Part shown: in pieces, positions 1-41,641 of the stretch
How positions within the stretch are numbered: position 1 is the stretch's first letter
Layout: each line of letters begins with the position of its first letter
Source of the DNA: a virus
Direction: 5' to 3' (one strand)
DNA length: 41,641 nucleotides
Virus record (IMG/VR): IMGVR_UViG_3300047201_000005
Span: 1 to 41,641 of that record
The notes under the pieces: generated by a model
Database searches by the model: none
The model's input: the letters and a program-made list of their open reading frames with translations, nothing else
What the model was told of the DNA's origin: nothing
Position numbers and translations under genes: made by a program

Positions 1-131
1 AATCCGCCTCTGAGATGTGACGCCATTGAACGCCTCTATGTATTCTTTGGCAATCATCAGGGATCGGCGCATAGCTTATCACTTCGTAGCCACGCTGTGC
101 CAATCGCCATGACATCTCTACCTGATGTGTC
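1..131. repeat. Terminal overlap, left copy
   Basis: These 131 bases are repeated at the right end (41511-41641). The first 126 bases match exactly; position 127 is G here and A at 41637; the last four match. The most economical reading is the overlap of an assembled circular or circularly permuted genome, because an open reading frame continues correctly through the join. The single mismatch next to the contig end could be a read error or a population variant. In the reading frame it changes His29 to Tyr. Confidence 0.9.
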
Positions 132-211
132 TCCGAGCCCCCGATGCCTATTTCTAGGTTACGATAATCCCAATCCTCAAAATGATTGTCGTGATAAAGA
201 ATGATTTTCAT
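1..211 (-). CDS. GT4-type glycosyltransferase/methyltransferase, N-terminal part (continues at 41510)
   Basis: This is the 5' part of a gene that crosses the circular join; the rest is at 40147-41510. The true start is the ATG at 211-209. It overlaps the stop of the upstream tail-terminator gene in an ATGA arrangement, which supports both the start and the circular join. The complete protein is 524 residues. The N-terminus (MKIILYHDNHFEDW) leads into GIGGSETHQVE at residues 22-32, the glycine-rich loop typical of GT-B fold family 4 glycosyltransferases, which helps bind the nucleotide sugar. See the entry at 40147 for the remaining domains. Confidence 0.85.
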   Translation of the reverse strand, partial: MKIILYHDNHFEDWDYRNLEIGIGGSETHQVEMSWRLAQRGYEVISYAPIPDDCQRIHRGVQWRHISEAD

Positions 212-618
212 GTTTTCTCCACATAGAACTCGAATTCTAAATATCTATGAAATATCTTGTTTTCTATTGGCATGTTCCCCCTACGGATAAACCTACTGCC
301 AAAATTTGTTCCACCCGATACTGTGAGAGTTTGCTTGTGATAAAGAGCTTTGAGTGCATCGTCAATCGCATTGATACCGCCTGTAGCCATAGGATCTATG
401 TCATCATGTAGAATGGAGAACTGTAAATGTATATAATCTATCTCTTTTGTATATGTATCGGCTGCCAAATCGCTAATATCCTGAATGACAATATAGGGAA
501 AAGTAACACCCTGTTTTGCCTGCGGATACCACATTCCGCCAGTAAGAAGCCCCCTAAGTGTAGCCCCGGCAGTTGCGTCATATTGTGTCTTGATCCCCAC
601 TATCAGATCATCTAGCAT
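208..618 (-). CDS. Tail terminator / tail completion protein (DUF3168-like)
   Basis: 136 residues. Mid-protein FPYIVI followed by a region rich in aspartates and beta strands, and a C-terminal half built around a helix (INAIDDALKALY) and a closing strand pair, resemble the DUF3168/gpU-like tail terminators that cap the tail tube and contact the head connector. Its position, directly after the gp10-like gene and before the tail genes, is the usual one. It overlaps the upstream gene by one base (TAATG) and the downstream glycosyltransferase by four (ATGA), so it is translationally coupled on both sides. A GGGGG ribosome site lies 7 nt before the ATG. The family call rests on pattern and position, not on a search. 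Confidence 0.7.
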   Translation of the reverse strand: MLDDLIVGIKTQYDATAGATLRGLLTGGMWYPQAKQGVTFPYIVIQDISDLAADTYTKEIDYIHLQFSILHDDIDPMATGGINAIDDALKALYHKQTLTVSGGTNFGSRFIRRGNMPIENKIFHRYLEFEFYVEKT

Positions 619-1007
619 TATATAGCCCCCATTTCATGCTTGATTGCATCAAGTGCCGGCACCAAGAAAGGACGTGCAGGATAGAATTCACCGTTCCTGA
701 GTATGTGTCCTTTTTCGATATATGGCAGATAAAAGAGGACACCGCCTGTTTTAACACCCATAATAGACGCCTGCTCCTGGAACTTCTTTGCATCAGAACC
801 AACATAAACACCATCATCATGCTCAACAGTCTGGATAGAAGACCTTGCAAGCCCAGTGCGCAGATAATTTGGAGATGGCGGAGTATCATAGACTACCCTC
901 GTTATGTTCTCTTTGGCTTTAGCCTCTACCTTATAGCCAAGTTGCAAAACACGCTTTCTGGTATTTGTATGTATTTTCTGCTTGGCTTGCTCACCATACC
1001 ATTTCAT
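618..1007 (-). CDS. HK97 gp10-like head-tail joining protein
   Basis: 129 residues. The layout matches the HK97-gp10 family: a basic N-terminal helix (about residues 1-40), then NYLRTGLARSSI, a strand with YVGSD, LPYIEKGH, and the characteristic C-terminal ARPFLVPALD. Members sit between the head-closure protein and the tail terminator and help join head and tail. The gene overlaps its upstream neighbour by one base (TAATG) and the next gene likewise. Length is normal for the family. I am confident of the family; its precise step in assembly is inferred from relatives. Confidence 0.82.
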   Translation of the reverse strand: MKWYGEQAKQKIHTNTRKRVLQLGYKVEAKAKENITRVVYDTPPSPNYLRTGLARSSIQTVEHDDGVYVGSDAKKFQEQASIMGVKTGGVLFYLPYIEKGHILRNGEFYPARPFLVPALDAIKHEMGAI

Positions 1008-1423
1008 TATACAACCTCTTTCAAAAGCACCCGATAATGAGGTATTATGCCTTCTATCCTAGAACCCGATGATACGATATTAAAGACTCTTGACCCTGTA
1101 CGAAGCTGATTCTTTTCAGTGAGCTTGGCTTCATTTGCCGAACTCGTAAACTGGCTTTGCGCTACTAGGAACTTGTAATCCGTAACAACAGTCTCTTTAT
1201 TGTATATCTGATGTTCCTGCGCATTGATGGGCTGTAATGATCCTGATAGCTCCTGAATACCCGCATAACTTTCCACTGGACTCATTGAAGTACTTTGCGT
1301 TGTTGCCAATTCATATAAAGTCAAAATAGTCTTTGGTCCGGGCAATGATTGTGCGGATGTGGTGACAGTGAAATCATTCCACAATCCTTTCGTTACTATT
1401 GAGACAACCCCGCCAATTTTCAT
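1007..1423 (-). CDS. Head closure / head-tail stopper protein
   Basis: 138 residues. The central strand region (SGSLQPINAQEHQIYNKE) and the C-terminal half with LRTGSRVFNIVSSGSRIEG ending in a HYRVLLKEVV strand resemble the SPP1 gp16/lambda gpFII-like head-completion family, which plugs the portal connector before tail docking. The gene lies immediately upstream of the gp10-like gene, where this protein is normally encoded. It overlaps the preceding structural gene by four bases (ATGA). No transmembrane or signal segment is seen. Alternative: another small connector protein. The role is more certain than the exact family. Confidence 0.65.
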   Translation of the reverse strand: MKIGGVVSIVTKGLWNDFTVTTSAQSLPGPKTILTLYELATTQSTSMSPVESYAGIQELSGSLQPINAQEHQIYNKETVVTDYKFLVAQSQFTSSANEAKLTEKNQLRTGSRVFNIVSSGSRIEGIIPHYRVLLKEVV

Positions 1424-2232
1424 GTTATTGCCTTTATCGCTCCTGAGATCGTTATCGGAACAGTTAAAATTACAGCATCAGATTGATCATAATATTCGGC
1501 TGTATTGCCAGTAATGACTATTTTACCAGATTCCACCGCAAGCATTATTTTTTGTGCTTTCTCGAATGTGATCGCACCATCAATCACCATAGCCTTGATC
1601 GCTGTGATGATCTCCGTTACTGCATCTGTGGCAAGTGCGGAGGCTGTGATCACGTTTGCATCCATTCCCTTGACTTGCGCTGGTAGTTTTGAAGAGGTGA
1701 TAAGCCCCTGTAACTCATTCGTATCTGCAAGGATTGATGTTATATCCGCATTGGATGTTATCGTGACTGCATTTGTTACAGAAGCCACCGCACCCTGCAC
1801 GCTTGCTGGTGTAGCGGCATTGAGCGAGGTTTTCTGTGTGGCACTAAAGTCTATATCGTCAGTGCCTTTGACCTGCACTGGTAGTTTTGAGGAACTTATA
1901 AGCCCTTGGAGTTCAGCCGTATCTGCTAATATTGCCGCTGAGTTTATATCATTTGCCCAACTAAAAGGAATGATTATAACATCAGGAGTTGAAGAGATAC
2001 CACCGATTGTATTGATATTATAATTATTTTCTGCATTTGATAAAGATACAGAATAAACGCCCTTCAGGTTTGTATCATCAATAGGTGTTATCGCTGGCGT
2101 AGCTGGAGTATACTCAGTCCCATCACCAACTCCACGTACTGTGATATTCCCCTCATCGTCTACCTGACCGCATTGTTCGTCAGTATTCCACGCCAATATG
2201 TGGACGACACAAGAATTATTCTTTAATGGCAT
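1420..2232 (-). CDS. Virion structural protein with internal repeat, function unknown
   Basis: 270 residues. The N-terminal ~95 residues look like a beta-rich domain (NLKGVYSVSLSNAENNY). The middle contains two copies of a ~23-residue unit at residues 101-123 and 167-189 (ILADT-ELQGLI-SSKLP-QVKG), joined by an alanine/threonine/valine-rich linker (SVQGAVASVTNAV). Repetitive proteins of this kind are common in phage particles as decorations or fibre parts. The C-terminus again looks beta-rich (KIVITGNTAEYY). The gene lies among head-completion genes, downstream of the LamG protein with adjacent stop and start, and ends in an ATGA overlap with the head-closure gene. The function is not recognised; virion location is inferred from context. 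Confidence 0.6.
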   Translation of the reverse strand: MPLKNNSCVVHILAWNTDEQCGQVDDEGNITVRGVGDGTEYTPATPAITPIDDTNLKGVYSVSLSNAENNYNINTIGGISSTPDVIIIPFSWANDINSAAILADTAELQGLISSSKLPVQVKGTDDIDFSATQKTSLNAATPASVQGAVASVTNAVTITSNADITSILADTNELQGLITSSKLPAQVKGMDANVITASALATDAVTEIITAIKAMVIDGAITFEKAQKIMLAVESGKIVITGNTAEYYDQSDAVILTVPITISGAIKAIT

Positions 2233-3036
2233 TTATATCACCTGACCTTGTTGGAAAATTGAAATCGGTATCTTTGGCTTTGGTACGATTAATTGTGGTT
2301 TAGGAACCATATAATACGGCTCAACTGCTTGGTGTGCAACCTCATCTGGTGACAATGCTTGGTTGAATATGCGGACATCGCCAATGAGGCCGTCCCACTC
2401 ACCATAAAACCAATTTGTTTTCCATAATCCGATTGTAAAATTTCCAGTAGCGGCATAAGGTAAGCCAACGGCAACTGGCGTGGCATCGCTAACTCCATTA
2501 ACATATAAATTCATATTTCCCGAGCTATCAAATGATACAGCGACATAATACCATCTTCCACTTGATACAACTGTATTAGAGCCAATAGTCCAAGCCTCTG
2601 TTCCATTTGCTTTGCCTACGCTGGCGTAAATTTTTTGGTCTGAATCCAAAACATAAATCTTATAATTATCTTTATAGCCATTGCCATCATTATTACTTTT
2701 TGCCAGAATCGCCCTATAAATATCATCAGGATGCACGCTATCCCATTGAAACCACGCGCTTACCGTAAATGTTTGCAGTTGTAATTTTGCGATTGTTCCA
2801 CAATTCACATAATCATCATCCCCATCAAGCACCACCCCATCCCCAACCCTCCCGCTAGTTGCAGTCGGAGGGAACGACATATTGGTCAAAGTGCCATTAT
2901 TGCCATTACCTGATAGATCAGGTTCGATTAACCCCCCGCCATTCATGGTCATAAACAGCACGTTCCCCCATTTTTTGACCCAAGCGAGATCAATAGGCGT
3001 GCCGAACGGCGGTTTTTCAATTCCCCAATTATCCAT
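2233..3036 (-). CDS. LamG/concanavalin A-like lectin-fold virion protein
   Basis: 267 residues. Residues ~35-225 match the Laminin-G-3/concanavalin A-like pattern: DLSGNGNNGTLTN, GDGVVLDGDDDYVNCG, FTVSAWFQW, RWYYVAVSFDSSGNMNLYVNG, then GLIGDVRIFNQALSPDEV, the classic end of such domains. These jelly-roll domains bind glycans and often decorate phage capsids or tails. The N-terminus (WVKKWGNVLFMTMNGGG) and a proline/lysine-rich C-terminal tail flank the domain. No signal peptide. It is grouped with two other probable surface proteins between the gp6-like connector and the head-closure gene. A host- or mucus-adhesion role is inference. Confidence 0.78.
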   Translation of the reverse strand: MDNWGIEKPPFGTPIDLAWVKKWGNVLFMTMNGGGLIEPDLSGNGNNGTLTNMSFPPTATSGRVGDGVVLDGDDDYVNCGTIAKLQLQTFTVSAWFQWDSVHPDDIYRAILAKSNNDGNGYKDNYKIYVLDSDQKIYASVGKANGTEAWTIGSNTVVSSGRWYYVAVSFDSSGNMNLYVNGVSDATPVAVGLPYAATGNFTIGLWKTNWFYGEWDGLIGDVRIFNQALSPDEVAHQAVEPYYMVPKPQLIVPKPKIPISIFQQGQVI

Positions 3037-3037
3037 T

Positions 3038-3649
3038 TTATACCTTTGTAGTTTTGTCCAAAGTGACTTTATATGCTATTGATGAACCATCACTATCGTA
3101 TTTATTGTTGACATATACCCTGCCACGTAATCCAGCGCCCATCGGTATCGTTATTGGCGGTCTAGCAAATGCAATACTGTATAGGACTGCTGTGTTTTCG
3201 TGTTGATTTTTAGTCCCATCCTGTATTGTTATATTGGTATTTGTCGTAACTCCATTCTGCAATACTAATTCAGAATTTGCATCAGTAGCATCCTTTATCG
3301 CCCTCCATGGTGCGGGCACGTCTGCAACTATATAGCTTGTCGTGCTTGTCATCGTAATAGTTGTAGCCCCCACCGCTAGCGGATTCGCTGTGCTTGCCTC
3401 TGAATTAGCTGTACCGACATTCTCGTAAAATTTAGCGTAATCATGCCAATCTTCATCACCTGATGATAGAGATGAAACTTGTATTTTGTATTCAGTGCCT
3501 ATATGGGCAGTTTCTGAAGTATTGAAGCCTTGCACAAATACTTTCGTATCATAATTAGCGGATAAAGTAAATGTAGCCGATTCGCTTACTGCGTTCTGTG
3601 CAACCAATGTCCAGTCGTTTACAGCCTCCGAAGCTATCGTTAAAGCCAT
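3038..3649 (-). CDS. Probable virion decoration protein, beta-rich
   Basis: 203 residues, rich in Thr, Ser, Ala and Val and poor in charge, as is common for phage surface beta proteins. Notable stretches are SESATFTLSANYDTKVFVQGFN near the N-terminus, a central AVGATTITMTSTTSYIV and a C-terminal GRVYVNNKYDSDG. It contains no motif I can name. It lies one base from the LamG gene downstream and directly abuts the gene upstream, so it is probably co-translated with other particle proteins. I assign it to the virion only by composition and neighbours. Confidence 0.5.
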   Translation of the reverse strand: MALTIASEAVNDWTLVAQNAVSESATFTLSANYDTKVFVQGFNTSETAHIGTEYKIQVSSLSSGDEDWHDYAKFYENVGTANSEASTANPLAVGATTITMTSTTSYIVADVPAPWRAIKDATDANSELVLQNGVTTNTNITIQDGTKNQHENTAVLYSIAFARPPITIPMGAGLRGRVYVNNKYDSDGSSIAYKVTLDKTTKV

Positions 3650-3940
3650 TTACTTCACCGCCTTTAATGCTGTTACAATACTTTCTGCGCTCTTTTCGCA
3701 TTCAGCTAATGATGTAGAAATATCAGGAGTTTTCTGTGATTCAATAAATTTTGACATGATCTCTTTAACTGCTATTTCAATATTGGCTTCCATAGACTTC
3801 TCTTTGCCGACATAATGCGTGATAGTCGGAAGCATAGTAACAAAAGGCGGGTCTACTTCATCATAAGTCAATTCGATACTTCGCTCATACCATCCTTCAG
3901 AACGCTTGATTGCATTAATTTCCTTTAGCTTTACTGGCAT
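3650..3940 (-). CDS. Hypothetical protein
   Basis: 96 residues from the ATG at 3940. That start is preferred over the one six bases upstream because a GGGGG ribosome site sits 6 nt before it and would abut the earlier ATG. The N-terminal half is charged with ELTYDEVDPPF; the C-terminal half is helical (MEANIEIAVKEIMSKFIES... SAESIVTALKAVK). It overlaps the preceding membrane-protein gene by 26 bases. I do not recognise a family. Confidence 0.55.
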   Translation of the reverse strand: MPVKLKEINAIKRSEGWYERSIELTYDEVDPPFVTMLPTITHYVGKEKSMEANIEIAVKEIMSKFIESQKTPDISTSLAECEKSAESIVTALKAVK

Positions 3941-4187
3941 TATCATCCCCCGCCTTGTTTAATATCAGCTTCTCTGGCTGTCCTGATATATATTCACGAA
4001 TAGCATTTATGATAAAAGTGAATGCGATCACCGCTGGCAATTTGTATTTGCCGAGATCGGCATTTTGTAAATATTCCAGTAATCGGATCCCGCCATCGCC
4101 TGTTATGTATCCGCCAGCCAAGAGCGCCGCACTTTTTAACATCTTTTTCCATGTCTCTTTGTCAAACTTATTTTTAACCTGTGACAT
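3915..4187 (-). CDS. Small membrane protein, holin candidate
   Basis: 90 residues with a lysine-rich N-terminus (about residues 1-18), a hydrophobic stretch AALLAGGYITGDGG (21-34) and a second, KLPAVIAFTFIINAI (49-63), followed by a hydrophilic tail. Two hydrophobic segments in a protein of this size fit a class II holin, although the first is interrupted by charged and glycine residues and may be only membrane-associated. It is encoded between a sigma-like regulator and structural genes, with no lysin beside it. A second holin candidate lies at 29188. The function is a guess from size and hydropathy. Confidence 0.45.
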   Translation of the reverse strand: MSQVKNKFDKETWKKMLKSAALLAGGYITGDGGIRLLEYLQNADLGKYKLPAVIAFTFIINAIREYISGQPEKLILNKAGDDNASKAKGN

Positions 4188-4205
4188 GATTTCACCGCCT
4201 TTGTA

Positions 4206-4556
4206 TTAACAAGAATCGAATTCTTTGTATAATCGCCTTATGTCTCTAACGTAGTAATGAATAGTTTTTCGTGAAAGCCTAATATGAGTCGCTATTTCTT
4301 TTTGTCTATACCCATTTAATAACATTCTAACCACTAATTTGTGTTTTGATTTTAGCGATTCAATAAATTCATCAACTATTAATTGCGATAAAATATCGCT
4401 TTCGTAATATCCTTCATTATAAGGTTGTAAGTCAATATGAAAATCATTCCACTTTTTTGACTTATATAAATCGCAAACAATCTGATAATCAGTCTGTCTT
4501 GTTCCGGTAAGCCTTTTTAGTAATATTTCTTGCCTTATATCTTCTTGGTCAATCAT
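4206..4556 (-). CDS. Sigma-70 region 4-like / ArpU-like HTH regulator
   Basis: 116 residues. The C-terminal half (about 60-115) reads as a sigma region 4/LuxR-type helix-turn-helix: VDEFIESLKSKHKLVVRML, GYRQKEIATHIRLSRKTIHY as the HTH itself, then a basic helix RDIRRLYKEF. The N-terminal 55 residues are acidic and polar. Such proteins in phages often switch on late transcription. It sits inside the morphogenesis block, downstream of a highly basic 25-residue frame whose stop overlaps this start, and has only a distant, weak ribosome site, so coupling is likely. Target promoters are unknown; dyads at 5410-5435 and 5580-5616 are candidates by proximity only. Confidence 0.65.
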   Translation of the reverse strand: MIDQEDIRQEILLKRLTGTRQTDYQIVCDLYKSKKWNDFHIDLQPYNEGYYESDILSQLIVDEFIESLKSKHKLVVRMLLNGYRQKEIATHIRLSRKTIHYYVRDIRRLYKEFDSC

Positions 4557-4630
4557 ATATTTTTAAGTTTCCGTCTTAAAAACTTACGCTTTTTTATTTT
4601 ATGCTTGATGTTCTTCTTTGACTTTTTCAT
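4553..4630 (-). CDS. Possible basic microprotein (25 aa)
   Basis: The ATG at 4630 overlaps the stop of the small Cys protein upstream (ATGA), and its own TGA overlaps the start of the sigma-like gene, so the frame links two real genes with no untranslated bases. The predicted product, starting MKKSKKNIKHKIKKRKFLRR, is more than half Lys/Arg. It could bind nucleic acid, or its translation could simply couple its neighbours. No ribosome site beyond coupling is visible. It is too short to test by homology here. Confidence 0.35.
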   Translation of the reverse strand: MKKSKKNIKHKIKKRKFLRRKLKNI

Positions 4631-4803
4631 CTATAAGGACACCAATCAGGTGGCGTCACATGCTGTGCTTTTGTCTTATCCACAAAGCATATAAACTGAA
4701 ATGCTCCTTTATCCTTCTTTGCTCTACACCTTAGTTTAACTAAAGGCTCTTTATCGGTCTCAAAAGTCACGATATGCTCACATTCTAAGCAGTTGATGTT
4801 CAT
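4627..4803 (-). CDS. Small cysteine-rich (zinc-ribbon-like) protein, 58 aa
   Basis: 58 residues beginning MNINCLECEHIVTF. Cysteines fall at positions 5, 8, 26, 39 and 55, the last in PDWCPYR, a closing motif often seen in small phage metal-binding proteins. The ATG directly follows the TAG of the gp6-like connector gene (TAGATG), and the stop overlaps a further tiny frame. Zinc binding is likely from the CxxC pattern. The role is unknown. Confidence 0.6.
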   Translation of the reverse strand: MNINCLECEHIVTFETDKEPLVKLRCRAKKDKGAFQFICFVDKTKAQHVTPPDWCPYR

Positions 4804-5334
4804 CTATATCCTCAAATTCACATTTTGCTTTAATATACTGTCAGGAATATTGATGCCAGCCTTTGCGATCTCTCCATAAGTATACGATATATCACCAACA
4901 CGGAAACTCGTAATGCCCTCTACTGAATTGAGCTTGACCATGTATAGGGTTTTGACTGTATTCATTATCCAGAGCGTAATATCGGCTGGTATCGTGCTAT
5001 AACCCGCTGTGTACGTTACAATGATATTCTGAAAACCTCGTGGGAAGTAAGAATACAATAACTGCCCACTGGATTTGTTTATCTTAACATTCTCTGCTTC
5101 ACCGAAAGGATCAAGAATAACGGATTTGACTGAAATAATTGGTTTCTCCTCGAGTAGAAGGATACTGCCGCCAGTCCCATCGTAAGCCTTGTTCGTATAA
5201 GTCGTAGATTCCCAGGGCTGGTTTGTGGCTTGTTTTAGATACGCTTCTACGCCTTCGTGGATCGCCTGTATAGATGCGTCATAAGTCGAAACATCTAAAT
5301 AGCTGATTATGTTTGCTGAGGATACTATGCTCAT
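4804..5334 (-). CDS. Head-tail connector (gp6-like adaptor)
   Basis: 176 residues. The N-terminal helices (IQAIHEGVEAYLKQATNQPWES), a central strand region with PIISVKSVILD, and the C-terminal FQNIIVTYTAGYSTIPADITLWIMNTV match the gp6/gp15-like family of phage head-tail connectors, which form a ring under the portal. The phrase VTYTAGY..P.DI is the best recognised part. An AGAGG ribosome site lies 7 nt before the ATG. Upstream is a 304-bp stretch without genes, so this may be the first gene of a transcript or a processing unit. Confidence 0.75.
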   Translation of the reverse strand: MSIVSSANIISYLDVSTYDASIQAIHEGVEAYLKQATNQPWESTTYTNKAYDGTGGSILLLEEKPIISVKSVILDPFGEAENVKINKSSGQLLYSYFPRGFQNIIVTYTAGYSTIPADITLWIMNTVKTLYMVKLNSVEGITSFRVGDISYTYGEIAKAGINIPDSILKQNVNLRI

Positions 5335-5409
5335 TTTATGACCTCTAAAAAGTTAAGGGGCGGTTGCTTCCAGCCGCCAATCTCTGCCTGCCTGCTCAGG
5401 TGTCCCAGC

Positions 5410-5435
5410 GCCAGACTTACTGCAGTAATTCTGGC
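5410..5435. promoter_or_regulatory. 26-bp near-perfect palindrome, possible operator
   Basis: The two halves match at 12 of 13 positions around the centre at 5422/5423. The core is TTACTGCAGTAA, flanked by GCCAGA and TCTGGC, with one mismatched pair (5416/5429). Having no loop, it looks more like a protein-binding site than an RNA hairpin. Binding by the sigma-like or HTH proteins of this phage is untested. Confidence 0.4.
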
Positions 5436-5579
5436 ATTTAAGATTTTTATATGGCAAGTCTATTTCACCCTTGCAAATGGTATACCCTCATTTATTGAAT
5501 GTTTTTATCGGAAAACATCGGAAAACCTTCTGCCTTAATTCTTATCACCCTCTTTTTAAGGTGTCCACGTTATGGGTAA

Positions 5580-5616
5580 GCCACGATCAGCTATTCTATT
5601 ATAGTATGATCGTGGC
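5580..5616. promoter_or_regulatory. 10-bp inverted repeat flanking a TATAAT
   Basis: Arms GCCACGATCA (5580-5589) and TGATCGTGGC (5607-5616) are perfect complements separated by 17 bases. The minus-strand loop contains TATAAT but no convincing -35 at the right distance. It lies just after the stop of the upstream gene and has no T-run, so it is either an operator or an mRNA stem that stabilises the upstream transcript end. Confidence 0.4.
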
Positions 5617-5638
5617 ATTGAGACGTATAAGGGGGAAC

Positions 5639-6136
5639 CTACGCCTCTGTTTGTGGCTCTTCTGCTATCTCTACGAAAATACTAAGAAGATCAAGCGTCT
5701 CCATTGACCACTGATACAACTCGATAGTTTTTTCTATACTGTTGAAATCCCCCTTCTTGAATCTGCTATGAGGAAGCACGATCTCCTGATTCATCAGATC
5801 CTCGTACTTTTTCATCAATTCAGTATATTCGGTTGTCCCGCTTTCAGGCAACGTGAAGTTGTTTTTTTCGTTCATCAAGGGCTTGCCATCTTCACCCTTG
5901 ACGGAATACTCAGTCAAGAGATCGACCCTTACACCATCAATGATCTTGAACTCATTAGCGACAGCCTCATTGATACGCTTACGCTTGATGTATATATTAG
6001 TTGTGTCTTTTGGACTGAGTTTGCCGAGATAATTAAGTGACGCATTGATGCTAATAGCCTCATTCCCGGGTTGTGGGAAAAATAAAAAGGCTTTGAATCT
6101 GATTCTTGACTCGTCAATATTGATTATGTTTTCCAT
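5639..6136 (-). CDS. Hypothetical protein of the head region
   Basis: 165 residues, mixed charge, no signal or membrane segment. Segments such as ESRIRFKAFLFFPQPGNEAI and the C-terminal helical MKKYEDLMNQEIVLPHSRFKKG suggest a soluble alpha/beta protein. The start is supported by AAGGGGGATAAATCAC before the ATG. It lies between a small protein and the gp6-like connector, where connector or accessory head proteins are common, but I recognise no family. Confidence 0.5.
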   Translation of the reverse strand: MENIINIDESRIRFKAFLFFPQPGNEAISINASLNYLGKLSPKDTTNIYIKRKRINEAVANEFKIIDGVRVDLLTEYSVKGEDGKPLMNEKNNFTLPESGTTEYTELMKKYEDLMNQEIVLPHSRFKKGDFNSIEKTIELYQWSMETLDLLSIFVEIAEEPQTEA

Positions 6137-6161
6137 GTGATTTATCCCCCTTAATTGAAAG

Positions 6162-6365
6162 TTAAGCGTCTGTTTCCTCTATGTAGACGCTGATTGTAAT
6201 AGCCCATTTTTTGCCTTGTGGAACCTGTTCTAAAAACATGACAACAGGATCCTGTATTGTTCCATGCTGGATCCGCACCCATTTACCGGCAGCCAGTTCG
6301 ACTTCCTCAAAACCAGCTTTAACGATTTTTTCTGTTATAAGATGTTCATCTAATACGATAGCCAT
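6162..6365 (-). CDS. Small hypothetical protein (67 aa)
   Basis: The start MAIVLDEHLITEKIVKAG is chosen because AAGGTG lies 6 nt upstream of this ATG; a GTG three codons earlier falls inside that ribosome site. The protein contains KWVRIQHGTIQDP and ends in a strand KWAITISVYIEE, suggesting a small beta fold. It follows the large structural gene with a short gap. No family recognised. Confidence 0.5.
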   Translation of the reverse strand: MAIVLDEHLITEKIVKAGFEEVELAAGKWVRIQHGTIQDPVVMFLEQVPQGKKWAITISVYIEETDA

Positions 6366-6378
6366 AAAGATCACCTTC

Positions 6379-8274
6379 TTATGCTCGCACCAGAGCTATC
6401 GTATAGAGGGTTGTCCCAACATAAACTTTTAGAAATTTGTCTGTCGTTGATCCAGCAGCGGCGTCCTGTGTTACACCTTGACCATCGGGTACAGAAGCAA
6501 ATCCCGACCAAAGCACGGTCCCGGTCGGCGTCCTTACTCTGAAACCTGTTATGATTCCGCTTTTGGTTCCGGAACCACCTAGACCTACTGAGACACCGCA
6601 ACCATGTGAATTGCTTGCCAGCGTGCCTACAACATCAAGTCCGAAGTTTGCTCCGCCGACATCACCAAGTCCATCGCTTGTGTCTATGCTCTTACCACTC
6701 TTTATAGTAGTATTGCCCCATATCGAACTTAATCCGCCGATGCCATCATAAGACGCATTAAGCGATAAATCGGTGTGAAATGGTGTCATTGATACGTCTT
6801 TATTACCGGTAACCGCAGAAGTAGAAAGTAACCTAACGGTCATTCCTTCTATGTACCCACCAGCCGACCATGCTTTACCACCATCATCGCAGTAGATAGC
6901 ATTACCCTGCGCACCTTCAGCCGTACCGAGTCCCCAGTTAGTATAATCCAAAGGAATGCCATATCCGACTGCATCATTATCCTCACCGATCCATATACCT
7001 CTATGGCATGTGTTCGGTCCAGCATAAAGAATATGGCTCCAATGCGGCGTTCCTGGGGGAACGTAAAAAGCTACTGCTTTACCGTCACCCGAAAAAGCAC
7101 CTGCACCCTCATTGGCTATGATTGACTTCACACCTGCAAGAACTGCGGCGGCTCCAATAGCGACTGTCCCGGTAAGTCCGAAATACCCTTCGATTCCAGC
7201 TATACAAATCGTGGCATTCCCAATGGTAGTAGCGCCTGCCAACTCCCAATATCCACGAACGCAGTTAAAGAATCCTCCTGATATATCCTTTCCAGTTGGG
7301 ATGTACATGTGTGATCGGATATTCGACCATGTAGGCGAACCTGTCTGTGTAGTGCCGATTAGCCCCCTTAGCCATAGCGTTGCATTATCACCAGTGATAA
7401 CCTGACTATCAGTGTCAGCAAATATCCTGATAATTGAAGCAGGATTTAACTCTCCAGAATAATGCGCAGCATCCTTAATTGATGCCCCAGTACCATCAGT
7501 ATTTTGCGTAAGCGTCCCGACTTGTGCAACCAGATCGCAAGTATTCACTGGAATGTTGATGCCGATCTGCCATAGTTTTGATGTTCCATTTCTATCTATC
7601 TGCAAAGCATTGAAATATCCAGCAGTGAAATTTGCAGAAGCATTTACCGAACTATCTATGCGGACACCATAAATTTTTGCACCGCCTGACAATACAGCAG
7701 ATGCACTTGTCATCCAAACAGTGAACTTACCAGCGTTCCAGTCTGTTGTAGGACCTGCGCTAGTTGTTATCGTTACAGCCTCGTCACTTTCTAGTAATCC
7801 CCAGACTGCTGAACCGCTACCTGTTGAGTCTATGTTTTTTTCAACTTCCATAGTTGCCCATACTGTAGCCCAAGAGTACCCACCACCCAATGCAAGTGTT
7901 ACCGCTTTGTTTATGGTTGTCTGGAAAATACCTGCCGCCCCTACATAATCGGTAGTGTTGTATAATATCCCCGTACCTGTTGACTTCATCTCTGTGCATA
8001 CCCGAAGTCCGGTATAACTCAAAGTAAGATCAACACCAGCATCGGTTGCAGGAAATGACCGCTGACCGATCTCTATTTCGCTGTCAAAGAACTGTAAGGA
8101 TTTTGCTGAAGCATCCCACTGAAAATAATCACCAGCGGTGTTACTCCAAGCCTTAAAATCAATACCATAACCTGTTAGCCCAAGTATCAACGCAGTCTCT
8201 ACTGCTGATGATTTTCTGTAAATATTCGCATTTCCTGACGAATCTGTAATTCCTTTATAAGTTTGAGTAGCCAT
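6379..8274 (-). CDS. Large Gly/Ser/Thr-rich virion protein (631 aa), unknown
   Basis: 631 residues, very rich in Gly, Ala, Thr and Ser with short strand-like blocks throughout, and no signal peptide, membrane segment or catalytic motif I can identify. N-terminus MATQTYKGITDSSGNANIY; later landmarks include GGFFNCVRGYWELAG and TCHRGIWIGEDND. The composition resembles phage fibres or capsid decorations. It sits right after the capsid, a decoration candidate and a small protein, which suggests attachment to the head. A strong GGAGG site precedes the ATG by 10 nt. At about 1.9 kb it is the second largest gene in the genome. An alternative is a head fibre that binds host surface. Confidence 0.55.
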   Translation of the reverse strand: MATQTYKGITDSSGNANIYRKSSAVETALILGLTGYGIDFKAWSNTAGDYFQWDASAKSLQFFDSEIEIGQRSFPATDAGVDLTLSYTGLRVCTEMKSTGTGILYNTTDYVGAAGIFQTTINKAVTLALGGGYSWATVWATMEVEKNIDSTGSGSAVWGLLESDEAVTITTSAGPTTDWNAGKFTVWMTSASAVLSGGAKIYGVRIDSSVNASANFTAGYFNALQIDRNGTSKLWQIGINIPVNTCDLVAQVGTLTQNTDGTGASIKDAAHYSGELNPASIIRIFADTDSQVITGDNATLWLRGLIGTTQTGSPTWSNIRSHMYIPTGKDISGGFFNCVRGYWELAGATTIGNATICIAGIEGYFGLTGTVAIGAAAVLAGVKSIIANEGAGAFSGDGKAVAFYVPPGTPHWSHILYAGPNTCHRGIWIGEDNDAVGYGIPLDYTNWGLGTAEGAQGNAIYCDDGGKAWSAGGYIEGMTVRLLSTSAVTGNKDVSMTPFHTDLSLNASYDGIGGLSSIWGNTTIKSGKSIDTSDGLGDVGGANFGLDVVGTLASNSHGCGVSVGLGGSGTKSGIITGFRVRTPTGTVLWSGFASVPDGQGVTQDAAAGSTTDKFLKVYVGTTLYTIALVRA

Positions 8275-8313
8275 TTTATCTTCTCCTCCCGATAGCCCAT
8301 GTAGCCACAGCTA

Positions 8314-8508
8314 TCAGATAGTTTTTGTTTTTGTTTTTCTAATCATTTTGTCTCTAGGGGGCATTTCCAGCCCCTTTTCCCCCTTTTCTGATTTTAATTC
8401 AGCAGTACCATCTTTTATCAGGTCATCAGCTTGTTTATCATCCAAAAACGATAATTGATGACCCGGTTGAAAATGAAGGTACCGCTTTTTTAATATCACG
8501 ATTTTCAT
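8314..8508 (-). CDS. Small capsid-adjacent protein (64 aa)
   Basis: Begins MKIVILKKRYLHFQPGHQLS, followed by FLDDKQADDLIKDGTAEL, a pattern typical of small phage proteins encoded beside the major capsid gene (aliphatic strand, PG turn, then a helix with -A--LI--G-AE). The tail is very basic (KMIRKTKTKTI). It overlaps the upstream gene by one base. Function is unknown in these families; a role in head assembly is inferred from position. Confidence 0.55.
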   Translation of the reverse strand: MKIVILKKRYLHFQPGHQLSFLDDKQADDLIKDGTAELKSEKGEKGLEMPPRDKMIRKTKTKTI

Positions 8509-9008
8509 TAACTATATGCCTCTGGCGGCGTTTCTCCGCATACTTTCATATCTAGTAATGCAACCGCGCTTATCAAATCAGTAACGCTCCCGGTAGGATC
8601 TGAAAACACCACCGTAAAGTAGTCGTAACCTTCGCCCAACTCGATCGGGTCGAATTCGATACTATAAAGTGAGTTTGCTGTCGCTAACGACATGGTATCA
8701 CTCGTAACATCCGTTCTCGTAAATGTCTTAGTTGGGCTTGCGTCTTCACCATAGGATGCCGATACATTTGTCTCCACCATAGTCTGAGACCAGTCAGTCC
8801 ACTGAGTGGCACTCCCTGCGGCGGCTGTTTTTGCTTTGTTGATCGTTATTGATGATGCGGCGCCCATCGCACCTGTAGAGACCAATATTCTGATATGCTC
8901 TGCATCTTTTGTACAGATATAGTTACCTGTCTTTCCGCCATCTATATTCTGCGGAGAGATCAGGTTTACGAATAATTGTTTTTGATGTCCTCTAATTGAA
9001 TTTGCCAT
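8508..9008 (-). CDS. Probable head decoration / minor capsid protein
   Basis: 166 residues, beta-rich and low in charge. It starts MANSIRGHQKQLFVNLISPQ, with SITINKAKTAAAG and SLYSIEFDPIELGEGYDYF later. It is the first gene after the major capsid, the usual place for decoration proteins, and its ATG follows GAGGTGAATAAAA. Assignment rests on position and composition only. Confidence 0.5.
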   Translation of the reverse strand: MANSIRGHQKQLFVNLISPQNIDGGKTGNYICTKDAEHIRILVSTGAMGAASSITINKAKTAAAGSATQWTDWSQTMVETNVSASYGEDASPTKTFTRTDVTSDTMSLATANSLYSIEFDPIELGEGYDYFTVVFSDPTGSVTDLISAVALLDMKVCGETPPEAYS

Positions 9009-9039
9009 TTTTATTCACCTCTGTTTTTTTTGATATATA

Positions 9040-10362
9040 TTAACTAAGCACTACGTAAGGACTCAGATAACTTGTAGTGGCATATCTTGGTGTCAAATAT
9101 GATTTCCATTTCGGCCTTGCATCGCAGTAGTAGACCAATCGGATGGTTGTTTGGTCAGTGAGAAAATACACGTGAGGACTTACATCAAAAGTAGGTCCTG
9201 TTGACATTGATGCCCTCAAATACTGAGAGGGATCCACAAGGATTAAATCGCCTTTTGTTCCTAATGCTTGGCAGAACTCCGTATATATAATTCTTCTGTT
9301 CAGTAATGTTTCAAATGGCTGGTTACCATCTGAAAACTGGTAAAGCGGCACACCTGAAAAACCAATAACTATATGCAACTTCCTGAGTTCTGTCTTGCAG
9401 TTGTGATTGGCAAGCCAAACACCTTTACCTCTGTCATAAAAAGCCAAGTCCATTGCTAATACGTCATCACTCTCTATGTGTGATGCGGTTGTCCTTGATA
9501 CGGTGATTCCCGGACCACCAGTAGCGGGTGTCGCTGTTATGTATCCCATAGGCTCGCCAGCCCCGATACCATTGATGGCTTTATCTGCTAAAAGTCCAGT
9601 TAGTGCCATCCCCATCATCTCGCGTAACATGGCTTCAACTGATACAGGACTGAATAAAATCATTTTATTCGATGGCGCACTTGCCAGTTTTGCGGATTCC
9701 AAACTGAGTTTGATTGATCCGAATGTTGGTCGGCGCTCATTAATCGTGTCTAATTCGCCTTGGAATGATGCGTATATGCCTCCAAAGTAATATCCAGAGC
9801 TATGGTCCCAATTTTCAGGCGTTGGGAATTCTATCGAGGGCACTGACATCGGAATATTTGTCATTTGATCCCAAAGTCCTGTGTCTTTTAGAGCTTGATC
9901 GACTAGAGGCCCCCCTATCCCTGGGGGAATAAGTGCGCCGCCATAAGTGTAATCTCCTGCTACGGGGCCGGTACCTGCTTTCAGTATTTCATTCTTAATT
10001 TTGGCTTGATATTCGTTTAGTTTCTTTATGCGCGGGTCAACAGCATCATGTCTACCATCTTTTTTCAAAGCATCTGCTTGAAATTGATTGACCACGAATT
10101 CGCCTAAATTACCGAATCCGAACTTGCCATCTTCCTTTTCTGTGCTTTCAAAGAGCTTCCTACTTGCAAGTGCCTTATTGATCGACTCGAGGCTTTCATT
10201 CATTTTTGCATTCTCAGCCTTTATATCATCGATCTCTTTTTTTGTTTCTTCATTCATCGGCAGCTTATCAAGTTTTTTGAGATAATCCTCATTCTTCTGA
10301 ATTCCATCAATGAGTAAAGGAAGCGTTTTTTCTGCTATCTGCTCAATCGTTAATTGCGGCAT
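9040..10362 (-). CDS. Major capsid protein, HK97 fold
   Basis: 440 residues from the ATG at 10362. An earlier in-frame ATG nine bases upstream touches the AGGAG ribosome site, so the second is preferred. Residues ~5-70 form a charged coiled coil, the HK97 delta/scaffold domain removed by the prohead protease. The mature shell follows: YGGALIPPGIGGPLVDQALK, SVPSIEFPTPENW, a long helix with MLREMMGMALTG, and INGIGAGEPMGYI, the recognisable P-loop/A-domain phrase of HK97 gp5 relatives. The gene is directly downstream of the protease, as in HK97-type head modules. It builds the icosahedral shell. Confidence 0.92.
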   Translation of the reverse strand: MPQLTIEQIAEKTLPLLIDGIQKNEDYLKKLDKLPMNEETKKEIDDIKAENAKMNESLESINKALASRKLFESTEKEDGKFGFGNLGEFVVNQFQADALKKDGRHDAVDPRIKKLNEYQAKIKNEILKAGTGPVAGDYTYGGALIPPGIGGPLVDQALKDTGLWDQMTNIPMSVPSIEFPTPENWDHSSGYYFGGIYASFQGELDTINERRPTFGSIKLSLESAKLASAPSNKMILFSPVSVEAMLREMMGMALTGLLADKAINGIGAGEPMGYITATPATGGPGITVSRTTASHIESDDVLAMDLAFYDRGKGVWLANHNCKTELRKLHIVIGFSGVPLYQFSDGNQPFETLLNRRIIYTEFCQALGTKGDLILVDPSQYLRASMSTGPTFDVSPHVYFLTDQTTIRLVYYCDARPKWKSYLTPRYATTSYLSPYVVLS

Positions 10363-10377
10363 TTTTATCATCTCCTA

Positions 10378-11490
10378 TTATAATTCAATTTCAAATTCCT
10401 CTGCGTCATCTCCAGTTCCGACTGATACTTCCACGAGATCATCGCTAGTATCTCCATCATCCCCTGATACGTCATCCTCGACCTCGATCAATTCGAGGTC
10501 ACTATTTTCGTCTATTTCAATATCATATAAGTCTGCTTCATCTATGTTTGGATGTTTTATTGACTCAAGTGCCTTTATTCGGCTTTTCATTATTTCTATA
10601 TCGTCTTTAACCTCAAATATAAAAGGTGATAATTCAAAGTTTAATTCTTCAATAATGATTGCCTTATCAAACATTTCTTCAAACTCTTTACCTATGTCGG
10701 AATGGTCCGCAAACCATTTCTTAGCTTTCTCTAGCGTCCATCCTTCTGACTTCTCAAATATAAGTGTCTGCATAACCATTGACCCATTACCATTAGTCAG
10801 TTTGCCAACAACAGCCTTAACCTTTGGACTTGTACTTGGTAATGGGATCGTCCTGAATGATCCTTCAATAAATAGTGAAGGATCCCTTAATCTATGCCTG
10901 AAACTCGCTGATGTTTCATCCCATCCGGGCTTTGTTATATCTTTTGTTTCCTCTATCAGGTTATCAAACCAATCCTTCATCTGCTTTGTCTTGATCAGTC
11001 CGCTTTCTAAAGCTTCTACTAAAGCTCCAGGATGCGCTGGCACTACTACACAACTAATTTCAAGTAATTCCTGTTTGGTATAAGTACGTCTTGGTGACTT
11101 TGTATCTTCTGGCTTTGCGTCAATCCATTCTTTTGGGTCAAATCCTACACTAAAAGCATTCATATAACCTTCACGATATAAATAATATGTTTCATTGCCT
11201 GATGCTGTATCAGCGAATTGCGGCTTGAATAGCAAACCTTCAGGATTTTCTGATGGTGAAGGTTTTGTCCAGATAGATTTTGCGACTGGCGGATTCCTGT
11301 AATCGTGGAATAGAGGAACAACAGGATTTTTCTTGAAGTTTCTCAAATCCCAACCATCTGCTTTCAAGACTTCTCTATCACGATCTATTCCTTCTTTTGA
11401 TGCCCATGCAGTGAAGGATCGCTCGTTATCATTGAAACTCTTTATTTCTGCTGATTCACCAACTATAAATTTGTATAATGGTTCTGCCAT
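10378..11490 (-). CDS. Prohead protease (U35-like) with C-terminal extension
   Basis: 370 residues. The N-terminal ~160 residues are the herpesvirus-protease-like fold of HK97 gp4: RSFTAWASKEGIDRDREV, a catalytic His62 in PLFHDYRNPP, Ser114 in NAFSVGFDPKEW, and LLEISCVVVPAHPGA. Residues ~190-280 hold a second conserved phage block (FRHRLRDP..., a GKLTNGNG turn, then a WTLEKAKKWFADH helix). The tail is strongly acidic (about 310-370) and may act as scaffold. The protein trims the capsid delta domain during prohead maturation. A GGGTG ribosome site lies 5 nt from the ATG, just downstream of an intrinsic terminator. Confidence 0.85.
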   Translation of the reverse strand: MAEPLYKFIVGESAEIKSFNDNERSFTAWASKEGIDRDREVLKADGWDLRNFKKNPVVPLFHDYRNPPVAKSIWTKPSPSENPEGLLFKPQFADTASGNETYYLYREGYMNAFSVGFDPKEWIDAKPEDTKSPRRTYTKQELLEISCVVVPAHPGALVEALESGLIKTKQMKDWFDNLIEETKDITKPGWDETSASFRHRLRDPSLFIEGSFRTIPLPSTSPKVKAVVGKLTNGNGSMVMQTLIFEKSEGWTLEKAKKWFADHSDIGKEFEEMFDKAIIIEELNFELSPFIFEVKDDIEIMKSRIKALESIKHPNIDEADLYDIEIDENSDLELIEVEDDVSGDDGDTSDDLVEVSVGTGDDAEEFEIEL

Positions 11491-11523
11491 AAGATCACCC
11501 GCTTTGAGTGCCGGTTAATAACC

Positions 11524-11576
11524 AAAAAAAAGGACGCCGGTTAAGCGTATTTCAGGCTTATTAACCGGCGTCCTTT
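11524..11576 (-). terminator. Strong intrinsic terminator (minus strand), possibly bidirectional
   Basis: A perfect 16-bp inverted repeat (11529-11544 with 11561-11576; GGACGCCGGTTAA core) surrounds a 16-nt loop. On the minus strand it is followed at once by eight T (complement of 11524-11531), the textbook intrinsic terminator. On the plus strand the stem ends TCCTTT and then GTTTTT after a short gap. It separates the packaging genes from the protease/capsid genes. A third copy of the arm (GCCGGTTAATAA, 11511-11522) lies just downstream in the minus transcript and could pair with the first arm. Confidence 0.88.
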
Positions 11577-11592
11577 ATAAGTTTTTAAATAT

Positions 11593-11769
11593 CTATGTTA
11601 GAAAAATACACTCCTTACCGAATATTTTCTTATTATCATCTTCAGAAAACCTATCAGAAAAAACCCGCTTATTTACTAAACCAATTTCAAATTCCCATTC
11701 AACAGTCCCACAAACTGGCATATCATCAGGATATGGCTCAAGAGCCTTAATTAACTCAGCCTTTGTCAT
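11593..11769 (-). CDS. Small hypothetical phage protein (58 aa)
   Basis: The start MTKAELIKALEPYPDDMPV is chosen for the GGAG site 4 nt upstream; the longer upstream frame is basic, non-conserved-looking and overlaps the previous gene. The opening LIKALEPYPDDMPV is a common phage micro-family (helix, then P-DDxxV, then a strand VEWEFEIG). It is the last gene before the terminator. Function unknown. Confidence 0.55.
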   Translation of the reverse strand: MTKAELIKALEPYPDDMPVCGTVEWEFEIGLVNKRVFSDRFSEDDNKKIFGKECIFLT

Positions 11770-11791
11770 AACTCTCCCTCTTCTATTCTCT

Positions 11792-12157
11792 CTATGATTC
11801 TTTATCTTCCTCTCGTTTTTGCCTTCGTTTAGCCGGAAGATTAAACAAAGCATTACTAATAGTCTCTGCGAACTCTTCTGAGATTATCAGTTGACCATGA
11901 TCGCCGTCCTCTATTATGCTCATAAGACAATGCTCCCATCCATCTTGATTGTATAAACTTAAATTGTTGGGAATATTATCTTTTTGTGATTCCTCTGTCC
12001 AATTTATCTTTTTATCTGGACTATAAGCCTCGATGTATTTAATTATCTTCTCTAAATCATCTTTTGGTGATTCTGATTCTTTTATAACCAATCCAAAATT
12101 ACATTCACATGATTCCGTTTGATGTCGTGTTTCCATTCTTACAACAAAAAATTTCAT
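11792..12157 (-). CDS. Hypothetical protein (121 aa)
   Basis: Starts MKFFVVRMETRHQTESCECN. The start is chosen because AAGGGGGATATGTAAG precedes it and because the frameshifted MuF product ends just before this ribosome site. Contains an acidic helix (DDLEKIIKYIEAY), DGWEHCLMSIIEDGDHG and a basic C-terminus (PAKRRQKREE). Probably soluble. No family recognised. Confidence 0.5.
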   Translation of the reverse strand: MKFFVVRMETRHQTESCECNFGLVIKESESPKDDLEKIIKYIEAYSPDKKINWTEESQKDNIPNNLSLYNQDGWEHCLMSIIEDGDHGQLIISEEFAETISNALFNLPAKRRQKREEDKES

Positions 12158-12171
12158 CTTACATATCCCCC

Positions 12172-13151
12172 TTATTTTATCCTTACCCATTGACCGAGAA
12201 AAGCATATATTTTAGCACCCTCAAACACAATTGGTATGAGGGTGCATCTGCAAAAGGGTGCAATGGCGAATGACGTATATCCTCATAGCTAAATGTAAAC
12301 CTTATTGATCCCGCCTTCTGATACTTGTTATATACTTCATAGATAAACTTATCATGAGCGGTTGTGATCTCTATGCCTTTTAATATCTTCTCAGGCTTCG
12401 GCAATTCCAGAACATCACCACGATTGAAATAGTTTGTACCAACAGGTATAGGATCTCTGCTTCCCATTTCTGCACACCAGGGACATAACCTTTCATCATG
12501 TGCGCATAACCACTTCTTGCCCTCTACAACCCCGCTTTGTATGTATCCCTGCTCCGCTCCTTCGTTTAACCCCCATATAGCCTCTGTCCTTGCTATCCTA
12601 ACAGACCTAAACTTACTCATGTTGGAGTATAATAATCGTATCTTTTTCTCTAGCTGTGGTATACCATCCCCAGCTTGTATGCTATCAGTTATAACCCTAT
12701 GTAACAAATCTCTTGTCTCATTGATAACGCTATCACTAAAAAGATTCGACTTGTTCGTGACCGCTGACATGACATTCGGGTTTAATACGTCAAACGATAC
12801 ACCCACTTCAAGTGCTTCTAGCTCCAATGATGCCCATGCAGTCATTATGCCCGGAAGTTCTAGTTGGCCGAACTCGTTATAGATGATCCTGTATTTATTC
12901 CAGTCCGCTAAATTGTTCTCGTCTACATACCCAATGCTTTCATCCGCTTTGACCGACTTTCGATTCAGATTGGATAAAATGTCATCAAGCTGGTTATCAA
13001 AGACCTCACGGAGTTTAACACGGTATTTGCGTTGTGGCTTTTCTGATGTCTGTACAAACAGATTCCACCTATCCTCAAGTTTAGTCTTGATGTAGTAATC
13101 GGCTACTGAACGTATGATAAGCGGATTTGTGATAAGGCTACTTCGTGTCAT
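12172..13151 (-). CDS. MuF-type minor head protein with -1 programmed frameshift
   Basis: The zero frame encodes 322 residues and stops at 12183. It has the Mu gpF/SPP1 gp7 features: a helical N-terminus, VRIARTEAIWGLNEGAEQGY, then WLCAHDERLCPWCAEMG and HSPLHPF. MuF proteins end HPxCRCT, but here the zero frame departs into ADAPSYQLCL. A -1 shift at C CCT TTT (12258-12252) restores CRCTLIPIVFEG and runs 26 residues to TAA at 12174-12172, giving 326 residues and ending just ahead of the next ribosome site. A 6-nt spacer and a 9-bp stem follow the slip site. MuF proteins are minor head components found with the portal. No ribosome site is visible at the ATG. Alternative: a real or sequencing deletion of one T. 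Confidence 0.82.
12215..12258 (-). promoter_or_regulatory. -1 ribosomal frameshift signal in the MuF gene
   Basis: The minus strand reads CCCTTTT in frame as C CCT TTT (a full X XXY YYZ heptamer), a 6-nt spacer GCAGAT, then GCACCCTCA (12245-12237) pairing perfectly with TGAGGGTGC (12223-12215) around a 13-nt loop. Heptamer, spacer and stem follow the standard -1 frameshifting design. Re-reading the T at 12252 opens the frame that encodes the family's conserved C-terminus. Confidence 0.75.
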
Positions 13152-13161
13152 TTTATTATAT

Positions 13162-13212
13162 TTAGAAGTTTATTGCTAAATTTAACTGTGTTTCTAATCT
13201 CGATATCTCCAT
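13162..13212 (-). CDS. Possible leader peptide / micro-ORF (16 aa) before MuF
   Basis: ATG at 13212 has an excellent AAGGGGGAGATATT ribosome site and encodes MEISRLETQLNLAINF before TAA. The MuF start, 10 bases further on, has no ribosome site of its own. Translation of this short frame may therefore deliver ribosomes to MuF. It could also be the remnant of one of the small proteins often found between portal and MuF. Confidence 0.4.
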   Translation of the reverse strand: MEISRLETQLNLAINF

Positions 13213-13224
13213 AATATCTCCCCC

Positions 13225-14583
13225 TTACTTCTTCTCTAACTCCTCTTTAACAGCCTTCGCAAGCGCCTTGCCTTCTTGCTCTGCCCCTACTTCACCTATC
13301 GGAACACCATGATACATCGGGTAATCAATGCCCAAAGGCTCATCATTCATCATAGCACGTACTTGATCTATTGTCCAGATACCATTATTGACATATTCAG
13401 TATTCTCCTTGAGCTCCAATTCCCTGTTGGCTGGCACCGGATCCTCAAATGCTATAAACTTATTCTCGCTATTCGGAAACATCGGGATAAAACTCTGGTT
13501 CATTGCTTCTTGCATATTCTCGCACAATGGCTGTAAAGAATACATTGCAAGCTCTGTTTTCAGCGCATCCTGCGCCGCCCTGCTGGATTCACGCTCAAGC
13601 ATTCCCACGGGGATACCGAATACATTGCAAATCAATTCACGCTCTAGCTTACGATTCGTGACAAATGGCAAATCTCTTGCATTTCCTGATAAGTCTATCG
13701 TCTTGAGATTCCCCGGCAATACTGGCATTTTGTCGCGCTTTGTTGTGCGATACTCTTCCATCTGTAATTGTATATTTTGTCTAACTGGCTCAGATAAAGG
13801 CATGTTCCCTTCGCTGGTTAATATCATTTCACGCCTTAACCTGTTTGCAATCAAATCAAAGAGAAAATCTGTCATGGCATGATCAAGTGAGACAGATTCG
13901 CAAGCGGCTTTTGTTGGAGAGAACCCTGCCGTCCCAAGTGATGGGTTGAAATATGTAAAATGGACGATCTCGCTGGCTTCGTAAATTACTTCAATTTTGC
14001 CATCCTTGTATTCATAGCTGATAATTTCTCCATAAGTTTCGCTGTTATCTGTCAAATCCATTATCGGCTTCATGTATTGCGGGAGAACAAAAAATATCTG
14101 GAATGGAGTGAAACCCTTTCTCACATACCAATAAGCATCGCCTGCTATGTCAAGATGTGTTATCGTGCCTAGTTTTAAGTGACTTTGATTATGGAGCGAG
14201 TTGACTTTGCGTAAGAGATCAAGGATGGGATCGGATGTGATTTCTACCATATCGGTAGCACTGGAGAGCGATTTTTCAAGTGATGGCAAGCTAAAAAGAT
14301 AATCTTTTTGTTTTGTGGTAGTTTCTTTTGCTCTTTGGGATTTCATATCAGTTGTATATAGCTTCCATTTTACGGCCGCCACACCTTTTGCTCTACGCTC
14401 AATACAACTGTATATCGTGCCATAATAACCTTTGAAAAGTTCTGCTATGCTGTGTCCAGAAATAAAGCGCCCGCCTTTTTGCCAGCTTAGAAGATATGAT
14501 AAGTAACCCTCAAAATCCCCCCAAGCTGATTGTATTGTATTCGGAATAGAGGCTTTTTTCTTGAATCTGTCAAAGAGTTTCAT
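13225..14583 (-). CDS. Portal protein (HK97/SPP1-like)
   Basis: 452 residues. Family landmarks in order: N-terminal KLFDRFKKK, YYGTIYSCIERRAKGVAAVKWKLY, LDIAGDAYWYVRKG, FFVLPQYMKPI, IVHFTYFNPSLGTAGFSP, DFLFDLIANRLRREM, FVTNRKLERELICNVFGIPVGML, and the C-terminal NNGIWTIDQVRAMM followed by LGIDYP. This is the dodecameric portal, the channel for DNA entry and exit and the site where terminase and connectors dock. Length is normal. It lies directly after the large terminase gene, which ends three bases upstream, with a GGTGTAATT ribosome site. Confidence 0.92.
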   Translation of the reverse strand: MKLFDRFKKKASIPNTIQSAWGDFEGYLSYLLSWQKGGRFISGHSIAELFKGYYGTIYSCIERRAKGVAAVKWKLYTTDMKSQRAKETTTKQKDYLFSLPSLEKSLSSATDMVEITSDPILDLLRKVNSLHNQSHLKLGTITHLDIAGDAYWYVRKGFTPFQIFFVLPQYMKPIMDLTDNSETYGEIISYEYKDGKIEVIYEASEIVHFTYFNPSLGTAGFSPTKAACESVSLDHAMTDFLFDLIANRLRREMILTSEGNMPLSEPVRQNIQLQMEEYRTTKRDKMPVLPGNLKTIDLSGNARDLPFVTNRKLERELICNVFGIPVGMLERESSRAAQDALKTELAMYSLQPLCENMQEAMNQSFIPMFPNSENKFIAFEDPVPANRELELKENTEYVNNGIWTIDQVRAMMNDEPLGIDYPMYHGVPIGEVGAEQEGKALAKAVKEELEKK

Positions 14584-14585
14584 AA

Positions 14586-15782
14586 TTACACCAAAAAAAC
14601 TATTGGGTCTGAGTAACTCAATCTCGTATACAAAGCATAACGTTCACAGTCCTGTAAATGAAAATTAGGCAATGGTTCTTCAAGCACATTGCCATTTTTA
14701 TCTTCTTTACGCTTATATGTTCTCTTTTCTCTTAAATGATTCTCCGAACAAGAGGCTATCTTTGGTCTTTGTCTCAACACACAATCAATACCGTCTTGTA
14801 CATCCTTTTGTGCTGGATGTATATTAAACCCGGCTTGTGATATTTCCTCTATTCTATCAGGTTCGGCAGAATCAGCGTAAATATTGTCATATTTGTTTGG
14901 TATCAATACATTCATTCTATCAATTAATTGTGCATTTGTCAAATGTTTTTCGTATAAAAGTTCTTTCTCGTATATCTGCGCATCCTTAAATCCAATAAAA
15001 AGTAATGCTGATGGGTTCTCATAGCCAAAATCTAATCCATATATAACCTCATCAAACGATTCAGGAAAATCACCTTCTGATATAATGTCATAATTATTAT
15101 ATATACGGTTTTTCAGCATAGCAGATAAACCTAAACGGTATATCTGATATTGCGTTTCGTCTACTTCTTTAAGTGCGTCAAGTTCCTCTCTATCCTCTTT
15201 GGTAGCGAATAAGTTATCATCAACTGTCGTGATTAAGATATTTGCGTGTTTTTGATACCGTTTATTCTTGTCATTTTCTTCATCAAAAAACAATTCCTTT
15301 GTCCAGTGGTAAAAATCATCCGGATTGTAGCTAAGGATTGTCTGCTTGTACGTATTGCGAACAGCCCGCATGCGCCTATTGACTTCAAGAAAATCATAAA
15401 AATTGAATTCTATTGCTTCTTCTAGCCAACAGGAAGTCACACCCACGATTGACTTTATCTTCTGTGGATCGTCCAGCCCGGAGCAGATGATAAACGTTCC
15501 GTTAGGAAAGGTTATCTTCATATCTGTTTCGTGGATATGGACTTTATCATATAATTCATACTCAACTAATCGCTTCAAGAACTCTTGCCATATTGACCGC
15601 CGGGACGTTGGATTCGATGTACGCAAACATAAAAAGCCCTGTATCTCTGGACATAAACACCGAAGGATAATCTTCTGTGTAATGAAATGGCTTTTGCCAC
15701 TGCTTGATCCGCCCTGTAATACTAGATAACGTGAGCGATCATTGAGCAAAGGACGATATATGTCATTGATTATGAACTTCAT
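14586..15782 (-). CDS. terL: Terminase large subunit (Terminase_3/PBSX-like)
   Basis: 398 residues. The ATPase half has Walker A QGGSSSGKSH (residues 23-32) and Walker B-like SCWLEEAIEF. The sequence LSYNPDDFYHW resembles the coupling region. The nuclease half has the catalytic Asp in VIYGLDFGYENPSALL and a second in IYADSAEPDRIEEI. Together these mark the DNA-packaging motor that cuts concatemers and pumps DNA through the portal. The gene overlaps the small upstream gene by four bases (ATGA). The slightly short length is within the PBSX-type range. Confidence 0.93.
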   Translation of the reverse strand: MKFIINDIYRPLLNDRSRYLVLQGGSSSGKSHFITQKIILRCLCPEIQGFLCLRTSNPTSRRSIWQEFLKRLVEYELYDKVHIHETDMKITFPNGTFIICSGLDDPQKIKSIVGVTSCWLEEAIEFNFYDFLEVNRRMRAVRNTYKQTILSYNPDDFYHWTKELFFDEENDKNKRYQKHANILITTVDDNLFATKEDREELDALKEVDETQYQIYRLGLSAMLKNRIYNNYDIISEGDFPESFDEVIYGLDFGYENPSALLFIGFKDAQIYEKELLYEKHLTNAQLIDRMNVLIPNKYDNIYADSAEPDRIEEISQAGFNIHPAQKDVQDGIDCVLRQRPKIASCSENHLREKRTYKRKEDKNGNVLEEPLPNFHLQDCERYALYTRLSYSDPIVFLV

Positions 15783-16159
15783 TCGTCCTCGTCATCCTGT
15801 ATTGGCTTGTTGTTGATTACCTCAGACGCATTAATAATCGTTAACTCCGACTTAACTGGATTGTTCTCTTGCCCACCGACATTGACACTCTGTGGAGGCT
15901 TGCCTTCCAGATGATCCCATAGGTGAATCCGTGTTAGTTTATCACCTTTAAGTGAGTCAAGCACAATCTTCTGTGCTAGTATCTCAACCGCCTTTTTCTT
16001 TGCTAGCTTTGGCTCTTTTGCGAACTCAGGAAACGTCTTGATGATCTGCTTCTCTAAGATTTTGCGTATTTCGTCATTGAGAGAGAATGACCCCTTCGGT
16101 CTGCCACCTTGACTTTTGTTTCCTTTAATAAATTTGCCCTTTTCATCTCTACCATCCAT
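15779..16159 (-). CDS. Probable terminase small subunit (GRPKGS/DUF5681-like)
   Basis: 126 residues beginning MDGRDEKGKFIKGNKSQGGR followed by PKGS, the signature opening of DUF5681-like proteins. Then come a helical middle with EFAKEPKLAKKKAVEILAQ, LWDHLEGKPPQSVNVGG, and an acidic tail. Proteins of this family often occupy the small-terminase position, and this gene ends in an ATGA overlap with terL. DNA recognition for packaging is inferred from position; there is no clear HTH. The ribosome site is weak. Confidence 0.6.
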   Translation of the reverse strand: MDGRDEKGKFIKGNKSQGGRPKGSFSLNDEIRKILEKQIIKTFPEFAKEPKLAKKKAVEILAQKIVLDSLKGDKLTRIHLWDHLEGKPPQSVNVGGQENNPVKSELTIINASEVINNKPIQDDEDE

Positions 16160-16168
16160 AACCCAATT

Positions 16169-17341
16169 TTACCGATTTAATTCGGTTAGTTCCTCATACC
16201 CTATCTTAACGCCTTCCCTCTCACAAAACACTTGCTCCGATGAATCTATGATGTCTAATATCCCTTCTTGTACTGTATTTGCTATATAATACATCATTAT
16301 CGGTGGAACACAATTTCCTAACATTCCCCATTGCTGACTAAATGTTCCGAGTAACTCAAAATCATCTGGAAAAGCACATATCCGCTTTAATTCTGATATT
16401 GTTGGTGTAGCTGGTATATTGGGCATATACATATCAAGCGTTCCTGAATTGCTTTTGCAAAGTACCGTTCCTGATACATTATCAAAGCTTAATTTAATTT
16501 TATTAAAAGCAGATTTTTTGCCATTTTCCTTTTCATGTCCAACTGCAAGAGTTTTTCCTTCTGGAGTATTTTCCCACCATTTTTTCATTCTAGGTGATAA
16601 GTATTGCCTTTCTGCATTGTCAGGTACATAAAGATCACCAAAAGCATCCCTGACAGTATATCTATAATCTAAAGGTTTCGGATAACAAGGTTCTAAGTCT
16701 ATATCATTTCTCACACCTTGAAATATAACCCTTTGTCTCATCTGTGGCACGCCAAGCCATTGTGCGTCAAGTAACCTTGCCTTGACGTTATAACCACAAT
16801 CCTTTAATGCCTGTAATATCAGCTTGAAATAACCTTTTGCAGTTCCTTTAAGTAATCCTGATACATTCTCTGCTATAAAAACCTTTGGTTGTATTACTTT
16901 CAAGATTCTGATATATTCATCAAACAAAGTTTCATTCTTTTGCTTGATACCATTATCATACTGTTTGTCTTTGCCCCATCCCTTTTCACGCTTGCCAGCA
17001 GTTGAGAACGCTTGACATGGAGGCGAACCATCCATTAAGTCAAGTTCACCTTGCTTTAATCCAATACTTTCAAGAATCTCCTCTGGTAATACTTTCTTAA
17101 TATCACGCCTGTCAACTATCGTGCCTTTATGGTTTTTCTCATAAGTATCAGCGGCAATCGGTATAAATTCATTTGCCCATAAGACCTTATAACCCGCTAA
17201 CTTATATCCTAGACTTGACCCCCCACAACCTGAAAAGGTAGAAATGACATTATAACCACTCCATTCTATTTCAGATATTTCTTGCATAGATGGAATTTTA
17301 TAAGGTGGTTTATTTTCCTTTTGGTTTTCCTGACCATTCAT
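16169..17341 (-). CDS. C5-cytosine DNA methyltransferase
   Basis: About 390 residues from the ATG at 17341 (MNGQENQKENK). The frame stays open further upstream, and the weak GTGGAT site leaves the start uncertain. Conserved motifs: I, STFSGCGGSSLGYKLAG; IV, DGSPPCQAFS with the catalytic Cys near residue 109; VI, IAENVSG; VIII, QRVIFQGVR after LDAQWLGVPQM; and X, MLGNCVPPIM near the C-terminus. All catalytic motifs are present, so it is probably active, methylating cytosine C5 in phage (and possibly host) DNA. Protection against restriction is the usual role. It overlaps the ParB-like gene upstream by about 30 bases, and the pair probably works together. Confidence 0.92.
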   Translation of the reverse strand: MNGQENQKENKPPYKIPSMQEISEIEWSGYNVISTFSGCGGSSLGYKLAGYKVLWANEFIPIAADTYEKNHKGTIVDRRDIKKVLPEEILESIGLKQGELDLMDGSPPCQAFSTAGKREKGWGKDKQYDNGIKQKNETLFDEYIRILKVIQPKVFIAENVSGLLKGTAKGYFKLILQALKDCGYNVKARLLDAQWLGVPQMRQRVIFQGVRNDIDLEPCYPKPLDYRYTVRDAFGDLYVPDNAERQYLSPRMKKWWENTPEGKTLAVGHEKENGKKSAFNKIKLSFDNVSGTVLCKSNSGTLDMYMPNIPATPTISELKRICAFPDDFELLGTFSQQWGMLGNCVPPIMMYYIANTVQEGILDIIDSSEQVFCEREGVKIGYEELTELNR

Positions 17342-17855
17342 ATCCACATTTTGGGCAACAATATTCTGTTTCAATATTATCTCCATATTCCTTAAAATCA
17401 TCTGGTGATTCAATTTGTTTACTAAGTATCCTACCAGCCAAGTCATCTAAATCCTGAGAGTCAAACGCAAAGTCAAGGCTAGGGATATTCTGCTCTGATA
17501 GCTCATTGATAAGCTGTTGGAGTGATGAATCATCAAATATCGAATCATCACCGACTTTGTTGTCTGCAATTAAAAAGGCTTCTGCCTGCCCATCAGGCAT
17601 ATCAACTTCAACCATGTCAGCGCCTGTATACCCCTCAGCTTTCAATGCTTCTATGATTCCATGACCAGCCAAAACATAGCCTGTTGACTTCTGATAGACG
17701 ATTGACCCTTTGGCAAAGCCATGTTTACGGATTAAATGTCTGAGTTTTTCTATCTGTTGGGGAGAGTGCAAGCGGGGATTCTTGGGATGTGGCGTGATTT
17801 CGTCAAATCGCTTTCTTACAAACATCAATTCTGCTGATTTTAATGAGTTATTCAT
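17310..17855 (-). CDS. ParB/Srx-fold protein with C-terminal zinc ribbon
   Basis: 181 residues. Residues ~15-110 have the ParB N-terminal-like pattern: ITPHPKNPRLHSPQQIEKL, GFAKGSIVY, GYVLAGHGIIEALKAEG (the box II-like segment), and AEAFLIADNKVGDDSIFDD. Phages often encode this domain next to or fused with DNA methyltransferases; some members have been described as nucleases or NTPases. The C-terminus adds a half zinc ribbon, CCPKCGYEWSG. The next gene, a C5 methyltransferase, overlaps its end. It is the first protein gene after the tRNA. An activity cannot be read from sequence alone. Confidence 0.8.
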   Translation of the reverse strand: MNNSLKSAELMFVRKRFDEITPHPKNPRLHSPQQIEKLRHLIRKHGFAKGSIVYQKSTGYVLAGHGIIEALKAEGYTGADMVEVDMPDGQAEAFLIADNKVGDDSIFDDSSLQQLINELSEQNIPSLDFAFDSQDLDDLAGRILSKQIESPDDFKEYGDNIETEYCCPKCGYEWSGKPKGK

Positions 17856-17902
17856 TCTATTCTTCCGTTACTCGGCGGAACGAGAAATGTATAATTGCAA
17901 GC

Positions 17903-17929
17903 CCTGTCATGCTGTGGTTACATGACAGG
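17903..17929 (-). other. 9-bp perfect hairpin between tRNA and ParB-like gene
   Basis: CCTGTCATG (17903-17911) and CATGACAGG (17921-17929) are exact complements around a 9-nt loop. A second hairpin, GGCGTT/AACGCC with a 7-nt loop, lies at 17965-17983. Neither is followed by a T-run on the minus strand. They may mark the processed end of the tRNA transcript or protect the downstream mRNA. I tried to fold this stretch as a second tRNA and could not. Confidence 0.5.
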
Positions 17930-18003
17930 ACCGGGTGAAGGAGTAAACAATGGATGGTTCTTCTGGCGTTACCAACAAACGCCGGGTAAATTTTTATCAA
18001 AGT

Positions 18004-18079
18004 TGGTAGCGGAGGAAGGAATCGAACCTTCATAACCAAGTTTATGAGACTTGTCGGCTGCCATTGCCAACACACCGCA
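18004..18079 (-). tRNA. tRNA-Met (anticodon CAU)
   Basis: The minus strand folds as a 76-nt cloverleaf with an encoded CCA. The T arm is GAAGG-TTCGATT-CCTTC, the anticodon arm CAAGT-CTCATAA-ACTTG with CAU, the D arm TTGGC-AATGGCA-GCCGA, and the variable loop 5 nt. The acceptor TGCGGTG/CTCCGCT has two mismatches (U1.U72 and U6.U67), which is unusual. CAU could decode Met or, after lysidine modification, the Ile codon AUA; the sequence does not decide. It lies between an HNH gene and the ParB-like gene. Confidence 0.85.
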
Positions 18080-18108
18080 ATAATTAATATCAATATTATT
18101 ATAATCTT

Positions 18109-18678
18109 TTATTTTGATATGTCAAGAAATATTTTATTATTGTATTTACAAATACATTTAATAATTCTCGCAATATTTTTCTTACCTAAACCAAAACCTT
18201 TATTTTTTATACGACTAAGTTGCCCTATGTCAATATTTGCTATATTTGATAATTGTTGAAAATTGTCAATATTACAGATTTTCAAAACATAGCCTAGTTT
18301 ATCTAAAACTGTTTGACCTTCCAATCCATTCCATATAAGTAAATATTTATTTTTTTTAATATAATCCATTTTTCCATGTCTATTCAGGAATAAACAAAAT
18401 TGAACATAATCTTTATTTTGATTCCAATGTAAACGTGCATGATCATGACGATTGATACATTCATAATTTTCCATACAATCATTCAATGTATCTCCATCTT
18501 TATGATGAATAAAATAACCAACCGATATTTTACCATTCATTTTTTCCCATAACCATCTTGAATAAAGCATAAAATTCTGCTTATTGTTTTCCATCCAAAA
18601 ACAGTAACGTCTTGCTCCTGATTTCATATTAGAAATAAATATTTTAGGGTTTTCTTTTGTACTATATTTTCTTGTCAT
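18109..18678 (-). CDS. HNH homing endonuclease (free-standing)
   Basis: 189 residues from the ATG at 18678, chosen for an AGGAG site 8 nt upstream over a GTG three codons earlier. Residues ~45-95 hold the HNH core: SRWLWEKMNG, YFIHHKDGDTLND, then YECINRHDHARLH. The C-terminal ~70 residues look like a DNA-reading HTH (QLSNIANIDIGQLSRI, then KNKGFGLGKKNIARII). Such genes spread by cutting phage genomes that lack them. It has its own promoter and an elaborate leader, and sits directly ahead of the tRNA. AT-richness is higher than in neighbouring genes, consistent with a mobile gene. Confidence 0.82.
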   Translation of the reverse strand: MTRKYSTKENPKIFISNMKSGARRYCFWMENNKQNFMLYSRWLWEKMNGKISVGYFIHHKDGDTLNDCMENYECINRHDHARLHWNQNKDYVQFCLFLNRHGKMDYIKKNKYLLIWNGLEGQTVLDKLGYVLKICNIDNFQQLSNIANIDIGQLSRIKNKGFGLGKKNIARIIKCICKYNNKIFLDISK

Positions 18679-18702
18679 GATCAACACTCCTGTATTGTTG
18701 TT

Positions 18703-18776
18703 CCTGATTATAGGTATCGGAAGGTAATCAGGATTTTACTTTTCGTGAGAGCTTCGAGGACCCACTATCCGATACC
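18703..18776 (-). promoter_or_regulatory. Structured leader with interleaved complementary arms (HNH gene)
   Basis: In the minus-strand RNA, GGTATCGG (18776-18769) can pair with CCGATACC (18720-18713), and CCTGATTA (18732-18725) with TAATCAGG (18710-18703); both are perfect 8-bp stems in order a, b, a', b'. A small GTGGG/CTCAC hairpin lies between a and b. Only two bases separate a' from b', so the stems are more likely alternative than simultaneous. The leader ends about 11 nt before the AGGAG ribosome site. I match it to no known riboswitch or ribozyme. Confidence 0.6.
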
Positions 18777-18779
18777 AAT

Positions 18780-18813
18780 ATTATAGTATAATCTACAACT
18801 ATATTCAATGCAA
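18780..18813 (-). promoter_or_regulatory. Sigma70-type promoter(s) for the HNH-tRNA-methyltransferase unit
   Basis: Two overlapping options on the minus strand, both with 17-bp spacers: TTGCAT (18813-18808) with TATACT (18790-18785), and TTGAAT (18808-18803) with TATAAT (18785-18780). The first would start the transcript at about the first base of the structured leader. It lies in the 130-bp gap after the upstream gene. Confidence 0.65.
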
Positions 18814-18816
18814 AAG

Positions 18817-19131
18817 TCAAGAATATAATTTCTCAATATCACAATCTTTTGATTCGTTATACATTTTTGTTAAGGATTTTATGACAGATTTGAAACAAGA
18901 AATAAGATCAGATTTACTTACAGACTTATCTTCTGGAATACTCCATGCTATCACTTGATATATTTCTTCCATCGGCAAGTCAGTTAAATAGAAACTTACT
19001 ATCTCAATATCGCTCCCAAGAGATTGCAATAACAATACACTTAATGGTTTATCTGGTATTTTTGCAACGCCGAGAAACCACTTTCTATCAAGTGACCTGA
19101 ATACAAAATCTGAGTCTACAAAGAAATCCAT
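18817..19131 (-). CDS. Hypothetical protein (104 aa)
   Basis: Starts MDFFVDSDFVFRSLDRKWFL directly after the upstream gene's TAG (TAGATG). Probably a compact alpha/beta fold: KPLSVLLLQSL, IEIVSFYLTDLPMEEIYQVI, and a C-terminal helix KSDLISCFKSVIKSLTKM. No membrane segment or metal site. It is the last gene before the second promoter. No family recognised. Confidence 0.5.
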   Translation of the reverse strand: MDFFVDSDFVFRSLDRKWFLGVAKIPDKPLSVLLLQSLGSDIEIVSFYLTDLPMEEIYQVIAWSIPEDKSVSKSDLISCFKSVIKSLTKMYNESKDCDIEKLYS

Positions 19132-19536
19132 CTATGCACCCTTCAAATACCCATTCTCTTTAAGCCAGAAAAACATTTCTGACATAGCCTCGCATAATGT
19201 ATCTTTAACAACAACCATCCATTTTACACTGTCATTTTTGCGTTCAGAATCACGATAGACTATCGTATTCAATATGATTGTCTGCATAAATGGGGTTAGT
19301 GAGGACGTTGGGGTTTCACCTATACAGAATGGTAGTAGTTTCCATAATTCCTCTGCAGTTGGTGCTGGATAACTTGACCATCTAGCACGATTATCATTCG
19401 TAAATTTCAACATAGGAAAAGTAGAATACAAAGCATTTTTATTAAAAAACCAACTAAATACAGACTCAAGTACAATCCCCGCTTCAACCAGCTTTTTCGC
19501 TGTTTCCAGACTCACACATATATTTTCTAATGACAT
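19132..19536 (-). CDS. Conserved phage protein of unknown function (YPAPTAEEL family)
   Basis: 134 residues from the ATG at 19536, which has AAGGAG 6 nt upstream. It opens CVSLETAKKLVEAGI and contains WSSYPAPTAEELWKLLP, a phrase I associate with a widespread family of small phage proteins of unknown role. The C-terminus has aromatic and acidic helices (LCEAMSEMFFWLKENGYL). Probably soluble. It sits in the run of small early genes. Confidence 0.6.
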   Translation of the reverse strand: MSLENICVSLETAKKLVEAGIVLESVFSWFFNKNALYSTFPMLKFTNDNRARWSSYPAPTAEELWKLLPFCIGETPTSSLTPFMQTIILNTIVYRDSERKNDSVKWMVVVKDTLCEAMSEMFFWLKENGYLKGA

Positions 19537-19547
19537 TTCAATCTCCT

Positions 19548-19769
19548 TCATCCCTGATGATTATGAGTTAAACATTCGTGACATACTTCACCTTCAAATT
19601 CCACCGTATTAGGACATATACATTCCTTACAGCCGCAGGTTATATCATCTTGGTAATCATCTAATTCGTCATCTTCTTCATCAAAAAACGGATAATAACC
19701 CTCGTCATTGAGTTTTGAGCAAGTATCAACATCTTCAACATTAGCCCAACAGCCATTGATGTCATCCAA
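19548..19769 (-). CDS. Small acidic Cys-rich protein
   Basis: About 73 residues if begun at the TTG overlapping the upstream gene's stop, with AGGTG as ribosome site. A longer frame reaching 19910 would overlap the zinc-finger gene by ~150 bases and is less likely. The product has an acidic middle (FFDEEDDELDDYQDD) and a C-terminal cluster CGCKECICPNT followed by CHECLTHNH, suggesting zinc binding. The start is uncertain; the C-terminal half is convincing. Confidence 0.5.
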   Translation of the reverse strand: MDDINGCWANVEDVDTCSKLNDEGYYPFFDEEDDELDDYQDDITCGCKECICPNTVEFEGEVCHECLTHNHQG

Positions 19770-19959
19770 TCTGGACACCTTCACATTGATTCGAATTCGG
19801 TTGGTAAACTTTCTTATTTGTTTTTCGCTCAATAATAGTAGAAAGATCGTTTCCAAGTCTTTTAGAATGACAATCAGAACATATTTTTTTCCGTCTTGAC
19901 GGAAAAGCATTTCTATCGGGAACAGTAGCCTCGTTTTTATGACAAATAATACATTTCAA
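19762..19959 (-). CDS. Small zinc-finger-like protein (65 aa)
   Basis: Begins (TTG start) with KCIICHKNEATVP and continues to KKICSDCHSKR, giving a CxxC...CxxC pair about 25 residues apart that should hold one zinc ion. The second TTG is chosen because GGGAG lies 7 nt upstream. The tail is polar. Similar minute zinc proteins are common in phage early regions. Function unknown. Confidence 0.5.
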   Translation of the reverse strand: MKCIICHKNEATVPDRNAFPSRRKKICSDCHSKRLGNDLSTIIERKTNKKVYQPNSNQCEGVQIG

Positions 19960-19961
19960 TT

Positions 19962-20264
19962 TCAATCTCCCTCATCAGATTTACGGTATAACTCCTCGAG
20001 TACCTCAACACGCCTTTCTATCATATCGAAATTAGAAACCAGAATAAGAAGATTATCGCTAATCTTTTTGATTTCCTCACATTTGCCAAAGAGTAGTTTG
20101 TTATCATCCTTCTGAGCCTTCTCCAGTTTCGCAAGTTTCTTCTTCAGGCTTTCAATCTCGTCAAAAGCACCGGGCATTTCTTCATCTGATTTTGCCTTGC
20201 GAGCCAACCTGTTAAACTGCTTGAACTCTTTATCAGTTTTAACGTGAGACTTACCGTCTGTCAT
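19962..20264 (-). CDS. Coiled-coil protein (100 aa)
   Basis: Mostly helical and highly charged. A coiled coil runs from about residue 35 (FDEIESLKKKLAKLEKAQKD) through DNLLILVSNFDMIERRVEVL to the end. It directly abuts its upstream neighbour. Probably oligomeric and soluble. No family recognised. Confidence 0.5.
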   Translation of the reverse strand: MTDGKSHVKTDKEFKQFNRLARKAKSDEEMPGAFDEIESLKKKLAKLEKAQKDDNKLLFGKCEEIKKISDNLLILVSNFDMIERRVEVLEELYRKSDEGD

Positions 20265-20492
20265 TTATGAAGCCCTGCTAATAGATTTGATAGCCTGATA
20301 GCTTACGTGGTAGCCGTCCTGCAAGCTCAATCCCCTATCAGTTGCATAATCAAACCTGCCCTCTATAACAGTTTCACCCTTTGTCCCTTTATGCCAATTC
20401 CTGCGGACATTGAGTTGGATGCGATCTCCAGCACATAAAAGCCTACCATCTACGCCCTCAGATCGTATATGATCCCAATTATCCTGTGTCAT
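20265..20492 (-). CDS. Small beta-barrel-like hypothetical protein (75 aa)
   Basis: Contains GDRIQLNVRRNWHKGTKGET, then VIEGRFDYATDRGLSLQDG and YHVSYQAIKSI, a layout of short strands and turns like an SH3/KOW-type barrel. GGAGG lies 5 nt before the ATG. No family is assigned. Confidence 0.5.
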   Translation of the reverse strand: MTQDNWDHIRSEGVDGRLLCAGDRIQLNVRRNWHKGTKGETVIEGRFDYATDRGLSLQDGYHVSYQAIKSISRAS

Positions 20493-20551
20493 CTTTTCCT
20501 CCCTTCAATTTCCTTTAATTCTACTAACCTTATGCCGTTATCAAGTACCAA
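20489..20551 (-). CDS. Possible micro-ORF (20 aa, TTG start)
   Basis: Between two genes, an AGGAG site is followed after 4 nt by a TTG-initiated frame ending RLVELKEIEGRKR, whose TGA overlaps the next ATG (ATGA). It may be a real microprotein or only a coupling frame. Evidence is limited to the ribosome site and the overlap. Confidence 0.25.
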   Translation of the reverse strand: MVLDNGIRLVELKEIEGRKR

Positions 20552-20558
20552 ACTACTC

Positions 20559-20888
20559 CTATTTCAGCGAAACCTCTTCCAGTCTCGCAAATAACTCAGT
20601 TCGCCTTTTGAGAATAGGTATTTTCTCTTCACGTTCCAATTCCAACCAGCACAAAGAATCACAACAGTCCCATATATCCCTTATCAGAATTACTTTTGAC
20701 GAGTTGTTAAGAAGTTGACTAATCACTTTCGCTTCTTTTGTATGTTTACGCCAGTGATGTAATTGAAATTCCCAATTCATACCATAATCAATAAATTGCC
20801 TGACAAATGTTTTGTCCATCATCAAGCACTTACGAAAGTCTTTTAGCAATTTACAGCGTCGGATACTGCGATAATTAGATTCATCCAT
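20559..20888 (-). CDS. Hypothetical protein (109 aa), basic and helical
   Basis: Starts MDESNYRSIRRCKLLKDFRK, is rich in Arg, Lys, Leu and Trp, and ends in helices (CCDSLCWLELEREEKIPILK). It overlaps the upstream gene by eight bases. Probably a small helical, perhaps nucleic-acid-binding protein. No family recognised. Confidence 0.5.
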   Translation of the reverse strand: MDESNYRSIRRCKLLKDFRKCLMMDKTFVRQFIDYGMNWEFQLHHWRKHTKEAKVISQLLNNSSKVILIRDIWDCCDSLCWLELEREEKIPILKRRTELFARLEEVSLK

Positions 20889-21228
20889 CCTTAATAATCA
20901 CCTCAAAATTCTGTCCAACCCTCGATTGGTAATAAGATAGTTTGTTATATCCACCCTTGCCGAATTCGGGGCGCATCGTACTAAAAGGTATATTCTTGTC
21001 CCCCAAGAATGTCAGGTGAATGAGATTGCCAGATTTCGGTAGTGGGTAATATTCGTCAAATTCTCTATCCATCTCAATAGATTTTTGTGATGAATATCTC
21101 GTATCGTATTCGAGCAAGTCTTTGTTTTCATGCACATCTTTTGCTTTTAGCAACTGAACGAAAAGCAATCTTCCTGATGTTTGTCCCCATAGCTTAGGGT
21201 ATATATGCGAAAACTTTATCTGATTCAT
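20881..21228 (-). CDS. Hypothetical protein (115 aa), possibly ASCH/PUA-like
   Basis: Opens MNQIKFSHIYPKLWG, and has LLFVQLLKAKDV, LIHLTFLGDKNIPFS and a closing strand GQNFEVIIK. The order of strand, short helix and final FEVIIK is reminiscent of ASCH/PUA-like RNA-binding folds, but the diagnostic residues are not clear, so this is only a suggestion. A GGGGTG ribosome site precedes the ATG. Confidence 0.45.
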   Translation of the reverse strand: MNQIKFSHIYPKLWGQTSGRLLFVQLLKAKDVHENKDLLEYDTRYSSQKSIEMDREFDEYYPLPKSGNLIHLTFLGDKNIPFSTMRPEFGKGGYNKLSYYQSRVGQNFEVIIKDG

Positions 21229-21240
21229 CTTTCACCCCTA

Positions 21241-21615
21241 TCATGGGAAAATAGGTCTAATCCACCTATGTTTTGAAACATAAATATAATCTTTTATGCC
21301 TCTGGATAATACCCATACTCTAACTCTGTTCCCATCAACATATGCCAACGTTCCTTTTCTGGTATCAGGATCATATACCCACCAGAGACCATCGCCATCT
21401 GGCGCATCTTTTGGTTCAGGAATCCGAATCTTAGCTAGTAGTGTCCTTATCTCAGATACTTTGATAGCGCCTGGATCATCACTGACACCTATAAAAATAT
21501 CTTCTGGGTAAACCTCATCCCACCATGCCTGCACCTTTCGTATCAAATCATGGAGTGCTTCCATCCCACCTTTGTTCAGTCTTTTCGATATATCATATCC
21601 CTTTTCCAAAATCAT
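21241..21615 (-). CDS. Hypothetical protein (124 aa)
   Basis: Starts MILEKGYDISKRLNKGGMEA. Features are DLIRKVQAWWDEVYPEDIF, GLWWVYDPDTRKGTLAYVDG and RVRVWVLSRGIKDYIYV, giving a helical N-terminus and a beta-rich C-terminus. GGAG lies 6 nt before the ATG. No family recognised. Confidence 0.5.
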   Translation of the reverse strand: MILEKGYDISKRLNKGGMEALHDLIRKVQAWWDEVYPEDIFIGVSDDPGAIKVSEIRTLLAKIRIPEPKDAPDGDGLWWVYDPDTRKGTLAYVDGNRVRVWVLSRGIKDYIYVSKHRWIRPIFP

Positions 21616-21674
21616 TTTCTTCTCCTTTTTTACAATGTATTGAGATCGTCACATACCTCACCATTCATTTTCAA

Positions 21675-21791
21675 TCATTGACTTTTCTTAATGTAACCAT
21701 TGATTACTGCACTAACTGCCGTAATGACGCAAAGAGATGCAAATACAAATGGTGTTATACAAATACAAAATATGTATATTAGTATCTTCAT
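21675..21791 (-). CDS. Small single-pass membrane protein (38 aa)
   Basis: Starts MKILIYIFCICITPFVFASL, continues CVITAVSAVING and ends YIKKSQ: one long hydrophobic segment with a basic tail. GAGGT lies 5 nt upstream of the ATG. It is a plausible small inner-membrane protein with role unknown. It lies in a 300-bp stretch otherwise without long genes. Confidence 0.45.
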   Translation of the reverse strand: MKILIYIFCICITPFVFASLCVITAVSAVINGYIKKSQ

Positions 21792-21920
21792 TCATACCTC
21801 GTTTTCGGTGGTTGTGCTGGATAGAGTTCCTCACGATCCACCGTAGTATTGATTCCCTAGACTCCATTTCAGCAATGCAAGCTTTCTCTATCTCTCTTCT
21901 AGTTCTTTTACTTCAATCAT
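21712..21920 (-). pseudogene. Small gene apparently broken by a frameshift
   Basis: ATG at 21920 overlaps the upstream stop (ATGA) and has AAGGAGAAGGG before it, but the frame MIEVKELEER stops after ten codons. A -1 shift at the stop continues IEKACIAEMESRESILRW, a natural-looking helical protein, to 21712. The break falls in a short GA repeat (GAAGAGAGATAG), so a one-base slip, real or a sequencing error, is likely. The distal part overlaps the small membrane-protein frame. There is no canonical slippery heptamer. Confidence 0.35.
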
Positions 21921-22750
21921 CCCTTCTCCTTCATCTGCTGTATTGCCAGCTTTTCACCATCCATCCACGCCTTGCCAACAATGCGCTCTAGGTTCTTTTT
22001 GCACTCCACGATTGTAAAATCACGGAGTTCAAAAATCAAATCCTTGACCTCTTCACCTGTTGGATCTGGTAGATTATGCTTGCCTGTGTCAGCACCGATG
22101 AAAACAAGATCGGGCTTCATATCTCGCATCCATGAAACCATATAACGAATATCAAACTTCATTATCGGCTCTATTGTTACGAACCTTCTAAAATGTGGAT
22201 ATGTATTTAGCCTTTGCATAGCTAAATGTCTTGAATCTGTACTTGGCGCTTTAGTCATTTTGTAATATTCGGTAACAGTTGCCGTTTCCTCAATCGTAGT
22301 CCCAAGCCAACTACCGGGCGGAATCATATCGAGATAGTCAAAATACTCGGCAGGATTCTTGGTTTGGAATATGCAGTTGAAGTAATCTCCATTGCAAGTG
22401 TGATAATTGTAGCTTTTCATACAAAGCTCTAATATCTTAATCCTATCATCCTCTGGAACGGTCATTATATCATTGTATGGTGCTATGAAGATACCGCCCA
22501 TAGGAAGCAATTTCCTTCTAAGATTATCACCATTCCATTCAGTTATAAGACGCCTTTCGATTGTCGGATCATAAGGTTTTTGGGTTATTGGATCCTTCTG
22601 CTTATAGCGATACCATCTTTTTGATGAACAGTAGATACAATCATGGCGACATCCACCATGACATGAAAATAAATAGTCACAATGCCAATTTGTTTGCATA
22701 ACCACAGTCGGATAGAAATTGCTTTTACCGTTATTTATTGATAAGCTCAT
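21917..22750 (-). CDS. Radical-SAM-like protein (DUF5131 / phage Gp37-Gp68 family)
   Basis: 277 residues. CRHDCIYC at 34-41 is a CxxxCxxC cluster for a 4Fe-4S/SAM centre, preceded by WHCDYLFSCHGG. Further landmarks fit DUF5131 and spore-photoproduct-lyase-like proteins: a GGIFIAPYNDIM stretch, FNCIFQTKNPAEY, WLGTTIEE, RRFVTIEPIMKFD and LVFIGADTG. The substrate of these phage proteins is unknown; tRNA, nucleotide or DNA modification is guesswork. The start is supported by GGAGAGGCA before the ATG. No truncation is apparent. It lies among early genes between an HTH/coiled-coil protein and small frames. Confidence 0.75.
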   Translation of the reverse strand: MSLSINNGKSNFYPTVVMQTNWHCDYLFSCHGGCRHDCIYCSSKRWYRYKQKDPITQKPYDPTIERRLITEWNGDNLRRKLLPMGGIFIAPYNDIMTVPEDDRIKILELCMKSYNYHTCNGDYFNCIFQTKNPAEYFDYLDMIPPGSWLGTTIEETATVTEYYKMTKAPSTDSRHLAMQRLNTYPHFRRFVTIEPIMKFDIRYMVSWMRDMKPDLVFIGADTGKHNLPDPTGEEVKDLIFELRDFTIVECKKNLERIVGKAWMDGEKLAIQQMKEKG

Positions 22751-22759
22751 TGCCTCTCC

Positions 22760-23614
22760 TCACGATTTATTTGCGATATTGTCACATTCCAATTTGAGAC
22801 TATTTATCTCTACTTTGAGATCGTAACATTTGTTAATTATCTCATTTTCTATTATGCTAATATTTTTTGAAACAACCAGAAGTCGCTTTGCTAAAAGATT
22901 CTTTGTTATGGCTTTGTCCAATAACGATATTTCAACATCCATTTCGTCTTTTTCAAGTTGTGCTAACTCCAACTTTTTCTTTGCTATTAGTTTTGTCTGC
23001 GGTTTCATCTGATTATCACGAATAGAGGCTTCAAGCTCTCTCATATAATCCAGGAACTTCTGACGCTTGGTTTCCAACTCTCCATGCTCATCTTTTTGTA
23101 GCTCTAACTTTTTGCAGATAGACAGCAATAAAGATTCTTCTTGCTTTACTTCAAGTTTTTCCAATGTCTTCCCCCTTGTTGTTGTCGGTCTTTCAACTTC
23201 AATAACAGTATCTTGTCCCTCGTTTGGTTTTTTTTCAATCAAATCATTATTCATAGAATTATCTCCTCTTTTTATGTTATGCCTTTTTAGGAAATTATAA
23301 ATAGTCGAATCCTTTACACCGAACTTTTTTGCTATTGCACACTGAGAAATAGATTCAAATAAATATAAACGTCTAATTTCATTAATATTCTCTTCCGTAT
23401 CTAATTTTGAATACGAATTACCCTTACCTTGCATGTGAGCGAGATTAGAAGCGGTTAATCTATCTCGCAATGCTATATTATGCTTTCGCATAAATTTAAT
23501 TATAAACTCTTTACTAACATTATATCTTTTAGCTAAATCTGTTGTTGATTCCCCGCCATCATATCTTCTTCTAACAGCTTGCGGATCAACATAATTCATA
23601 TTTTGCTTAATCAT
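22760..23614 (-). CDS. HTH-repeat and coiled-coil DNA-binding protein
   Basis: 284 residues. The N-terminal ~115 residues contain two successive helix-turn-helix units: RRRYDGGESTTDLAKRYNVS with EFIIKFMRKHNI, and IRRLYLFESISQCAIAKKFG with STIYNFLKRHNIKR. The rest is a long charged coiled coil (about 150-280; LLLSICKKLELQKDEHGELE, then KRQKFLDYMRELE). This architecture suits a DNA-binding oligomer, for example a replication or recombination accessory protein or a transcription regulator. No catalytic motif. The function is not known. Confidence 0.6.
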   Translation of the reverse strand: MIKQNMNYVDPQAVRRRYDGGESTTDLAKRYNVSKEFIIKFMRKHNIALRDRLTASNLAHMQGKGNSYSKLDTEENINEIRRLYLFESISQCAIAKKFGVKDSTIYNFLKRHNIKRGDNSMNNDLIEKKPNEGQDTVIEVERPTTTRGKTLEKLEVKQEESLLLSICKKLELQKDEHGELETKRQKFLDYMRELEASIRDNQMKPQTKLIAKKKLELAQLEKDEMDVEISLLDKAITKNLLAKRLLVVSKNISIIENEIINKCYDLKVEINSLKLECDNIANKS

Positions 23615-23630
23615 ATAAATATCATCCTTT

Positions 23631-24359
23631 CTATTGCCTCTCCCTTACATGAATATCTAAATGCAGTTTGCACCACCAGTCACCATGCCATTGTTCCTCA
23701 CCGCGCACACCACATATACAACATGGCTTTATCTCTGTTGACCTTGTTAGTTTATACCAAAGCTCACGAGTCACTTTTATATCGCTCATAGGATCATGCG
23801 GAGTATGCTCTATATCGAAAGCCTTCGCAACCGTTGGCAGTTTGTAGTTTTCCAAAGGATAACCCGGTCTCTGCTTCCAGTCCAATTCCCAAAGAATGTA
23901 CATTGGATCAAGACACTTCCAGTTTATGTAAGAACCTAGAAATGGATTATCATTCTTTTTAAAGAAGGCTTTTAAGAACCATAAATCAAAATCCCTGACG
24001 TTGTATCCACAAATAAATGCCTTATCGCTTACCTTGAACTTATCGAACCACTTGTCAAGGAAGGTTATAACCTGAACCATACCTTCGGCTGGTAATTGGT
24101 AGTTGACTATTTCTGAATAGGGAATACCAGTCGGGGTTTGATATGCAGACCAAAACTCATTTCGTGGAATTTCCGCTTTTGCCGCCGCCCAATTCAAACT
24201 AGAGTCTGCTATCCAATCATCCTCAAACGGCTGCATCTTCACCAACAAACTATCTTCAAGATAATTGTCAATATCCATTAGCATTGCTAACTGGACAATG
24301 CCGTGCTTGTTGAGGTCAAGCCCGGTGGTTTCGCAATCTAAACATAATAATTTGCTCAT
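23631..24359 (-). CDS. DnaQ-like DEDDh 3'-5' exonuclease
   Basis: 242 residues from the ATG at 24359 (AGGAG 4 nt upstream). Exo I: LCLDCETTGLD with Asp8 and Glu10. Exo II: FICGYNVRDFDLWFL. Exo III: HTPHDPMSDIKVT with His188 and Asp193, which makes it the DEDDh type. The C-terminus adds a metal-site candidate (CCICG at 213-217, then WWCKLHLDIH). It probably trims single-stranded 3' ends in phage replication or recombination, and lies beside the annealing protein gene. It is unlikely to be a polymerase subunit since no polymerase is encoded. Confidence 0.85.
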   Translation of the reverse strand: MSKLLCLDCETTGLDLNKHGIVQLAMLMDIDNYLEDSLLVKMQPFEDDWIADSSLNWAAAKAEIPRNEFWSAYQTPTGIPYSEIVNYQLPAEGMVQVITFLDKWFDKFKVSDKAFICGYNVRDFDLWFLKAFFKKNDNPFLGSYINWKCLDPMYILWELDWKQRPGYPLENYKLPTVAKAFDIEHTPHDPMSDIKVTRELWYKLTRSTEIKPCCICGVRGEEQWHGDWWCKLHLDIHVRERQ

Positions 24360-24400
24360 TTCACTCCTGCGGCCCACACCCCGGACCGCTAGGGATTCGG

Positions 24401-25597
24401 TTATTCAGGTATATCATCCTCTGAGTCAGGCTCATTCTGCACTATCAGGAAACTAGCAAGTCCCTCATTGAACTCGTCAATAGCACCCTTCTCACCGCTC
24501 AGGACAGCCGATATAAGCCCACTTGTGAGCATTTCGTCTGAGATGTAGGCGTTGACATCACTAAAAGATTTGCCAGTCACAACCATAATCTGATTTATTG
24601 TGCTTGATCTGATGATTTCACCAGATACCGCATCTTTTACCTGGTCTTTTGATGCCAATGCCACCTTCCGACTATCAATCATCTTCTCAATCTCCGTCTT
24701 GATCCTAGAACTTTCAAGTGACTTTTGCTTGTCAACCCAATCATTCAGCTTTTCAATTGTATCAAATGAGTTGATCAACGTCTCCATTTTGGCAAGTGCG
24801 TTAGCCTTTTTAATGGCTTCCTCTTGTTTGCGTTTGCCCTCTAATTCGGCTTCATTAGGTTTGCCTTCTTCAATATCACCATTAATCCCCGGATCTGTTA
24901 CGGTATTTTCAACTTTGTTAGATGCATCATTAGACTGTTCATCATTGCCAGATTGCTTTGTTTCTTTTAATGATTGATTTTTTTGGTTTATCGTTTCTTC
25001 TGAATCCTCTGACTGTATTTCCTCGACCACGTGAGGAAGCCCGCCAACAACGTCAGCACAAACAATACGCAAACCCTGCACGAATGCCCTTACCTTTAAT
25101 TGAAAACCAGGCTGAACATTCCACATACCACCTCTTGGTTTTCTCCCATCTCTTGTGAGCATATATCCTGCTTCTAGATAGGGGACTTCCCATTCAAAAT
25201 CATCGTCCATCCCTTCACGTTTAGTTGAGAAGATCGCAACCCACGTGTCTTTGTCTTTTTCATTACCTTTGACAAGTTTCACGTTTGGATGCTTGACGAG
25301 TTTTCCACTAGAAAACGCCCTCTTTAGATAGGTGCGATATGAAACAAGAGGCGTCATCTTGCCCTGTATTTTTGCACAGTATACCTCGTATAGTGTTGGA
25401 TCAAGTCTTTGCTTTTCCACGATAAAGATAAATTCTTGCCATTCTTTCTCAGTAATATCCGATGGAGCATAAGCCCTTCTGATTATATCCTTTTGCAGAA
25501 CGACCGTATTTCCATTATCGTCTTGAAACTCAATCGTATTCTCCAGCACCTGATCTAAAGGTTCTCTATATTCCGTAGTCTTTTCTTGTTGCATCAT
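24401..25597 (-). CDS. Bet/RecT-family single-strand annealing protein
   Basis: 398 residues. The N-terminal ~200 residues fit the Bet family: YAPSDITEKEWQEFIFIVEK, QRLDPTLYEVYCAKIQGK, SYRTYLKRAFSSGKLVKH, then GGMWNVQPGFQLKVRAFVQG. The C-terminal half is polar linker and helix (NEAELEGKRKQEEAIKKANA) and a tail with repeated hydrophobic helices, longer than usual for the family. The protein anneals complementary single strands during recombination-dependent replication. It overlaps its upstream neighbour by four bases and is near the DnaQ-like exonuclease. Confidence 0.82.
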   Translation of the reverse strand: MMQQEKTTEYREPLDQVLENTIEFQDDNGNTVVLQKDIIRRAYAPSDITEKEWQEFIFIVEKQRLDPTLYEVYCAKIQGKMTPLVSYRTYLKRAFSSGKLVKHPNVKLVKGNEKDKDTWVAIFSTKREGMDDDFEWEVPYLEAGYMLTRDGRKPRGGMWNVQPGFQLKVRAFVQGLRIVCADVVGGLPHVVEEIQSEDSEETINQKNQSLKETKQSGNDEQSNDASNKVENTVTDPGINGDIEEGKPNEAELEGKRKQEEAIKKANALAKMETLINSFDTIEKLNDWVDKQKSLESSRIKTEIEKMIDSRKVALASKDQVKDAVSGEIIRSSTINQIMVVTGKSFSDVNAYISDEMLTSGLISAVLSGEKGAIDEFNEGLASFLIVQNEPDSEDDIPE

Positions 25598-25878
25598 CTT
25601 ACCTCCACCCTTAAATCTGACCCCTCGTTCCGGAGTATAGCCGCTTCCATATCCGTGTTTGAAGGGTATATCAGTTCCTCGATCTCCACTTTAGCCCTTG
25701 CCAATATTTTACGGATAGACTCAATTATGATATAATCGTCCATCGTTTTCCGCATAGCACAGACTTCGGTATCAGCATCCTCGATATGCTTCATTGCTTC
25801 CTCACCATGATATTTGAACATATCCGATTGTAATACCTTAACATTCTCTCGTATCTTCTCAATTTGTAACGCTGTCAT
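25594..25878 (-). CDS. Hypothetical helical protein (94 aa)
   Basis: Starts MTALQIEKIRENVKVLQSDM, all-helical in appearance with an acidic middle (HIEDADTEVCAMRKTMDDY). It overlaps the annealing-protein gene (ATGA), suggesting linked function. No family recognised. Confidence 0.5.
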   Translation of the reverse strand: MTALQIEKIRENVKVLQSDMFKYHGEEAMKHIEDADTEVCAMRKTMDDYIIIESIRKILARAKVEIEELIYPSNTDMEAAILRNEGSDLRVEVR

Positions 25879-25897
25879 TGTCCTTCACCTTTCTTTT

Positions 25898-26012
25898 GTG
25901 ATCACCTTTTAGGTCCGCCCCGCTATTCGGGCGGACCAACCATATCATGTAAATAAAAGAACACTCAATTTATCTCATATAACCACCCCCTTTCAATGCG
26001 TGAGGTGATCAC
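25898..26012 (-). other. Structured intergenic RNA region
   Basis: A 10-bp inverted repeat, AGGTGATCAC (26003-26012) and GTGATCACCT (25898-25907), encloses ~95 bases that include a 9-bp GC-rich hairpin (GGTCCGCCC at 25912-25920 with GGGCGGACC at 25929-25937). There is no T-run, so it is not an intrinsic terminator. The inner copy lies just before the ribosome site of the next gene. The stretch also holds an isolated strong ribosome site followed by ATG AGA TAA (25970-25990). Confidence 0.5.
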
Positions 26013-26341
26013 GCTGTCTGCTTCATTTCACGTCTCATATCCTCTATACAACAAGGACACATACCAACCAATTGTTTACCTTGCGGAACACATTTAATAT
26101 TTTCCCAATAATCATCCCTTTTGATGTTCACGATGCCCTTTTGTAAACACCATCCACATATCAGAATGAACCGCTCTGCCCTAATATCCTTCGCTATCCG
26201 CATGTTCTCAGATAGCCTTTGCCTCAACGGCAATTCCCTTGCAACAAGTATCCTCTGCCCGAGTTCAAGAACTGAATTGTCTATCTCAGGCAATCCCATC
26301 ACTTCTGCTATCTCCTGTGCGAACTCCTTCATGTAACCCAT
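26009..26341 (-). CDS. Cys-rich (zinc-binding) hypothetical protein, 110 aa
   Basis: Started at the ATG at 26341 (MGYMKEFAQEIAEVMG), which has GTGAGG 8 nt upstream; longer starts at 26362 or 26371 are possible. Two CxxC pairs, CGWC and CPCC about 28 residues apart, flank IVNIKRDDYWENIK and should bind zinc. The N-terminal part is helical with basic residues. It lies between the origin-like region and the recombination genes. Function unknown. Confidence 0.55.
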   Translation of the reverse strand: MGYMKEFAQEIAEVMGLPEIDNSVLELGQRILVARELPLRQRLSENMRIAKDIRAERFILICGWCLQKGIVNIKRDDYWENIKCVPQGKQLVGMCPCCIEDMRREMKQTA

Positions 26342-26367
26342 CTTTTTAACCTCACCCTTCATTACCT

Positions 26368-26493
26368 TCACCGCTTGTTAAATTCCCTTCTTAACCACAT
26401 CAAAATCTTAGCTTGCTTTATGGAATTGAATATTCCACTCTTGCATACCAAAACCCGCAATAACTTATAAAATGGAAACACTTTTTTATTCAT
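26368..26493 (-). CDS. Possible small basic protein (41 aa)
   Basis: ATG at 26493 has AAGGG 6 nt upstream. The product MNKKVFPFYKLLRVLVCKSG continues IFNSIKQAKILMWLRREFNK, basic and amphipathic. Its TGA lies at the alternative GTG start of the next gene. It is the only plausible frame between that gene and the origin-like array. Confidence 0.4.
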   Translation of the reverse strand: MNKKVFPFYKLLRVLVCKSGIFNSIKQAKILMWLRREFNKR

Positions 26494-26573
26494 AAAACAC
26501 CCTTACAGAAAAAAATATACACAAAATTAAGCTAAACCCACATGAATACTAGGGTTGCTTGCTGTTTTATAAT

Positions 26574-26708
26574 AGGGGTAAATAAGGGGTAAATAAGGGG
26601 TAAATGGGCGGTAATGGATATAAAACCTTTGCCCCAATAATTGATACCTTTACCATAATAATTAATACCTTTACCCATTATTTACCGCCTATTTACCCTT
26701 TGTTTACC
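26574..26708. repeat. Iteron-like array, candidate replication origin
   Basis: Four GGTAAA-type motifs start at 26577, 26588, 26599 and 26610, exactly 11 bp apart; the first three sit in perfect 11-bp repeats (AGGGGTAAATA). On the other side of an AT-rich centre, TTTACC starts at 26649, 26670, 26681, 26692 and 26703 (21, 11, 11, 11 bp). The outer blocks form a near-perfect inverted repeat (GGGTAAAT-GGCGGTAA). All motifs thus face one side of the helix. It lies directly downstream of the helicase gene. Alternatives are an operator array or a partition site. Confidence 0.7.
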
Positions 26709-26718
26709 ATTGTATAAT

Positions 26719-26755
26719 GTACTAAGCTAAACTAGCACTACTACTAGCTTAGTAC
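26719..26755 (-). other. 11-bp perfect hairpin over the helicase stop codon
   Basis: GTACTAAGCTA (26719-26729) and TAGCTTAGTAC (26745-26755) are exact complements with a 15-nt loop. The helicase TAG lies at the inner end of one arm and is followed in frame by two more TAG codons. No T-run follows, so it is not a standard terminator. It borders the origin-like array and may be part of it. Confidence 0.6.
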
Positions 26756-28243
26756 CTTATTCTTATTAGTAGTCATTTCTAAATAACTAGGTATAAGACT
26801 GGAAGTCAAACTATAAAAACCATTCTCAGCCTTTATTTTGTGTGATGCTAAGGCTTTTGTAATTAGAATTCTTGCTTGTTTTTCTGAAATACCCATGCTC
26901 ATTTCTACTCGTGTAACCAATGTTGTATGTGTCAATTTCTCATTGTCCTCAAAAGCATCTATTACACAGTCATCTGTCATAGGTTGAAATTTATCAAAGT
27001 CTGCTACTACTTCAAAAATCCTTGTTATTGGATTCAAAGCTACTTTGATTTCGTCAGGCTGTTCAAAATCCCTCGTCTTGCCGAACTCGATTTTTTTGTA
27101 CATTGGATTTACTGATTTTGAATATCTACGCAGACCTATTATTGAAGTACTTGCATTTGCGAAACCCACTGAGCCAAGCATTGAATTGATTAGGCTGTCC
27201 TCGTCATTGCCCTTTTTGAAATGATGTATCATTACCCATGATATTTTACTGTTTATCTCTCTCATTTTTCGTATCAAAGTCTTGACGATAGTTAAGTCAT
27301 TCTGATCGCCTGTGAATGAATCCAACACAGGATCCACAACTACTATCTCAATATGCAACTCCTCTATCCATCGGGAAATAGAAGCCACATCCTTTCTATT
27401 GTCAAATGTCATTGCCATACAGTCAGGAATGAATAACCGCTCAAGTTGTGTTTCGTTTAGATCGTATTCCTTCAATTGACATTTAAGCAATCTATCTATT
27501 GTATATTCTGAGTTTTCAAGGTTGAGGTAAAGTATATGGTAGTCTGAATCTGATATTTGAAGCTTATTCAGGAATGTAGAACCTTTGAGGATTGATAATA
27601 TCATCTGTGTTGCTAGCGTGGATTTGCCTTGCCCGGTATATCCTGCGATCGTGGTAAAGCCAGCCGCTGGCAATAATTGATCTATTATGTAGGGTGTCTT
27701 TGTTTTTTCTCTTTGCAGGAATTCTTTTGCAGACTCTATTAGCTTTTCGTGTTTACTCGTTGGCTGGATTCTGTTGATTAGTTGTTCAATATTTTCAGTT
27801 ATAACAGCAACATCAATAGCGGAGTTTTTGGCTTGCTCTGAAAGTTTGTAAAGCGATTGAATAAGGTCTCTACGCTGACTAAGTTCAATAAGGGATTCTG
27901 CGTAATATTCAGCTAATGAATCACCAGGGCAGGAATCGAAAAGTTCAAAAACATAATTTCTACTGTCGAATTTTTCTGTTAAACCTAGTTTATCAATTTC
28001 AATACAGACAGACATATCATCAATAGGTATACCATTATTGAACATAGAAACAATCGTATTGAAAATAATCTGGTTCTTATCGCTGTAAAAGATGGTTTTC
28101 TCATTACCATTGAAAATGTATAAAACTTTTCTGATTGTTACTTTGTTTGTTTCAGGTAAGAGCATAGTACCGAGTAGTCGGCACTCTGTATCTATATCGC
28201 AAGGTGGGACATTGCTTATCTGAATTTCTGTATTATTTTTCAT
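26744..28243 (-). CDS. Replicative helicase: DnaB-like N-terminus with RepA-like (AAA_25) core
   Basis: 499 residues. Residues ~15-155 resemble the DnaB N-terminal helical domain (IDTECRLLGTMLL, YYAESLIELSQRRDLIQSLY). The core from ~185 is RecA-fold: Walker A AGYTGQGKSTLATQM (200-214), ILYLNLENSEYTIDRLL, and Walker B IEIVVVDPVLDSF (298-310), then VMIHHFKKGNDEDSLINSML and GSVGFANASTSIIGL as in RepA/AAA_25 hexameric helicases. It should unwind DNA at the phage origin. It is the first gene after a strong promoter and a structured leader, with AAAGGA 7 nt before the ATG, and the phased repeat array begins just past its end. Confidence 0.82.
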   Translation of the reverse strand: MKNNTEIQISNVPPCDIDTECRLLGTMLLPETNKVTIRKVLYIFNGNEKTIFYSDKNQIIFNTIVSMFNNGIPIDDMSVCIEIDKLGLTEKFDSRNYVFELFDSCPGDSLAEYYAESLIELSQRRDLIQSLYKLSEQAKNSAIDVAVITENIEQLINRIQPTSKHEKLIESAKEFLQREKTKTPYIIDQLLPAAGFTTIAGYTGQGKSTLATQMILSILKGSTFLNKLQISDSDYHILYLNLENSEYTIDRLLKCQLKEYDLNETQLERLFIPDCMAMTFDNRKDVASISRWIEELHIEIVVVDPVLDSFTGDQNDLTIVKTLIRKMREINSKISWVMIHHFKKGNDEDSLINSMLGSVGFANASTSIIGLRRYSKSVNPMYKKIEFGKTRDFEQPDEIKVALNPITRIFEVVADFDKFQPMTDDCVIDAFEDNEKLTHTTLVTRVEMSMGISEKQARILITKALASHKIKAENGFYSLTSSLIPSYLEMTTNKNKVLS

Positions 28244-28250
28244 AAATCAA

Positions 28251-28316
28251 TCCTTTCATTGAGTAAAGGAGATTGCCAGCCTCAATGGCGAGGTGTGCAA
28301 CTCCTCACTGGCAATC
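28251..28316 (-). promoter_or_regulatory. Structured leader that can mask the helicase ribosome site
   Basis: Minus-strand RNA order: GATTGCCAG (28316-28308), a GAGG/CCTC mini-hairpin, CATTGAG (28287-28281), CTGGCAATC (28279-28271), TCCTTT (28270-28265), CTCAATG (28263-28257), AAAGGA ribosome site (28256-28251). GATTGCCAG pairs with CTGGCAATC (9 bp) and CATTGAG with CTCAATG (7 bp), interleaved. TCCTTT also complements the ribosome site, leaving CTCAATG in that hairpin's loop. The design suggests control of helicase translation by alternative folding. Confidence 0.6.
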
Positions 28317-28347
28317 AGCACATTGGAAATTAGATCTGTTGCGTCCT

Positions 28348-28376
28348 ATTATAACCTTTTCTTTTATAAAAGTCAA
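28348..28376 (-). promoter_or_regulatory. Strong sigma70-type promoter for the replication operon
   Basis: TTGACT (28376-28371), 17-bp spacer, TATAAT (28353-28348) on the minus strand: nearly ideal. The transcript would start around 28341 and enter the structured leader before the helicase gene. This is the best promoter I see in the genome and the likely start of early transcription. Confidence 0.82.
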
Positions 28377-28400
28377 ATATTTTTTAGGCGCCAAAAACTG

Positions 28401-28862
28401 TCACAGAGGTCTATTATGCTGAATTTTATAGATTGTACCTTGTGTTACTCCGAATCTGACTGCTATTTTTTTCCTATGATCTTTCATGCTTTTTATTTTA
28501 ACTATATTATCATGTGATAATTTCTTGGCGTTTATTTGATTATCATGCTTAACTGTATTCCTACCTTTTTTATACATATCTATTATATTATCCCTATTCG
28601 TTCCTAAAAACAAATGACTTGGATTACAACAAGAAGGATTATCACATTTGTGGCAGACAAATAAACCTTTTGGAATTTCACCGTAAGTTAATATCCACGC
28701 TACTCTATTTGATTGTTGTGCTTTAGAATCAAAATAGAATTGTCCATATTTATCCTTTTTTTTATAACCAATCCATTCCCAACAACTAAATAAATCACCA
28801 ATATTCACATGAGACCAAAACCTTTCTCTAATCGTTATTATATCTTGCTTTATCTCTTTCAT
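28401..28862 (-). CDS. HNH homing endonuclease (HNH_3 type)
   Basis: 153 residues. Typical order: RFWSHVNIGDLFSCWEWIG, RVAWILTYGEIPKGLFVCHK, then CDNPSCCNPSHLFLGTNRDN, which includes the zinc Cys residues and catalytic His/Asn. The C-terminus (KKIAVRFGVTQGTIYKIQHN) is a HTH that helps site recognition. It starts inside the end of the HTH gene (35-base overlap) with AAGG before its ATG, so the two are expressed together. A mobile, self-spreading gene; the second HNH gene in this phage. Confidence 0.88.
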   Translation of the reverse strand: MKEIKQDIITIRERFWSHVNIGDLFSCWEWIGYKKKDKYGQFYFDSKAQQSNRVAWILTYGEIPKGLFVCHKCDNPSCCNPSHLFLGTNRDNIIDMYKKGRNTVKHDNQINAKKLSHDNIVKIKSMKDHRKKIAVRFGVTQGTIYKIQHNRPL

Positions 28863-29031
28863 AATCCGCCCTTCTGTTTTCTAGCCATAACTTTATTTCT
28901 GTTATATCAAAATCCCAGCGCCATTGAATACCTTTAATCAGCATTTTTGTCTTTGGCATACCTAGTTTTTGCCATCTAAATGTAGTATCCTTACTCACAT
29001 CTAAAGATTTCATTAATTCGTTTCTTGTCAT
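28828..29031 (-). CDS. Small MerR/excisionase-like HTH protein (67 aa)
   Basis: MTRNELMKSLDVSKDTTFRW is followed by QKLGMPKTKMLIKGIQWRWD and FDITEIKLWLENRR: a winged-helix domain of the MerR/excisionase/Nu1 type. It could be an autoregulator, since its promoter contains a 16-bp dyad, or a DNA-architecture protein. Expressed with the downstream HNH gene. The ribosome site is AAAGGTGGTG. Confidence 0.68.
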   Translation of the reverse strand: MTRNELMKSLDVSKDTTFRWQKLGMPKTKMLIKGIQWRWDFDITEIKLWLENRRADYERDKARYNND

Positions 29032-29055
29032 ATTTAATCACCACCTTTCTATATT

Positions 29056-29084
29056 ATTATATCATAAGATATAGAAAATGTAAA
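29056..29084 (-). promoter_or_regulatory. Promoter with operator-like dyad for the HTH-HNH pair
   Basis: TTTACA (29084-29079), 17-bp spacer, TATAAT (29061-29056). The dyad TATATC-ATAA-GATATA (29058-29073, plus strand) overlaps the -10 and spacer, where a repressor would block polymerase. The HTH protein encoded just downstream is the natural candidate. The leader is very short. The rest of the gap up to 29187 shows no gene and no T-run terminator. Confidence 0.65.
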
Positions 29085-29187
29085 GTAAATAAATTTAATC
29101 AGAAAAATGGCGTGAATCGTTGGTATGGCTTATCTGGCTGGTGTTCGTGATTCTCTTGCGATGTACAATATTAAAATTGTGATTGAT

Positions 29188-29418
29188 CTAGTTCTTCTTG
29201 AAGAAAGATACTATAATAGCACTAACAGTGCCAGCGATTAGTCCGAAGATTGTGTTGATTAGCCTTGCCCTTGCCCGCATTTCTGCAAGCCCAATTATAA
29301 CCTTATCTAGCTTATCGTTGATTTCTTTATGATCACTCCTATTTTCCTCTATCTCACCATCATGTGATTCTAGATGCTTATCAATCAGCATTTTATATTC
29401 ATTAAACCCATTACCCAT
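29188..29418 (-). CDS. XhlA-like membrane protein, holin/lysis candidate
   Basis: 76 residues: a polar, coiled-coil-like N-terminal ~50 residues (YKMLIDKHLESHDGEIEENR, then KEINDKLDKVIIGLAEM), followed by one transmembrane helix (LINTIFGLIAGTVSAIIVSF) and a KKN tail. This is the layout of the XhlA haemolysin/holin-associated family encoded at the end of the tail module in PBSX-like phages. AGGAG lies 7 nt before the ATG. No endolysin is seen nearby. A tail-associated role is an alternative. Confidence 0.65.
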   Translation of the reverse strand: MGNGFNEYKMLIDKHLESHDGEIEENRSDHKEINDKLDKVIIGLAEMRARARLINTIFGLIAGTVSAIIVSFFKKN

Positions 29419-29428
29419 TTAGTTTCTC

Positions 29429-30871
29429 CTATGTTATCTCCGTTGCAGTCAATACACCGCTTATAACTTCAATCCTATAATATTTGCCATTAGTAGTATC
29501 CTTCAATACAACGCCCTTGAACGCCAGCGGAGTTGATATGCTGTTCTTGCCAACGTAGTATGTATCATTCGTCATTGGGTAGATATTTTTTGATGTGATC
29601 GTTCCATTGATTTCTAGGTCATTAAAAACCGCATCACCATATACGTAATCAGTCGTGCAGGTTACGAAGGTAACGCCTGTTTCCATATTCGAACCTAATG
29701 ATATATCCACCAACTCTATACCTAACAGGCAATCCTTCATATATGTTTTTGCAGTAGGATAGAATTGTATTTGTGAATTGTCTTTTGCGTAGATTCCAGT
29801 GCCAACGCCTGATGACTCCGCTATAAACAATTCCCCATAAGAGTATATAAAGCTATTCACTATGTTTACAGCAGGCTCAGCAGAATCCACCACAACAAAA
29901 TAGTTTAGAATAGAATATATTTGATTACAGCCCGATAAGTTAATCCTCTTACCTGTGCCACCCTCGAAATAACAGTAGTAAATACCTACCTTAAAACAAC
30001 TATCTAGTAGGATTTTTTCATAAGGATCGGTATTGGTAAATTGGAATCCTTGTATATTTATATTACCGCTCCCTGTTATAATGACTGCAAATAAATTGGT
30101 AAGTTTAACAGGTCCCACTATCGTATATTTAGACGTAGCGTTAGGGTTAACCGCCCAGTTTACCGTAACGGTAATTGTATTAGTTGTATTTGATGCAATG
30201 TCTCGAATTTGATAAGCACCAGTACCATCATATATCCATACCTTGCCACCGGCAAACATATCGGTATCCCAGCCCGCTCCTGTTTTTGTTAGTGTATTAT
30301 TCCTTCCACTCGTGGCTGTTCCAGTATCGTACAATGCCTCATCATTAACGTCATAAGCCTGTATTGTCAGGGAAGCATTTACCCTTCCAGCCCCTATCTC
30401 AATTATGTCGTCATATTCACCAGCACCAACATTTATGTAAGTTGTTTGCGTTATAACGTCAGGTAATACACTAATTGCTTTTGTGATCGTTAAGTATGGA
30501 TTTCCAGAAGAACCATCCCCTGTAATATCACTACCTGCTTTATCAACATAAATACTAAGGGCATCATCTGTTGTGAGATAGTTGCCTGCAGGCTGGTAGT
30601 CTGCGCCATGCAAACCATCTAGTAGATCAGAATTCAGATTAGTGACAACGGTTTTTGATGTTACCTCAAAAGGTGTCGTCCCATCGGAAATGTCTGATGC
30701 TAGTTGCTCTGCTGTTATTTTGAACGCACCGGCATCCCAATCTGCGGATAATGCTTTCGTGCCATCTGCAATGATACAATTCGCCATCAAAGTATCCATA
30801 TTCGTGTTGTGATCGTGGAATCCTTGCTCAACTGTATCTGTATCCGCTGGCTTTATCAGCGTTATTTCCAT
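29429..30871 (-). CDS. Tail fibre / receptor-binding protein with beta-helix region
   Basis: 480 residues. The N-terminus carries VTNLNSDLLDGLHGADYQPA, a fibre motif seen in many phages. It is followed by YVDKAGSDITGDGSSGNPYL and TITKAISVLPDVI, the opening of pectate-lyase-like right-handed beta helices, and strand-turn repeats with many Asn/Thr/Gly to about residue 420 (LTNLFAVIITGSGNINIQGF). The C-terminal ~60 residues are a separate small beta domain. It should form a trimeric fibre or spike that contacts host surface polymers. No catalytic residues for polysaccharide cleavage can be assigned. It is the last large tail gene. Confidence 0.75.
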   Translation of the reverse strand: MEITLIKPADTDTVEQGFHDHNTNMDTLMANCIIADGTKALSADWDAGAFKITAEQLASDISDGTTPFEVTSKTVVTNLNSDLLDGLHGADYQPAGNYLTTDDALSIYVDKAGSDITGDGSSGNPYLTITKAISVLPDVITQTTYINVGAGEYDDIIEIGAGRVNASLTIQAYDVNDEALYDTGTATSGRNNTLTKTGAGWDTDMFAGGKVWIYDGTGAYQIRDIASNTTNTITVTVNWAVNPNATSKYTIVGPVKLTNLFAVIITGSGNINIQGFQFTNTDPYEKILLDSCFKVGIYYCYFEGGTGKRINLSGCNQIYSILNYFVVVDSAEPAVNIVNSFIYSYGELFIAESSGVGTGIYAKDNSQIQFYPTAKTYMKDCLLGIELVDISLGSNMETGVTFVTCTTDYVYGDAVFNDLEINGTITSKNIYPMTNDTYYVGKNSISTPLAFKGVVLKDTTNGKYYRIEVISGVLTATEIT

Positions 30872-31956
30872 TATATTATGTCCTTCCAGTGACTGCCGCC
30901 GTATTCTGCTATTGTATCAGTCACATCACCAATAAGATCATGGGCATCGCCAATCAGCTTATTACCACCCTTTGCCACTTTCAAGCCTGTCACTTTCCAA
31001 TTTGCACTTATGTCTAGTTTTGCAGTAGCACCCTTCCATGCTGAGCTTCTGTTGATCATCAGTTTCGATATAGGAAACCGTAATAGTGTTCCTTCGTCAG
31101 TTCCAGCATATATACATCCATCATTTTCTATTAAACATAATATTGTTGTAGTGCCTACATCATATTGGCCACAAGCCAAATCCCATCCCGAACCATTGAA
31201 GCGTAACAAGTATCCATGCCCACTAGTGCCGGCATACATATTGCCATCAGAAGCGCTTAAAAGGCACCTGATTAATTCACTCTCATACTGAACCGCCGCT
31301 ACGTCCCAAGCTGAAACGTTATCAAAAAGCAAGAGCTTCCCGCTGCCAATACCAACCCCGCCATAAAGCCCGCCATCATGGCTGCATAGATCCCATATAG
31401 CGTCTGATCCATAACTTGCTTTTAGGGTCAAAGTGCCAATACCATTCCATTGATATAGCTTTCCATTTGACCCCGCTGTCCAGATTGTTGCACCATGTTC
31501 TTTTAGGCAGTATAACGTAACCCCTGCACCTGTATTGCCTCTATTACTCCAGTTTCCAATACCATCATATCTTAAAAAATATGAAAGTGTCGTAAAGTGA
31601 TACCCAATCGTGAAAGGCACTCCACCAAAGAGAATTAACTGCGGACTATTAGTCATTGACGACCCATACTGTGCGCATAAAAGATCCCAGTGATCGGTAT
31701 CGAAATTTAACAATCGGTTTAAGTTATAATCTAATCCTGCGATTGATCCGTCATAGGGCTGTACTCCTGTGATGTAATACGAGTTAGCGTCATATCCCTC
31801 CGCCTTTTTCTCGAATGCACTACCAGTGAAGTGATATAGTTTCCCACCATTAAGCCCGCCAGTCCCCATGCCAGCCCATATATCGCCGCCATAAATACAC
31901 AAAGATCGGGTCTGCGTGTTTGCTTCAAGCTGGTCTGCTACTTTTGTCCATGCCAT
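30871..31956 (-). CDS. Beta-propeller-like tail protein
   Basis: 361 residues from the ATG at 31956, preferred because GTAGGTG lies 7 nt upstream; the longer frame has no ribosome site. Roughly seven irregular repeats of about 45 residues carry aromatic/Gly blade motifs (SLCIYGGDIWAGMGTGG, ATIWTAGSNGKLYQWNG, GGLYGGVGIGSGKLLLFDN, GNMYAGTSGHGYLLRFNG, GCIYAGTDEGTLLRF), the look of a WD40/Kelch-like propeller. The C-terminal ~50 residues depart into a helix-rich tail. It probably sits at the tail tip and binds host surface. Its end overlaps the fibre start. Confidence 0.65.
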   Translation of the reverse strand: MAWTKVADQLEANTQTRSLCIYGGDIWAGMGTGGLNGGKLYHFTGSAFEKKAEGYDANSYYITGVQPYDGSIAGLDYNLNRLLNFDTDHWDLLCAQYGSSMTNSPQLILFGGVPFTIGYHFTTLSYFLRYDGIGNWSNRGNTGAGVTLYCLKEHGATIWTAGSNGKLYQWNGIGTLTLKASYGSDAIWDLCSHDGGLYGGVGIGSGKLLLFDNVSAWDVAAVQYESELIRCLLSASDGNMYAGTSGHGYLLRFNGSGWDLACGQYDVGTTTILCLIENDGCIYAGTDEGTLLRFPISKLMINRSSAWKGATAKLDISANWKVTGLKVAKGGNKLIGDAHDLIGDVTDTIAEYGGSHWKDII

Positions 31957-31966
31957 TTTATAGCAC

Positions 31967-32293
31967 CTACGGTGTATATGTGCCCAAAAGAGTATCTTCC
32001 ACGCTGTCACCAGCGTCAGGTTCGGCATCACCCGAAGCGATAACGACAAGCTGTGCTATTATTGCCGTCCTGATAGTGACGCCGTCGTTATATTTTATTA
32101 GCAGTTCACCTTCTGACCCTGTTGCCGTGCCATCACTTAGCCAGATAATGGAAAAGCCAGCCGGCGGATCATCGGGATCGGCGGATAATGCTCGGAGTAA
32201 TAAGGAATTTGGGAAGGCGGATGCCGATCTTCCGTGTATTGATTCATCTTTTATATGTGCTACGATGTCAGGATTATCGTGACTGTTATACAT
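31967..32293 (-). CDS. Small tail protein (108 aa), unknown
   Basis: Begins MYNSHDNPDIVAHIKDESIH, with GFSIIWLSDGTATGSEGELL and IRTAIIAQLVVIASG. It overlaps the tail hub gene by one base. Position between hub and propeller genes suggests a tail-tip adaptor. GGTGAG lies upstream. No family recognised. Confidence 0.5.
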   Translation of the reverse strand: MYNSHDNPDIVAHIKDESIHGRSASAFPNSLLLRALSADPDDPPAGFSIIWLSDGTATGSEGELLIKYNDGVTIRTAIIAQLVVIASGDAEPDAGDSVEDTLLGTYTP

Positions 32294-33486
32294 TATAGCT
32301 CACCAACCCCCCAGATATAATATCCGCTTAACGTTGGTATCCAGTTCATCACATCAAAAGCCACACTTGTAAGATGAACCTCTATTGAGTCGTAGGGATC
32401 TGCAACGTAAAAACCGCTTAAAATGACCTCATTACCAACGTCCTCGATAAACCCAAGAAGATTAGTTTGAAATGCCCAATTACGGATCGGCGGTGCGGTC
32501 CTGAGAAACTTCTCGTCTATATACTTCTGGCACGATACCTCTGTATTGTGAAATACTGCTTGATCGCCCTCATACTCGACTTGATAAAGGTACGGAGTGC
32601 TTGTGGGTCCTACTATATGCGAATGACTTACGATTCCTGATACATTAGATTGCCAATAGTCTGTGTAATAGTCATAAGCAAACTTGCTCTGTATGCTATT
32701 ACATCGCCCCTCTAGCGTTACTTCATAAGATGGCTCACCCAAAAGATATGCTTTCGTATACGTCTGTCCCGATGTTGTCTGTGTGGATGCCTTGAAGTTG
32801 ACTTTACCATCGCCCCCGCCCCAAGCCATGCTTTCTATCATTTGCATCAACTTTAACAACACGCTTCTAACCGAAGCGCCATTACTCGTTATCCCTACAT
32901 CATAGAGATCGTACCCGCCATTGTCAACGTATTCTGCCCATGTCATCCATGAAGTATAAGATATGTCAGTATTTGCGGCGCTTTCTGTACTGCTTAGTTT
33001 TGCATAAGTAGTTAATAGTTCCCAGACTATATCTGAAACTATGTGCGGATTAATCTTCTGTGAACCATCAAGTAGGTAGTTTAATGCAATCGGCATTATC
33101 TGACCACCAAGCGTATACTGGACCTGGTTCTCTAATAATCTGCTAAGCCGATCTCTTGCAGTGATAGTCATCGTTTTACGCTTGTAGTTGCAAACTGCTT
33201 TCTCGACGTACCCTGCATACAGATCGATCTCCTCGTCAAAGTCTGCAAGGTAGAACTGAATCTGTATCTTTTTAGTAAGCGCTTCATCGTCTGAAAGGAA
33301 TGTATCCCACGTTCCATAGATGTTGTTTAATTCTATCGTTACTGTGCATGGTGAGAGATTCCAGTCACGGCGGATCTCTGAGACATTCAGCACGAGGTAA
33401 GAATAGTCCACACCATCATACAAAAACTTTATTCGTGGCTGACAAAACGTCTCTTTGAGTTTTGCTATCATTCCCGCTGATGCCAT
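32293..33486 (-). CDS. Tail hub / baseplate protein (gp27-like)
   Basis: 397 residues. The N-terminal ~130 residues (RIKFLYDGVDYSYLVLNVSE, then TVTIELNNIYG and YAGYVEKAVCNYKRKTMTIT, TARDRLSRLLENQV) fit the beta-domain of phage hub proteins related to gp27/late control D. The middle has LLKLMQMIESMAWGGGDGKV, and the C-terminus a second beta domain. Hubs form the trimeric plug at the end of the tail and carry fibres. It lies after the distal-tail genes in the expected order. Family membership is inferred from pattern and place. Confidence 0.62.
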   Translation of the reverse strand: MASAGMIAKLKETFCQPRIKFLYDGVDYSYLVLNVSEIRRDWNLSPCTVTIELNNIYGTWDTFLSDDEALTKKIQIQFYLADFDEEIDLYAGYVEKAVCNYKRKTMTITARDRLSRLLENQVQYTLGGQIMPIALNYLLDGSQKINPHIVSDIVWELLTTYAKLSSTESAANTDISYTSWMTWAEYVDNGGYDLYDVGITSNGASVRSVLLKLMQMIESMAWGGGDGKVNFKASTQTTSGQTYTKAYLLGEPSYEVTLEGRCNSIQSKFAYDYYTDYWQSNVSGIVSHSHIVGPTSTPYLYQVEYEGDQAVFHNTEVSCQKYIDEKFLRTAPPIRNWAFQTNLLGFIEDVGNEVILSGFYVADPYDSIEVHLTSVAFDVMNWIPTLSGYYIWGVGEL

Positions 33487-34116
33487 TTATATTTCCTCTA
33501 GTACCAAAACGCCCTCGTAGTACGTGTCCCAGAATGGTGACATCATGCTAAGAGGGCAACTATCGTTTAGTATTCTGACATCGTAAACAGTAGATAGTGA
33601 AGTATCAGGATTGAACCGCAACTTGGACCCGAATTGCCACCATTGGCTTATCTTATCGAACTTATCAGCACTCACCGCATTGACTGGAAGTTCCCATCTT
33701 TTTTTAGCACTGACTTCATCCATCGTTTTCTCGCCCTCTAGCGACTCTAAGATAGTGCGATCACGCTCCTCTGGCACGTCAAAGCCAGAAGATAGCGGAG
33801 AAAACAACCAGGGCGTTCCTGTGATTGTTACTGTGTCACCTGCTGGTTCTTCAGTGAGGATACCGTCTGATGATAGCCTGATTTCATCTGCATCAACAAA
33901 AAGCATCAGCGGATATAATTCCAAGCCTATTGAGTCTATATCGAAAGTACCGTTATTTGATGTTGACCCTATGATCGTTATGTTATCACCATCCACAAAC
34001 CCCGCAGTTAAAAAACCGCTTCCTGAATCCGCTATCGTGTCATTCTCTGGATCGTTGTCATGGAATGATATTGTGGTAGCTTGTATGTATCCTCTCAGAA
34101 GCGACATTTGTGACAT
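33487..34116 (-). CDS. Distal tail protein paralogue with inserted N-terminal domain
   Basis: 209 residues from the ATG at 34116; GGAGG lies 7 nt upstream and the start overlaps the previous stop (TGATG). The C-terminal ~110 residues are related to the preceding gene's product: both end with a W-D-YYEG--LEE phrase and share a central W-W helix. Residues ~13-95 form an extra beta domain (TTISFHDNDPENDTIADS, SGFLTAGFV, STSNNGTF) nearly the same as one in the tail-tube paralogue at 38112. The gene looks like a tandem duplicate that gained a domain. Role: tail-tip ring component. Confidence 0.65.
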   Translation of the reverse strand: MSQMSLLRGYIQATTISFHDNDPENDTIADSGSGFLTAGFVDGDNITIIGSTSNNGTFDIDSIGLELYPLMLFVDADEIRLSSDGILTEEPAGDTVTITGTPWLFSPLSSGFDVPEERDRTILESLEGEKTMDEVSAKKRWELPVNAVSADKFDKISQWWQFGSKLRFNPDTSLSTVYDVRILNDSCPLSMMSPFWDTYYEGVLVLEEI

Positions 34117-34484
34117 CAAACTTCCTCCAATATCATTGATCCCTCGTAATATGAATCCCACAAAGTATCAGGCATCATCCTGAATGGGTTTGTACTGTTT
34201 GTCATTTTGACCGTATACGATTCTTCTACGTCAACATCAGGCTTGTATTCCATACTATAAGCACTACTCCACCATCCGTAAAGCGTATCTCGGTCTGCTT
34301 TCAGTATACCATTAAGGGATATTTCAGTGCGTCCTTTGCCGCTGGTTTCGTAAGTGTAGTTCGTGCCATCAAGCGCCTTATGGGAGATGCGCTTCCTGCC
34401 CACCATCGGTAAAAAGCTAGTATCCGCCTTTGGTGTAAATGTTACGGTAGTACCCATATATGTGAGTGACATTTTGTCTGACAT
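34116..34484 (-). CDS. Distal tail protein (short paralogue)
   Basis: 122 residues. MSDKMSLTYMGTTVTFTPKA is followed by RKRISHKALDGTNYTYETSG and a GRTEISLNGILKADRDTLYG block, ending LWDSYYEGSMILEEV. This fits the small distal-tail/tail-tip proteins encoded right after the tape measure. It shares its C-terminal half with the next gene. It overlaps the tape measure stop by one base. The function is inferred from location and from the two-copy arrangement. Confidence 0.6.
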   Translation of the reverse strand: MSDKMSLTYMGTTVTFTPKADTSFLPMVGRKRISHKALDGTNYTYETSGKGRTEISLNGILKADRDTLYGWWSSAYSMEYKPDVDVEESYTVKMTNSTNPFRMMPDTLWDSYYEGSMILEEV

Positions 34485-37318
34485 TAGAGCACCGCTTTGT
34501 TTATAGTACCGTCATTGGCGAGTTCACGAAGGCTGGTTACGATTAAGTGCTTGAATCTGCCCTTGTCCATGCGGTCAGGATCTGCGTTTGGGAATGAGAT
34601 GTTTATGTTCTCTATACGAAGATTATTGCCAATACCAGATGAAGCCTTGCCTTTTGACAATGGCTGTATATTGTATGCTTCCGGACCAGCTTCGCCCATC
34701 ATAAACATTGTAGGTTTGGTTACTATGCCTGATCCGCCAAACTTTAATGGATATGGTTCTATCCCTGCTTTTGCCATATAAGCCTCGTATCCTTTGGGAT
34801 CGGCATAAATACCCCTAGATGGATCCTCATATTTACCCATGTGGAATAACGATTCTATGTATTGCTTTATGTCGGCCTGTCTTTGCTCTGTTGGAGTATT
34901 TTTGAGGTAATCCCTTCGTTCTGATTCCATTTCGTAGACTTTTTTCCCGCCAAATATAGCTGCGGCAATAAAAGGAATAGGTGTGGCAAGTAATCCAGAT
35001 AAACCACCAGCTCCGCCAGCTTTTGATGCAGTAGTAACCCCCTCTACGGCTGTAGTACCACCTTGTATTGCTTTAGAACCTGCCGATAAACCTGAAATTA
35101 AGTCACCAATCCCTCCGCCGCCACCATAACCTTTGCCAGAAAGTAAATTGAATAGATTTTTAGCCTCCGCCTCTATCTCCATCTTGATTAACGCTTTAGT
35201 GAAATCCTCTACCAATCCTTGACAGAACTCCGTCCATGACTGCGAATTGAGTTTGTTTTGCTTCTCCCAGTTATCGCTGAATTCATCGAATGTGAGTTCG
35301 ACTTTATTCCCTGCTATTTCAGCTTGGAGAACATAATCATTCCATGCTTCTTCTACCCTTGACTTTTTGAATAACTTGTCGAACTGAGAGCTAACGAACT
35401 TATCAGATACCGTATCAATCGCATTTAAGCCCATGTTCTGCATATCAGTCCAGAACTGTGATTGCTTTTTGTTTGCTTCGTCAATATCATCAGTATTGAT
35501 TTTGACATCAAACCCAGTTTCTTTTTTGAGTTCTTTCCATGCTATTATTGTATCATTGATAACCAATAACTGATCGGTCAACTCAATGTTCTGTGCTTCT
35601 ATCTCTGCCTTGACCCTTTTTTCCTCTGCAAACTTAGCCGCCGCTTGCTCCAATTCATACCATGCTTTTGACCCTTGATCCATGTTGTCAATCCAGTCTT
35701 TGTAGTAATCATCCATAGCTTTTTGCGTATTCTTGAAATCTTTTTGTGCTAGTTCCGCAGTCTGCTTATCCATCATTTGTAAAGTTTCAAGGCGTTTGAT
35801 ATTTATATCATATCCTTTTGTCATTTGAGCGGTTGGAAGAAACCCTTCCCCTATACCGGGCAATTCTGTTGGCTTTATGGCTGGTAATCCTGTTAGCTTT
35901 TCAACACCAAGAACTTTAGGTTTTAAGCCATATTTCCCGCCCTCAGTGCTTGCGTAAGCTGAAATCGGTACATTAAATGACGCAGATTTTGCGAGACTTT
36001 CTATACCAGCTCTATAAACTTCTATATAAGCATCAAATTCTGCCTTCAAGACATCAGCATTTTTTTCCGTTAATCTCAAAGCACCTTCAGTATAGGTGGC
36101 ATTTTTCTTTATTATTTCTGCAAGTTCTGGTGGCACGGTACCAGGAAGTGCTTTCATGTATGCTTCGCTACGGGCAAGTTCTTCAGGTGTAGCTGGTTCT
36201 GTTTTTAGCGGCCCTCTTGCAAATCCAGGTTTTGGTAATAGACTACCTATAATACCCCCAATGGTAACGCCACCCAGCGCCGCTATCGTAACCGCACCAA
36301 CCGTCATTGCGATAGTACCAAAAGTGCTTGCACCTATTGCCGCCCCCGCACCTGCCGCCAATGCCTGCGCACCCGCAATCCCTTTCAATACAGCGATAGC
36401 CTTCCCACCATGTTCCACGATAAGAGATAAAGCAAAAGCCATGCCGAGTAACCCTACTCCGCCGACTGTGAAAGTGCCAACAATATTTTTAGTGCCTTCT
36501 GGTAGCTTGTTGAATGAATCCATCATCTTAGTGGCAAAATCAAGAAAATTTTGTACTGTTGGCATGACTGTCTTGCCCAGCGCCGCTTCAAACTGCAAAA
36601 GGCTATCCCTAAAGTTGTCTATTGAATTCTGCGTTCCGCCGATGGCTTTGGGCATCTTCTCCATCTCAGTAGTTATCTTTGCCATGAAGTCTGCGGCGGT
36701 TATACCCATTTTTGCTAGCTTTTCAGGATCGGCAGTCTGAAAAGCATCTAACATCAGTTTTCGTATTTGTGGAAATGATTCGGCGATAATACGCAAATCG
36801 TCTGACATGAGCTTGCCTTTGCCGATCATCTGCTGAAATTGGATCGATACCCTGCCGAATTCCTCTGCACCACGACCTGACAATACCATTGCGTTTGAAA
36901 GGGATTTGATAAATTTATCCGTTTGCTCTACTGCTTGACCAAGTGATTTGAATTGTACCTCCGCCTGTACGATCTGTTGAATATTGAGTCCGGGAAGTTT
37001 AGCCATTTCCAGATATTTAGCCATTGCTATATTGGCCTTTTTCTGGCTTCCCTCGTTTGCTACCAGCATCTTGTTGAGGTTCTCCATCTTCAAAGACGCT
37101 TGGAATATGTCGTTCCCGAATTTGATTACCCCGATAGTGCCTATGATGGCTCCAACGCCGGATAAAGCCTTACTAGCGCGCAAAAACCCCGATTCCATCT
37201 TTTGTATTGACGGATCGAGGTTTTTCATCGTGCCATGTAGTTTGTCTATACTCCGATCTACACGCTTGACATCTTCATCACCTATCTTAACGTAGAACTC
37301 AGCTATTGGGCTTGTCAT
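34484..37318 (-). CDS. Tape measure protein
   Basis: 944 residues, the longest gene. The N-terminal ~300 residues are helical with the typical ALSGVGAIIGTIGVIKFGND, MSDDLRIIAESFPQIRKLML and GITAADFMAKITTEMEKMPK. Residues ~285-370 hold long hydrophobic segments (GTFTVGGVGLLGMAFALSLI and further Ala/Gly-rich helices) that may insert into the host membrane at injection. Charged helices follow, then a Gly-rich C-terminal region. It sets tail length; at ~1.5 A per residue it would give a tail near 140 nm. Preceded by frameshifting chaperone genes, as usual for siphoviruses. Confidence 0.92.
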   Translation of the reverse strand: MTSPIAEFYVKIGDEDVKRVDRSIDKLHGTMKNLDPSIQKMESGFLRASKALSGVGAIIGTIGVIKFGNDIFQASLKMENLNKMLVANEGSQKKANIAMAKYLEMAKLPGLNIQQIVQAEVQFKSLGQAVEQTDKFIKSLSNAMVLSGRGAEEFGRVSIQFQQMIGKGKLMSDDLRIIAESFPQIRKLMLDAFQTADPEKLAKMGITAADFMAKITTEMEKMPKAIGGTQNSIDNFRDSLLQFEAALGKTVMPTVQNFLDFATKMMDSFNKLPEGTKNIVGTFTVGGVGLLGMAFALSLIVEHGGKAIAVLKGIAGAQALAAGAGAAIGASTFGTIAMTVGAVTIAALGGVTIGGIIGSLLPKPGFARGPLKTEPATPEELARSEAYMKALPGTVPPELAEIIKKNATYTEGALRLTEKNADVLKAEFDAYIEVYRAGIESLAKSASFNVPISAYASTEGGKYGLKPKVLGVEKLTGLPAIKPTELPGIGEGFLPTAQMTKGYDINIKRLETLQMMDKQTAELAQKDFKNTQKAMDDYYKDWIDNMDQGSKAWYELEQAAAKFAEEKRVKAEIEAQNIELTDQLLVINDTIIAWKELKKETGFDVKINTDDIDEANKKQSQFWTDMQNMGLNAIDTVSDKFVSSQFDKLFKKSRVEEAWNDYVLQAEIAGNKVELTFDEFSDNWEKQNKLNSQSWTEFCQGLVEDFTKALIKMEIEAEAKNLFNLLSGKGYGGGGGIGDLISGLSAGSKAIQGGTTAVEGVTTASKAGGAGGLSGLLATPIPFIAAAIFGGKKVYEMESERRDYLKNTPTEQRQADIKQYIESLFHMGKYEDPSRGIYADPKGYEAYMAKAGIEPYPLKFGGSGIVTKPTMFMMGEAGPEAYNIQPLSKGKASSGIGNNLRIENINISFPNADPDRMDKGRFKHLIVTSLRELANDGTINKAVL

Positions 37319-37319
37319 A

Positions 37320-37625
37320 TTATCCTCGCTTCAATGGTGGCTTTATGCCATGCAATATCGCCTGTCTTTGCGTCTCCGCAAGTTCCCTCTCTTTGATCAT
37401 TTCAACCGTCTCGTCCTCACCTAACTCCTCTTTTGCCTGATAATCCTCAACCAAAAAGCTAAACAAAACGTGCTTTATATCCCTTAGATAATACCTTATC
37501 CGTTCCAATGGCGATACCCATTGAATTTGTGAAATATAATTTTGTACTTGTATTTCTGTCATCTTATTAACATCTTTTCCCGGATAATGATGCTCTATAA
37601 GTGCATAAACCCTTCTCCATGTCAA
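37320..37625 (-). CDS. Tail assembly chaperone, T part (read by -1 frameshift)
   Basis: 101 codons in the -1 frame relative to the upstream gene. The frame has no ATG at its start; it can be entered at TTG or, more likely, by slippage at A AAC CCT (37631-37625), giving a 240-residue fusion. Residues ~25-65 (TEIQVQNYISQIQWVSPLER) and the acidic C-terminus fit the T domain that recruits tail-tube subunits onto the tape measure. This mirrors lambda gpG/gpGT. It ends one base before the tape measure gene. Confidence 0.82.
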   Translation of the reverse strand: MTWRRVYALIEHHYPGKDVNKMTEIQVQNYISQIQWVSPLERIRYYLRDIKHVLFSFLVEDYQAKEELGEDETVEMIKERELAETQRQAILHGIKPPLKRG

Positions 37626-37631
37626 GGGTTT
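37607..37631 (-). promoter_or_regulatory. -1 frameshift site of the tail chaperones
   Basis: The heptamer A AAC CCT (37631-37625) lies immediately before the TGA of the first frame (37624-37622), and tRNAs re-pair as AAA CCC. AAACCCTT (37631-37624) is also the exact complement of AAGGGTTT (37614-37607), so the slip site can itself be part of an 8-bp hairpin. Whether that hairpin helps or limits slippage cannot be told. Confidence 0.75.
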
Positions 37632-38041
37632 CCAGCAGGCTCACCTGCCTTTGGCTTTGGGATAGATAAATCCATAATCAGCGTCATCAAGTCTTGTTGT
37701 TTGTTTATACCCTTTTCTTCATCAATTTCGAGATTAACAAGCCATTCCTTCATATCTTCTTTTGCCCATTTGTTCAGCTTCAATGCTGACCAAAAGAACT
37801 CAATAAAGATTTCATCACGTCCAAGTGATCGGAAAATGTCCTGACTCGTGATCGGCATTGCGCGCACTGATTGAAGTTCTTGCTGCCGAATGTCGAAATC
37901 CTCTAGCTTGTATGCGTCTGACATTAACAGACTGCGCAGTTTTGAAAACATAGAAGCCCAATCTTCTAAAAGGATCGGTTTGATGATCTTGCCTTCAAAC
38001 TCACTATTCGCACCCGATATTTCTTCCAGACTGTCTTTCAT
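37622..38041 (-). CDS. Tail assembly chaperone, G part
   Basis: 139 residues: an N-terminal acidic section, LLEDWASMFSKLRSLLMSDA, then DIFRSLGRDEIFIEFFWSAL and KWAKEDMKEWLVNLEID, mostly helical. It sits between the tail-tube genes and the tape measure, the standard place of the G chaperone that coats the tape measure. The last codons contain the slippery heptamer that fuses part of the product to the T frame. AAGGGGGATAT precedes the ATG. Confidence 0.8.
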   Translation of the reverse strand: MKDSLEEISGANSEFEGKIIKPILLEDWASMFSKLRSLLMSDAYKLEDFDIRQQELQSVRAMPITSQDIFRSLGRDEIFIEFFWSALKLNKWAKEDMKEWLVNLEIDEEKGINKQQDLMTLIMDLSIPKPKAGEPAGNP

Positions 38042-38058
38042 ATATCCCCCTTTTTATT

Positions 38059-38107
38059 GTGAAACTATAATCTCATCTTAGGATCACATTTTTAATTATA
38101 GTCTCAC
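38059..38107 (-). other. 13-bp stem-loop between tail-tube and chaperone genes
   Basis: GTGAAACTATAAT (38059-38071) and ATTATAGTCTCAC (38095-38107) are complementary except one position that can form a G.U pair in RNA, around a 23-nt loop. It lies just after the tail-tube gene's stop. There is no T-run, so it more likely protects the abundant tail-tube mRNA or pauses transcription than ends it. Confidence 0.55.
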
Positions 38108-38111
38108 CAAA

Positions 38112-38765
38112 TTACCAAGAAGTCGTTTTTAGTGTTGGCGTCAATACACCATTGCCTGCCACTGTGATGGATTCATTCACTAATGTATCAAGAGGTGCAG
38201 AAATCGGTATATCTGTCACTGTGGCATCGCCTGACCAATACACGGCAGGATCGGTTGCACTTGGCGATAGAGCAAATCTTTGAAATAGCCTTAAATGCAA
38301 TTTCCTGCCAAGCCATGAATCACGCTCTGTTGACAACCAAAACCCATCGAATGTAGCAGACCAATCCTTTAGTGTCGTTTTATGTGTTCTAAATGGATAA
38401 TTCTCAAAACAAGTGCTGTCAACTAACTCTATGCCATTTGATCCAGACCATTGCTTGAAACCCAAAACCTGATAACCATAGGTTGGTGTCGCTATCGTGG
38501 CGCTTCCTTCGGCTTCGTCTGTCAGATCATCAGTGGACAATAAGGTTATCACGCTTGCTGTCAATGCAGCAATAGTCACATTCTTGTTATTGCTCGCTGT
38601 ATCTGTTATCGTTACAGTCATTCCAACAACAAACCCGGCAGTCAAAAACCCGCTTGCGGAATCCTCTATTGTGTCTGCCGATGGTGTATTTTCGTGAAAT
38701 GAAATCGTTGAGGCTGTATACGTGGCATAAGCAAATATACCTCCTAACCCACCTTGCATTTTCAT
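38112..38765 (-). CDS. Tail tube protein paralogue with extra N-terminal domain
   Basis: 217 residues. The second half (RTHKTTLKDWSATFDGFWLS, then a DIPISAPLDTLVNESITVAG stretch ending LTPTLK) is related to the next upstream gene. Residues ~17-95 are an extra beta domain (STISFHENTPSADTIEDS, SGFLTAGFV, ASNNKNVTI) shared with the gene at 33487. It lies between the second tube gene and the chaperones, the usual position for the major tail protein. GGTGG lies 8 nt before the ATG. Which paralogue forms the bulk of the tube is open. Confidence 0.7.
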   Translation of the reverse strand: MKMQGGLGGIFAYATYTASTISFHENTPSADTIEDSASGFLTAGFVVGMTVTITDTASNNKNVTIAALTASVITLLSTDDLTDEAEGSATIATPTYGYQVLGFKQWSGSNGIELVDSTCFENYPFRTHKTTLKDWSATFDGFWLSTERDSWLGRKLHLRLFQRFALSPSATDPAVYWSGDATVTDIPISAPLDTLVNESITVAGNGVLTPTLKTTSW

Positions 38766-38778
38766 CTAAAACACCACC

Positions 38779-39156
38779 TTACACAGTAGTTGGCGTGAAT
38801 GTTCCCTGGAATGTCCACGTCATCGTTTCAGTCACCATGCCATCTAATGGCGTTGTAGGAGTCTTGCCATCCAGAGTAGCAGTACCGAACATACCAGCAG
38901 TTACCGACCCCTCTGAATACATCATGATCAAAAGCCCTTCATCACCAAGTACGAAGTTCGCTATATCTGTTGTGTCCAGCTTGCAATCCGCCGATGCTGT
39001 CGCTGATTTTAATGTCGTTTTGTGCGTTCTGTACGTAGCACCATATACAGTATCGTCAACTTTTTCTATCGTCTGCGGAATGCTCATGTTATGAGCGCCT
39101 AAACTATCATTGCTTTTCCAATTCAATGTCCCATTTAGCCCTGTTGTCTTAGCCAT
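38779..39156 (-). CDS. Tail tube protein (short paralogue)
   Basis: 125 residues from the ATG at 39156 (GGAGG 9 nt upstream; the earlier in-frame start overlaps the glycosyltransferase and lacks a site). AKTTGLNGTLNWKSNDSLGA, YRTHKTTLKSATASADCKLD and TPTTPLDGMVTETMTWTFQG fit phage tail-tube-like proteins, and the RTHKTTLK and PLD-V-E-T blocks align with the downstream gene. It overlaps the GT2-type gene by eight bases. Confidence 0.68.
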   Translation of the reverse strand: MAKTTGLNGTLNWKSNDSLGAHNMSIPQTIEKVDDTVYGATYRTHKTTLKSATASADCKLDTTDIANFVLGDEGLLIMMYSEGSVTAGMFGTATLDGKTPTTPLDGMVTETMTWTFQGTFTPTTV

Positions 39157-39799
39157 TTCGAGCCACCTCCATCGTGTCAAAATTTATTTCTGACCACATT
39201 AGATGATTAACTTTCACATCAGGCGCACAATATGCCTGAATATTTATCGTCTTTAATTTTCTGAAAAAACTGTGATCTTCTGAGTTCCCCTCTATCTCTG
39301 CGAAGGGAAGCATACCAATACCAAACATTTTAGCAAGTACCTGATTTCGTATGAGCAAACAACCGCCACCCGCAGAATCAATAGGGATTATCTCTTTGCT
39401 TTTATCCCATCCTACAATATGTTCAAACCGATCATTATCATTGAGTAAATAAATAACAGGATTAAAAGGCTCTGATTTCTGGTGATAAAGCCCTGTTAAA
39501 ACATCTACCTCATATTTATCTGCTAGCCATAATAGCCTCGTAAGCGTATCAGGTGGAAACGCTTGATCTGTATCCAGCATAAGGATCCAATTACCCCTTA
39601 TCTCCCTCGCAAGTCTGTTTCTTGCCATAGAGTGATAGCTAACCGAAGCGAAGTTATAAAATATCTGCTCATTTTCATTGAGTAAATACTCATTATTATA
39701 AACTATCATGTCAGTTAGAGACTTTACAAAAGGAGTTGGTAAGCTGTGTATACCTGACATTATACCTATTGTCCCGATTGTGTTTACAGAAGTTATCAT
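39149..39799 (-). CDS. GT2-like (GT-A fold) glycosyltransferase
   Basis: 216 residues from the ATG at 39799, which overlaps the upstream stop (ATGA) with AGAGG 7 nt upstream. HSMARNRLAREIRGNWILML leads into DTDQAFPPDTLTRLLWLAD, where DTD is the nucleotide-sugar/metal-binding DxD of GT-A enzymes. Then come VLTGLYHQKSEPFNPVIY, DSAGGGCLLIRNQVL, and GNSEDHSFFRKLKTINIQAY, the acceptor-side acidic motif. Complete and probably active. With the GT4-methyltransferase fusion two genes upstream, it suggests sugar modification of a virion or host component. Confidence 0.82.
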   Translation of the reverse strand: MITSVNTIGTIGIMSGIHSLPTPFVKSLTDMIVYNNEYLLNENEQIFYNFASVSYHSMARNRLAREIRGNWILMLDTDQAFPPDTLTRLLWLADKYEVDVLTGLYHQKSEPFNPVIYLLNDNDRFEHIVGWDKSKEIIPIDSAGGGCLLIRNQVLAKMFGIGMLPFAEIEGNSEDHSFFRKLKTINIQAYCAPDVKVNHLMWSEINFDTMEVARNG

Positions 39800-40134
39800 G
39801 TCCAAACCTCTTGATCTTCCACTAGAATAGCTTCTTCATTACAGCGATCTTCAAACTCTTTGAAAATCCTAAGTTGTTCTTTAGTTTTACAAAAATCATA
39901 ATTATGCCATGTATCCATTGTTTTACCTGGAAGATTAGATTTAACAACATCTTTCCGACTGAAACTATCCCAATATATGACATAACATGGTTGACCATTA
40001 ACAAAGAAATCGCATTTGTATCCAATGCCTGCTAACTTTTCATTTCCTTTTAGTTTATATTTCAGATTAATCTCTTTACAAATCCTATCTACCTTTCCTT
40101 GATCATAAAATCTGATATGCCCATCTGCACCCAT
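39796..40134 (-). CDS. Hypothetical protein (112 aa) between two glycosyltransferases
   Basis: Starts MGADGHIRFYDQGKVDRICK, an opening I have seen on small phage proteins of unknown role, then FFVNGQPCYVIYWDSFSRKD and a C-terminal acidic helix (IFKEFEDRCNEEAILVE). AAGGGGGATAAAA precedes the ATG. Its end overlaps the GT2-like gene. Placed between the two glycosyltransferases, it may belong to the same modification unit. Family not recognised. Confidence 0.5.
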   Translation of the reverse strand: MGADGHIRFYDQGKVDRICKEINLKYKLKGNEKLAGIGYKCDFFVNGQPCYVIYWDSFSRKDVVKSNLPGKTMDTWHNYDFCKTKEQLRIFKEFEDRCNEEAILVEDQEVWT

Positions 40135-40146
40135 TTTTATCCCCCT

Positions 40147-41641
40147 TTATTGACTTATGATACCATGCCCTTCCGCAAATGTGTAATCTATTGGCTGATA
40201 TGACAATATTCTCATATTTGACTGTCTTATAAGCCTCTCTAATGATTGCTTTGATACCGGCTTATGAAAACCATAGCCATCGGTTTTTGATTCACCAGCG
40301 ATTCTCTGATCATCAGGAACGGTCACTATAATCTTACCCTTATCATTGAGAACTGCCTTTGCATTTTGCAATACCTTAATTGAATCTATATCTGTTAAAT
40401 GCTCTAGCAAATCACCGATAATTATGCTGTCAAACTTATCTCTGAAAGGTAAAGGATCTCTAGCATCCGCAATCACGTCTGCCTTTATATCTAAAACGGT
40501 ATAAGGACATTTCGACCAGCGATCAATATTGATCGCCCCTAATTTCTCCTTGAATCCTGTGCTATCATCGTGACAGCCAATATTAAGTATCTTGCCTTCT
40601 GCATGTTTGAACTGGAAATTATATTGCGTCCCTATCAGTTTATCCCAGCCCTCCAAGACAGAATCCCACTGATCAACTATGCGCTCCCAGTTAAATTGTA
40701 TTCTAGCGTCATACATCATTTGTTCTCTGATAGAATTCTGATATTCAGGTGAATTCGCTACGTTGATAAGTTCTGTCATATACCTAGCTTTATTTAGTTC
40801 GCTATAAGCATCGCCCTGAATAAATATTCCATATTTGATATTGTTTCTCAAGGCGCCATAAGGTCTGGTGATAGGAATAGCCCCTAAAGCCTGCGCCTCC
40901 ATACAGGTGATACATGAAGTTTCAAAGAAATTCGTTTGATAAAGCCATACACCTGTCTGGAGCCATTGACGATAAAGCTCTGTTTGTGGAACCCTACCAT
41001 GATAAAAAACATTTGGCTTTTGTGATTCAATTAATACTTTATCACGATATTTTCTAGTTTTTATAGCTTCGGGATGATTTCTCCTCTTTTCGTCCTCTAC
41101 TACTTTATTTATGTTGTCAAATCCGTAGAATGTATGTATCTCTAATTCAGGATCATATCGTCTTGCAAGAGTAAAGGTCTGTAAAGTTTCTAGCAGTCCA
41201 CGGTCCGGACTTGAAGCATACATGACCCGCTTAAAATTCCTCTCCAATTCTTCTTTTTCAACTTCTCTTATAACATCCATCCTTATGCCGTTAGACGATA
41301 TGAAGATTTTATCTCTGAGATAAGGCTTTGATGCTAGAAGTATGCTGCCATGAGCTAAAGTCAATGCTATGATCTTTTCAAACCGCTCCGCCCTTTCTTC
41401 ATTCAGTGTTGGATAATCCACGTCTTGGCATAACAGCCATGCCCTTTGGTCTTGCAAATTGTCTATTATTTCAGGCTTTCGATATATAACCCAAAGACCA
41501 TCCTCTGACCAATCCGCCTCTGAGATGTGACGCCATTGAACGCCTCTATGTATTCTTTGGCAATCATCAGGGATCGGCGCATAGCTTATCACTTCGTAGC
41601 CACGCTGTGCCAATCGCCATGACATCTCTACCTGATATGTC
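40147..41641 (-). CDS. GT4-type glycosyltransferase fused to SAM methyltransferase (main part)
   Basis: The complete 524-residue protein starts at 211 across the circular join. Residues 1-~340 are a GT-B fold glycosyltransferase: GGSETHQVE (24-32), FISSNGIRMDVI, VMYASSPDRGLL, and the donor-site FETSCITCMEAQALGAIPIT (266-285). From ~375 there is a class I methyltransferase: EGKILNIGCHDDS (375-387), INIDRW, VIADARDPLPF, DSIIIGDLLEHLTDID, and a final GKIIVTVPDD strand. A two-domain enzyme could add a sugar and methylate it. It lies between the tail terminator and tail-tube genes. The in-window end copy differs at one base (H29Y). Confidence 0.85.
   Translation of the reverse strand, partial: TYQVEMSWRLAQRGYEVISYAPIPDDCQRIHRGVQWRHISEADWSEDGLWVIYRKPEIIDNLQDQRAWLLCQDVDYPTLNEERAERFEKIIALTLAHGSILLASKPYLRDKIFISSNGIRMDVIREVEKEELERNFKRVMYASSPDRGLLETLQTFTLARRYDPELEIHTFYGFDNINKVVEDEKRRNHPEAIKTRKYRDKVLIESQKPNVFYHGRVPQTELYRQWLQTGVWLYQTNFFETSCITCMEAQALGAIPITRPYGALRNNIKYGIFIQGDAYSELNKARYMTELINVANSPEYQNSIREQMMYDARIQFNWERIVDQWDSVLEGWDKLIGTQYNFQFKHAEGKILNIGCHDDSTGFKEKLGAINIDRWSKCPYTVLDIKADVIADARDPLPFRDKFDSIIIGDLLEHLTDIDSIKVLQNAKAVLNDKGKIIVTVPDDQRIAGESKTDGYGFHKPVSKQSLERLIRQSNMRILSYQPIDYTFAEGHGIISQ
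41511..41641. repeat. Terminal overlap, right copy
   Basis: Same 131 bases as 1-131 apart from A at 41637 instead of G at 127. The unique genome is therefore about 41,510 bases. It could be the circular-assembly overlap of a circularly permuted phage, or a short direct terminal repeat; the latter would usually leave no mismatch. Confidence 0.9.

Follow-up and report, generated by a model that had tools for sequence, protein, structure and literature searches.

We have identified what is probably a -1 programmed ribosomal frameshift close to the 3' end of the gene for a MuF (SPP1 gp7-like) minor head protein in a 41,641-base virus record, the whole of which was analysed and is called the window here. 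The zero-frame MuF protein lacks a C-terminal CRC motif, which is encoded in the -1 frame only. The MuF gene is located after the terminase and portal genes and ahead of the protease and capsid genes, the order on the minus strand being terminase, portal, MuF, two small ORFs, protease and major capsid. All elements of the signal lie on this strand, where a CAC codon is found at 12260.

14586-15782, minus strand: terminase gene, with a Pfam match
13225-14583, minus strand: portal gene, with a Pfam match
13151-12183, minus strand: MuF (SPP1 gp7-like) minor head protein gene in the zero frame, 322 aa, with a PF04233 match
12258-12252, minus strand: slippery heptamer C CCT TTT, in frame
12251-12246, minus strand: 6-nt spacer GCAGAT
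12245-12237, minus strand: 5' arm of the stem, GCACCCTCA
12236-12224, minus strand: 13-nt loop
12223-12215, minus strand: 3' arm of the stem, TGAGGGTGC
12215-12245, minus strand: whole stem-loop with a perfect 9-bp stem, the presumed frameshift stimulator
12172-12258, minus strand: -1 tail, PFCRCTLIPIVFEGAKIYAFLGQWVRIK and stop, carrying the conserved CRC motif and aligning with the relative L002
12183-12251, minus strand: zero-frame tail, ADAPSYQLCLRVLKYMLFSVNG and stop, 22 residues without CRC
12155-12171, minus strand: ribosome-binding-like site GGGGG (12171-12167) and ATG of the next gene (12157), assigned by inspection

Every countable detail of the original prediction (heptamer, 6-nt spacer, perfect 9-bp stem, 13-nt loop) proved exact, as did the 22-residue zero-frame tail without CRC. 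Moving back by one base at the heptamer yields HPF-CRCTLIPIVFEGAKIYAFLGQWVRIK, and the segment HPF-CRCTLIPI, read in the -1 frame only, aligns with LHCSCRCTLLPVV of L002, the nearest intact relative. The -1 frame closes with a TAA at 12174-12172 that abuts the GGGGG, in agreement with the claim that it stops right before the ribosome site of the next gene. The two ends are of nearly equal length, the transframe product having 326 aa versus 322 aa for the zero-frame protein. A z-score of -3.76 was obtained for the 63 nt that include the slippery site. Three marks of a -1 programmed frameshift are thus present in the window, namely an X XXY YYZ heptamer at the overlap of the frames, a stable structure about 5-9 nt downstream, and a shifted frame that encodes a family-conserved protein (the CRC block, with rising Pfam and NCBIfam scores). 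By eye, no Shine-Dalgarno-like stimulator was seen at the usual upstream distance. A pseudoknot is not claimed, as comparison of the loop with the downstream sequence gave just two 4-nt matches, and transcriptional slippage was set aside since a run of four T is short for that process.

Profile searches bear out the claim that only the shifted frame gives the end typical of MuF proteins. The Phage_Mu_F score rises from 30.7 bits for the protein cut before the break to 39.2 bits when the -1 tail is added, and that of TIGR01641 (cut-off 39.65) rises from 24.1 bits for the zero-frame protein, below the cut-off, to 39.2 bits for the transframe protein, marginally below it; L002 scores 70.4 bits against the same model. 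The zero-frame protein passes PF04233 (Phage_Mu_F) at 30.4 bits against a cut-off of 29.6, and the portal gene adjoins it. Matches to Pfam models are near full length for the terminase, portal, capsid and methylase genes of the window, and the protease covers just positions 76-160 of the 165 of its model, about half. A sequence search of the PDB returned the portal protein 8qqn (E 0.18 with one sequence, 0.00011 with profile A2), in a match that spans profile positions 146-219 of 294 and leaves the CRC end outside. Two more PDB matches were disregarded as weak (E 0.06 and 0.08), and a predicted fold of L002 (9 sequences) was discarded at a mean pLDDT of 49.5.

The CRC end among MuF relatives

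Relatives from IMG/VR and from named records were compared for the state of the CRC end. L002, the nearest in-frame relative (50% identical in the best segment), reads LHCSCRCTLLPVVDIGKAYMRYLAYKWY unbroken and has neither the heptamer nor a comparable stem. The motif is in frame in 10 distinct other IMG/VR MuF genes (L002, L010, L011, L012, L013, L021, L022, L038, L039 and L041), a count that leaves out the gene of the window and L003 and from which L019 and L023 were dropped because their peptides are the same as those of L012 and L013; L040 showed no CRC. Among 28 named phage and plasmid records, hand-picked from hit lists, CRC was in frame in 21, in another frame in two (L032 and L043) and not found in four (L028, L035, L046 and L058), and L053 has CGC in frame. 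Since CRC is in frame in these ten genes and in 21 of the 28 named records, the -1 end of the window's gene is the end of the family.

One of the in-frame relatives bears directly on how the heptamer is to be weighed. In L010 the corresponding HPF codons (of HPFCRC) also contain an in-frame C CCT TTT, the frame being unbroken and without a properly placed stem; this shifts weight from -1 programmed frameshifting toward mutation, and it is the reason that the stem carries most of the evidence. The best stems starting at 0-19 nt measured 7 bp in L003, 6 bp in L010, 5 bp in L002, L021 and L022, and 4 bp in L011 and L013. L012 is in frame throughout a portal-MuF-like gene of 745 aa and shows a perfect, chance-like 8-bp stem (14-nt loop) just past the CRC codons.

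The signal recurs in a second IMG/VR contig, all 10,977 nt of which are identical to the window; this contig possibly comes from the same population or sample, and so bears more on assembly error than on mutation. Besides this contig, no relative was found with heptamer and stem, and no relative closer than L002 was found in scans of viral and genome sequences by exact short peptide and DNA patterns, which can miss relatives. A pattern scan for HPF-CRC, limited to CAC, CCN and TTT codons, asked whether such genes often break at the T run. It returned 17 stretches, comprising one twin of the window, eight in-frame HPFCRCT ends (six distinct long ORFs) and eight others that sit in ORFs of 15-75 aa and are chance-like.

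These comparisons leave the original prediction standing in part. Its signal and an above-chance stem are there, but it had also taken homologues with an uninterrupted frame and no stem as marks of a sequencing error or simple mutation, and L002 and the other in-frame relatives are of that kind, so that the signal is known in one lineage only. The alignment of homologues that it proposed as a check shows heptamer and stem conserved in the identical contig and in no other relative.

Signal, chance and rival explanations

The stem is well above chance, and it is stronger evidence than the heptamer. In-frame heptamers number 48 in 42 ORFs of the window that were taken as genes (10,803 codon positions), these being minus-strand ORFs located between 6.4 and 41.6 kb; a perfect stem of at least 7 bp occurs at one of the 48, that of MuF, and the runners-up have 6 bp. 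At 29 other loci (220 ORFs, 61,915 codons), none of 291 in-frame heptamers has a stem of at least 7 bp at a spacing of 4-9 nt. Irrespective of heptamers, perfect stems of at least 9 bp with loops of 3-20 nt, placed 5-7 nt downstream, were counted at 43 of 41,561 positions, and 23 of 13,867 stretches of 40 nt fold at -18.2 kcal/mol or better. Such frequencies should be read with selection in mind, as a reader scanning many windows preferentially picks cases of this sort.

A simple frameshift mutation in a tolerated C-terminus is the alternative that survives best, and we regard it as unlikely. It would consist of a one-base change in the T run of a gene that is decaying or functional without CRC, with the stem a coincidence; in a milder form, some complete protein is still made through chance slippage. 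In favour of mutation, CRC is in frame in the ten further IMG/VR genes and the 21 named records, and the T run at the HPF codons is a natural site for an indel, which brings the heptamer along, as L010 illustrates. Random 1-nt deletions in 15 genes of the window produced a heptamer exactly restoring the protein in 49 of 18,417 cases (4 of 289 at runs of at least four, 1 of 96 at runs of at least five), figures that overstate the weight of the heptamer because the His-Pro-Phe codons CAC CCT TTT themselves create C CCT TTT. The signal is common only to the window and the identical contig, possibly of one population, and the gene is disordered in L003, a member of this clade, so the end may be decaying in the clade. 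A damaged MuF could also be tolerated, given that assembly of SPP1 does not require gp7, although only about 25% of the virions lacking it are infectious (PMC6316719).

What mutation leaves unexplained is the correctly spaced 9-bp stem. The -1 frame is also open through to the natural end. In a synonymous-codon null, the tail was re-coded with the phage's own codon usage in 20,000 trials. When the -1 protein was kept, stems of at least 9 bp arose in 26 of the 20,000 trials, of at least 8 bp in 99 and, by the laxer threshold, of at least 7 bp in 236; when the zero-frame tail was kept, the corresponding counts were 2, 6 and 39. The real 40-nt fold was matched by 0 of 3,000 re-coded sequences in either set. 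Two codons of the stem, CTC (0.10 of its family) and ACC (0.14), are rare synonyms in this phage, and the remaining stem codons are common.

A sequencing or assembly error in the T run is very improbable. In its favour, the frame hinges on how long a short homopolymer is, and both contigs may derive from one sample; on the other side, the second record is identical throughout, the conserved neighbouring genes fit their models, and an error would again leave the stem unexplained. Least credible of all is that the stem, which is close to the gene end, has another role, in RNA processing or as a weak terminator separating MuF from the gene that follows, with no link to the frame break, as no T run follows the stem, Rfam at gathering scores gave no family in 12000-12400, and the stem lies within both reading frames, 6 nt past the heptamer.

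A +1 frame break in Bacillaceae portal-MuF genes

The two named records with CRC in another frame are related to each other, and in both the break lies at TAT CCC AGG.

L032:1355-1440 (Parageobacillus phage JGon-2020a): +1 frame break at TAT CCC AGG, CRC tail in the +1 frame
L043:1648-1733 (Anoxybacillus sp. B7M1 plasmid): +1 frame break at TAT CCC AGG, CRC tail in the +1 frame

In JGon-2020a, the zero frame of the portal-MuF gene ends in GGEKAMYPR and stop without CRC, and the block GDPNLSAKQRIKCRCAELHRVKEG with its stop is in the +1 frame. The B7M1 plasmid, which has 77.7% DNA identity to it over the region, shows the identical arrangement, its zero frame ending in RRP and stop, where the annotated portal also stops. 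The break at CCC AGG precedes CRC by 12 codons, and single 72-nt folds of the two sequences gave no obvious long stem. The next match to the tail, an Exiguobacterium plasmid gene (L060), is in frame with FPGDPKLPAKERIHCRCAEKHKVKE.

All 11 codons that differ between the two tails do so at the third position and are synonymous in the +1 frame, whereas of the codons changed in the 606 nt upstream of the tail, 72 are synonymous and 27 are not. Over an alternative span (without the first tail codon and running past the stop), the +1 frame has 10 synonymous changes and one that is not, versus none and 12 in the zero frame. The 24-residue +1 tail bears the mark of purifying selection and, on this codon pattern, is very probably both translated and selected. 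A shared read error is unlikely because the two genomes are too different. At the likely site, the tRNA bound to CCC would re-pair to CCA ahead of AGG; the tail tube gene of SPP1 has been described as using a +1 shift based on CCC (PMC6316719). Recoding ahead of the MuF CRC motif thus appears very probable in these two genes, and since a conserved +1 break precedes the CRC tail in this other MuF lineage, recoding before the motif is judged most likely in the window as well.

A third interruption is found at L003:2195-2390, in a MuF gene whose C-terminal block is displaced to mid-gene, between the N-terminal part and the middle part, and in which TGA, followed by C, takes the place of the first CRC cysteine codon. 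This oddity may be a leaky UGA, decay or misassembly, and no further copy of the arrangement was found. Selenocysteine at this UGA has no support, Rfam at gathering scores being empty for L003. Three kinds of interruption therefore lie at, or at most 12 codons before, CRC, two of them in one small clade, which could mean either a recurrent device or an end that is dispensable in the clade of the window; we favour a device because the +1 pair is conserved.

Proposed mechanism and comparison with known frameshifts

From the heptamer, the spacer, the stem and the homologous coding of the -1 frame, all read directly in the DNA, we infer the following course of translation. The majority of ribosomes would stay in the zero frame at CCT TTT and end with the 22-residue tail. 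Some would pause at the stem while tRNA-Pro occupies CCU and tRNA-Phe occupies UUU, both tRNAs would slip back by one base to pair with CCC and UUU, and the slipped ribosomes would end with CRCTLIPI..., the last conserved MuF block. In this way, two head proteins of near-equal length would be made in a set ratio, with their ends swapped rather than extended. Only the -1 product would have the complete C-x2-C ... H-P-x-C-R-C cluster, the other form being without the CRC cysteines; by its residue pattern, this Cys/His cluster may be a structural metal site. SPP1 gp7 interacts strongly with the portal protein, through which few copies enter the procapsid (PMC6316719). Conjecturally, a ratio set by frameshifting would suit a protein of which a small, fixed number is needed, and the ratio of products might limit the number of complete MuF copies that are built in.

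A broader proposal, which we put forward tentatively as somewhat short of an even chance, is that the CRC end of MuF is a recurrent recoding switch, independently placed under frameshift control in unrelated phages so that only a set share of the protein is completed. It would operate through a -1 heptamer and stem in the window, a +1 shift at CCC AGG in the Bacillaceae and perhaps a leaky UGA C in L003, and could provide, for example, one or a few complete MuF or portal-MuF copies per portal ring or head.

Frameshifting in tailed phages is best known from tail chaperones, with some cases in coat and tail-tube genes. According to a review (PMC5009743), -1 frameshifts occur in head or coat genes of Lactobacillus phage A2, T3 and Listeria phages A118 and A500; these resemble the window in that two proteins sharing an N-terminus arise from one structural head gene by a -1 shift. 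For A2 and T3, the review describes a major head protein that gains an Ig-like extension through the shift, whereas in the window the protein is a minor head protein, ends of about the same length are swapped, and the conserved end of the family is the shifted one. The -1 shift of the G/GT tail chaperones likewise takes place at an XXXYYYZ heptamer towards the end of a morphogenesis gene, but in another gene and with fusion to a second ORF (PMC6316719 and PMC7911831). In all, the case of the window seems likely to belong with known frameshifting in phage structural genes, being unusual in that the shifted frame holds the conserved end of the family.

A further comparison is with L032 and L043, where the zero frame also exits the MuF domain ahead of the CRC block, the shifted frame encodes the block, and an in-frame relative (L060) is known; unlike the window, they shift +1 at CCC AGG, and their MuF is fused to the portal. 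The prfB gene, whose conserved full-length product needs a +1 frameshift and which is autoregulated by release factor 2, offers another parallel. As in prfB, the conserved full-length MuF depends on a shift, and autoregulation of the prfB type is not evident in the window.

As to the slippery site, C CCU UUU is that of West Nile virus, on eukaryotic ribosomes (PMC11507841), and for the tail chaperone of E. coli phage 9g a -2 shift at CCCUUUUUUU has been proposed (PMC4276943). No report of frameshifting in MuF was found in the one open-licence literature library searched; the PRFect paper (PMC10885494) lists MuF-like genes as false positives with regard to a single VIP2-MuF fusion gene, not the CRC motif. 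If the reading proposed here is true, frameshifting would have a new use, in determining whether or not a minor head protein, or one fused to the portal, receives the motif that is most conserved in it. Gene callers could then truncate such proteins, as with the B7M1 portal, and the system would offer a handle on the purpose of the CRC cluster in MuF and on why few copies may suffice.

Three other features of the window were recorded. A candidate tail chaperone lies at 37320-38041 on the minus strand, where 38041-37622 would be joined by a -1 shift to 37625-37320; its heptamer, A AAC CCT at 37631, stands immediately before a TGA and inside an 8-bp stem rather than upstream of one, and neither ORF had a PHROG match at E 0.001. 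A very stable terminator-like hairpin (about -27 kcal/mol per 63 nt) is present at 11520-11585, in the gap that separates the gene at 11593-11853 from the protease gene, and a single tRNA gene, with anticodon CAT, is located at 18004-18079.

Follow-up and report, generated by a model that had tools for sequence, protein, structure and literature searches.

The window analysed here comprises an entire virus record, 41,641 bases long. It carries a direct terminal repeat of 131 bp (1-131 and 41511-41641) with a single mismatch (130/131 identical), so the record is probably a complete tailed-phage genome, either circularly closed or terminally redundant. The minus strand carries essentially all genes. 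PHROG and Pfam scans recognised structural genes for portal, head protease, capsid and tape measure proteins, and the terminase is of the PBSX type, 42-45% identical to that of Thermoanaerobacterium phage THSA-485A and to that of a metagenome contig. The replication and recombination block reads leftwards from a 67-aa MerR/Xis-like protein through an HNH endonuclease and a helicase to an array of GGTAAA/TTTACC hexamers, and continues beyond the array with a probable 41-aa open reading frame (ORF), then genes for a Cys-rich protein of 120 aa and a protein of 94 aa, and finally RecT, an exonuclease and an HTH protein at 22760-23614. The 41-aa ORF is unlisted and is preceded by a Shine-Dalgarno-like AAGGGTG. 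The features needed for the argument are these:

24401-25597, minus strand: RecT/Bet-like annealing protein of the downstream operon, from profile matches
26009-26371, minus strand: 120-aa Cys-rich protein, no family
26368-26493, minus strand: probable small gene of 41 aa, first after the array, with a GTGA overlap with the next gene
26372-26743, no strand: largest intergenic region of the genome (372 bp, the largest gap among annotated ORFs), containing the array
26577-26615, plus strand: left arm, with GGTAAA at 26577, 26588 and 26599 and GGTAAT (one mismatch) at 26610, in exact 11-bp steps
26616-26669, no strand: core between the arms, mildly A+T-rich only (26616-26648, 64% A+T)
26628-26654, minus strand: two extra sites of right-arm polarity, TTTGCC at 26628 (degenerate) and TTTACC at 26649, in 21-bp steps
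26670-26708, minus strand: right arm, with GGTAAA at 26670, 26681, 26692 and 26703 in exact 11-bp steps, mirroring the left arm
26714-26760, minus strand: hairpin with 16-bp arms over the helicase stop codon (DNA fold z = -4.3)
26744-28243, minus strand: replicative helicase of 499 aa, with a DnaB N-terminal domain and an AAA_25 RecA-like domain, its 3' end facing the array
26807-26977, minus strand: C-terminal region of the helicase (about residues 423-479), predicted winged helix and candidate reader of the array
28828-29031, minus strand: 67-aa MerR/excisionase/Nu1-like winged-helix protein upstream of the helicase, an alternative binder

Between 26577 and 26708 the array comprises eight exact hexamers and two one-mismatch copies, making ten sites in two mirror-image arms with a consensus of approximately ATAAGGGGTAAAT. 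The original prediction had counted nine GGTAAA/TTTACC motifs; the array is real, but not with nine exact copies, and the last of the four plus-strand copies it described keeps its 11-bp spacing but is the inexact GGTAAT. The five minus-strand copies lie just as described, at steps of 21, 11, 11 and 11 bp (TTTACC at 26649, 26670, 26681, 26692 and 26703). The four sites of the left arm mirror the four outermost on the right about exactly the same centre (start plus end is always 53285), and both arms point inward, facing each other. Together they form the large inverted repeat that had been proposed, with 41-nt arms that are 78% complementary and 50 nt between them. The extra sites at 26628 and 26649 belong to a 21-bp imperfect repeat. 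With 10.5 bp to each turn of the helix, sites spaced by 11 or 21 bp stay near one helix face, drifting by about 17 degrees per 11-bp step.

The supposed AT-rich core proved marginal, at 64% A+T against 60% for the genome. Outside the array, the stretch at about 26460-26540 reaches 75-80% A+T and is a possible unwinding region; the genome's most A+T-rich stretch lies elsewhere. No ORF of at least 60 aa overlaps the array, and those that do are short (at most 48 aa) and probably due to chance; a coding explanation was rejected because no long ORF crosses the array. We found no Rfam match at the array and no DnaA boxes near it.

Comparison with shuffled sequence showed that neither the density nor the phasing of the sites is expected by chance. 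GGTAAA occurs eight times in 135 bp, whereas 300 dinucleotide shuffles of the genome gave at most three copies, and in 100 genome shuffles no hexamer of any kind exceeded five. Among all hexamers, the longest chain in helical phase is that of the array, with five members; no chain exceeded three in 200 genome shuffles, in agreement with the helical phasing originally claimed. The array holds the only phased hexamer chain longer than three in the whole genome, and local shuffles of the 372-bp gap never gave a chain longer than two. Multiple short iterons, phased on the helix and not due to chance, are expected of a SaPI/P4-type origin, and the array has such repeats. It is very probably a multi-copy protein-binding site.

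The stop codon of the helicase gene (26744) is separated from the end of the array (26708) by 35 bp, so that the array lies directly downstream of a gene for a DnaB-N/AAA_25 replicative helicase, as the original prediction had recognised in placing a helicase directly adjacent. Pfam matches are to DnaB (7.6e-15, residues 13-118) and AAA_25 (3.4e-21, residues 174-346), and the protein also matches PHROG 19. The helicase family is established, as are the sequence, phasing, symmetry and location of the array. The C-terminal region of the helicase has no Pfam match. When its last 100 residues were folded alone with AF2 from the single sequence, the model had the order H-E-H-H-E-E, with block pLDDT of 77-84 over most of its length and an overall pLDDT of 65. 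The best Foldseek matches to this model were winged helices of the IclR, MarR and ArsR types, at a marginal E of 5e-3. A homologue on the Caldicellulosiruptor plasmid pATHE01 gave a BLAST alignment (171-481, 22% identity, E 7e-13) that spans the same region. These results lead us to predict a winged helix in the C-terminal region of the helicase.

A second candidate binder is the 67-aa protein, which matches PHROG 66 (excisionase, E 5.8e-5) and PHROG 57 (terminase small subunit, E 2.6e-4). Because MerR-fold excisionase/Nu1-like proteins fill roughly 10-bp-spaced sites cooperatively, this protein is a real alternative. The most economical candidate is the helicase itself, acting through its predicted C-terminal winged helix, with the 67-aa protein second. 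Where the original prediction saw no obvious initiator and expected a new binder, there are therefore two ordinary candidates.

To place the array among other sequences, we scanned 2.9 million viral contigs for three GGTAAA at a fixed step. Steps of 11 bp gave 106 viral loci with 78 distinct cores, which were mostly non-coding; only 5 of the 78 lay inside an open frame of at least 120 aa. At 12-bp steps, equal to four codons, there were at least 120 loci, and among the matches listed 90 of 104 distinct ones lay in an open frame of that length. Because coding repeats dominate the 12-bp scan, the fair control is the 13-bp scan, which found 9 viral loci only. Given 106 loci (5/78 in long frames) against 9, 11-bp phasing of GGTAAA is strongly favoured in non-coding viral DNA. 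Independently of any origin, this excess of 11-bp over 13-bp triples points to a recurrent multi-site binding architecture at both integrase and replication loci.

Several of these arrays likewise lie behind a helicase gene. In two families the helicase is of the SF3/DUF5906 type and the array sits directly 3' of it: L107/L078 carry arms in perfect mirror symmetry around a core of 82-83% A+T, and L024/L086 have a single arm. The C-terminus of the L107 helicase gave a structure model too poor for use. Closer to the present layout, viral locus L007 has an AAA_25 helicase, an array with the same inward polarity and then a PriCT_2 primase, and L350, from a Parachlamydiales metagenome-assembled genome, has an AAA_25 helicase, an array of the same polarity and then a CHC2 primase. 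A scan for inward-facing two-by-two arms found the pattern in four bacterial genomes, with L350 the only one in a replication module; another match, L348, was rejected as a coding chance match.

Searches with the helicase, the portal and the nucleotide sequence found no close relatives other than a 100% identical fragment, L108, which is without the array. Methyltransferase and terminase searches found distant kin, whose helicase matches were only weak. The original prediction had looked to related phages for the array; no close relative with the locus was found, and no phased chain of four or more occurs in the examined sequence of nine terminase- or methyltransferase-level relatives and G004. 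AAA_25 homologues taken from Bacteroidia genomes, phages and a plasmid often have a winged-helix-like C-terminus but seldom an array. None of 18 genome loci has a GGTAAA chain 3' of the gene, two of the 18 have three-copy chains of another hexamer (L392, TAAACC; L396, GGAATA), and the phage and plasmid set has one three-copy chain, inside a helicase gene. Since nearly all homologues checked are without a comparable 3' array, the helicase family alone does not predict the array.

Four terminase-level relatives (L193, L202, L204 and L217) have TTTACC/GGTAAA sites inside an initiator-like gene. In L217 this gene has HTH_36 similarity and is followed by a DnaB helicase; its TTTACC sites are spaced at about 21-23 bp. 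Lambda O-type iterons likewise sit inside the initiator gene. The layout in these relatives has in common with the present array an identical hexamer and a replication module, and differs in that the sites are intragenic, at that wider spacing, in a gene upstream of the helicase.

A search of the literature on 11-bp phage origin repeats found nothing matching the array; its parts have counterparts in known systems. SaPI Rep uses its C-terminal domain to read iterons immediately downstream of its gene and seems to do so as two hexamers; SCCmec Cch2 likewise uses its C-terminal domain to bind direct repeats downstream of its gene, at a putative origin (PMC7581432). As in those elements, short iterons here lie directly downstream of a helicase gene with a candidate reader at the predicted C-terminal domain, and the two inward arms would suit two opposed oligomers, as for SaPI Rep. 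Unlike SaPI Rep and Cch2, which are DUF927 or D5-type, the helicase here is DnaB-N/AAA_25, and the iterons differ in sequence and spacing. P4 alpha uses a winged helix to bind the repeats at its origin, and the pRN1 origin lies just 3' of the gene for a replication protein (ORF904) with a C-terminal winged helix (PMC4234260). Both resemble the present case in joining a helicase to a winged helix (predicted here), with the pRN1 origin again immediately 3', but both are SF3 helicases fused to a primase, and pRN1 has a stem-loop without iterons. RSF1010 oriV also combines iterons with an AAA_25/RepA-like hexameric helicase; there, in contrast to what we propose here, a separate protein, RepC, and not RepA reads the iterons (PMC4234260, PMC8965321). 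By analogy, the array would work most like a SaPI/P4-type iteron origin. We do not file it as a member of that group, which has SF3 or DUF927/D5-type helicases, because its DnaB-N + AAA_25 helicase is of another superfamily and binding is putative.

Of the explanations considered, the most likely is that the array is the phage's replication start, and this reading is helped by the analogous array-behind-helicase layouts of unrelated elements. Its specific form, an iteron-type origin bound by the helicase or by the small MerR/Xis-like protein encoded just upstream, is in our judgement evenly poised. In the mechanism that we infer, covering binder, melting, loading and origin function, a phage DNA-binding protein would fill the four sites of each arm, 11 bp apart on one helix face, and the facing arms would let two oligomers assemble head-to-head. 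Flanking AT-rich DNA would then melt and the helicase encoded next door would be loaded in both directions. The reader would be the winged helix predicted at the C-terminus of the helicase itself, on the model of SaPI Rep and P4 alpha, or else the 67-aa protein. Cumulative GC skew, which had been proposed as a check, is monotonic and has no turning point at the array because nearly all genes lie on one strand. Overall, the earlier observation is confirmed with small corrections and its interpretation is partly supported, with an origin the likeliest function and an operator role the main rival.

The array could instead be a cooperative operator whose phased sites are occupied by a phage regulator, which would switch a promoter within the array or next to it; the target would be the downstream recombination operon (41-aa ORF, Cys-rich protein, RecT and exonuclease). 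An operator, or a combined origin and operator, is a plausible minority reading; taken as an operator proper, it is possible and on the unlikely side. About 80 bp separate the array from the start of the recT operon, for which no strong promoter lies outside the array, and a MerR/Xis-like regulator is encoded nearby. The only sigma70-like site of the gap, TAAACA-18-AATAAT, lies inside the right arm, so that transcription from it would be sensitive to binding. However, this match is weak (9/12) and the region has 14 sigma70-like sites against 16.2 expected from shuffles. Moreover, at 132 bp, with ten sites in two mirrored arms, the array is large for an operator, and matches of PWM strength outside the array are scattered and unclustered, with no sign that other promoters are regulated.

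Integrase arm-type sites at attP are also phased short sites, about 10-11 bp apart, and several viral families have 11-bp GGTAAA arrays directly next to tyrosine integrase genes. Such integrases account for 8 of 127 non-redundant neighbour genes of the 11-bp arrays, several within 50 bp, and are commoner neighbours than helicases; these flanking arrays are probable attP arm sites. In one phage family (L003, L031, L052, L065 and L075, and also L023 and L036), GGTAAA 11-bp arrays overlap or lie within about 35 bp of the 3' end of an integrase-like gene of about 334 aa and are probable attP arm sites. That the present array is itself an attP-like recombination site is improbable: the phage does encode an excisionase-like protein, but Pfam and PHROG recognised no recombinase of the tyrosine or serine type in the genes scanned, and the array is located in the replication module.

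A large stem-loop formed by the inverted arms (29-41 nt each, with a loop of 50-65 nt), to which phasing would be secondary, is a very unlikely explanation. The strand folds with z = -2.7, and the sizes resemble those of the pRN1 origin, with its 21-nt stem and 58-nt loop (PMC4234260). Such a fold arises automatically from inverted arrays, however, and the extra same-face sites at 21-bp steps contribute nothing to a stem. Finally, a centromere-like partition site of the ParR/parC or ParB type is most improbable: two sets of 11-bp iterons are characteristic of parC from plasmid R1 and a ParB-like gene lies at 17310-17855, but the R1 sets share one direction whereas the arms here face each other, Pfam and PHROG scans found no ParA or ParM partner, and the ParB-like gene is 9 kb from the array and overlaps a DNA methyltransferase gene. 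The overlapping pair spans 16169-17855 on the minus strand; pairing of ParB-like and methyltransferase genes is common and unrelated to partition, and this is likely a modification pair rather than a partition one.

If the iteron-type origin is right, it provides a precise origin for a phage lineage without a recognised initiator, and a search rule for others: GGTAAA at 11-bp steps, in inward arms, directly 3' of an AAA_25 helicase. A bolder version, which we hold to be doubtful, is that a DnaB-family (RecA-fold) helicase with a fused C-terminal winged helix reads its own origin and loads itself as two rings. Inward 11-bp-phased GGTAAA arms directly behind the gene would then make a separate initiator unnecessary, a tentative notion, and the helicase would be, again speculatively, the DnaB-type counterpart of the SaPI/P4 initiator-helicases. 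To our knowledge, characterised DnaB-type helicases depend on separate initiators or loaders, and the array raises the question of whether such helicases can recognise an origin themselves. The layout itself is familiar; the DnaB-type self-reading variant would be a surprise if shown. Were it true, the layout shared with L007 and L350 would imply a dispersed, unrecognised class of origin.

Arrays with 11-bp phasing also occur elsewhere with other sequences. L059 (2036-2290) has two different 11-bp arrays near each other, AGGTCGGTAAA and GCATTACGAAA, with about five copies each. Other hexamers are phased at 11 bp in L146 (about 1840-1935, TGTCCGC), L155 (about 7030-7075, GTCCCGG), L173 (8008-8075, ATAACA) and L207 (1239-1270, AAGGGT). 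In these last four contigs, which have related terminases, the arrays are possible initiator iterons.
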